A stretch of DNA of 32,024 nt, taken from contig LGGV01000007.1 in the NCBI GenBank assembly GCA_001509095.1, forward strand, positions 1-32,024, given 5' to 3'. The position numbers were made by a program, and so were the translations under genes. Shown piece after piece: positions 1-32,024 of this stretch (positions are counted from its first letter, which is position 1; every line of letters begins with the position of its first letter). The notes under the pieces were generated by a model. The model was not told the DNA's origin and did no database searches. It saw nothing but the letters and a program-made list of their open reading frames with translations. The DNA is from Synergistales bacterium 58_81. Lineage in GTDB: Bacteria; Synergistota; Synergistia; Synergistales; Thermovirgaceae.

Positions 1-258
1 CTGCCTGGCATTTTCAAGGAGGAGAAGGTCCCTGCCGCTCTTCGACTGGCCTTTCTCCTCCACGAGAGCTATCGAACGGTAGGGGTTTTTCATCAGCCTC
101 CCATTCGGAGGCAGAGGGGATCCCAGCAGGGAATAACCCTCCAGCATCATCCTCGAGGCCTCTTCGACAACTTCGACGGGTGACCCCTCAACTTTACGCG
201 AATTTTCGTATTTCTCAAAAGCAAGAGGGTTATTGGTCACGACAAGTATGATCTTCAA
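1..258 (-). CDS. grdX: GrdX family protein, 5' part only (runs off the window)
   Basis: Reading the minus strand from a TTG at 256-258 gives 86 codons open to the window edge. The protein begins KIILVVTNNPL and continues with VEGSPVEVVEEA and KNPYRSIAL. This is the N-terminal pattern of the GrdX family, small proteins found in glycine, sarcosine and betaine reductase gene clusters. Their biochemical role is not established. A purine-rich GGGGAG lies about 13 bases before the TTG, which is a rather long spacing, so the exact start is not certain. No other in-frame start is visible nearby. The gene lies downstream of grdB on the same strand but is separated from it by a terminator hairpin, so it may depend on readthrough or its own promoter. 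The C-terminus is outside the window. Confidence 0.8.
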   Translation of the reverse strand, partial: MKIILVVTNNPLAFEKYENSRKVEGSPVEVVEEASRMMLEGYSLLGSPLPPNGRLMKNPYRSIALVEEKGQSKSGRDLLLLENARQ

Positions 259-324
259 AGGGACACATCCACTCCCCGGAGTCTGCGGATGACCAATTAT
301 AACCTTCCCGGACCTTCCTTTTCC

Positions 325-358
325 AGAAAAAAGAGGCGGAAGGCCCAAGCCTACCGCC
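325..358 (-). terminator. Rho-independent terminator after grdB
   Basis: On the minus strand, GGCGGTAGGC and GCCTTCCGCC form a 10-base-pair stem with one mismatch and a TTGG loop (335-358). It is followed by TCTTTTTTCT (325-334). It sits about 30 bases past the grdB stop and before grdX, so it should end most grdEB transcripts. Confidence 0.8.
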
Positions 359-390
359 CCGCATCGAACGAACAGCTCCCCCCAGCCTTT

Positions 391-1701
391 CTAGGAGGTG
401 AAGATGGTCTGCTCCTCTACCGGCGTCTGGATCGCCCTCAGGGCTCTCTCTAGAAGCTCCCGCCTCACAGCCCTGTCGCCCTCGGCGTCTCTCGAGGGGT
501 CGCCCACAGGGTGGGGGATGGCAACGCCGGGCACGATCCTGTTCGCCCCCACCGTCAGCATTATGGGAACTATGGTGGCTATCTGGACCACCGGTATCCC
601 TGCCGTGTTCTCGATCTCCCTTGCCATCGATGCACCGCACCGGGTACAGGTGCCTCAGGTGGAGGTAAGTATGACCGCATCCACACCGTCCTTCTTGAGC
701 CTTTCGCCGATCTCCTGGCCGAACCTCTCAGCATGGGCCACGGCGGTACCTGTCCCGGTCGTGGTGAAAACGTGATCGTAGAGCTTGCCGAATACCCCCT
801 CCCTCTCCATCTCCCTCATTATGTCGAGAGGGAGGACCCTATCGGGATCCTCGTTGGCCCACACCCGGTCATAGCCACCGTGGATGGACTCGAAGTTCTC
901 CGGGGTCAGGTCGTCAAGGCGGGAGATGTCGTAAACACCGTAGGATTCTGCCGATGAGACCCTTATATGGTCGGGGTTCCCCCGCGGGACTATGCCTCCG
1001 GAGCTTACCAGTGCTATGGTGGCATTTTTCAGGTCTTTCACCGGTTCCGCCGGAGGTATGCGTCTGAATACGGGCATCTCATACTCGGTGGAAAAGGGCT
1101 CTCCTGCAAGTTTCCTGAGGAGCATGTCAACGGCCCTCTTCGCCCCGTTGGTCTCGTGGAAGAAGTTCTTCCTGATCCCTCTCGGGAAATACCCTTCATC
1201 CTCTGCGGCGCCGAGAGGGGTCCCCTTCAGGATCTTCACGGCAAGGGCCGATATCGCACCTAGAGCATCCTTCATGCCTCTGGCGCTGTCAGAGGTCTTC
1301 ACGATGAAGGTCTTGGGGCTGTATAGCTCAACGCCCGGATTCTCCTTGTACATGCCCGTAATGGAAGGGATGCGGAGCGTCCCGGTCACGGCCGAACAGA
1401 TATCTCCGCAGGCCACGCCGTAGCGGCCGGCGTTGAACGCGGGACCCGCAACGAGAAGATCAGGCTTGAACTCCCCTATCAACCTGACGCACTCCGCCCT
1501 CGCCTCTTCAAGATGCTCGCCGTAATAGCTGTCCCCGCAGATGACCGTCCCGACCACTACGGCTTCTTCACCGAGGAGGCTCTGTATCTGCATGGCCGGG
1601 CCCACCGCCTCGGGGCGGGCCGAAGGCGGTACGTGGGCCTGTTCCTCTCCCCCCATGCCCGCGAAGAACTGGTTGATATAGCAAACTACTCTCCTGGTCA
1701 T
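391..1701 (-). CDS. grdB: Glycine/sarcosine/betaine reductase component B, selenocysteine subunit
   Basis: This is the selenoprotein subunit of protein B of the Grd reductase. It reductively splits glycine (or sarcosine/betaine) and passes a carboxymethyl group to the Sec of protein A. A conventional reading stops at TGA 655-657, but the same frame continues for 87 more codons to TAG at 391-393. The join reads DAVILTST-U-GTCTRCGASMAREIE, the family's Sec site, placing Sec at residue 349 of 436, the usual length for GrdB. A small hairpin just after the UGA (628-642) supports recoding. The ATG at 1699-1701 follows GGAGAGGGGGCGG and gives the family start MTRRVVCYINQFF; a longer reading from 1833 overlaps grdE and is rejected. 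It lies 19 bases behind grdE. GrdB cannot be separated from the sarcosine (GrdF) or betaine (GrdH) paralogues by eye. No grdA, grdC or grdD is in the window. Confidence 0.93.
628..657 (-). promoter_or_regulatory. Sec codon UGA and bacterial SECIS hairpin in grdB
   Basis: The UGA is at 655-657. After a 12-base spacer, CGGUGC (637-642) and GCAUCG (628-633) pair over six positions, including one G-U, around a GGU loop (634-636). The loop begins 18 bases after the UGA and starts with G. This matches what is known for bacterial SECIS elements bound by SelB: a short hairpin about 16-37 bases downstream with a G at the start of the loop. The hairpin was found by eye and was not folded computationally. 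Confidence 0.7.
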
Positions 1702-1720
1702 TTTCACACCGCCCCCTCTC

Positions 1721-3007
1721 CTATATCCACCGGGCCCCGATCCTGCTGAAACCGAGCTCGTTAGTGGAGCCGATGATCGCCTGCAGCTCAACGAACATGG
1801 AACCGTCCTTCCGGAGACTCTCTCCGGCACCACCCGAGAGGTTGGATATGGAGCTGTCGTAACCCAGTATCCTGTCCATGGCCGGAAGTTCTATCATCTC
1901 GTTGACGTTCCCGGCGGAGACGAAGGCCGTTATCTCCGGGGCGGCGTCGGCCAAACCCTGGCTCTTTCCGTCGGTACCGGCAGCCTCATCGGAAATTACC
2001 ACCGTCCTGATCCCCAGCTTCTCGCACTTGGCGGCGTTCATGCAGAGGTCAGTATCAGGGTTCCCGTAACCCTCTTCGGATACCACTACCCCATCGGCCC
2101 CGAGCATCCTGGCGAGGTTGGCGTTGAACCACGAGGTCCGCTCCTTGCCTGCAAGCCTTGTATCTTCCAGGGTTGGGATGACGCCCAGAAAGACCAGGTC
2201 CTTCCCATGCCTGCTGTAGAGCTCCTCCACTATCGGGTCGTTCAGGTGATGCCACGTAGTGTTCTTGTCGCAGGCTGATACGCAGTTCCCCGAGACCATG
2301 GCACCATCCATCTTTTCATTGGGGTGAATAAGGGTCGGTACCAGGTGCTTCATATCTGCACCGTAGAGGAAAGTGTCGTGGAGAAGCCCCTGGGTTATGG
2401 ACATGCAGAGATAGGCTATCTTTGGAAGGTGAGGGTACCTGGCGGACTCTTCAACGGGCCCTCCCATTTCATAGACCTTTACTTCATCGGCCTTTGAGCC
2501 CCTGCCCTTGTCGGCCAGGTACCACCCCAGCCTGAAACCTGCCTCACGGAGAGCCGCCTCGTAGGAGTGCTGGTCAAGACCTTCGACGGGCTCCACTACC
2601 AGGACCACGTTATTGGTCTGGGAAAAGGGAGAGTAGTCCGCTGCAGGGCCTGACATGTCGATGAGCCCTTCCTGGAAGGCGACAATGGGACCGCAGGTAA
2701 CGACGGCCGCTCCGTCAAGGACCAGTGTCGCTCCCTCACCCACGGTCTGCATCCCTCCCACGAAACCCGGGAAAACCTCCCCCGGGCCGGAAAGCTTGCA
2801 GCGGGGCTCGATAACGTCCTTAACCGGAATGATCCTTACGCTCTCGCCGGGGCGCGCAAACTCCAGCTCGGCCCTGGCAAACCTGTTATCCTTCATGGCT
2901 ACGGAGAGCATCTCCTCACGGTTGACGAACAAGGTCCCCTTCTCGACCTTTGTCTCGTCACCCCATGAGACATTCCTGACCGAAACCTTGTGCAATTCCA
3001 ACCTCAT
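1721..3007 (-). CDS. grdE: Glycine/sarcosine/betaine reductase component B, alpha/beta proprotein
   Basis: This is the precursor of the two carbonyl-containing subunits of protein B (GrdE, or GrdG/GrdI in the sarcosine/betaine forms). In this family the proprotein cleaves itself at an internal cysteine, which becomes a pyruvoyl group. That group forms a Schiff base with the amino substrate. The 428-residue length is normal. The central motif SGNCVSACDKNTTWHH holds Cys242 and Cys246; Cys242 is the likely pyruvoyl precursor by family knowledge. The ATG at 3005-3007 begins MRLELHKVSVRNV and follows GGAGGGGGGATAGCCC. The gene is followed after 19 bases by grdB, so the two B subunits are co-transcribed. 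A perfect TATAAT lies about 50 bases upstream. Substrate preference (glycine, sarcosine or betaine) cannot be read from the sequence. Confidence 0.93.
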   Translation of the reverse strand: MRLELHKVSVRNVSWGDETKVEKGTLFVNREEMLSVAMKDNRFARAELEFARPGESVRIIPVKDVIEPRCKLSGPGEVFPGFVGGMQTVGEGATLVLDGAAVVTCGPIVAFQEGLIDMSGPAADYSPFSQTNNVVLVVEPVEGLDQHSYEAALREAGFRLGWYLADKGRGSKADEVKVYEMGGPVEESARYPHLPKIAYLCMSITQGLLHDTFLYGADMKHLVPTLIHPNEKMDGAMVSGNCVSACDKNTTWHHLNDPIVEELYSRHGKDLVFLGVIPTLEDTRLAGKERTSWFNANLARMLGADGVVVSEEGYGNPDTDLCMNAAKCEKLGIRTVVISDEAAGTDGKSQGLADAAPEITAFVSAGNVNEMIELPAMDRILGYDSSISNLSGGAGESLRKDGSMFVELQAIIGSTNELGFSRIGARWI

Positions 3008-3053
3008 GGGCTATCCCCCCTCCAGGCTTCCTGTCATTGCTTCTTTCCCCCAG

Positions 3054-3059
3054 ATTATA
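3054..3059 (-). promoter_or_regulatory. Candidate -10 box of the grdEB promoter
   Basis: A perfect TATAAT is present on the minus strand, giving a start point near 3047 and a leader of about 40 bases before grdE. The -35 position (TATCAA at 17-base spacing) is poor. This suggests, as inference, that the promoter needs an activator. The divergent CdaR-type regulator and the palindrome at 3123-3144 are obvious candidates. Confidence 0.5.
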
Positions 3060-3122
3060 GGCCTGCTAATCCAGGGTTGATACTGTTCACCCTCAAGGAC
3101 TTGAACCCTTTTTAAAGGCACT

Positions 3123-3144
3123 TTTTTGTGCTTTTGCACAAAAA
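3123..3144. promoter_or_regulatory. Perfect 22-base palindrome, candidate operator between grdE and the CdaR-type gene
   Basis: TTTTTGTGC and GCACAAAAA are perfect inverted repeats separated by TTTT. The centre lies near -86 from the predicted grdEB start point and about 57 bases before the ATG of the divergent regulator. Such placement fits an activator site for grdEB that could also control the regulator itself. It is not followed by a T-run in either useful direction, so it is unlikely to be a terminator. The binding protein is not known. Confidence 0.5.
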
Positions 3145-3190
3145 GGAGTTATGGAAGATAATCGGTTGCAAGGAAAGGGAGGTGTTGCCC

Positions 3191-4369
3191 ATGCTCAGGC
3201 GCTTCGCACAGGTGATCTGCGAAACCACTCACGACATCATCGGCCACCACGTACTGGTCACCGACGGGAATGCCGTGATCATAGGAAGCAGCGACCCTTC
3301 GCGGCTTTTCACGGTACATACGCCTTCAGCCGAATGCATGAGGTCTCGGGCCGAGACCTATACCGACAGGGAAGAGGCCGGACGCATGGAGGGCGTCAAA
3401 CCCGGCGTAACGCTACCCGTCTGCCTTGCGGGAGAGGTGGTGGGTTCCATAGCCATCGCAGGGGATCACAGGGAAGTAGCCCGTTACGGCTACCTTGTAC
3501 AGAAACAGGCTGAGCTCTTTATCAGGGAGCAGGTTATCCAGGAATCGGCCGGCGCCAGGGACAGGGCGATCCAGGAACTGACAGCCCATATAGCCTCCTT
3601 CGCACCGGGTAACGATGATCCAGGTATTCTGGCCACCATGATAAAGGAACTGGGCTTCGAACCCGACACCCCCAGGATATGCCTGATACTGGAACCCGGG
3701 TCCGACAACCCCGCAACGCTGGATAGATTGAACGACCCCTTAGGGGGAGTGTCGGTCCGGAGCGGGATCCGGGAGATCATCAAAAACATCTTCCCAGAAC
3801 CGGCAAGCTTCTGCTCGAGCCTCGGACAGAAAAGGTTCGCGGTCTTTGCTTCCACCGGGAACGAAGCCGGGGACCCCATGGAAGGCTCCCTTGGAGAGGG
3901 TTGCAGAAGGTGCAGGGAGAACCTGGAAGAGATGGGTCTGACTTTGACCGTCGGAGCGGGATCCCTAGCCAGGACGGTAGAAGACCTCCACTACTCATAC
4001 GGCGATGCCTGGAAGGCCCTGACCATAGGGATCAAGAAGAACGAGCCCGGGAAGATCCACCGGATAGGTGATTACCTGATGGAAGATCTGCTCACAACGG
4101 TCAATGTCAAAAAGGGGAGGCGTTTCGCAAGCAAGGCCCTTTCGGGGCTCAGGAAGACCCCTGACGGCGAGGAGATGCTTCATACATTCAAGGTCTGGTG
4201 TCTGCACCCCTGCAGCCCGGGTGTAGTCGCGAAGGAACTGAATATTCACAGGAACACCCTTCACTACAGGATCGAAAAGATCAGGAAGGCGACCGGATAC
4301 GACATCAGGAGTTTCAGGGATGCCTTCGAACTCTTCATGGCGGTGACTCTGGAGATGCTTCACGAATGA
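3191..4369 (+). CDS. CdaR/PucR-type transcriptional regulator (putative sugar-diacid recognition domain plus helix-turn-helix)
   Basis: A 392-residue regulator with the CdaR (SdaR) layout. The N-terminal ligand-recognition region (roughly residues 1-130) begins MLRRFAQVICETTHDIIGHH and contains the VTDGNAVIIGSSDPSR stretch. A middle GGDEF-like/linker region follows. The C-terminal PucR-type helix-turn-helix reads ELNIHRNTLHYRIEKIRKATG. The ATG at 3191 is chosen because GGGAGG lies about eight bases upstream; a GTG at 3128 would add 21 residues that read through the palindrome. The gene is divergent from grdEB and so probably regulates it. The family was first described for glucarate/glycerate use in E. 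coli, but the ligand here may differ, for instance an amino acid or betaine-like compound. Its 3' end overlaps the converging WYL gene by 10 bases. Confidence 0.85.
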   Translation: MLRRFAQVICETTHDIIGHHVLVTDGNAVIIGSSDPSRLFTVHTPSAECMRSRAETYTDREEAGRMEGVKPGVTLPVCLAGEVVGSIAIAGDHREVARYGYLVQKQAELFIREQVIQESAGARDRAIQELTAHIASFAPGNDDPGILATMIKELGFEPDTPRICLILEPGSDNPATLDRLNDPLGGVSVRSGIREIIKNIFPEPASFCSSLGQKRFAVFASTGNEAGDPMEGSLGEGCRRCRENLEEMGLTLTVGAGSLARTVEDLHYSYGDAWKALTIGIKKNEPGKIHRIGDYLMEDLLTTVNVKKGRRFASKALSGLRKTPDGEEMLHTFKVWCLHPCSPGVVAKELNIHRNTLHYRIEKIRKATGYDIRSFRDAFELFMAVTLEMLHE

Positions 4370-5346
4370 CCCTTATGGACCATTGCGCAGAGAGCCGATA
4401 TCGACTCCCGCAAAGACAGGGGCTCCAGAACCTCCGCGTAGGGTGCGCTTGCCATTACCCAACGCCCTATCTCGTCCAGATCTGGAACCACTGCCGAGAT
4501 GGTTATACTCCCGTCGTCCATGTGCTCGATCCTCTGGGTAGGGTGCCATTTGGTCTCCTCCACGACAGTTGCAAGGGGGGCTCTTACCCTGACGGCCACC
4601 TTGTGTCTCCCGCCACCAGAGCAGCCGTACCAGGCCGAGGAGGCAAAGGACCTTGTATCCTGCCCCTCCGGCGGGGGTGAGTATTGTCCATCATCAAGGG
4701 CGAAGACGGAACTTATCCTCGATATCCTGTAGGTCCTCGGTTCGTCCCTTTCGGAGTATGAACCCCATACGTACCAGGCGTGGGCGAGAAAGAAGACCCC
4801 CCATGGTGAAATCCTTCTCTGCCTCCTGCCCTCAACGCTGTAGGGCGACTCGTACTGGAAGTGTATCCTCCTCCTGTCAGAAACAGCGTTGATTATCGTC
4901 TCGAAGACCATAGGGTCCATCCTGGAGACGGGGAGGGCTACCACGGTGCTCTCGGCGAGTTTCTTCCCCTGCTCAGCCATCGCCCCTGGAAGCATGGCCT
5001 TGAGCTTTCCCCAGAACCTGTTGCAGTCCTCGCTAAGATGGGGGAGAAAGTGGCTTACCATGTTCAGCCCTGCTGCGATGGAGATCACCTCTCGTCGGTT
5101 CATCTGCAGCTGAAGGATGAAGTTGCCGTTGCCGTGGAATTCATAGAGCCGCGTCCTCCTGTTGTACCAGATGCCGACGCCGAACTCATCCCTCAGGAAT
5201 TTGAGGTCCCTTTCAAGAGCCCGCCCATTGCCTCCGTAACCTAGGGCGGCCAGCAGGTGTTCCCTGCTCCTCCTGGGCTCATGGAAGAATTCCATAACCA
5301 GGCTGTTCAGCCGGCTAAGCCGGACCGAACTCATCTGGGAAGACAA
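4360..5346 (-). CDS. WYL-domain helix-turn-helix transcriptional regulator
   Basis: A 328-residue regulator of the YafY/WYL type. The N-terminal winged helix (about residues 10-85) carries the RALERDLKFLRDEFGVGI segment typical of DeoR-like HTH_11 domains. The WYL domain (about residues 140-215) shows AHAWYVWGSYSERDEPRTYR, with WYV in place of the eponymous WYL. A C-terminal extension domain (about 245-325) follows. WYL domains are thought to bind small ligands or nucleic acid. The start is taken as TTG at 5344-5346, with AGGGGG seven bases upstream; an ATG four codons later is too far from that ribosome site. It converges with the CdaR-type gene. Its target is not evident. Confidence 0.85.
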   Translation of the reverse strand: MSSQMSSVRLSRLNSLVMEFFHEPRRSREHLLAALGYGGNGRALERDLKFLRDEFGVGIWYNRRTRLYEFHGNGNFILQLQMNRREVISIAAGLNMVSHFLPHLSEDCNRFWGKLKAMLPGAMAEQGKKLAESTVVALPVSRMDPMVFETIINAVSDRRRIHFQYESPYSVEGRRQRRISPWGVFFLAHAWYVWGSYSERDEPRTYRISRISSVFALDDGQYSPPPEGQDTRSFASSAWYGCSGGGRHKVAVRVRAPLATVVEETKWHPTQRIEHMDDGSITISAVVPDLDEIGRWVMASAPYAEVLEPLSLRESISALCAMVHKGHS

Positions 5347-5382
5347 ACGACCGCCCCCTCTCGCGAAGATCCGGCAGATATT

Positions 5383-5958
5383 CTAGAAAGCGAACTTCTG
5401 GTAGTCTTTCGGGATCTCGAACAGCGCCTTGTCCTGGGGCCCTTCCTTGATGTTCGTGTAGGTCACGGTCACCTTGCCATCCTCGTCCTCGGTGACTCCC
5501 CTGATCGGGAAATTAAGCTTCTGGGCTATCCAGATCACGGAACTCCCCATGGCCTGTCGGTCCGGATCCTTGTAGTTGACCTCGTACTTGTCGCACTTGT
5601 AGCCCTCTATAGTCTCCGTCCCGATCTTCTTAAGGTCAGCTTCATCGGAGAGCCAGCCTTCGATATCCTCGTCACCCAGGACTATCTGTGCGTTGGGGAA
5701 CTCCATGTACATCTTCTCCTGGGGCATGATGACGTACATGATGTTCTTTGCCCCGTCTACGATGCCGATGCTCTTGCCTCCGCCCGGGACATCCATCTCC
5801 TGTCGCATGAGGCTTCCGCTTACGAAGATCTTTCCTATGACCGTCTCTTCTCCGCCCTCCATCTTCATGTCCGCCTGGAACTCAGCGGCGAAAGCGGAAC
5901 AGGAAAGGGTCATAACCACGACAACGGACAGGAACAGGATCAGCCTTCTCTTGCTCAT
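5383..5958 (-). CDS. Exported DUF4412-type protein (LolA/LppX-like fold)
   Basis: A 191-residue protein with a clear signal peptide: basic MSKRR, a hydrophobic stretch, then CSAFAAEF. The mature part shows the DUF4412 pattern of repeated beta strands: MKMEGGEETVIGKIFVSG, then IMYVIMPQEKMYMEF, then TIEGYKCDKYEV. Such proteins resemble outer-membrane lipoprotein carriers in fold, but their function is unknown. The single Cys in SCSAFA could suggest a lipobox, but it is not followed by a good +2 residue context, so cleavage by signal peptidase I at AFA is more likely. The start ATG at 5956-5958 has GAGGGT about eight bases upstream. A longer reading adds 15 residues before the signal peptide and is rejected. 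It is divergent from the DUF6305 gene. Confidence 0.75.
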   Translation of the reverse strand: MSKRRLILFLSVVVVMTLSCSAFAAEFQADMKMEGGEETVIGKIFVSGSLMRQEMDVPGGGKSIGIVDGAKNIMYVIMPQEKMYMEFPNAQIVLGDEDIEGWLSDEADLKKIGTETIEGYKCDKYEVNYKDPDRQAMGSSVIWIAQKLNFPIRGVTEDEDGKVTVTYTNIKEGPQDKALFEIPKDYQKFAF

Positions 5959-6033
5959 AACGGGTACCCTCTGTTCTATGGCTGGTTTTCGGTACCTGTC
6001 CATTATTCTACTACAACACAGGAAGACCAGACC

Positions 6034-6039
6034 ATTATA
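6034..6039 (-). promoter_or_regulatory. Candidate -10 box for the DUF4412 gene
   Basis: A TATAAT hexamer lies in the AT-rich 238-base divergent region, about 75 bases before the ATG on the minus strand. No convincing -35 was found at 16-18 base spacing, so this is only a candidate. Confidence 0.3.
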
Positions 6040-6051
6040 TGATGGTTGCTA

Positions 6052-6080
6052 TTGTTTATGTTATCTGTTCGCAGTATCAT
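6052..6080 (+). promoter_or_regulatory. Candidate promoter for the DUF6305-permease operon
   Basis: TTGTTT (6052-6057) and TATCAT (6075-6080) are 17 bases apart in an AT-rich stretch about 110 bases before the DUF6305 start. The -10 matches five of six consensus positions and the -35 three of six. Confidence 0.35.
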
Positions 6081-6196
6081 TCGACCATAAGATAAATATG
6101 AGAAATATTCTGGACATTTCGCATCCCTGGCCTTTAATGGTCGCAGGAGACTTATCATTTCTGGCCCCATGCCGGATAAAAGTGGAGGTGTTCCAA

Positions 6197-6754
6197 TTGC
6201 GGACAACTACAAGGAGGGCCGCCCTGTTCCTCCTGGCGGCGATCATCCTTATCTCGGCATCCTCCGTGGCCTTTGCCGCCCAGGTGGCCCTTACCTCGGT
6301 CGGGCAGAGCCCCGATGCCATGATGGTAATGGTGGTGCTGAAGAACATGAAGGTCGAGACCGACTTCGATGCGCTGATGAAACCTGAAGACCTTTCAGGA
6401 CATAAGGTCCTTATTGCCGTTGTCGGCGGAAGTTCAAAGGGCCTGGGCGCTGCAGGCATCAACCAGGAGCAGGAGAGGGACAGGGCCCTTGCCCTGATCG
6501 ACAAGGCAAAAGAGACCGGTGCCAGGATACTTGTCATGCACGTGGGTGGGGCCGGAAGAAGAGGTACCCTCTCCGACATGTTCATCGAAGCGGTGGTCCC
6601 TCTTGCGGAGCGTATTACCATCGTCAAAGGCGGGAACCTGGACGGTCTCTTCGACAGGATCAAGGGGGAGAACGTCCCTGTCACCGAGGTAGAGACCATA
6701 AGGGCCATCGAAGAGCCGCTGAAAAGTGATCTCTCTGACTGGGGAGTCCTCTAG
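6197..6754 (+). CDS. DUF6305 family periplasmic protein
   Basis: A 185-residue exported protein. It begins at TTG 6197, six bases after a strong GGAGGTG, and has a signal peptide (RTTTRR, a hydrophobic core, then SSVAFA). The mature protein carries two typical stretches, ALTSVGQSPDAMMVMVVL and LIAVVGGSSKGLGAAGI, then HVGGAGRRGTLSDMFIEAV and IVKGGNLDGLFDRI. I recognise these as the DUF6305 family, whose function is not established. The GGSSKGLG and HVGG segments alternate with beta-like strands, suggesting a small alpha/beta (Rossmann-like) fold. It is ten bases from the following DctM-like permease. It may therefore be the periplasmic partner of that permease in place of a DctP-type binding protein; this is inference from position only. 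Confidence 0.8.
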   Translation: MRTTTRRAALFLLAAIILISASSVAFAAQVALTSVGQSPDAMMVMVVLKNMKVETDFDALMKPEDLSGHKVLIAVVGGSSKGLGAAGINQEQERDRALALIDKAKETGARILVMHVGGAGRRGTLSDMFIEAVVPLAERITIVKGGNLDGLFDRIKGENVPVTEVETIRAIEEPLKSDLSDWGVL

Positions 6755-6764
6755 AGGCTCGGCC

Positions 6765-8051
6765 ATGAGCTGGTTCTGGCCGGAAGGTTTCTACACCCTG
6801 GCAATGATAACGGCCTTCGGTTTCGGCGCCTTCGCCCTGAAGCTGCCAATAGCCGTTGCCATGAGTTTTGCGGCCGTTACGGGCTCTCTCCTGGGAGGTG
6901 CAGGGATCCCCTTGCGGCACCTTGTGGAGGGCATGTTCGGCTACATCGACACGATCCTGATAATAGCCACGGCAATGATCTTCATGAAGACCATCGAGGC
7001 CACGGGGCTCCTTGAATCTGTCGCCGCATGGATGATCCGCAAGTTCAGGTCTTTTCCGGCGGTCCTGTCCCTTGGGATAGTCTTCCTGATAATGGTCCCC
7101 GGGATGATCACCGGATCCTCCACGGCCGCGGTCCTCACTACCGGGGCCCTGGTGGCGCCGGTGATGATAAAGCTCGGGGTTCCGACCCTGCAGACCGCAG
7201 CGGCAATTGCGATGTCGGCCATATACGGAATGATCGCACCGCCTATAAATCTACCTGCGATGATCATCGGCGGCGGCATAGACATGCCCTACGTCGGTTT
7301 CGGAATACCCCTTCTGATCTGCACCGTTCCGCTGGCCGTCTTCACCGCTCTCTGGCTGGTTTACCCGTCGCTCAGGAAGAAGAGCCACGACCCTGCCCTT
7401 GAGGAGGAGCTCTCAAGAATGGCACGGACACCGCTGACAGCCAGGCTTTTCCTCCCAATGGCCGCGCTGGTAGTGCTCCTCGGTGGAGAAAGGATGTTCC
7501 CGGAGGTCTGGCCCTCCCTGGGGATGCCGCTCTCATTCCTTATCGCTTCTGCTGTGGGCATCTTCTCCGGAGTCAAATGGAACATCCCCGAGACTGTCAA
7601 CGAGGCGGTCAACGATGCTCTGCCGGTAATGGGGATCCTTATGGGTGTGGGCATGTTTATCCAGATCATGACCCTCATAGGAGTGAGGGGCTTCGTGGTC
7701 GTTTCAGCCCTGGCTCTGCCTGCGTGGCTTCTCTACGTAGGCATAGCCACTTCGATGCCCCTCTTCGGGGCAGTATCGGCCTTTGGTTCGGCTTCGGTTC
7801 TTGGGGTTCCCTTTCTGCTGGCGCTTCTGGGCAGGAACGAGATACTTGTCGGTTCGGCCCTGAGCCTGATCGCCGGGCTCGGGGACCTGATGCCCCCCAC
7901 AGCACTGGCAGGCATCTTTGCCGCACAGGTCGTCGGCGAAAAGAACTACTTCAGGGTCCTGCGCTACTGCCTTGTGCCGGGCCTGCTGACAGCTGTCTGG
8001 GGGGTCGCGGTCATCCTGGGAGCCCAGTATATCGCGGGGATCCTCTACTAG
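6765..8051 (+). CDS. TRAP transporter large permease-like protein (DctM family), without DctQ or DctP neighbours
   Basis: A 428-residue integral membrane protein with about twelve hydrophobic segments. It has the DctM-like patterns VPGMITGSSTAAVLTTGAL and YGMIAPPINLPAMI, and a second-repeat counterpart near GDLMPPTALAGIFAAQVVG. TRAP large subunits carry sodium-driven uptake of organic acids and related solutes, normally together with a small membrane subunit (DctQ) and a soluble binding protein (DctP or TAXI). Here neither is present. The neighbours are a DUF6305 periplasmic protein upstream and a 47-residue membrane protein downstream. The ATG at 6765 is preceded by GAGG; the longer reading from 6726 lies inside the upstream gene. 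The substrate is unknown. The adjacent aspartoacylase-like and gamma-glutamyltransferase genes point to amino acids or acyl groups. Confidence 0.85.
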   Translation: MSWFWPEGFYTLAMITAFGFGAFALKLPIAVAMSFAAVTGSLLGGAGIPLRHLVEGMFGYIDTILIIATAMIFMKTIEATGLLESVAAWMIRKFRSFPAVLSLGIVFLIMVPGMITGSSTAAVLTTGALVAPVMIKLGVPTLQTAAAIAMSAIYGMIAPPINLPAMIIGGGIDMPYVGFGIPLLICTVPLAVFTALWLVYPSLRKKSHDPALEEELSRMARTPLTARLFLPMAALVVLLGGERMFPEVWPSLGMPLSFLIASAVGIFSGVKWNIPETVNEAVNDALPVMGILMGVGMFIQIMTLIGVRGFVVVSALALPAWLLYVGIATSMPLFGAVSAFGSASVLGVPFLLALLGRNEILVGSALSLIAGLGDLMPPTALAGIFAAQVVGEKNYFRVLRYCLVPGLLTAVWGVAVILGAQYIAGILY

Positions 8052-8064
8052 GAGGTAGGGTTAT

Positions 8065-8208
8065 ATGACGATCATCTACAGGGCTATAGCCCTTTTCATA
8101 CTGGTTTTCGTCTTCCGCTGCATGTTCAGGGAGAAGGACTTCTGGAAACAGGTCACCGCAACGATGGTGGTCATTCCGTTGATCCTCAGGATCCTTCTGA
8201 TCAAGTAG
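8065..8208 (+). CDS. Small membrane protein of 47 residues
   Basis: A short frame, ATG 8065 to TAG 8208, sits behind a near-perfect ribosome site: AGGAGGT about nine bases before the ATG. The product begins MTIIYRAIALFILVFVFRCM, has a charged middle (REKDFWKQ) and ends with a second hydrophobic stretch before the terminal ILLIK. That suggests two short membrane segments. It fills the space between the DctM-like permease (13 bases) and the aspartoacylase-like gene (13 bases), so it belongs to the operon. It is much smaller than DctQ but could act as a reduced accessory subunit of the permease. I do not recognise a named family. Confidence 0.75.
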   Translation: MTIIYRAIALFILVFVFRCMFREKDFWKQVTATMVVIPLILRILLIK

Positions 8209-8221
8209 GGCGGTGGCGACG

Positions 8222-9364
8222 ATGCTATCTTTCAACAAAGGAACCCGTACCTCCGCCGCCTTTCTGCTTGCATTCGCTCTCGTCCTAGCAGCCTTTACGG
8301 GAAAGAACTTCCTCGAGATGAGACGGCCCGACAGGGTCGTTCCGGCTCCGGGTTTCACTTCGCACATGCTTTCCGAATGGTTCCCGAACATATCGGGCAC
8401 ACCTGTTGACACCCCTGTCTTCATCCAGGACAGCGGAGTCCCCGGAGGGTCGGTCCTTATCATGGGGGGAACCCACCCGAACGAACCGGCAGCGACCATG
8501 ACAGCAGTCATCTTTCTCGAAAGAGCCACGGTCAGCAGGGGGAAGCTTTTCGTGATACCCTTTGCCAACATGTCCGCCTTCGGGCACAACTCGCCCCAGG
8601 AGGCCTCCCCGCAGAGAATGCACTTTACCCTTCCCGATGGGAGCGTAAGGTCTTTCCGTTACGGCTCACGGGCGACCAACCCTGTCCACCAGTGGCCCAA
8701 CCCCGATATTTACATTCACGAAGCATCGGGACAGCAGCTCTCCGGGAGCGAAATGGCAAACCTCAACCGGGCCCACCCGGGAGTTGAGGACGGCCCCCTT
8801 ACCCAGCGCCTTGCCAAAGGACTCCTTGAACTGCTTCTCAGGGAAGAGATAGATCTGGCGTTCGACCTTCATGAAGCAAGCCCCGAGTACCCTGTGGTGA
8901 ATGCCATAGTGGCTCACGAGAACAGCATGATGCTTGCCGCCATGGTCACCATGGAACTGGAGGCCCAGGGGGTTCTCATCAGGCTTGAGCCGTCGCCCAA
9001 AAACCTCCGGGGACTCACACACCGGGAGTGGGGCGATGCCACATCCACCATGCCAATTCTCATGGAAACAGGCAACCCCAGCCAGGGACGCCTTCGCGGA
9101 AGGACCGACGAACACCTTGTCATGACCGGCGAGGACAAATTCTACGCCAAGGCGGCGCAACTGGGAAGGCTCTTCATACCCTATGTGAACGATCAGCCGA
9201 TGGACCTGCGGGTCGCGCGACATACAGAATCCATTCTCACCTTTCTGGAGACGCTGGAATTCCTAGATCCCGAGATAGCGATCACAGTAGAGGGCGTACC
9301 CTCCTACGGAGAGATACTGGAAGAAGGCGTCGGAGCTTTTCTGTCGCCTGTACCGGACCAATAG
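8222..9364 (+). CDS. Exported succinylglutamate desuccinylase/aspartoacylase-like zinc hydrolase
   Basis: A 380-residue protein with an N-terminal signal or anchor (about residues 11-27) and an M14-like catalytic domain of the AstE/AspA family. Visible active-site elements are GGTHPNEPA (His85 and Glu88, zinc ligands), FDLHEAS (His217, third zinc ligand) and MPILMETGNPSQ (Glu282, the expected general base). Family members hydrolyse N-acyl amino acids such as N-acetylaspartate or N-succinylglutamate; the hydrophobic N-terminus puts this one outside the cytoplasm. The start could be GTG 8213 or ATG 8222, and the ribosome site is weak for both. Its place between a permease and an exported Ggt suggests that it frees amino acids or acyl groups for uptake. 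The exact substrate is unknown. Confidence 0.82.
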   Translation: MLSFNKGTRTSAAFLLAFALVLAAFTGKNFLEMRRPDRVVPAPGFTSHMLSEWFPNISGTPVDTPVFIQDSGVPGGSVLIMGGTHPNEPAATMTAVIFLERATVSRGKLFVIPFANMSAFGHNSPQEASPQRMHFTLPDGSVRSFRYGSRATNPVHQWPNPDIYIHEASGQQLSGSEMANLNRAHPGVEDGPLTQRLAKGLLELLLREEIDLAFDLHEASPEYPVVNAIVAHENSMMLAAMVTMELEAQGVLIRLEPSPKNLRGLTHREWGDATSTMPILMETGNPSQGRLRGRTDEHLVMTGEDKFYAKAAQLGRLFIPYVNDQPMDLRVARHTESILTFLETLEFLDPEIAITVEGVPSYGEILEEGVGAFLSPVPDQ

Positions 9365-9373
9365 GGGGTTTTC

Positions 9374-9403
9374 TCCGCCTTTGGAGGCGGAATGATCTTT
9401 TTT
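9374..9403 (+). terminator. Stem-loop after the aspartoacylase-like gene, possible weak terminator
   Basis: TCCGCCT and AGGCGGA pair perfectly around TTGG (9374-9391). A run of six T (9398-9403) begins six bases after the stem instead of directly, so termination is probably partial. It may lower transcription into ggt. Confidence 0.5.
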
Positions 9404-9440
9404 AAAGGCAGTAACTATCACTGAAGGGAGGAAAAGCAAG

Positions 9441-11156
9441 ATGAAAAAGGCAGCGGCGATCCTTCTGGCAATATCGCTGACAATGGCTGCAGGTGCGGCT
9501 TTTGCGGTAGAGGCAGAAGAGGTAATGGCAAAGAACGGGATGGTTTCCTCGGCCCATGAACTGGCGTCGAGGGCAGGGGTTGAGATCATGCAGAGGGGCG
9601 GCAATGCAGTTGATGCGGCCATAGCCACCATGCTCGCTCTGAACGTAGTGGAGCCCAACGCCTCAGGAATAGGCGGAGGGGGCTTCATGGTGATCAGGAA
9701 CGCAAAGACCGGTGAAGTGGTGTTCCTTGATTATCGTGAAACGGCACCGGCTTCCGCCACCAAAGACATGTACGCTTCCCAGCAGTCCAAGGATGAGAGC
9801 TGGTCCAAGGTCGGCGGCAAGGCCGTCGGGGTGCCTGGGCAGATATTCGGAATATTCGCAGCCCTTGAGAACTACGGGACCATGACTTTCGCGGAAGTGG
9901 CGGTACCCGCCATCAGGCTTGCCGAGGAGGGTTTCGAGGTCCACCCGATGCAGACGGGTATTATTGCCGACAACTACGACAAGATAGCAAAGAACAACGA
10001 TCTGGATGACCTTGCCTTCTTCGAGGACGGACTCCCCATCGAGGCGGGAAAGATCCTGAAGCAGCCCAGACTTGCCGAGGCCTTCCGCCTTATCGCGGAG
10101 CATGGGGTCAACGCGATGACCGAGGGACCCATAGGCGAATCCGTTGTCGCAGCGGTCAACCGCGCCGGGGGGAAGATGACCATGGGTGACCTCAAGAACT
10201 ACCAGGTCAAGATAGGAGATCCTGCCTACGGGACCTACAGGGGCTACCATATCTACTCCACGCCTCCCGCTTCGAGCGGCGGGACTCACATCGTCCAGTT
10301 GCTGAACATTCTCGAGAACTTCCCCATCAGCTCAATGAAGCACAACTCTCCCCAGTACCTGCATACCCTCGCCGAGGCAATGAAGCTCGTCTTCGCCGAC
10401 CGGGGCAAGTACATGGCCGATACGGCCTTCGTGGACGTACCGCTGCGGGGCCTGACGAGCAAGGAGTACGCAAGGGAACTGGCCAGAAAGATAAGGGTCT
10501 ACGAGGTAATGCAGGAGGTCCAGCCCGGTGATCCATGGCCCTACAACGGGGGCAACGAAACTGTATTCCTGGGCGGAGGAGGCAACAAGCATATCTCCAC
10601 GAGTCACTTTTCCGTCGTTGACAAGGAGGGGAACATTGTAGCCTCTACCAACACCGTCAACTACTTCTTCGGATCAGGGGTCTTCTCTACCGAGTACGGG
10701 TTCGTCCTTAACAACGAGATGGACGACTTCTCCCAGAACCCCGATAGCGTCAACGCTCCCGAACCGGGCAAACGACCCCTTTCTTCCATGTCGCCTTCAA
10801 TAGTCCTCGATCCTCACGGACAGCCCTTCATGACCCTAGGGGCCGCCGGCGCAATGAGGATAATCACTGCTGTCACACAGATCATAATGAACGTCATCGA
10901 CTTCGGCATGCATATGGATGAGGCCATCGAACAGCCCAGGATCTTTGCTTTCTCCTCGGGCGGTCAGAGCGGCCCCCTTCGCGTCGAAGAAACAATGAAC
11001 GAGACCACCATCCAGTTCCTGAAACTCAGGGGGCACAACGTGGAGGTCCAGCCCAGGGGCGGCTACTACGGTACGGCACAGGGTATACTCTTCATCGACG
11101 GGATGATGAACGGCGGCGCTGACAGTCGCCGTCTGGGCGTGCCGGTAGGCTTCTAG
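9441..11156 (+). CDS. ggt: Gamma-glutamyltransferase, exported
   Basis: A 571-residue Ntn-hydrolase precursor that splits gamma-glutamyl amide bonds (glutathione, gamma-glutamyl peptides, or poly-gamma-glutamate in CapD-like relatives). It has a signal peptide (MKKAAAILLA to AAFA). The family blocks are in order: GGNAVDAAIA (residues 53-62), NASGIGGGGFM (73-83), YRETAP with Arg99 as the likely alpha-carboxylate contact, and GVPG. Autoprocessing should occur before Thr387 in STSHFSVVD, making that Thr the nucleophile. Then come NNEMDDF and RPLSSMSPSI with the oxyanion-hole serines 448 and 449. Length and motifs indicate an intact enzyme. GGGAGG precedes the ATG. A terminator follows, and pgsB starts just after it, so a role in trimming or releasing a gamma-linked glutamyl product is plausible but unproven. 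Confidence 0.95.
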   Translation: MKKAAAILLAISLTMAAGAAFAVEAEEVMAKNGMVSSAHELASRAGVEIMQRGGNAVDAAIATMLALNVVEPNASGIGGGGFMVIRNAKTGEVVFLDYRETAPASATKDMYASQQSKDESWSKVGGKAVGVPGQIFGIFAALENYGTMTFAEVAVPAIRLAEEGFEVHPMQTGIIADNYDKIAKNNDLDDLAFFEDGLPIEAGKILKQPRLAEAFRLIAEHGVNAMTEGPIGESVVAAVNRAGGKMTMGDLKNYQVKIGDPAYGTYRGYHIYSTPPASSGGTHIVQLLNILENFPISSMKHNSPQYLHTLAEAMKLVFADRGKYMADTAFVDVPLRGLTSKEYARELARKIRVYEVMQEVQPGDPWPYNGGNETVFLGGGGNKHISTSHFSVVDKEGNIVASTNTVNYFFGSGVFSTEYGFVLNNEMDDFSQNPDSVNAPEPGKRPLSSMSPSIVLDPHGQPFMTLGAAGAMRIITAVTQIIMNVIDFGMHMDEAIEQPRIFAFSSGGQSGPLRVEETMNETTIQFLKLRGHNVEVQPRGGYYGTAQGILFIDGMMNGGADSRRLGVPVGF

Positions 11157-11196
11157 GCTCGGATCCCACAAAAGCTTCGCGTTGTAGTAATCTTTT

Positions 11197-11222
11197 GGGG
11201 CGGCCATTGAGCCGCCCCTTTT
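11197..11222 (+). terminator. Rho-independent terminator between ggt and pgsB
   Basis: GGGGCGGC and GCCGCCCC form a perfect eight-base-pair stem around CATTGA, followed by TTTT. The T-run is short and the pgsB ribosome site (GGAGGTG) begins about six bases later, so partial readthrough into pgs is possible. Confidence 0.75.
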
Positions 11223-11239
11223 CAATGTGGAGGTGTAAC

Positions 11240-12214
11240 TTGAGAAACACCTGGCCCCCCTACCGGATCCTGCTCACCGGGACCCGCGGCAAGAGCACGG
11301 CCGTTCGCTACATTGCCGCAGCCCTGGATTCCATCGGCATATCCTTTTCGGCCCGGATCACCGGGACTGTTCCCATGGTCATTGAAGGTCTCCAGGAGAA
11401 AAGGATCGTCCGCAACTCGCCGGCCCACATATCGGAGATGATCTGGTGGATCAGGAATATCCCCGAAGGCACGCAGGCCGTTGTGGCCGAGAACAGCGCC
11501 GTTTCCCCTGAGCTGCAGCCTCTTTCGGCTCGATGGCTGGACCCGGGACTGATCGTATGGACCAGCGTGCTCCCCGATCACGCGGAGTACTGGGGACCTC
11601 ACCTTTCGGGGGCAAGGGAAGCACTCCTCAATGGTGTTCCCAGAAGCTCCAGGGTGCTTTTGGGCAACCAGGCCGGGCAGGACCGGGAACTGGTCCTAGC
11701 CCTGGAGAAGATGAAATGTACCCTTTTTACGACAGGAATGCCTGTTGAAGAACTGTCCCATCAGTATGAAACGATCGCCGTGGAGGCACTCAACATCCTT
11801 GGTCTCCCCGGATCGGAGGCCTCTTTCCGGAGGGTCCCCATAGATCCCCATGAATTCCGGATAGTGAACCCCCGCCGGGGCGGAGCAGTAGCCTGGGCGT
11901 TCTCCTCCAACGACCCCGTGACGGCTGAGGCACTCTTCCGCTCGACGGGCTGGGACCAGGAGCGAACGGCGTTACTCTTCAACCACAGGCACGACCGCCC
12001 CTCCCGGCTTTCGGCTCACCTCCCCTGGATCAGGAACGGAAGATGGAAGAGAAGGATCATCACCGGCGACCGCCCCCTCGTCCTCACCGGTTTCAGCTTT
12101 TTCCCGCCTTCCAGCGCCGAGGCCCTGGCGGACCTTGTCAGAAGCGAGGGCACCGTCTTCGGTTGCGGCAATGTCAGGGGCCTCCCTTTTGCATGGGAGG
12201 TCGAAGCATCGTGA
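11240..12214 (+). CDS. pgsB: PgsB/CapB-like poly-gamma-glutamate synthase ligase
   Basis: A 324-residue Mur-ligase-like protein. PgsB/CapB activates the gamma-carboxyl of glutamate with ATP and, with PgsC and usually PgsA, builds poly-gamma-glutamate at the membrane. The Walker-type loop RILLTGTRGKSTAVRYI covers residues 9-25 with GTRGKST at 14-20. It is followed by AENSAVSPELQPLSARWLDPG and VLPDHAEYWGPH, matching the family's ALQPELQ and LDH blocks. It is shorter than B. subtilis PgsB (about 390 residues) and lacks an N-terminal membrane segment, which is odd for this family. The start is TTG 11240 behind GGAGGTG; the longer reading begins inside the terminator. The stop overlaps the pgsC start by four bases. 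No pgsA is nearby, so the product may not be a classic capsule polymer. Confidence 0.85.
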   Translation: MRNTWPPYRILLTGTRGKSTAVRYIAAALDSIGISFSARITGTVPMVIEGLQEKRIVRNSPAHISEMIWWIRNIPEGTQAVVAENSAVSPELQPLSARWLDPGLIVWTSVLPDHAEYWGPHLSGAREALLNGVPRSSRVLLGNQAGQDRELVLALEKMKCTLFTTGMPVEELSHQYETIAVEALNILGLPGSEASFRRVPIDPHEFRIVNPRRGGAVAWAFSSNDPVTAEALFRSTGWDQERTALLFNHRHDRPSRLSAHLPWIRNGRWKRRIITGDRPLVLTGFSFFPPSSAEALADLVRSEGTVFGCGNVRGLPFAWEVEAS

Positions 12215-12627
12215 ACAGGGAGATACTGGTCATAGCCATTGGAATAGCTCTTGGGATGCTGTTTTTCCACAGGACAGGACTCTCCCCCGGCGGCATTATC
12301 TCCCCCGGGATCCTTGCCCTGCACATGAACACTTTTCACGCCTTTGCATGGACCCTTGCCTTTTCTCTTTTCATCTTCTTCCTCCTAGAGATCGCTGTGC
12401 GCATCTTTGGCCTCTACGGTCGCCAGAGGACCGCCCTGTCGCTGCTTTTGGCAGCCCTGACGGCTCTTCTTGCTCTGGGCCGGTTGCCCCTTGACCCTCT
12501 TTGGCTCGGATGGGTGGTGCCGGGCCTCGTGGCCTCCGATATCCAGCGCCAGGGGCTATTGCCTACAGTATCTGCGCTCCTGTCCCTGGCAGGGGTGACT
12601 TTCCTTGCCGGAGGACTTCTGCCTTGA
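12211..12627 (+). CDS. pgsC: PgsC/CapC-like membrane subunit of poly-gamma-glutamate synthase
   Basis: A 138-residue, very hydrophobic protein with about five membrane segments. The N-terminus reads VNREILVIAIGIALGMLFF, then TGLSPGGIISPGILAL, the conserved PgsC/CapC motif. The length is close to that of B. subtilis PgsC. PgsC forms the membrane complex with PgsB and is required for polymer synthesis. The start is GTG 12211, overlapping the pgsB stop in GTGA, with GGGAGG about ten bases upstream. This overlap indicates translational coupling and a fixed stoichiometry with PgsB. The end overlaps pgsW in the same manner (TTGA). Confidence 0.87.
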   Translation: MNREILVIAIGIALGMLFFHRTGLSPGGIISPGILALHMNTFHAFAWTLAFSLFIFFLLEIAVRIFGLYGRQRTALSLLLAALTALLALGRLPLDPLWLGWVVPGLVASDIQRQGLLPTVSALLSLAGVTFLAGGLLP

Positions 12628-13652
12628 AAGGGGTCTTCTCCATCCTGAAGAAGGGTGTTAACCGGCAGACGGCAAGTATCGCTCTCTGGGCACTCCTGGT
12701 GGCAACGCTGGTATGGTTGCCCGGCGGCAGCCCCCTCTCCCCGGAGGAATCAAGGCTTCTTCAAAGGATCGAGGCGGCCTGGGAATCGCTACTGGCCCTT
12801 AGAAGCGAAACCGGCGTGCCCCACTCAGAGACTGACGACCCACATAGATCGGGGATGATAGGGGTGGAGTGGAGTCCCATTACAACAACTTCCGGTAGTC
12901 TCGCCTCGAAGCAGTTGTCCGTCCGGCCCGGCTGGGCTGTGATCTTCCGAAGGTGGTTTGCCCGTGAGGGTCTGGGACCCGGCGACAGGATAACCATTCT
13001 CAGTTCAGGCTCCTTCCCCGGCCTTGCTGTGTCTTCCCTGGCCGCGGCAGAGTCTCTTGGCCTGGACGTGACCCTGGTGATCTCTCTGGGATCCTCCACG
13101 TGGGGGGCCAATATTCCTTCGATGACGATCTCCGATATCCTCTACTTTCTCAGGACAAGGGGGTTCGTAAGAACCAGGGCCGCCGCCTGCACCATCGGCG
13201 GAGCCGGCGAGATGGGTAGGGACCTCCCGCCTGAAGGGCTTTCAGCTCTCGAGGAAGCAGCTCGAAGGGATGTTATCCCTTTGATCATCGCCGAAGACCT
13301 TGAAGAGATGATCGAACGGAAGGCCGCGGTCTCCCTGCCGGAAGGTACCCGTCTCGTGGTCCAGATAGGCGGGAGTCACGCCGATCTCGGTAGCGATCCC
13401 TCCGTGCTTGACCTCCCCCCGGGGTTCCTGCGACCCTCTCCAGGTTTGAAGGCCGGTAATGGCGTTGTCTCCAAGGCTCTGGAAAGGGGTATAACGGTCC
13501 TCCACGTCCTGAACATCCCTGAACTTGCCCGTTCGGCAGGCCTTGAAGGGAGATACTCCCTGCCATGGGCAAGACCACCCTGGCGATTCCTCGTCGCCGC
13601 CACTTCAGGAATGATCGTACTGAGTCTTTTCCGACGGTGGGAGCTTGAATGA
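12624..13652 (+). CDS. pgsW: Poly-gamma-glutamate system protein (PgsW-like)
   Basis: A 342-residue protein starting at TTG 12624 behind GGAGG (eight bases) and overlapping the pgsC stop by four bases. It has one membrane segment near the N-terminus (IALWALLVATLVWLP) and one at the C-terminus (FLVAATSGMIVLSLF). The large soluble part between them, probably outside the membrane, carries GDRITILSSGSFPGLAVSSL and LVISLGSSTWGANIP. I recognise this as the poly-gamma-glutamate system protein family that accompanies pgsBC where pgsA is missing. Its biochemical role is not known. The GSSTWGAN and IGGAGEMG stretches suggest a phosphate- or nucleotide-like binding fold, which is only a guess. It ends with ATGA shared with the histidine kinase. 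Confidence 0.75.
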   Translation: MKGVFSILKKGVNRQTASIALWALLVATLVWLPGGSPLSPEESRLLQRIEAAWESLLALRSETGVPHSETDDPHRSGMIGVEWSPITTTSGSLASKQLSVRPGWAVIFRRWFAREGLGPGDRITILSSGSFPGLAVSSLAAAESLGLDVTLVISLGSSTWGANIPSMTISDILYFLRTRGFVRTRAAACTIGGAGEMGRDLPPEGLSALEEAARRDVIPLIIAEDLEEMIERKAAVSLPEGTRLVVQIGGSHADLGSDPSVLDLPPGFLRPSPGLKAGNGVVSKALERGITVLHVLNIPELARSAGLEGRYSLPWARPPWRFLVAATSGMIVLSLFRRWELE

Positions 13653-15046
13653 TAACCCGTGGAGAGAGGACCATTGAAACCTCTGGAGGCATGTCCACCC
13701 AGGCTCTCTGGGGAACGATACTCCTGGCTGCCTGGGGTGTCTCCCATTTCTACGAGAGACCTATCTACCACGTCTTCCGGTTCCTCGACCTGTCCGTAAG
13801 GTATGACGACAGCGGCTATCTCCTGGCTGCGACCGCCGTCCTTGTCGTCATCAACGCTGCCAGGGCCCTGCTCCTTTACGAGGGGTGGTTTCTGGTAGGT
13901 AACGGTGCTGCCGAGGCCACCGGCCACAGATCGGTGGGGCGCGTCCTCCCCCTCGTCGGTATACCTGTATGCTACCAGGCCGTGGCGGTATTCGACTTTC
14001 CATCCATACCCCATTTCGGAATGCCGGCGGTGCTTGGCCTGGCGAGCGTCCTGTTGGTCCAGTACCTTACCCGGGGCGTGACCGGATGGATCAACCGCGC
14101 CGTAGCGCTTTTCCCCCTCCTGGTATCCTTTCAGTGGCTTGACGTAATTCCTTCCCTAACAAAGTACGGATTCGGCTGGGGAGAGATCTCCATGGCGATC
14201 AAGCAGATCGCGGAGCTGCCGAATAAGACCCTCGTCCTGGACCTGGTAGGGGGTACCTTCTTCCTCTTCCTCTTTGCGGGAGCGCTTCTCACCATAGAGC
14301 TTCTTGTAAGCTACGAGCGGCAGCTGGAACAGTTCCGGCGTTTCAGGGCCCAGGAGAGAGAACTTTACTCACTCAAGGAGCAACAGCTCCAGTCCAGGGC
14401 GATCAGGGAGATGCAAAACCTTGTTCACGACCTGAGGCGACCCCTTACGACCATAGTCGGCCTGTCGGACGTGATCTCCGAGGAGGGATCCGAAAATTCC
14501 CGCAGGCACGCCTCGGTGATACTGAAGGCATCCGGATCCATGGATCAGATGATCTCCGAGATCCTTGACGCTGCCTCGGCCCGTACCGTGACCGTCTCCG
14601 CCCTGGTGGATTACTCTCTGAGCCAGGTAAGCCCAATGGATTGGAGCCCCTCTATTGAGGTGGATATCCCCCACGAATGCGGCAAGGTCCTCCTGAACGT
14701 CAACGCCGTAAGGCTCTCCAGGGCCCTGGCGAACCTTCTCGACAATGCGGCCAGGGCTTCATCCACCTCACCGGAGGGGGTGAGGATCCGCCTGACGGCA
14801 AGATCATCCCAGGGCTGTATAAAGATCTCCGTGGAAGATAACGGCCCGGGATTCATCCAGCGACCTAAGGCTCACCGTTCGGGCTGGGGTTCAACCGGCC
14901 TGGGGCTGGTCTTCGTTCAGGAGGTGGTCAGAGATCACGGAGGCAAGGTTACCTTCGGGGAAAGCCCCCTGGGCGGCGCTTCGGTTACACTTTCTCTGAA
15001 ACGGGTAGGTGACCGGGGAGAAGATAAGGAAGGTGGATCGAATTGA
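13649..15046 (+). CDS. Membrane sensor histidine kinase
   Basis: A 465-residue kinase. The N-terminal half holds about six membrane segments (residues 18-220) with no large extracellular domain, so the sensor is within or just outside the membrane. A coiled linker (about 222-250) leads to the dimerisation/H-box NLVHDLRRPLTTIVGLSDV with phosphoacceptor His260. The catalytic domain has the N-box ANLLDNAARAS, the G1 box EDNGPGF and the G2 box STGLGLVFVQEVV. All key blocks are present. It starts at ATG 13649, overlapping the pgsW stop, and ends in TTGA shared with its response regulator. Being translated with pgsBCW suggests that it monitors or is controlled by the same surface product; that link is inferred from position. 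Confidence 0.92.
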   Translation: MITRGERTIETSGGMSTQALWGTILLAAWGVSHFYERPIYHVFRFLDLSVRYDDSGYLLAATAVLVVINAARALLLYEGWFLVGNGAAEATGHRSVGRVLPLVGIPVCYQAVAVFDFPSIPHFGMPAVLGLASVLLVQYLTRGVTGWINRAVALFPLLVSFQWLDVIPSLTKYGFGWGEISMAIKQIAELPNKTLVLDLVGGTFFLFLFAGALLTIELLVSYERQLEQFRRFRAQERELYSLKEQQLQSRAIREMQNLVHDLRRPLTTIVGLSDVISEEGSENSRRHASVILKASGSMDQMISEILDAASARTVTVSALVDYSLSQVSPMDWSPSIEVDIPHECGKVLLNVNAVRLSRALANLLDNAARASSTSPEGVRIRLTARSSQGCIKISVEDNGPGFIQRPKAHRSGWGSTGLGLVFVQEVVRDHGGKVTFGESPLGGASVTLSLKRVGDRGEDKEGGSN

Positions 15047-15681
15047 CCATTTACCTTGGTGCAGTGGATGACGACACGGGCATTCTCTACACGCTGGAGG
15101 CCATGGCCTCCCTACAGGGGTGGGAGATGAAGACCACTACCAGGCCCCGGGAAGCACTTGACTGGATCAGGAAAGACTTGGTGGACATACTGCTCGTGGA
15201 CTTTCACATGCCGGGCATGAGCGGTCTGGAAGTCATCAGGGAGGCCAGGAAGATCTCCTCAGAGACGATCCTGCTGGTGCTTACCGTCGAGGAGTCACCA
15301 GGTATAGCAGAGAACCTCCACATTGCAGGAGCTGACGACTTCATTTCCAAGCCTCTCAGGCTGGCGGATTTCACTTCCCGGATCGCCCTTCACGCAGAGT
15401 TGTGCAGGTACAGACGGTTGGGGCGTCGGAACCAGCCCCGGAAGGGTCTTTCCGAGGGTATTGCAAGAAGGGTCCTTGAAATTGTAAGCAGCGGCGAAAG
15501 CCCCGTCGATGTCAGAACCGTTGCAGAAAAGGCAGGCATCTCCTACCCTTCTGCTCATCGATACCTGGAGTTCCTCGTCTCCAAGGGGAGCATCGCCAAA
15601 AGGAGCCTGAACGTGGACGGCAGACCGGGAAGACCCCGGTCCATCTATCAACTGACCTTAAAGGACACGCCCCGTGAGTGA
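15043..15681 (+). CDS. Response regulator, CitB/DpiA-like, with C-terminal helix-turn-helix
   Basis: A 212-residue two-component regulator. The receiver domain (residues 3-120) has the acidic pocket VDDD (9-11), phosphoacceptor Asp53 in VDFHMPGMSG, a Thr in LVLTVEES and Lys in FISKPL. The C-terminal half carries SPVDVRTVAEKAGISYPSAHRYLEFLVSKG, a winged helix of the type seen in citrate/fumarate response regulators (CitB, DcuR). The start is TTG 15043, overlapping the kinase stop by four bases; GGAAGG lies upstream. It is the evident partner of the preceding kinase. Targets are unknown, but the pgs operon, the MFS gene promoter and the neighbouring transport operons are candidates. Confidence 0.92.
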   Translation: MTIYLGAVDDDTGILYTLEAMASLQGWEMKTTTRPREALDWIRKDLVDILLVDFHMPGMSGLEVIREARKISSETILLVLTVEESPGIAENLHIAGADDFISKPLRLADFTSRIALHAELCRYRRLGRRNQPRKGLSEGIARRVLEIVSSGESPVDVRTVAEKAGISYPSAHRYLEFLVSKGSIAKRSLNVDGRPGRPRSIYQLTLKDTPRE

Positions 15682-16948
15682 CCTTTCTGGATACTTGGGA
15701 TCCCTGAAAGGGTGCCGTATACTCGGGATCAATCCACCAGTGAGAGATTTCGCCTTCTTCGACCTCTGGGCCAAACCCATGGGGCTCCTCTATATTCTCG
15801 GCGCCCTAAGGGAACAGCAAAACCACGTAAACCTCATCGACTGCATAAGTGATTCGTCCTCTGCCGACAGAAGATATGGAAGAAAGGCCCCCAAAAGGTT
15901 TGAGATCCCAAAACCGGAGGCCTACCGGGGGATCCCGAGACGTTACTGGCACTTCGGACTTACCCGAGAGGAGCTGGCCTCCAGGGTGCACTCCCTACCC
16001 CGTCCTGACCTGGTCCTGGTCACATCCTCAATGACATACTGGTACAAGGGTGTCTTCTGGTGCATAGAGCAGCTACGCAAGATCCTGCCCGGCGTACCGG
16101 TGGTCCTCGGAGGAGTTTATCCTGTTCTCTGCCCGGACCACGCCCTCCTTTCCGGCGCGGATGAGATCCAGACAGTCCCGATGCCCCTGCCAGTATCCAT
16201 GCCGGCAATGGACCTTTACCGCCGGCTGTCCTACGGCGTAGCCATTACATCCACGGGGTGTCCGCGAAGATGCTCCTACTGCGCCTCTTCCCTTCTGTGG
16301 CCTTCGTTTATCCAGAGGAACCTCCGGGACCTGATGGCCGAGATAGACCTCCAGATCGACCTAGGGGCCGCAGATCTGGCTTTCTACGACGATTCCCTTC
16401 TGATCGGAAAGGAAGATCACTTCTACCCGATCTGCGAAGAACTGGCCGCCAGGCACCCCGGACTCCGGCTCCATACCCCTAACGGGCTTCACGTACGTGA
16501 GATCGATCACACCTGTGCATCCACGCTTTACCGTACCGGGTTCAGGACCATCCGCCTCAGTCTGGAGGGCATCGACCCCGCCAATCGCCAGGCGGGGGCC
16601 CGGAAGACCTCCCCTGGGGATTACTCGGCCGCAGTGGCCAACCTCCTGGAGGCCGGTTTCAGACCAGACCAGGTGGAGACCTATGTCCTGGCGGGGCTCC
16701 CGGGCCAGAGAGCATACGATGTCGCAAGTTCGATCGGTTTCGTCCGTTCCATGGGGGCAAGGGCGAAACTGGCCCAGTTCTCCCCCATCCCCGGGACCCC
16801 CCTGTTTAACGAGGTCGTCCGGACGCACCCCGAGGTCCAGGAAGAACCTCTCCTTCAGAACAACACCTTCTACTCCCCCTACGTATCCGGAGAGATCACA
16901 CCCGAGGAGCTTCAGTCCCTCAAGGATCTGGCAAGAACCCCTGGTTGA
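15674..16948 (+). CDS. B12-binding-type radical SAM protein
   Basis: A 424-residue protein. The N-terminal part (about 13-160) resembles the cobalamin-binding domain of radical SAM proteins: ILGINPPVRDFAFF, LLYILGALREQ and PVVLGGVYPVLCPDHAL. The core has the iron-sulphur motif CPRRCSYCA (CxxxCxxC), followed by DLAFYDDSLL and TGFRTIRLSLEGID, as in the Elp3/MiaB-like fold. The usual DxHxxG cobalamin loop is not obvious, so B12 may not be bound. Such proteins perform methylations or carbon-carbon chemistry on metabolites, lipids or peptides. The start is GTG 15674, overlapping the response regulator stop by eight bases, so it belongs to the pgs operon. This is an unusual companion for poly-gamma-glutamate genes. 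The substrate is unknown. Confidence 0.85.
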   Translation: MSDLSGYLGSLKGCRILGINPPVRDFAFFDLWAKPMGLLYILGALREQQNHVNLIDCISDSSSADRRYGRKAPKRFEIPKPEAYRGIPRRYWHFGLTREELASRVHSLPRPDLVLVTSSMTYWYKGVFWCIEQLRKILPGVPVVLGGVYPVLCPDHALLSGADEIQTVPMPLPVSMPAMDLYRRLSYGVAITSTGCPRRCSYCASSLLWPSFIQRNLRDLMAEIDLQIDLGAADLAFYDDSLLIGKEDHFYPICEELAARHPGLRLHTPNGLHVREIDHTCASTLYRTGFRTIRLSLEGIDPANRQAGARKTSPGDYSAAVANLLEAGFRPDQVETYVLAGLPGQRAYDVASSIGFVRSMGARAKLAQFSPIPGTPLFNEVVRTHPEVQEEPLLQNNTFYSPYVSGEITPEELQSLKDLARTPG

Positions 16949-16973
16949 CACTTTTTCGACCCCTTGTGATAAA
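16945..16973 (+). promoter_or_regulatory. Sigma-70-type promoter before the MFS gene, overlapping the radical SAM stop
   Basis: A perfect TTGACA (16945-16950) and GATAAA (16968-16973; four of six) are separated by exactly 17 bases. The start point would be near 16980, about 37 bases before the MFS ATG. The -35 box overlaps the TGA of the preceding gene, so the MFS gene can be expressed apart from the pgs operon. Confidence 0.65.
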
Positions 16974-17016
16974 CTGCTTCAGATCCGTTTGTATGCATGA
17001 AGAAGGAGCCTTGTTC

Positions 17017-18165
17017 ATGACCTCATTTCAAGCGTTGACTGCCAAATTCTTTACCGGCAACTTTGCGATAATGGCCTTCGGAGATCTTTACTTCATCCTC
17101 GCCCTGTACCTGCAAGATATGGGGATCACAGACCCCAGGACCCTGGGGTGGATCCTGGGGATTTATTTTGCGGCTTCAGCGTTCACCCGGCCGCTCTCGG
17201 GCTTCATAATTGAAAAATTCTCCTTCAGGCGGGTAATGCTGACGGCATCGCTGCTGTGCCTTGCCAGCGGAGCAGGTGTTGCCCTCGCCGGGACCTCGGT
17301 CTCCCTGATCCTGGTCTTCAGGGCCCTGACGGGTTTCTCATCGAGCCTTTTCCTGGTGGGGCTCACCACCTACCAGGCCCTTGTGGTCCCCGAAGAGATA
17401 AGGGGTTCTTCCTTCACCCTTGCCAGCGCCGGTACCATCGCCCCCCTCATCGCGATCCTCCCTGTCGCAGAGTGGCTTCTGAAGAACGGCCACAAGTACA
17501 TCTACATATGGTCGCCCATCCTCCCTGCCATCCTCTGCCTGACCGTTGCCGCCGCCATACCGCCCGCCGATGACCTGGCCCTGAAGAAAGGCAACTGGGG
17601 GACCTACTCGGAGATATTTCGCATAAAAGCATCGAGGACGCTTCTAACCTCTGTGGTCCTCTTCGCCATGACCGACGCTGTCATAATCTCCATGGCCGGC
17701 CTTGCCATGGAGAGAGGCGTACTCGCCTCCTCGTTCATCTCGTCCCAGGCTCTCACCGGGCTGATGGTCAGGCTGTTCGGCTACAGGCTTATGGACCGCC
17801 TGCCCAGAAGCAGGCTGGCCGCCCTGTGCTTCTCCGTAACGGCATTAGGCTCCGTGGCGATCACCTTCGTCAACTCCAACGGGGGGATGATCTTCTGGGG
17901 TATTGTTTACGGAATAGCAATGGGGTACGGGTTCCCCCTCCACCTATCTCTTATCGGCGACGCCGTCCCGGAAAGGCTCAGACCCAAGGGCACCTCCCTG
18001 GTATGGTTCGTAATGGCCGGATGCTACTTCATCTCTCCCGTTCTGACAGGCTTCATCGCAAGATGGCTGAATTTCTCATGGGCCTTCAGGATAATATGCG
18101 GCACGATCATCCTCTGTGCCCCCCTGATGCACAAAGAGTTCAAGAAGTCCTTTGAGAGGACATAA
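17017..18165 (+). CDS. Major facilitator superfamily transporter
   Basis: A 382-residue protein with about twelve membrane segments. After the second segment it shows LSGFIIEKFSFRRVML, the position of the MFS loop 2-3 signature, and a related DRLPRSRLAAL in the second half. The ATG at 17017 is chosen because AAGGAG lies about nine bases upstream. A TTG at 16945 would overlap the preceding stop but falls within the promoter. MFS proteins move small solutes or drugs by proton coupling; nothing in the sequence fixes the substrate. It may export or import a product of the upstream pgs/radical SAM operon. No clear terminator follows. Confidence 0.85.
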   Translation: MTSFQALTAKFFTGNFAIMAFGDLYFILALYLQDMGITDPRTLGWILGIYFAASAFTRPLSGFIIEKFSFRRVMLTASLLCLASGAGVALAGTSVSLILVFRALTGFSSSLFLVGLTTYQALVVPEEIRGSSFTLASAGTIAPLIAILPVAEWLLKNGHKYIYIWSPILPAILCLTVAAAIPPADDLALKKGNWGTYSEIFRIKASRTLLTSVVLFAMTDAVIISMAGLAMERGVLASSFISSQALTGLMVRLFGYRLMDRLPRSRLAALCFSVTALGSVAITFVNSNGGMIFWGIVYGIAMGYGFPLHLSLIGDAVPERLRPKGTSLVWFVMAGCYFISPVLTGFIARWLNFSWAFRIICGTIILCAPLMHKEFKKSFERT

Positions 18166-18228
18166 TCTTGGCATTCCATTATTAACTATTCCCCTTTTTG
18201 GAACGTACTTAACTGCTTGATAAATATT

Positions 18229-18258
18229 TTGACAACGGCCTTGTACATAAGGTATAAG
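18229..18258 (+). promoter_or_regulatory. Strong sigma-70-type promoter of the TAXI transporter operon
   Basis: TTGACA (18229-18234, perfect) and TATAAG (18253-18258, five of six) are 18 bases apart within an AT-rich stretch. The predicted start point near 18265 leaves a leader of about 47 bases before the binding-protein ATG. Confidence 0.75.
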
Positions 18259-18311
18259 ATATTTGCACCTTTCCTCACAAGGTGACTATCCTTAAGGGGG
18301 GGTTTCTCAGA

Positions 18312-19253
18312 ATGAGAAGAGGAGTGAAGATTCTGGTCCTTGCGATGGTGATGGCCGGCCTTGTGGCGGGAGCAGCATCAGCTGTTACCTTCATCAACAT
18401 CGCCACGGGGAGCACAGGGGGGTCCTACTATCCTCTAGGAGCGGCAATGGCCAAGATATGGAATGACAACATTGATGGCATCAAGGCCAGCGCACAGTCC
18501 ACAGGCGGCACCGTCAACAACATCGAACTGATGGGCAGCGGAGAGGCCGAAGTGGCCTTCATGGACGGGCTCTACTACTACGCCTACCTGGGAATGGACA
18601 AATTCGAGGGTAACCCCCAGGACCATATCAGGGCCCTTGTCCCCCTCTACCCGGAGCCGACCCAGCTCATGGTCGCCAAGGGAAGCGGGATCAAGACACT
18701 TCAGGACTTCAAGGGCAAGAGAGTCTCCATCGGGGCCGTTGCCAGCGGTACAGAGGTAACCGCCCGGCAGCTTCTGAGGCTTGCGGGGATCGACCCTGAC
18801 AAGGATATCCAGGCCGAGAACCTCGGTGTTGGCGACACCGCCTCCGCTTTCAGCGACAACAGGATCGACGCTGCGGTGATGGTAGGTTCCCTTGGGATGG
18901 CCGGCGTAATCGAGGCCACCACCCTGGGAGTTGTCGAGTTCATCGATGTCCCCGACGACATCCGCGACAAGGTCATCGCCGAGACCCCCTACTGGGTGCC
19001 CTTCAACATCCCGGCGAACTTCTACTCCAATCAGCCCAATGAAGTCAAGACTTACGCAAGCTGGAACATCCTCGCCATCCACAAGGACGTGGACGGCGAC
19101 CTGGCCTACCAGATGACCAAGGCTCTGTTCGAGCACAAGGATGACCTCCTCGCCGTTCGTGCCACCATGGAGACCATGATACCCGATAACATCGAGTACA
19201 TCCTTATCCCCATTCACTACGGCGCCAAAAGGTATTACGACGAAGTATTGTAG
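18312..19253 (+). CDS. TAXI-family TRAP transporter solute-binding protein
   Basis: A 313-residue periplasmic binding protein. A signal peptide (MRRGVKILVLAMVM to ASA) precedes the TAXI hallmark INIATGSTGGSYYPLGAAMA. Further typical stretches are STGGTVNNIELMGSGEAEVAF and IGAVASGTEVTARQLL. Known members bind glutamate, glutamine or 2-oxoglutarate-like compounds; the ligand here cannot be read from sequence. The ATG at 18312 follows a run of seven G about eight bases upstream; the GTG-type start ten codons earlier overlaps that site. It is followed, after a stem-loop, by its fused permease. A strong promoter precedes it. Confidence 0.93.
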   Translation: MRRGVKILVLAMVMAGLVAGAASAVTFINIATGSTGGSYYPLGAAMAKIWNDNIDGIKASAQSTGGTVNNIELMGSGEAEVAFMDGLYYYAYLGMDKFEGNPQDHIRALVPLYPEPTQLMVAKGSGIKTLQDFKGKRVSIGAVASGTEVTARQLLRLAGIDPDKDIQAENLGVGDTASAFSDNRIDAAVMVGSLGMAGVIEATTLGVVEFIDVPDDIRDKVIAETPYWVPFNIPANFYSNQPNEVKTYASWNILAIHKDVDGDLAYQMTKALFEHKDDLLAVRATMETMIPDNIEYILIPIHYGAKRYYDEVL

Positions 19254-19283
19254 GAGCACGACTCATTAACGAGATCTGACAAC

Positions 19284-19318
19284 AGGGCCCGGGTCGGGGA
19301 ATTTACCGCCCGGGCCCT
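19284..19318 (+). other. Strong stem-loop between binding protein and permease genes
   Basis: AGGGCCCGGG (19284-19293) and CCCGGGCCCT (19309-19318) pair perfectly over ten bases around a 15-base loop. Only TTA follows, so it is not a full terminator. It probably protects the upstream mRNA end or reduces readthrough, giving more binding protein than permease, a pattern common in binding-protein transport operons. Confidence 0.7.
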
Positions 19319-19337
19319 TATGAGAACGGGGTTTGAC

Positions 19338-21302
19338 ATGGACCAGGGAAAAACCGCCCAGACACCACTGGTACAGGAGATCCATAAGGAAGAACTCCAG
19401 AGTATCGTAGAGAAGTACGACATAGAGAGCCGATACAGAAGGCCCGCAGGCTTTCCCAAGATCGTCGTTTCCGTCTGGCTCATAGCCATGTCCCTCTTTC
19501 ACCTGTACACCGCAGGGATAGGCCTTCTGCCGACTTCGATCCACCGTGCCGTCCACCTTACCTTCGCCATCGTCGCCGTCTTCCTGCTCTACCCCGGGCG
19601 CAAGGGGCAGGACAAGACCAGGATACCCTGGTATGACTGGATCCTGGCTGCAACGGCCGGTGTAGGCACAGGGTACATCGTCTTCTTCTTCAACGAGATC
19701 GCCCGGAGAGGAGCCCAGGTCCAGCCCCACGAGGTCTGGCTCGGCGTCCTGACCATTGTGATGGTCCTTGAGGCCGGGAGAAGGGTTGCGGGAAAGGTTC
19801 TCCCCACCCTCAGCATCCTCTTCCTCCTCTACTGCTACTTCGGACGATACATGCCCTACATGTTCATGCACCGGGGCTACTCCATCAACCGGATAATCCA
19901 GCACATGTACCTGACCCAGGAGGGGATCTTCGGTGTTGCCCTCGGGGTTTCGAGCACGTTCGTTTTCATGTTCATCCTCTTCGGCGCCTTTCTGGCCAAG
20001 AGCGGAGGGGCCAGATTCTTCAATGAACTGGCACTGGCAATTGCGGGGCACTCACCCGGAGGACCTGCAAAGGTCGCCATTGTGGCCTCCGGTCTTCTGG
20101 GGACCATCAACGGCTCCTCCGTTGCCAACGTGGCCACAACGGGAGCCTTCACTATCCCGCTCATGAAAAAGGTGGGCTACAAGCCTGAGTTCGCAGGGGC
20201 CGTCGAAGCCTGCGCCTCCACCGGGGGCCAGTTCATGCCGCCCATCATGGGAGCCGGGGCTTTCATAATGAGCGAATTCCTGGGGATCTCCTACCTCAGG
20301 ATAGCGGCTGCCGCTATTATTCCTGCGGTACTCTACTACTCCGCCCTTTTTATCGCCGTACACCTCAGGGCCAGGCACAGGAACCTGGAAGGGCTTTCGA
20401 AAGAAGTTCTCCCTGCCCTGAAGGATGTGCTTGTAAAGGACGGCCATCTTGTTGTCCCCCTGGTAGTTATAATCGGAATGCTCCTGAACAGGTTCACCCC
20501 CCTGGCAGCGGCGTTCTGGGGAATCATCAGCGTAGTTGCCGTAAGCCTGGTCCGCAAACACACCCGGATGGGGATCAGGGAGACCCTTGGGGCACTTGAA
20601 GAGGGTGCCAGGGGTGCCCTCGGAGTCGCCATAGCCTGTGCTCTTGTCGGGTTCATAGTAGGCACGTCTTCGTTGACGGCTCTTGGCCTGACTATCTCCA
20701 ACAACATTATCGACATCTCGAAGGGGCTTCTCTTTCCCACGCTGCTGCTTTCAATGGTGGCCTGCCTGATACTGGGCATGGGCCTCCCCACAACAGCGAA
20801 CTACATTGTGACAAGCACAATGATCGCCCCGGCCCTTATAAAAATGGGCGTTCTGCCCCTTGCGGCACACCTCTTCGTCTTCTATTTCGGTATAATGGCT
20901 GACCTCACTCCTCCTGTCTGTCTTGCCGCCTTCACAGGGGCCGGCATAGCGGGGGGGAACCCTAGCACAACAGGCTTCCAGGCCACCCGGATAGCCCTTG
21001 TGGCCTACCTTATCCCTTACACTTTTATCTACACGCCCGTAATACTGCTTGAAGGCGCGACCTGGCTCCCCCTGACCATAGTCATTGTCGCATCCATGGC
21101 CGGAGTTATGGGGCTGGCCGCCGCACTCCAGGGGTGGATGTTCGACAAGCTCAACGTTCCTGTAAGAGCTATTCTTCTAGCGGCGTCATTTGCTGCTTTC
21201 CTGCCTGATTATCGCCTAAAGGTTATCTCTGCGCTTTTCATCGCCGGTTCCCTGGCTACGATAAAGTTCTTCAGCAACCGCAAAGTATCGCAAGCCGCCT
21301 GA
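19338..21302 (+). CDS. TAXI-type TRAP transporter permease, fused DctQ-DctM (4TM/12TM)
   Basis: A 654-residue membrane protein. The N-terminal part (about residues 45-165) holds the small-subunit-like segments. The rest is the large DctM-like domain with GLLGTINGSSVANVATTGAF, CASTGGQFMPPIMGAGAF and ILGMGLPTTANYIVTSTMI, then FGIMADLTPPVCLAAF. These are standard for TAXI-TRAP permeases, which use a sodium gradient. The ATG at 19338 is preceded by GGGG at seven bases; an ATG six codons earlier is tied up against the stem-loop. Together with the preceding binding protein it forms a complete transporter. A strong terminator follows. Substrate is probably glutamate or another organic acid, by family knowledge. 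Confidence 0.93.
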   Translation: MDQGKTAQTPLVQEIHKEELQSIVEKYDIESRYRRPAGFPKIVVSVWLIAMSLFHLYTAGIGLLPTSIHRAVHLTFAIVAVFLLYPGRKGQDKTRIPWYDWILAATAGVGTGYIVFFFNEIARRGAQVQPHEVWLGVLTIVMVLEAGRRVAGKVLPTLSILFLLYCYFGRYMPYMFMHRGYSINRIIQHMYLTQEGIFGVALGVSSTFVFMFILFGAFLAKSGGARFFNELALAIAGHSPGGPAKVAIVASGLLGTINGSSVANVATTGAFTIPLMKKVGYKPEFAGAVEACASTGGQFMPPIMGAGAFIMSEFLGISYLRIAAAAIIPAVLYYSALFIAVHLRARHRNLEGLSKEVLPALKDVLVKDGHLVVPLVVIIGMLLNRFTPLAAAFWGIISVVAVSLVRKHTRMGIRETLGALEEGARGALGVAIACALVGFIVGTSSLTALGLTISNNIIDISKGLLFPTLLLSMVACLILGMGLPTTANYIVTSTMIAPALIKMGVLPLAAHLFVFYFGIMADLTPPVCLAAFTGAGIAGGNPSTTGFQATRIALVAYLIPYTFIYTPVILLEGATWLPLTIVIVASMAGVMGLAAALQGWMFDKLNVPVRAILLAASFAAFLPDYRLKVISALFIAGSLATIKFFSNRKVSQAA

Positions 21303-21314
21303 AGCTCAGTTAGC

Positions 21315-21345
21315 AAAGGGGGCGGAGAGATCCGCCCCCTTTCTT
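21315..21345 (+). terminator. Rho-independent terminator after the TAXI-TRAP operon
   Basis: GGGGGCGGA (21318-21326) and TCCGCCCCC (21331-21339) pair perfectly around GAGA. AAA before and TTTCTT after complete the structure. Confidence 0.9.
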
Positions 21346-21407
21346 GCCGTTATTTGCCTGTCGCCTCCTGCCGCCTTGTTTTGCGCCTCACGCCCTTGCC
21401 CTGTTTC

Positions 21408-21502
21408 TGTCATCCCGAATCCGCTCCTCTTGCGGATGAGGGATCCCGGTCTTGACCTTGAATTGATTCTGATTCCTTACACGTTGACGGTTCGGAATGA
21501 CA
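21408..21502. repeat. Imperfect palindromic element of about 95 bases (small dispersed-repeat type)
   Basis: The ends are inverted repeats: TGTCATCCCGAAT (21408-21420) and GTTCGGAATGACA (21490-21502), matching at 11 of 13 positions. Inside is a perfect hairpin, ATCCGC-TCCTCTT-GCGGAT. The end sequence TGTCAT(T/C)CCGAA resembles small palindromic repeats seen dispersed in many bacterial genomes. It lies in the 367-base gene-free stretch between the TRAP terminator and mscL, where I see no gene. Copy number cannot be judged from one window. Confidence 0.55.
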
Positions 21503-21669
21503 AGCCTTGCTTCGCTTTCCGGGTTTCCGCCTTTCCTGAAGCCTGCCTCCTTACGCCTTGTCACTCGTTACGATCCTTTTTTCAGAAAGCCTTCTTCCAG
21601 CCGCTCAGGTTGATTTCTCCGCTGGAACGCTCACTTTCGACATTTATACAATTATTTCCTGTCCTGAAC

Positions 21670-22119
21670 CTATTCCAGCTCAGACGTGCAGAAGGGGCAT
21701 CGCCTGGCCTTTATCGGCACTGCAGAGATGCAGAAAGGGCACTCCTTGGTGGCAGGCTCCTCCGGGGGAGTCTCCTCTTCACGCTTCATCCTGTTGATCC
21801 CTCTGATAAGGAAGAAAACCGCCAGGACTACCACAAGGAAACTGATCACGGCGTTGATGAATATCCCGTAGCCGACAGTAACTGCTCCCGCTTCCTGGGC
21901 ACGGGCAAGGGTTGCATAGGGCCCTGCGGGGTTTCCTTCCTTCAGGGTCAGGAAGAGGTCAGTGAAATCGACTCCCCCCAGCATGAGACCTATCGGAGGC
22001 ATAAGTACGTCTGTGACAAGGCTTCTGACTATTGTTCCAAAGGCGCCGCCGATTATTATGCCGACCGCCATATCCACCACATTTCCCCGCATGGCAAAAT
22101 CCCTGAACTCCTTGAACAT
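21670..22119 (-). CDS. mscL: Large-conductance mechanosensitive channel with C-terminal zinc ribbon
   Basis: A 149-residue MscL that opens under membrane tension to release solutes during osmotic downshock. The first membrane segment carries [21 protein letters not shown], the family signature; the second spans about residues 85-105. After the usual C-terminal helix (MKREEE) there is an added CPFC-x10-CPFC pair, a zinc-ribbon-like tail, known in a subset of MscL proteins. The ATG at 22117-22119 follows GGAGAGGAGAGGAC. No operon partner is evident; 189 bases separate it from the next minus-strand gene upstream. Confidence 0.95.
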
Positions 22120-22308
22120 GTCCTCTCCTCTCCAGCAAATGCAGTTTTCAGATCAGTTCCGCATGAACTGCCCTTGAGTTTTCACAGATCCCGATCCACA
22201 ATTTCAAGGAACCAGCTATCCTTTACCCGTTTCCGTTTCTGATCTGTGCAGTCCACCTGTATCCTTGAAGTCTGACGTCTGCAGCCTTGCTTGACTATAT
22301 TCCCGAGG

Positions 22309-23613
22309 CTAGGGCATCACCCTCCAGATGTTTCCCAGATGGGTCTCCAGTTTTTCCTCAAAAGCGTTCATCGTTCTTTCTATCGCTTCTGCGCTGTTCC
22401 TGATCGTCCCCACCTTTGTCCTTATATCCGAGGCGCTGCGCATTGCTATCTGGATGCTCTCGATCTCCAGGCGTATGAACTCCGGGTCGATGGCTTGCTC
22501 CTCTTCCTTTGCTCTTGCCGCTATGAGGGTTCTGGCGACCTTGTAGGCCGCCTCGAGAAATATCAATCTCTGGCCGGTTTCCATCATCTCCTCTTCGACG
22601 GTAACGACAAGGTCGTTCCCGACCCTGCAGAAATCTCCCGCCTCGAGGGGTTCATAGCCCTTGCAGAAGACGAAGATACCGATATCAGCACCGCGGTTCT
22701 TCTTGGCCCTCTCCAGCTCCTCCAGCGTCTTTTTCATATTGTAGCCCTGCTGTTTCTTGGCCTCGAAGACGATCGCCCTGCCGGGCGCCCGGCTGCACTG
22801 TCCGAGGCGAACGACGAAATCGCCCACCTTGTCGTTGTTCATAAGCCCCTTCACTCCAGAGACGTTCTCAGGTTCGTCCTCCATGGCGATGGCCATTCCC
22901 GCCAGTGGTACGTAAAGGGCCTGCTCGAACTCCCTACCCTTGCCCGTGCCCTTCTCCGCCTCAGCAAGCCGGGCTCTCTCAGATGCCAGGGCCGCCGCGA
23001 TACGGGTGTAGTGATCCACCACGGTGGACTGGAGCCTCTCTATCTCCTCCCTCATGGACCGCTTGAGAATGCTGATGGCGCTTGACTCGTCGTCAAGAGA
23101 GAATGTAGACCTTATCTGGGCGGTGTTCTGCCTCAGGAGCTCTTCAACGGCCTTCTCCACCTGGCAGACCAGCCCTTCCCTGTTCTCGGGGTCCATCTTC
23201 CTTGCCAGGAAGCTCTCGGGCCCAACACGCCTGTCGAGAAGAATAGCGACCTTCCCGGCTTCACTGTCAAAGTAGGACCCAAGGATGCGTGATATCTTGC
23301 CGTCCTCTCCGAAGTGCTTTTCGATGAAAGCAGGGACAACGCCCCCCTCTGCCCTGAAGTAGTTCTCCAACCTCTCCCTCAACTCGTCCCTGAAGGCCTG
23401 TACGTCACTCTCGATCAAGGACCGAACCTCCCTGAACTTCTCCTCCACAACGGCTGTATCCAGGGTGGGGGAGGCCGACCTTATGGCGATGACACCCACC
23501 TTGAGGGCTTCCAATGCCCTTGAACTCCGCTCCTCCTCCCGGAACTGCTCGAGGAAACGGATTACGTCCTCGTCAGTTATCTCGATCTCCAGGCGCAAGG
23601 TCTTTCTTTCCAT
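22309..23613 (-). CDS. Uncharacterised protein with coiled coil and PD-(D/E)XK nuclease-like core
   Basis: A 434-residue soluble protein, highly charged. The N-terminal half (residues 1-225) is largely helical with coiled-coil character. A compact region (about 227-320) shows GREFEQAL (Glu230), NDKVGDFVVRL (Asp265) and RAIVFEAKKQ (Glu284-x-Lys286). This order and spacing resembles the core of PD-(D/E)XK nucleases as seen in RmuC- and DUF2130-like proteins, which also place a coiled coil before the nuclease fold. The region continues with ADIGIFVFCKGYE. A C-terminal helical tail follows. The ATG at 23611-23613 lies eight bases after GGAGGT. Function is not known; a role in DNA maintenance would fit. 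It is 24 bases downstream of the EamA gene on the same strand. Confidence 0.65.
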   Translation of the reverse strand: MERKTLRLEIEITDEDVIRFLEQFREEERSSRALEALKVGVIAIRSASPTLDTAVVEEKFREVRSLIESDVQAFRDELRERLENYFRAEGGVVPAFIEKHFGEDGKISRILGSYFDSEAGKVAILLDRRVGPESFLARKMDPENREGLVCQVEKAVEELLRQNTAQIRSTFSLDDESSAISILKRSMREEIERLQSTVVDHYTRIAAALASERARLAEAEKGTGKGREFEQALYVPLAGMAIAMEDEPENVSGVKGLMNNDKVGDFVVRLGQCSRAPGRAIVFEAKKQQGYNMKKTLEELERAKKNRGADIGIFVFCKGYEPLEAGDFCRVGNDLVVTVEEEMMETGQRLIFLEAAYKVARTLIAARAKEEEQAIDPEFIRLEIESIQIAMRSASDIRTKVGTIRNSAEAIERTMNAFEEKLETHLGNIWRVMP

Positions 23614-23637
23614 GGTCCATCACCTCCGGGCTTCGGG

Positions 23638-24561
23638 CTACGGCAACAGTTCCCCGGTCCGGGGCCTGTTGCCGTTCCTGCTCACCAGGACGACCGCCAT
23701 TATGATGAAGGCCGCCCCGGCCATCTCCCTTGCCGTCGGGGGCAGCCCCAGGAGAACCGCCGAAAGGGTAAAGGCCGTTACGATCTCTATTGACGAAACA
23801 ATGCTGGCCGTTGAAGCCTGTATCGTCCTTAGGCCGTAAAAGTAGACGCTGTAGCCTATCATGCTCCCGACAAGGCCCACGTACAAGATCCACACCATCT
23901 GGGCCGCTGTTATGAATACCATGTCGCCCCACCCCGTTGTGAAGGTCTTCAGGAGGGAGAGCCAGGCAAGACCGAAGACCTGCATGTAGAAGAACAGCGT
24001 CGTCTGGGGAATGAACCCAGTCTGGGCCGAGAGCCTTCCGAAGAGGGAGTACAGGGACATTCCCACCGCAGAGAAAAGGCACCAGGCGAGTCCCACGGGG
24101 TGGATGCCTTCGATGAGAACCCCGCCTAAAGGGAAGACACCTACGGCCACCCCTGCAAGGGTCAGTATCGCCCCGGCCACCTGGTAACGGTTGGGGGTCT
24201 CTCTGGTGATCACCAGAGAACCGAGGGTGGTGAGAAGAGGATGTGTAAAGAAGATCACTATGGTGACCGGTACTGAGAGATACTGGAGCGCGAAGAAGAA
24301 CCCGGCGTATATCCCTACCATGCATGGTCCGGCAATGACCGCGACCTGGAGGAGCTGACGTCCCCCCACCCTGAAGCGGTCGGGACAACGGATGAGCAGG
24401 GAAATACCCACACCGGCCGTCATTATTCCCGCCCTCAGGACTGCAACGGTAAGCATGTTCGTCCCTAGAATGCTCAGCTGTTTTCCTGCAGGACTCAACG
24501 TACCCCAAAGAAAACCCGCTGCAAGGACGGCAAGGAAATCTGTCCGGATGCGTTCCCTCAA
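23638..24561 (-). CDS. EamA/DMT-superfamily transporter
   Basis: A 307-residue protein with about ten membrane segments in two EamA repeats. The first repeat begins FLAVLAAGFLWGTLSPAGK and the second ALAWCLFSAVGMSLYSLFGRL (with the preceding G). Each ends in the short loop-rich pattern TIVIFFTHPLL or TASIVSSIEIV typical of RhaT/EamA proteins. These export metabolites or amino acids by exchange; no substrate can be assigned. The start is TTG at 24559-24561, with AGGAAAGG about ten bases upstream; no in-frame ATG lies nearby before the first membrane segment. It is likely co-transcribed with the following nuclease-like gene. Confidence 0.85.
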   Translation of the reverse strand: MRERIRTDFLAVLAAGFLWGTLSPAGKQLSILGTNMLTVAVLRAGIMTAGVGISLLIRCPDRFRVGGRQLLQVAVIAGPCMVGIYAGFFFALQYLSVPVTIVIFFTHPLLTTLGSLVITRETPNRYQVAGAILTLAGVAVGVFPLGGVLIEGIHPVGLAWCLFSAVGMSLYSLFGRLSAQTGFIPQTTLFFYMQVFGLAWLSLLKTFTTGWGDMVFITAAQMVWILYVGLVGSMIGYSVYFYGLRTIQASTASIVSSIEIVTAFTLSAVLLGLPPTAREMAGAAFIIMAVVLVSRNGNRPRTGELLP

Positions 24562-24650
24562 GGCGGCAGCGACCTTTCCTGTGGACTTCTGACGGTTTTT
24601 GCGTTTTCATTGTATCACCCATCCAGTGGAGCAACGGAGGTGATGATCGA

Positions 24651-25172
24651 CTGCCGGACAGGAGATGTTTCCCCTATGTGTCCGGAGCGGGCCCGCATTC
24701 TCTGATACTGGGAAGTTTCCCTGGCGAGAGGTCTCTTAAGGAGGGACGCTACTACGCCCACCCCAGGAACGCCTTCTGGTACATCATGGGCAGGCTTTTC
24801 AATGCGGGTCCGGAACTCCCCTACGAAGAGCGGCTTGAAAGGCTAAGCTCTGTTGGGATCGCCCTTTGGGACGTTCTCCTGACCTGTCGGAGGACCGGCA
24901 GCATGGACGGTTCCATCATTGAGGACGGGGCCGTCCCGAACGATCTTCTGGATTTTTTCCTGGAACACCCGACGATCACGGCGATTTTCTTCAACGGCCA
25001 GAAGGCGGCTCGCCTGTTCGAACGGCTTGTAACCCCGGGGCTCGGAGAGATATCACTGAGGTTTGAACGGAAGATCCTTCCGTCAACAAGTCCGGCCTAC
25101 GCCTCGAAAAGCCTGGAGCGAAAGATCGAAGAATGGAGCGTCCTGCCGGGGGCTGGTCCGCCCCTATCTTGA
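24651..25172 (+). CDS. DNA-deoxyinosine glycosylase (uracil-DNA glycosylase superfamily, family 6)
   Basis: A 164-173 residue enzyme that removes hypoxanthine from DNA to repair adenine deamination. The family blocks are clear: LILGSFPGERSLKEGRYYAH, then PRNAFWYIMGRLF, ALWDVLLTCRRTGSMD, and ILPSTSPAYAS near the end. The first ATG/GTG start in frame is GTG 24678, but the residues just upstream (RRCFPYV) match the conserved beginning of the family. CTG 24651 lies nine bases after a perfect GGAGGT and would include them, so a CTG start is proposed. The ATG at 24643 is out of frame and soon stops. The 3' end overlaps the converging msrA by nine bases. Confidence 0.82.
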   Translation: MPDRRCFPYVSGAGPHSLILGSFPGERSLKEGRYYAHPRNAFWYIMGRLFNAGPELPYEERLERLSSVGIALWDVLLTCRRTGSMDGSIIEDGAVPNDLLDFFLEHPTITAIFFNGQKAARLFERLVTPGLGEISLRFERKILPSTSPAYASKSLERKIEEWSVLPGAGPPLS

Positions 25173-25898
25173 CAGGAAAAGCTCTCTCAGAAGTTTCTGG
25201 CTCTCCGAGGAGAGTCCGAGCATGGGCAGATCTTGGTCGAGCTGTTCAAGAGTCCCGTAACCTCCAAGATAACCGTTGGCCCTGGCTGCAGCCGTCGAAG
25301 CAACAAGGTCCTCTTCACGGGGGAACAACCCTCTGAATTCATCGTAGATCGCCGGGGTTCCCTTCAAGGCGAATTTCTGGTGGTAATCCTCGGCCGGGTA
25401 GAACCTCTCGAGCTTCCTGATCTCGGTCCTGACCTTCCTCCCGCTCTTCTTCTCCAGCTCGGCGGCCTGCTCAAGATCGGTTTGCTCCTGATCCGGATCG
25501 TGGAAGAAAAGGATCGAGGCGTACTGCCTTCTGAAAGACATGGCAAAGGGGTCATGCCCCTTCCAGAACTCCGCAAGAAGTTCCCCGTATGAGACTACAA
25601 GGGGATCGAAATCGACCTGAAGGCTCTCGGTATGGTCCCCCAGGTTGTAGTAACTAGGGTCGGGTTTTTTGCCACCGGCGTAACCCACCCTTGTCCTTAT
25701 GACCCCGTCGATACTCCCGAACCGGGAGTCGGGACCCCAGAATCAGCCCATGGCAAATGTAGCTGTCTCGAACCGGTCCGCCTGTGACAGGTCCATGGGG
25801 GGCACGACAAGGCTTCCCTTCCCTTCCATCCTTGCTTCACCGACTTTCATGAAAGCGACAAGGACAGCGGTCAACACAAGTACCCGGAAGATCTTCAC
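25164..25898 (-). CDS. msrA: Selenocysteine-containing peptide methionine sulfoxide reductase A, exported
   Basis: MsrA reduces methionine-S-sulfoxide in proteins. A conventional reading misses its N-terminus, because an in-frame TGA at 25743-25745 sits at the catalytic position. The frame reads ETATFAMG-U-FWGPDSRFGSID then RVGYAGG, where the family has GCFWG. Sec is residue 52 of 244. A hairpin just downstream (25713-25729) supports recoding. Upstream of the catalytic domain the frame opens from GTG 25896-25898 (GGGGG nine bases before) with a hydrophobic leader, KIFRVLVLTAVLVAFMKVG, so the enzyme is probably secreted or anchored outside the membrane. The rest (YNLGDHTESLQVDFDP, YHQKF) is standard. 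No resolving cysteine is visible in the C-terminal part, as in other Sec-MsrA proteins. A strong promoter precedes it. Confidence 0.9.
25713..25745 (-). promoter_or_regulatory. Sec codon UGA and bacterial SECIS hairpin in msrA
   Basis: The UGA is at 25743-25745. Thirteen bases later ACTCCCG (25723-25729) and CGGGAGT (25713-25719) pair perfectly over seven bases around GTT. The loop starts 20 bases after the UGA with G. Distance, loop size and loop G agree with the hairpin in grdB of this window and with known bacterial SECIS rules. Confidence 0.8.
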
Positions 25899-25937
25899 TC
25901 CTTGTCGCCCCCTAAAATGAAAATATTTTATTTACGC

Positions 25938-25966
25938 AATATACAGCCTGGGTCTAAAGGGGTCAA
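25938..25966 (-). promoter_or_regulatory. Sigma-70-type promoter of msrA
   Basis: On the minus strand TTGACC (25961-25966) and TATATT (25938-25943) are separated by 17 bases, each matching five of six consensus positions. The start point would be about 33 bases before the GTG. This also supports the upstream msrA start and thus the Sec reading. Confidence 0.75.
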
Positions 25967-25972
25967 CAGTCG

Positions 25973-26000
25973 AGGATGCCGTCCTTCAGGGCGGCATCCT
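25973..26000. other. Stem-loop between rubrerythrin and msrA
   Basis: AGGATGCCG (25973-25981) and CGGCATCCT (25992-26000) pair perfectly over nine bases around a ten-base loop. No T-run follows on either strand, so it is a weak terminator at best; it lies just after rubrerythrin on the minus strand and immediately upstream of the msrA promoter. Confidence 0.5.
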
Positions 26001-26029
26001 TAAAGGGCTTTAAACAATAGTGGGGCGGA

Positions 26030-26584
26030 TCAGAACTCCTTGTAGGCCTCCTTTTTGGCACCGCATACGGGGCAGAAATCAGGAGCCTTCTCCGGGGCGG
26101 TGTGGCCGCAGACGGTGCAGATGAAAAAGGAATCATAGTCCACGTCCTTGCCCGATCTGGCTGCCTCGTGCCCCCTGTGAAAGAGCTCGGCGTGGATCTT
26201 CTCCGCTTCAAGGGCCCACTTGAAGGTCCGGGCGGCTCCCTTTTCCTCCTGGAACTCCGCCACCTTCAGGTAAACCGGGTACATCTGGTCTATCTCGAAC
26301 TCCTCGCCCATGAAGCCCCCGGTCAGATTGTCGGCGGTACTCTTGAGCCCGAATACTCCCCCGGCAGTGACAGGATGATCTCCGATCTCCCCGTCGAGAA
26401 CGGTAAAGTGGTTCCTGGCGTGGACCCATTCGGAGTAGGAAACGGCCCTGAAAAGCTTTGCGATCTTCGGGAAACCCTCTTTTCCTGCAGCCTCACCCCA
26501 AACCAGGTAACGCATGTGGGCCATGCTCTCGCCGCCGTATGCGGCTCTCAGGTTCTCCGCCGTCATGGCATTCTTGACTGCCAT
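26030..26584 (-). CDS. rbr: Rubrerythrin
   Basis: A 184-residue non-haem iron protein that reduces hydrogen peroxide in anaerobes. The ferritin-like four-helix part (residues 5-145) has the diiron ligands in AAYGGESMAHMRY, YSEWVHARNHF, FEIDQMYPVY and EAEKIHAELF. The C-terminal rubredoxin-like domain has CTVCG and CPVCGAKKEAYKEF, an FeCys4 site. Length is normal. The ATG at 26582-26584 sits behind AAAAGGAGG. With the Sec-MsrA next to it, this forms an oxidative-damage defence pair, though each seems to have its own transcript. Confidence 0.95.
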   Translation of the reverse strand: MAVKNAMTAENLRAAYGGESMAHMRYLVWGEAAGKEGFPKIAKLFRAVSYSEWVHARNHFTVLDGEIGDHPVTAGGVFGLKSTADNLTGGFMGEEFEIDQMYPVYLKVAEFQEEKGAARTFKWALEAEKIHAELFHRGHEAARSGKDVDYDSFFICTVCGHTAPEKAPDFCPVCGAKKEAYKEF

Positions 26585-26734
26585 ATAATTACCTCCTTTT
26601 CAATAATTTGCTCACCTTGGTCTGTTGATATTTACCGCTGTTCTTTATCTATCTCCCCTTACCCTCGATCCACTCCATGCCTACGTCAAAAAGATCAAGG
26701 AGCTACTGGACCTCATCCAAACGACTATTAACCC

Positions 26735-27643
26735 TCACCTCTCCTTCATCTTGTCACTGAGAGATTCAAGATAGTCGTGGAGGTTCTTCAGATCCTGGTT
26801 CGACTCATCTGAAGCAAGCGCCCAACGAACAATGGAGAGCTCCTCCTCCACAGTAAAGGAGGGGTTGAATTCCAGTTCTACATTGAAGGAAGGATCCAGC
26901 GAAAAGAACTTCCACTGAAGCCTGTCAGGCAAGAATGAATAATTTTCCTCAGGAGAAAACCTTCTAATTACTCCGGGCCCCTTTCCCTCATAGAAGACAT
27001 TGATCAGGGCTTCTCCAATATTTCCGTACCAACCTGCTCCGGTGACCAGGAGATATCCAGTGGAGAAGGTCGTCATGCCTGATCTCAGTTTTGATATATG
27101 GTCAGATGCGGGTGACCCGCCGCTCTGTCCGATAGTGATCCTTTCAATCAATTCTCTATAAGGAGTGAATAGAAAATCTTCATTCCTTCTTGGTCTGACT
27201 TTGTAGTTCACCCTAAGTTCTGTTTCAGATCTACCCGGGAACGTCATCTTCCAGAGAACCCAGTTCACTTTGATACCGTTTTCATCAATGGATCCTGGAT
27301 AGTACAACCTTTCCGATTCTTCGCGAAATGAAGCAGGTTCTCCCCCAACGAACACCTTCAGGCTCAGGACCTCATCCCGGTGATCTGTGGGGAAGCCAAC
27401 TTCAAGAACTGCATCCTTTTCAGAAAGGTTAACTAACATAAACTTTGCGTTGATAGCTACCCTTTCCTCCCCGAGGAAGATGTTTACCTCTTCGGAGGCC
27501 ATCCCGACCCTGTGCGTTAGCACTGAAGGCGACAAGCCTGAATCCAGTGGATCTGGTGCCACGTCCCCATAGGCTATGTTCGCAGCAGCCAGGAACGTCA
27601 GCAAAAACCCCGCCTTTCGTTTCAACGAAACTTTGGTCATCAT
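26735..27643 (-). CDS. Exported protein of unknown function (third gene of a three-gene set)
   Basis: A 302-residue protein with a signal peptide (TKVSLKRKAGFLLTFL to NIAYG). The mature part is rich in predicted beta strands: ASEEVNIFLGEERVAINAKF, then AVLEVGFPTDHRDE, then MTFPGRSETELRVNYKV. The layout resembles exported DUF4424-like proteins that present a surface beta domain, but I am not sure of the family. No catalytic motif or sorting signal is visible; it ends in a charged helix. Of several ATGs, the one at 27643 is chosen because GGAGG lies five bases before it; the ATG at 27655 directly abuts the previous stop. It probably works with the two exported proteins encoded just upstream on the same strand. 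Confidence 0.6.
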   Translation of the reverse strand: MMTKVSLKRKAGFLLTFLAAANIAYGDVAPDPLDSGLSPSVLTHRVGMASEEVNIFLGEERVAINAKFMLVNLSEKDAVLEVGFPTDHRDEVLSLKVFVGGEPASFREESERLYYPGSIDENGIKVNWVLWKMTFPGRSETELRVNYKVRPRRNEDFLFTPYRELIERITIGQSGGSPASDHISKLRSGMTTFSTGYLLVTGAGWYGNIGEALINVFYEGKGPGVIRRFSPEENYSFLPDRLQWKFFSLDPSFNVELEFNPSFTVEEELSIVRWALASDESNQDLKNLHDYLESLSDKMKER

Positions 27644-27655
27644 CCCGGCCTCCAT

Positions 27656-28537
27656 CTATCTCTCGATCGCTACCCAGCCGAGTTCCCTCGCGATATCTGA
27701 CCTGTTGGCGATAGCAACGCATAGCCCGTAATCCTTGTTATTGAAAGGAACCCTTAGCGATTCACCCAGTTCGTCAATAGCCTTGGATCTTCTGACCATG
27801 GCATTCCTCGATTCCAGGTCATTTTCGATCTGTCTGAAATCATCGTTGTACTGTCTGGCTTCGGCACTGAATTCGGCCGCAAGAGCTCTTCTGGTCTCCA
27901 GAAGCCCCTCCTTTGCCTTGGTATCACTTTCGCTCTTTATGGCCTCGTCTATCCTGGCGATCTCCGCTTTCTTGTCCCCGAGTACCCTGAACCTGTCGTT
28001 TAGTTCCTTTACCTTCGGCTCCAGCCATGTATCCATTTCATCTATCTTGCCGATAAGTTCGTCATACTCGTTATTAAGGTTCCTGGCGAGGGCTTCCAGC
28101 TGATCTTTAGCCTTTTTGCTGAATTCTTCGGATATCTCCTCTCCGCCGAAAAGGGATATGGAAAGTTCGAAGCCCGTCTGTTCGCTTGTCGATGCCAGGA
28201 TCGATACCCGGTAGTGCCAGTGTGAGGCGTTGTTGGATGGTTTCCCCGACGGCGCCTTATAGTCGAGAAGATGAGAGTAGGCCTTTTCGCTCGTCTGAAC
28301 AGCATTGAACGCCCACCCGCCATCTGCCCTGGAGTCGGGTGTCATTGAAAGAATATTTACCGAGGTGGGATGGTCCGATGTAACCTCTACAAGAAAGCTT
28401 TCACCAGGGTTACATTTGATCGTGTAAGTAAAGGGGGTGGGTCCTGAGACAGATCCGGTCGTTGTAGGATCAGCGACAGCCGGTAAAGCCAGGAAAACCA
28501 GAATAAGGGTCATTAAAAAAGACATCCGGATTCTCAA
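27656..28537 (-). CDS. Exported coiled-coil protein of unknown function (second gene of the set)
   Basis: A 293-residue protein from TTG 28535-28537, seven bases after GGGAGGT. A signal peptide ends near LALPAVADP. The first part (residues 25-130) appears beta-rich: GPTPFTYTIKCNPGESFLVEV and SHWHYRVSILAS. Residues about 140-265 form long, charged helices (KDQLEALARNLNNEYDELIG, DKKAEIARIDEAIKSE) typical of a coiled coil. Nothing identifies a function. Its stop is directly before an in-frame ATG of the next gene, indicating coupling. No homologous family is recognised. Confidence 0.6.
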   Translation of the reverse strand: MRIRMSFLMTLILVFLALPAVADPTTTGSVSGPTPFTYTIKCNPGESFLVEVTSDHPTSVNILSMTPDSRADGGWAFNAVQTSEKAYSHLLDYKAPSGKPSNNASHWHYRVSILASTSEQTGFELSISLFGGEEISEEFSKKAKDQLEALARNLNNEYDELIGKIDEMDTWLEPKVKELNDRFRVLGDKKAEIARIDEAIKSESDTKAKEGLLETRRALAAEFSAEARQYNDDFRQIENDLESRNAMVRRSKAIDELGESLRVPFNNKDYGLCVAIANRSDIARELGWVAIER

Positions 28538-28572
28538 TTCCTTTACCTCCCTTTTCAGGCCCAGGGTTTTTC

Positions 28573-29028
28573 TTAGAGGTCAAGCCATGCGTTGCCCATG
28601 CCGTACCTAATCTTATCTGGATTATCGACGAAAAGGCTCTCGAGTCCCTCATTTAAATAAGTATAACTTGTTATTCCTCCGCCATTGGATGCCACCGTAA
28701 CGTATACTTTGTCTCCAGTTTCAGGATAAAAGTAGAGGGTGCCTCCCGCCATAGGGCTCTGCCAGGGCCAGTCAACGGAAAAACATATTCCGGAGAAATG
28801 ATCGGGAACACCGTCGCTGAAAGGATGCCTCAGAAAAAAGGAAACCCTCTTCATCGTGTGCTCTTTCGTGGTCTCAAGGATCTCGACTGAAAGAACCAGT
28901 GCCGTTGCTTTGATCTTCGATCTTTCTGACATCTCGGCATAATGATCGGGAGGCATTACGCCCGATGCTGTCTCTGCCAGGACTAGAACAAGCAGCAAAG
29001 CCTGAAATGTTCTAAAAAAAGGTTTCAT
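28573..29028 (-). CDS. Small exported protein of unknown function (first gene of the set)
   Basis: A 151-residue protein from ATG 29026-29028, eight bases after GGGAGGAG. A signal peptide (MKPFFRTFQALLLVLVLAE to TASG) is followed by a probable beta-sandwich-like domain with KIKATALVLSVEILETTKEH, then GTLYFYPETGDKVYVTVASN. No conserved catalytic residues or lipobox are visible. It is 35 bases upstream of the coiled-coil gene and begins the apparent three-gene operon. These three genes look somewhat richer in A and T than their neighbours by eye, which may indicate a different origin. Confidence 0.6.
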   Translation of the reverse strand: MKPFFRTFQALLLVLVLAETASGVMPPDHYAEMSERSKIKATALVLSVEILETTKEHTMKRVSFFLRHPFSDGVPDHFSGICFSVDWPWQSPMAGGTLYFYPETGDKVYVTVASNGGGITSYTYLNEGLESLFVDNPDKIRYGMGNAWLDL

Positions 29029-29323
29029 GTCTGTCTCCTCCCATTTTAGGAAAACAGTTGGCCTTTATTGCCTGAAACCGGCCTGATCAAATCCAGGGTC
29101 AGCAACATGGCTCCATATACTTTAATCAGTCAACCGAAAATAAAGCCTGCGGTCAAGGTCAAAAGCCTGGTTTGAAAAAATCTACGTTATGTTTCCCCAT
29201 TTTATAACATGCATCAAAAGACCGCCCTGACCTGTCGGTCAGATCCAGCGAAAAACCATTGAACACCATTTCACTTAATGCTAATAGTGATGTAACTATA
29301 ATACTCCGCTTTCTGGCAATTCG

Positions 29324-29354
29324 CTTTCTTTCAGTCTTTCTTTCAGTCTTTCTT
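29324..29354. repeat. Short tandem repeat, 12-base unit, in a 375-base gene-free stretch
   Basis: The unit CTTTCTTTCAGT occurs 2.6 times head to tail. It lies in the gene-free stretch 29029-29403 between the exported-protein operon and the transposase remnant. A small perfect palindrome, CTGACC-TGTC-GGTCAG, is at 29227-29242. The stretch is AT-rich; I see no gene or convincing promoter in it. Confidence 0.6.
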
Positions 29355-29403
29355 GACCTATGGGTTGATTTTCCTCGAGGAGTCTGTCGGACTGACGTGC
29401 CAT

Positions 29404-29945
29404 TTATTTTGAGGTCAAGAGACTTGGCGGAGTGGTGGGGGAAACGCCTTCAAGCTGCTTGCGCAGTTTCCCGGCGTGCCTGTGGCTCAGGGTCCTGTGC
29501 TTTGACGCATTGGCCTTCACCTTCGTCCCGTCCCGGCTGACGGTCCCGACCTTGCGGGATCCCATCTGGTGGGCGATCTGAAGGATCTGTACGAAGAAAG
29601 CATCGGTTTCGCCGAGAGGGCGCTTCCCGAAGGTGGCGATGGCGTCATGGTCGGGATGGCTGCCCCCGCGATGTAGCGGAAGGCCACGGAATCGTAGGTG
29701 GCCGCCTCGATCCGCCGGCTCGAAAGGGACCGTGTGGCGTATCCGTAAAAAAGAAGCGACAAGAGCACCGAGGGATCGTAGGCTTCGGATCCCCTGCCCG
29801 CATAGGCAGCCCTTATGGGCTCCAGGTCCAGCGTGGGAACGACCCCGACAATAAACCGGGCCGGGTGATCCCTTGGAAGCCAGTCGTCCATGGAGGGGGG
29901 AAGAATATAGGGAGTCTTTCTGTCTACCGTCTTGAACGTCGGGCA
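29404..29945 (-). pseudogene. IS1182-family transposase remnant, frameshifted and truncated
   Basis: On the minus strand the reading begins with VDRKTPYILPPSMDDWLPRD, the typical N-terminus of IS1182-type transposases. It continues PARFIVGVV, YDPSVLLSLLFYGYATRSLS and DSVAFRYIAG. The frame then shifts by one missing G within the C-run at 29663-29667 and resumes as SHPDHDAIATFGKR and SRKVGTVSRDGTKVKANASK. It ends after GKLRKQLE; the remaining catalytic portion is missing, and the tail (VSPTTPPSLLTS) is unrelated. The N-terminal end abuts a livF remnant. No terminal inverted repeats could be identified. The element is dead. Confidence 0.8.
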
Positions 29946-29949
29946 GGAG

Positions 29950-30337
29950 ATAGACCAAAGCCCGGAGCAGGTATTTGAACTATTCCCAAAGCTCTACGAC
30001 CGCCGGACCCAGGTGGCAGAGACCATGAGCGGCGGAGAAAAGCAGATGGAGGCCATAGACAGGGGGCTCATGTCCAATCCCAGGCTTCTCCTGCTGGATG
30101 AACTCTCCCCCGGACTTATGCCTTCGCTGGTGGAAAAGGTAATGGAGGCTGTAGTCTCGATCAACCGGACCGGGGTCACCGTTCTCCTGGTAGAACAGAT
30201 GGTCCAGGAAGCACTGGAGATCGCCGGCCGAGGCTATGTCCATTCAGACCGGGAAGATAGTGCAGCAGGGTACAGCCAAAGAGCTGCTCGAATCCCCGAG
30301 GGTCCGAAAGGCCTATATGGGGATGTGGCCCCGCAAT
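29950..30337 (+). pseudogene. LivF-like branched-chain amino acid ABC transporter ATPase, C-terminal remnant
   Basis: The plus strand encodes the second half of an ABC ATPase: VFELFPKLYDRRTQVAETMS, then SGGEKQMEAIDRGLM (signature motif) and PRLLLLDELSPGLMP (Walker B, with DEL replacing the usual DEPS), then GVTVLLVEQMVQEALEIAGR. After GYV an extra C at about 30240 shifts the frame; the next frame continues IQTGKIVQQGTAKELLESPR and VRKAYMGM, the normal LivF ending. The N-terminal part, with the Walker A loop, is missing where the transposase remnant begins. The gene therefore cannot make a working ATPase. The rest of the liv operon is not present here. Confidence 0.8.
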
Positions 30338-30404
30338 AGACGGAGCGGTCTTTTCGGAACATTGTCCAGTTGGCAAAAATGTTATCAAACAGGAGGGGAG
30401 AAAA

Positions 30405-30989
30405 ATGGAAGGCAATTTGCAGATCTATGCTGAACTTGAGGGTATTGCACCAAAGATCTGGAGAAGATTTGTCGCCCCATCCAGTATAACCCTTGACAGA
30501 TTAAGCGATGTTATCCAGATCGTCATGGGCTGGTCCGGGGAGCACATGCACGTCTTTAATATAAACGGGAAGGATTACATGGACCAGCCCGATGATGCCC
30601 CTGACGCTGAAGAGGAAGGATTATTCAGGCTCGGATCTCTGGTCCCCTTCAAGGGATCTGAATTCACCTACACTTATGACCTTGGCGACAACTGGGTTCA
30701 CCGGCTGAAGATAGAGAAGACCGGAATGGAAGACGACGAGGAGTGGGGGGGTCTCTTCTGCGTCAACGGCAAGGGGGCCTGTCCGCCAGATAATATTGGC
30801 GGAGTACCCGGTTTCACGGATTTCCGTCGGGCCATGGGCGACAGGAAGGACCCCAAGCACGAGTTCTTTATGGACTGGTACGGAGGGGGGTTCGACCCCA
30901 ACGCCTTCGAATTGCTAGAGATCAACATCACCCTGCTGTTCTTTCTCCGTTGGTCCAGAGACCGCTACTTACCCTGGTGGAAGGATTAG
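30405..30989 (+). CDS. Plasmid pRiA4b ORF-3-like protein
   Basis: A 194-residue soluble protein with the pRiA4b ORF-3 (IS1096 passenger-like) family pattern: IYAELEGIAPKIWRRFVAPS at the N-terminus, then VIQIVMGWSGEHMHVFNING, FTYTYDLGDNWVHRLKIEK and CPPDNIGGVPGFTDF. The family is common near mobile elements and its function is unknown. It starts at ATG 30405 behind AGGAGGGGAG. It is intact, unlike the livF and transposase remnants just before it, and is followed by a terminator. It may have arrived with the mobile DNA. Confidence 0.85.
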   Translation: MEGNLQIYAELEGIAPKIWRRFVAPSSITLDRLSDVIQIVMGWSGEHMHVFNINGKDYMDQPDDAPDAEEEGLFRLGSLVPFKGSEFTYTYDLGDNWVHRLKIEKTGMEDDEEWGGLFCVNGKGACPPDNIGGVPGFTDFRRAMGDRKDPKHEFFMDWYGGGFDPNAFELLEINITLLFFLRWSRDRYLPWWKD

Positions 30990-31025
30990 ATCACTATCAG
31001 GCATGAATAGTACAGGGTATCATTG

Positions 31026-31055
31026 GCCCCGGCCAGAAGCCGGGGCTCCTTCTTT
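31026..31055 (+). terminator. Rho-independent terminator after the pRiA4b-like gene
   Basis: GCCCCGGC (31026-31033) and GCCGGGGC (31039-31046) pair perfectly around CAGAA, followed by TCCTTCTTT. Confidence 0.85.
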
Positions 31056-31191
31056 ATCCAGAATTTGTGTCCACTACCGGACCAGAAGATCATTTCCCTG
31101 ATTTACGCCTCTTCGGTATCCGTGTTATCCTGCTTCCATAACGGCCGTGACTTATAGCCATCACAATCCGCCGAAGGACAGGGGTATCGAT

Positions 31192-31842
31192 TTGAAGGGT
31201 TTTGCTATGCGTTTTTCCAGTCTGATCTTCGGCCTCTTCCTCTTCTCCCTTGGAATAGCCATGACGATGAAGGCCAACCTTGGTTTCGCTCCCTGGGATG
31301 TTTTCCATCAGGGCATCTCGAACATAATTGGATTATCCATAGGTAACGTAAGCATTCTGATAGGTCTTTTCATATGCGTAGGCGTAGCACTGGCGGGGGA
31401 GAAGCTGGGCATGGGAACGATCCTGAACATGCTCCTCATAGGGTTTTTTCTGGACCGTGTCCTTGAGCTGGGGCTGATCCCCCCTATGGACGGTTTTTTT
31501 TACGGGTTGCTGATGATGATCGCCGGTCTCTTTGTTATCTCCCTGGGAACCTATTTCTACATGGGCTCCGGTTTCGGTGCTGGCCCCAGGGACGGGCTCA
31601 TGGTCGTCCTTGAAAGGAAGACGGGTCTGCAAGTAGGTCTCTGCCGGGCGATCATAGAATCGCTTGCGGTCCTTCTGGGATGGTTGATGGGAGGTCCTGT
31701 CGGCCTTGGAACGGTGATCGCCGCCTTCGGCATTGGACTCTGCGTCCAGGTCACCTTCTCGCTTCTGAAATTCCAGGCCACCGAGATCAGGCACGAAACT
31801 TTCAGGGAGACCCTGGAAAAGCTGGGGTTTAAAAAGAAATGA
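31192..31842 (+). CDS. YczE/YyaS/YitT-type membrane protein
   Basis: A 216-residue protein with about five to six membrane segments. The N-terminal block IFGLFLFSLGIAMTMKANLG then APWDVFHQGIS, and the second-repeat counterpart FVISLGTYFYMGSGFGAGPRDGL, are the typical halves of the YczE/YitT family. Members have been linked to surfactin production and are otherwise uncharacterised. The start is uncertain: TTG 31192 (AGGGG upstream) or ATG 31207 (AAGGG upstream) are both reasonable; a GTG at 31147 lacks a ribosome site. No operon link with the next gene is certain; 22 bases separate them. Confidence 0.78.
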   Translation: MKGFAMRFSSLIFGLFLFSLGIAMTMKANLGFAPWDVFHQGISNIIGLSIGNVSILIGLFICVGVALAGEKLGMGTILNMLLIGFFLDRVLELGLIPPMDGFFYGLLMMIAGLFVISLGTYFYMGSGFGAGPRDGLMVVLERKTGLQVGLCRAIIESLAVLLGWLMGGPVGLGTVIAAFGIGLCVQVTFSLLKFQATEIRHETFRETLEKLGFKKK

Positions 31843-31864
31843 CAAAGGGGGGGGAAGATCTTAA

Positions 31865-32024
31865 ATGTCGGTCCGCCTGCAATTTCACGGCGAGCTGAAG
31901 GATCTCCTCAACGGGACCGCAGATCTCGGGGAGAATTGCCGGGATCTTGACCGATTAGCCCCGGTCAAGGACCTTATTGAATCCCAGGGTGTTCCCCACA
32001 CAGAAGTGGGGCTTATTGTTTCAG
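31865..32024 (+). CDS. Mut7-C ubiquitin-like domain protein, 5' part only
   Basis: ATG 31865, behind a GGGGGGGGAAG tract, opens a frame of 53 codons to the window end. The visible part begins SVRLQFHGELKDLLNG and continues with APVKDLIESQGVPHTEVGLI. This is the pattern of the N-terminal ubiquitin-like domain of Mut7-C proteins, which usually precede a Mut7-C RNase-like (PIN-type) domain. The rest is outside the window, so the second domain is assumed, not seen. Confidence 0.75.
   Translation, partial: MSVRLQFHGELKDLLNGTADLGENCRDLDRLAPVKDLIESQGVPHTEVGLIVS

Follow-up and report, generated by a model that had tools for sequence, protein, structure and literature searches.

A PgsA-free gene cassette around PgsB, PgsC and PgsW recurs across bacterial phyla and may make and recover gamma-glutamyl compounds

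The pgsB, pgsC and pgsW genes of Synergistales bacterium 58_81 lie within a larger cassette that is present in many bacterial phyla, and whose genes run in the order DUF6305 - DctM-type permease - microprotein - AstE-like hydrolase - gamma-glutamyltransferase (GGT) - pgsB - pgsC - pgsW - histidine kinase (HK) - response regulator (RR), at ~6.1-15.7 kb of the window, that is, of the whole 32,024-nucleotide stretch analysed (Table 1). An earlier note on this DNA had proposed a unit of six overlapping genes at 11240-16948, running from pgsB to a radical SAM (rSAM) gene. The computed overlaps are real (PgsB/PgsC, PgsC/PgsW, PgsW/HK and HK/RR, 4 bases each; RR/rSAM, 8 bases), but the boundaries are not, as the conserved unit begins ~5 kb upstream of pgsB, at 6197, and excludes rSAM.

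Table 1 Features of the cassette and its surroundings, in window coordinates
Feature	Coordinates	Strand	Basis
Candidate promoter/operator DNA element AGATAAATATGAGAAATATTCTGGACA, upstream of DUF6305	6090..6116	+	aligned with 6 other Synergistota upstream regions; function predicted
DUF6305 protein, exported, single alpha/beta domain, 185 aa, TTG start	6197..6754	+	PF19823
DctM/DcuC-type permease, 428 aa	6765..8051	+	PF06808, PF03606, hydropathy
Two-TM microprotein, 47 aa, C-terminal motif P-L-x-L-R-x-L-x-I-K	8065..8208	+	kept in permease-AstE gaps across phyla
AstE/AspA-like zinc hydrolase, N-terminal membrane/export segment	8213..9364	+	PF24827; motifs GTHPNE, NRAHPG, FDLHE
GGT, exported, Thr nucleophile in STSHF	9441..11156	+	TIGR00066 512/358 bits
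GC-rich hairpin then TTTT, terminator or attenuator, GGT-pgsB gap	11197..11218	+	similar hairpins in relatives
PgsB-like Mur-ligase-family amide ligase, no TM, TTG start	11240..12214	+	TIGR04012 below cut-off; P-loop GTRGKST
PgsC, ~4 TM	12211..12627	+	PF14102 above cut-off
PgsW, N- and C-terminal TM, alpha/beta domain between	12624..13652	+	TIGR04332
Membrane HK, ~5-6 TM, H-box VHDLRRP	13649..15046	+	HisKA+HATPase; conserved after pgsBCW or GGT
RR, receiver and IclR/DpiA-like HTH	15043..15681	+	conserved with kinase
B12-binding rSAM protein, judged outside the system, flanking neighbour	15674..16948	+	B12-binding + Radical_SAM, CPRRCSYC

Outside the Synergistota the cassette is found without the HK-RR pair in Bacteroidales, Ignavibacteria, Marinimicrobia, SAR324, Lysobacterales, Comamonadaceae and others. 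Among the 17 non-Synergistota loci with full flanks, to which this tally was restricted, PgsB and PgsC occur in 17 each, AstE in 16, GGT in 14, DctM and DUF6305 in 13 each and rSAM in none. The cassette is present or absent in one piece between constant flanks; in several genomes its parts are not adjacent. In a second flavour, which has no PgsBC, DUF6305-DctM-AstE is accompanied by a C69 dipeptidase and by a PgsW that is secreted, so that the uptake part is able to occur without PgsBC.

The synthase genes depart from the poly-gamma-glutamate (PGA) families in several respects. PgsB has 324 aa and no TM segment, as the earlier note had it; TM-less versions are common to relatives in Synergistota, SAR324, Lysobacterales and Dethiosulfatarculus, and an N-terminal TM is present in those of Bacteroidales/Ignavibacteria. 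The protein does not reach the equivalog score of TIGR04012 (75 bits vs a cut-off of 222.7), scores above the cut-off of Mur_ligase_M, and keeps the P-loop and other residues that are invariant in 26 relatives, while its profile matches the structures of MurD and FolC. PgsC exceeds the cut-off of PF14102 (90/27 bits) and falls below that of TIGR04011 (71 bits vs 96). Since both proteins score under the NCBIfam equivalog cut-offs, the product need not be PGA. It may be a shorter or modified gamma-glutamyl compound. PgsW, also noted before, is a member of TIGR04332 by its curated cut-off (291 bits vs 100); its alpha/beta domain probably sits outside the inner membrane. NCBIfam names this family solely 'poly-gamma-glutamate system protein'. 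The absence of PgsA was likewise borne out, with no PF09587 match in the genome (93% complete) and none in any of 120 PgsW/rSAM loci.

By their gene context, the kinase and the regulator are part of the unit, which supports the earlier proposal of dedicated sensing: in many Synergistota, and in one Halanaerobiales and one Bacillota locus, pgsBCW is succeeded by this HK-RR pair, or GGT is where pgsBCW lies elsewhere. At four loci where pgsBCW lies elsewhere (L201, L204, L207 and L211), it stands directly after GGT. The regulator carries a receiver and an HTH_IclR domain, and its 'CitB-like' label is fair because of a weak DpiA-like HTH_64 match. Upstream of the cassette, AGATAAATATGAGAAATATTCTGGACA is a candidate promoter/operator; a looser pattern, built from the aligned Synergistota sites themselves, has 1 match in the whole genome with 3 mismatches allowed. 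A hairpin with a T-run separates GGT from pgsB, and similar hairpins stand in the same gap at several other Synergistota loci.

The rSAM gene gives a different picture. When the order pgsB-pgsC-pgsW-HK-RR-rSAM was sought in other genomes, HK-RR was widely kept in Synergistota and rSAM was not. Across Synergistales genomes, 17 hold both rSAM and PgsW, 15 rSAM only, 16 PgsW only and 13 neither (Fisher p=1.0, a guide only, as these genomes are relatives and not independent); orthologues of the gene exist in Synergistales without any pgs genes. It adjoins PgsW in 3 of the 17 genomes holding both, namely G000, G001 and G004. In two genomes of the same genus, G002 and G003, rSAM directly follows the upstream DUF4412 gene at a gap of only ~320-340 bp, which indicates that the 9.8-kb block from DUF6305 to RR is missing there as a unit, leaving an empty site; in G003, MFS, TAXI and DctM genes come after rSAM. 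The earlier proposal that the rSAM enzyme modifies the pgsBCW product could appeal to the start codon overlapping RR and to the adjacency in three genomes. It is nonetheless very improbable, given the lack of phylogenetic association, the same gene without the cassette in close relatives and its absence from the cassettes of other phyla (0/17, full flanks). We take rSAM to be a gene beside the insertion site which came to lie downstream of the cassette. A further case, G018, in which PgsW and rSAM are 3 kb apart, was set aside as a coincidence, the two being convergent with two genes between them, which by their sequence we take to be malic enzyme and argininosuccinate synthase. The MFS gene next to rSAM is conserved; in the window its most likely start is ATG 17017, 68 bases past the rSAM end. 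Glycine/betaine reductase genes adjoin the cassette.

DUF6305, at the head of the cassette, is tied to PgsW. In the 61 Synergistales genomes, 30 have both DUF6305 and PgsW, 3 PgsW only, 2 DUF6305 only and 26 neither (p=1e-11, again a guide only among related genomes), and the two co-occur even when far apart in the genome. Both proteins gave good AF2 models (pLDDT 94.5 for DUF6305, 91.9 for PgsW); searches of the PDB returned no convincing fold match for the former and no reliable one for the latter, so no function was read from the fold. The permease carries the DctM domain (PF06808, 45.6/23.8 bits). The microprotein, without a Pfam match, was found by a strict script in 63/66 permease-AstE gaps across phyla, and a looser run gave candidates in the remaining 3. 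The AstE-like hydrolase has weak PDB matches to the succinylglutamate desuccinylase/aspartoacylase family. Among solved GGTs, the closest to that of the cassette are ordinary bacterial enzymes (4y23, E=1e-117), with CapD much more distant (3g9k, E=4e-40).

On balance, we think it somewhat probable that the cassette serves to build and export a gamma-glutamyl chain, which is then processed outside the inner membrane and whose products are taken back. PgsB would activate the glutamate gamma-carboxyl and extend the chain at the inner face, with PgsC as the membrane part of the synthase, and PgsW, its membrane-anchored domain outside the inner membrane, would stand where PgsA does in Bacillus. GGT, acting as a transferase or as a hydrolase, would process the chain outside the inner membrane, as would the AstE-like enzyme. 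The products would re-enter via the DctM-type permease, for which the microprotein and DUF6305 would serve as accessory subunits of an unusual kind; HK-RR would detect a signal of this cycle and control the cassette. Gene content and order, conservation across phyla, the lack of PgsA, the empty site, the family assignments and the kept catalytic motifs are observed; what the chain is and how long, which way transport runs, what PgsW, DUF6305 and the microprotein do, and which signal HK-RR detects are inferred from them. We counted in favour of this production-recovery reading the recurrence across phyla without PgsA, the co-occurrence of DUF6305 and PgsW (including far-apart cases), the presence or absence in one piece, HK-RR following GGT where pgsBCW is elsewhere, the microprotein in nearly all gaps and the retained Mur-ligase residues of PgsB; and against it the sub-cut-off PgsB and PgsC scores, the C69 flavour, the non-adjacent parts and the 3 PgsW genomes without DUF6305.

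PgsB/C in Synergistetes are already known. A conventional PGA surface layer is unlikely; here PgsBCW would make PGA, a CapD-like GGT would anchor or release it, and AstE and the permease would serve just for its recycling. In favour of such a layer, Synergistetes and Fusobacteria stand out for their abundance of PGA capsules in a survey that asked for no more than CapB and CapC (PMC5542703), and GGT is in 14/17 non-Synergistota loci; yet the GGT is far closer to ordinary enzymes than to CapD, PgsA is missing, the permease, microprotein and DUF6305 are conserved about as well as GGT, and the related-looking capBCA of Francisella is reported to be unnecessary for capsule (PMC4688374).

Less likely still is a Meister-like uptake cycle without glutathione, in which PgsBCW export gamma-glutamyl oligomers as donors, GGT tags external amino acids or peptides with them, and the DctM system imports the gamma-glutamyl products. 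It would fit the joint conservation of a gamma-glutamyl-making enzyme, GGT, a hydrolase and an import system, the adjoining reductase genes, and the many hosts of the cassette that live on amino acids, but in an anaerobe it would seem costly in ATP, and the C69 flavour lacks PgsBC. Also tentative, and unlikely as a whole, is a multi-phylum gamma-glutamyl cycle in which PgsBCW would export short donors used by GGT and the AstE-like enzyme outside the inner membrane, the products being imported by a new kind of DctM transporter, with DUF6305 and the 47-aa microprotein replacing DctP and DctQ.

Compared with known systems, the cassette shares with Bacillus PgsBCA(E)/CapBCA(D)E a Mur-ligase-like PgsB with P-loop, PgsC, a membrane-anchored third protein and a nearby GGT-family enzyme (as capD). 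It differs in having PgsW instead of PgsA, a short, TM-less PgsB below the equivalog cut-off and a GGT of ordinary type, and in adding AstE, the permease, DUF6305, the microprotein and HK-RR. Like TRAP transporters (DctPQM), it pairs a DctM-type permease with two further proteins, one exported and one small and membrane-bound, but the cassette contains no DctP substrate-binding protein or DctQ subunit, and the adjacent genes encode one-domain DUF6305 and the two-TM microprotein in their place. Judging from published descriptions, Francisella capBCA is a similar B-C-third-protein trio: its CapA carries the annotation 'poly-gamma-glutamate system protein', which is also how TIGR04332 products are named, and the product of the locus is not established and a capsule role doubted (PMC5362203, PMC4688374). 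Our literature search, which mostly excluded subscription journals, returned only a Francisella mutation table for that name, no functional paper on PgsW or DUF6305, and no description of the full cassette, the microprotein or a role of PgsW.

Homologues of PgsB and PgsC are routinely taken to be capsule genes, yet in many phyla they lack PgsA as a companion and are joined by PgsW, GGT, a hydrolase and a dedicated transporter. The cassette also brings to light a microprotein that is conserved but has no name, and a permease of DctM type whose predicted partners are unusual. If it is a production-recovery cycle and not a capsule system, many capsule predictions outside Bacilli would need revising, and the unsettled Francisella capBCA locus would gain a testable comparison.

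The six overlapping reading frames from pgsB to the radical SAM gene are all open, and their computed coordinates confirm the chain of overlaps described in the earlier note, with junctions of 4, 4, 4, 4 and 8 bases. Key residues are present, including the phospho-acceptor histidine of the histidine kinase (HK), the acidic residues of the response regulator (RR), the radical SAM cysteines and the PgsB P-loop. Using Pfam and NCBIfam for family assignment, we found PgsB and PgsC to be recognisable yet under the NCBIfam equivalog cut-offs, and PgsW (TIGR04332) to score far over its own. The reported absence of PgsA, the third protein of the Bacillus synthase, was likewise borne out, its profile (PF09587) having no match in the window's genome and none across 120 loci, as was the missing membrane segment of PgsB; lack of this N-terminal transmembrane helix is a lineage trait.

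The radical SAM gene, previously proposed as a partner of pgsBCW, proved to be separable from it. Across 61 relatives, with orthologues called at E < 1e-40, no association with PgsW was detected (both genes in 17, radical SAM only in 15, PgsW only in 16, neither in 13). Of the gene order that the earlier note suggested looking for in other genomes, HK-RR is kept after PgsW or gamma-glutamyltransferase (GGT) in many Synergistota, but the radical SAM gene adjoins PgsW only in genomes G000, G001 and G004. In G002 and G003, of the same genus, the radical SAM gene is kept without the cassette: DNA alignment shows that the sequences matching window positions ~5382-5904 and 15675 onward adjoin there, with ~320-340 bp between, followed downstream by the MFS gene as in the window and, in G003, additionally by the TAXI and large DctM genes. 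We therefore take the cassette to be present or absent as one piece, 5' of a resident radical SAM gene. With the site filled in two genera (G000/G001; G004) and vacant in others, the simplest history would be one ancient acquisition followed by losses. The B12-binding radical SAM protein itself belongs to a family conserved in Synergistales: it occurs in 32 of 61 genomes, at 46-73% identity once the closest relative is set aside, it has no solved relative, and outside its own family of genomes it keeps no constant neighbours.

Features of the cassette and its surroundings, in window coordinates
Feature	Position	Strand	Remark
Glycine/sarcosine/betaine reductase component genes	655-3007	-	adjoin the cluster; consistent with amino-acid fermentation by the host
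Candidate promoter/operator element	6090-6116	+	27 bases, 5' of DUF6305
Two-TM microprotein, 47 aa	8065-8208	+	between DctM-type permease and AstE-like gene
GC-rich hairpin and T-run	11197-11218	+	between GGT and pgsB
Radical SAM gene	15674-16948	+	B12-binding
TAXI-type TRAP receptor and large DctM-type permease genes	18282-21302	+	3' of MFS gene; conserved as a flank together with radical SAM gene

Upstream of pgsB, on the same strand, lie genes for DUF6305, a DctM-type permease, the 47-aa ORF, an AstE/AspA-like hydrolase and GGT, and the order DUF6305-permease-AstE-GGT-PgsB-PgsC-PgsW-HK-RR recurs in Synergistales from other genera and families (f1, f6, f9), there without an adjoining radical SAM gene. 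A PgsW scan of a species-genome collection yielded 80 loci, with hosts in Synergistota, Bacteroidales, Ignavibacteriales, Marinimicrobia, SAR324, Lysobacterales, Comamonadaceae, Dethiosulfatarculus, Halanaerobiales, Spirochaetes and others. Near PgsW, the 17 non-Synergistota loci flanked on each side by 8 kb or more carry PgsB and PgsC (17/17 each), AstE (16/17), GGT (14/17), DctM and DUF6305 (13/17 each), HK and RR (1/17 each) and no radical SAM gene (0/17). The corresponding counts in Synergistota are 13/15 for PgsB and PgsC, 8/15 each for GGT, AstE, DctM and DUF6305, 7/15 for HK and RR, and 1/15 for the radical SAM gene, in the closest relative (G001). Both DUF6305 and PgsW are present in 30 genomes; 3 have PgsW only, 2 DUF6305 only and 26 neither (p ~1e-11). 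This co-occurrence extends to genomes with the two far apart and is our chief reason for assigning them to one process. Very probably the cassette, without the radical SAM gene, is the functional unit.

HK and RR follow PgsW in many Synergistota cassettes; where pgsBCW lies elsewhere in the genome (L201, L204, L207, L211), they directly follow DUF6305-permease-AstE-GGT, so the pair goes with the GGT/uptake part. The element 5' of DUF6305 has no second copy in the genome and can be aligned with sequence at six other Synergistota loci; it may be a promoter or operator. The cassette may also be split into two transcription units, or attenuated, given the hairpin between GGT and pgsB; several relatives have one at the equal position, with varying sequence. 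Because a simple terminator scan of the region as a whole gave no excess over shuffles, the weight rests on this repeated position.

The PgsW model (pLDDT 92) has an alpha/beta domain flanked by two TM helices, which charge distribution and a secreted variant suggest lies outside the inner membrane; the exported DUF6305 is modelled as one alpha/beta domain (pLDDT 94.5). Against solved structures, PgsW gave no good match and DUF6305 no convincing one. The microprotein, which matches no Pfam family, occurs in nearly every permease-AstE pair across phyla: a strict script found it in 63 of 66 gaps, a looser run gave candidates in the remaining three, and most end in P-[LF]-x-[LM]-R-x-x-x-[ILV]-K. 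Several genomes (loci L094, L095, L097, L195-L203) have a second flavour, without PgsBC, in which DUF6305-permease-AstE accompanies genes for what we take, from their sequence, to be C69 dipeptidases, sometimes with a secreted PgsW missing the C-terminal TM; as many as seven DUF6305 genes are found in some genomes. The position of GGT 5' of pgsBCW is occupied in G018 by a C69 peptidase.

From family knowledge, PgsB would activate glutamate and link it via the gamma-carboxyl, with PgsC as its membrane partner and PgsW in the position held by PgsA in Bacillus; outside the inner membrane, gamma-glutamyl or acyl-amino-acid bonds would be the targets of GGT and AstE, and anionic products would be imported by the DctM permease. 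Such production and recovery, in which we infer the order of events, product and transport direction, is slightly favoured.

A capsule survey that counted PGA systems on CapB and CapC alone had already described them as abundant in Synergistetes (PMC5542703), and a PgsB and PgsC search returned 250 species (PMC4497714). In Francisella, virulence requires the capBCA locus, whereas capsule formation apparently does not (reviewed in PMC4688374), and CapA is tabulated as a 'poly-gamma-glutamate system protein' (PMC5362203), the product name of TIGR04332, a likeness by name. No paper devoted to PgsW or DUF6305 themselves turned up in the literature, nor did a description of the partner set. By comparison with published PgsBC/CapBC work, the cassette is a variant of PgsBC-type gamma-glutamyl synthesis.
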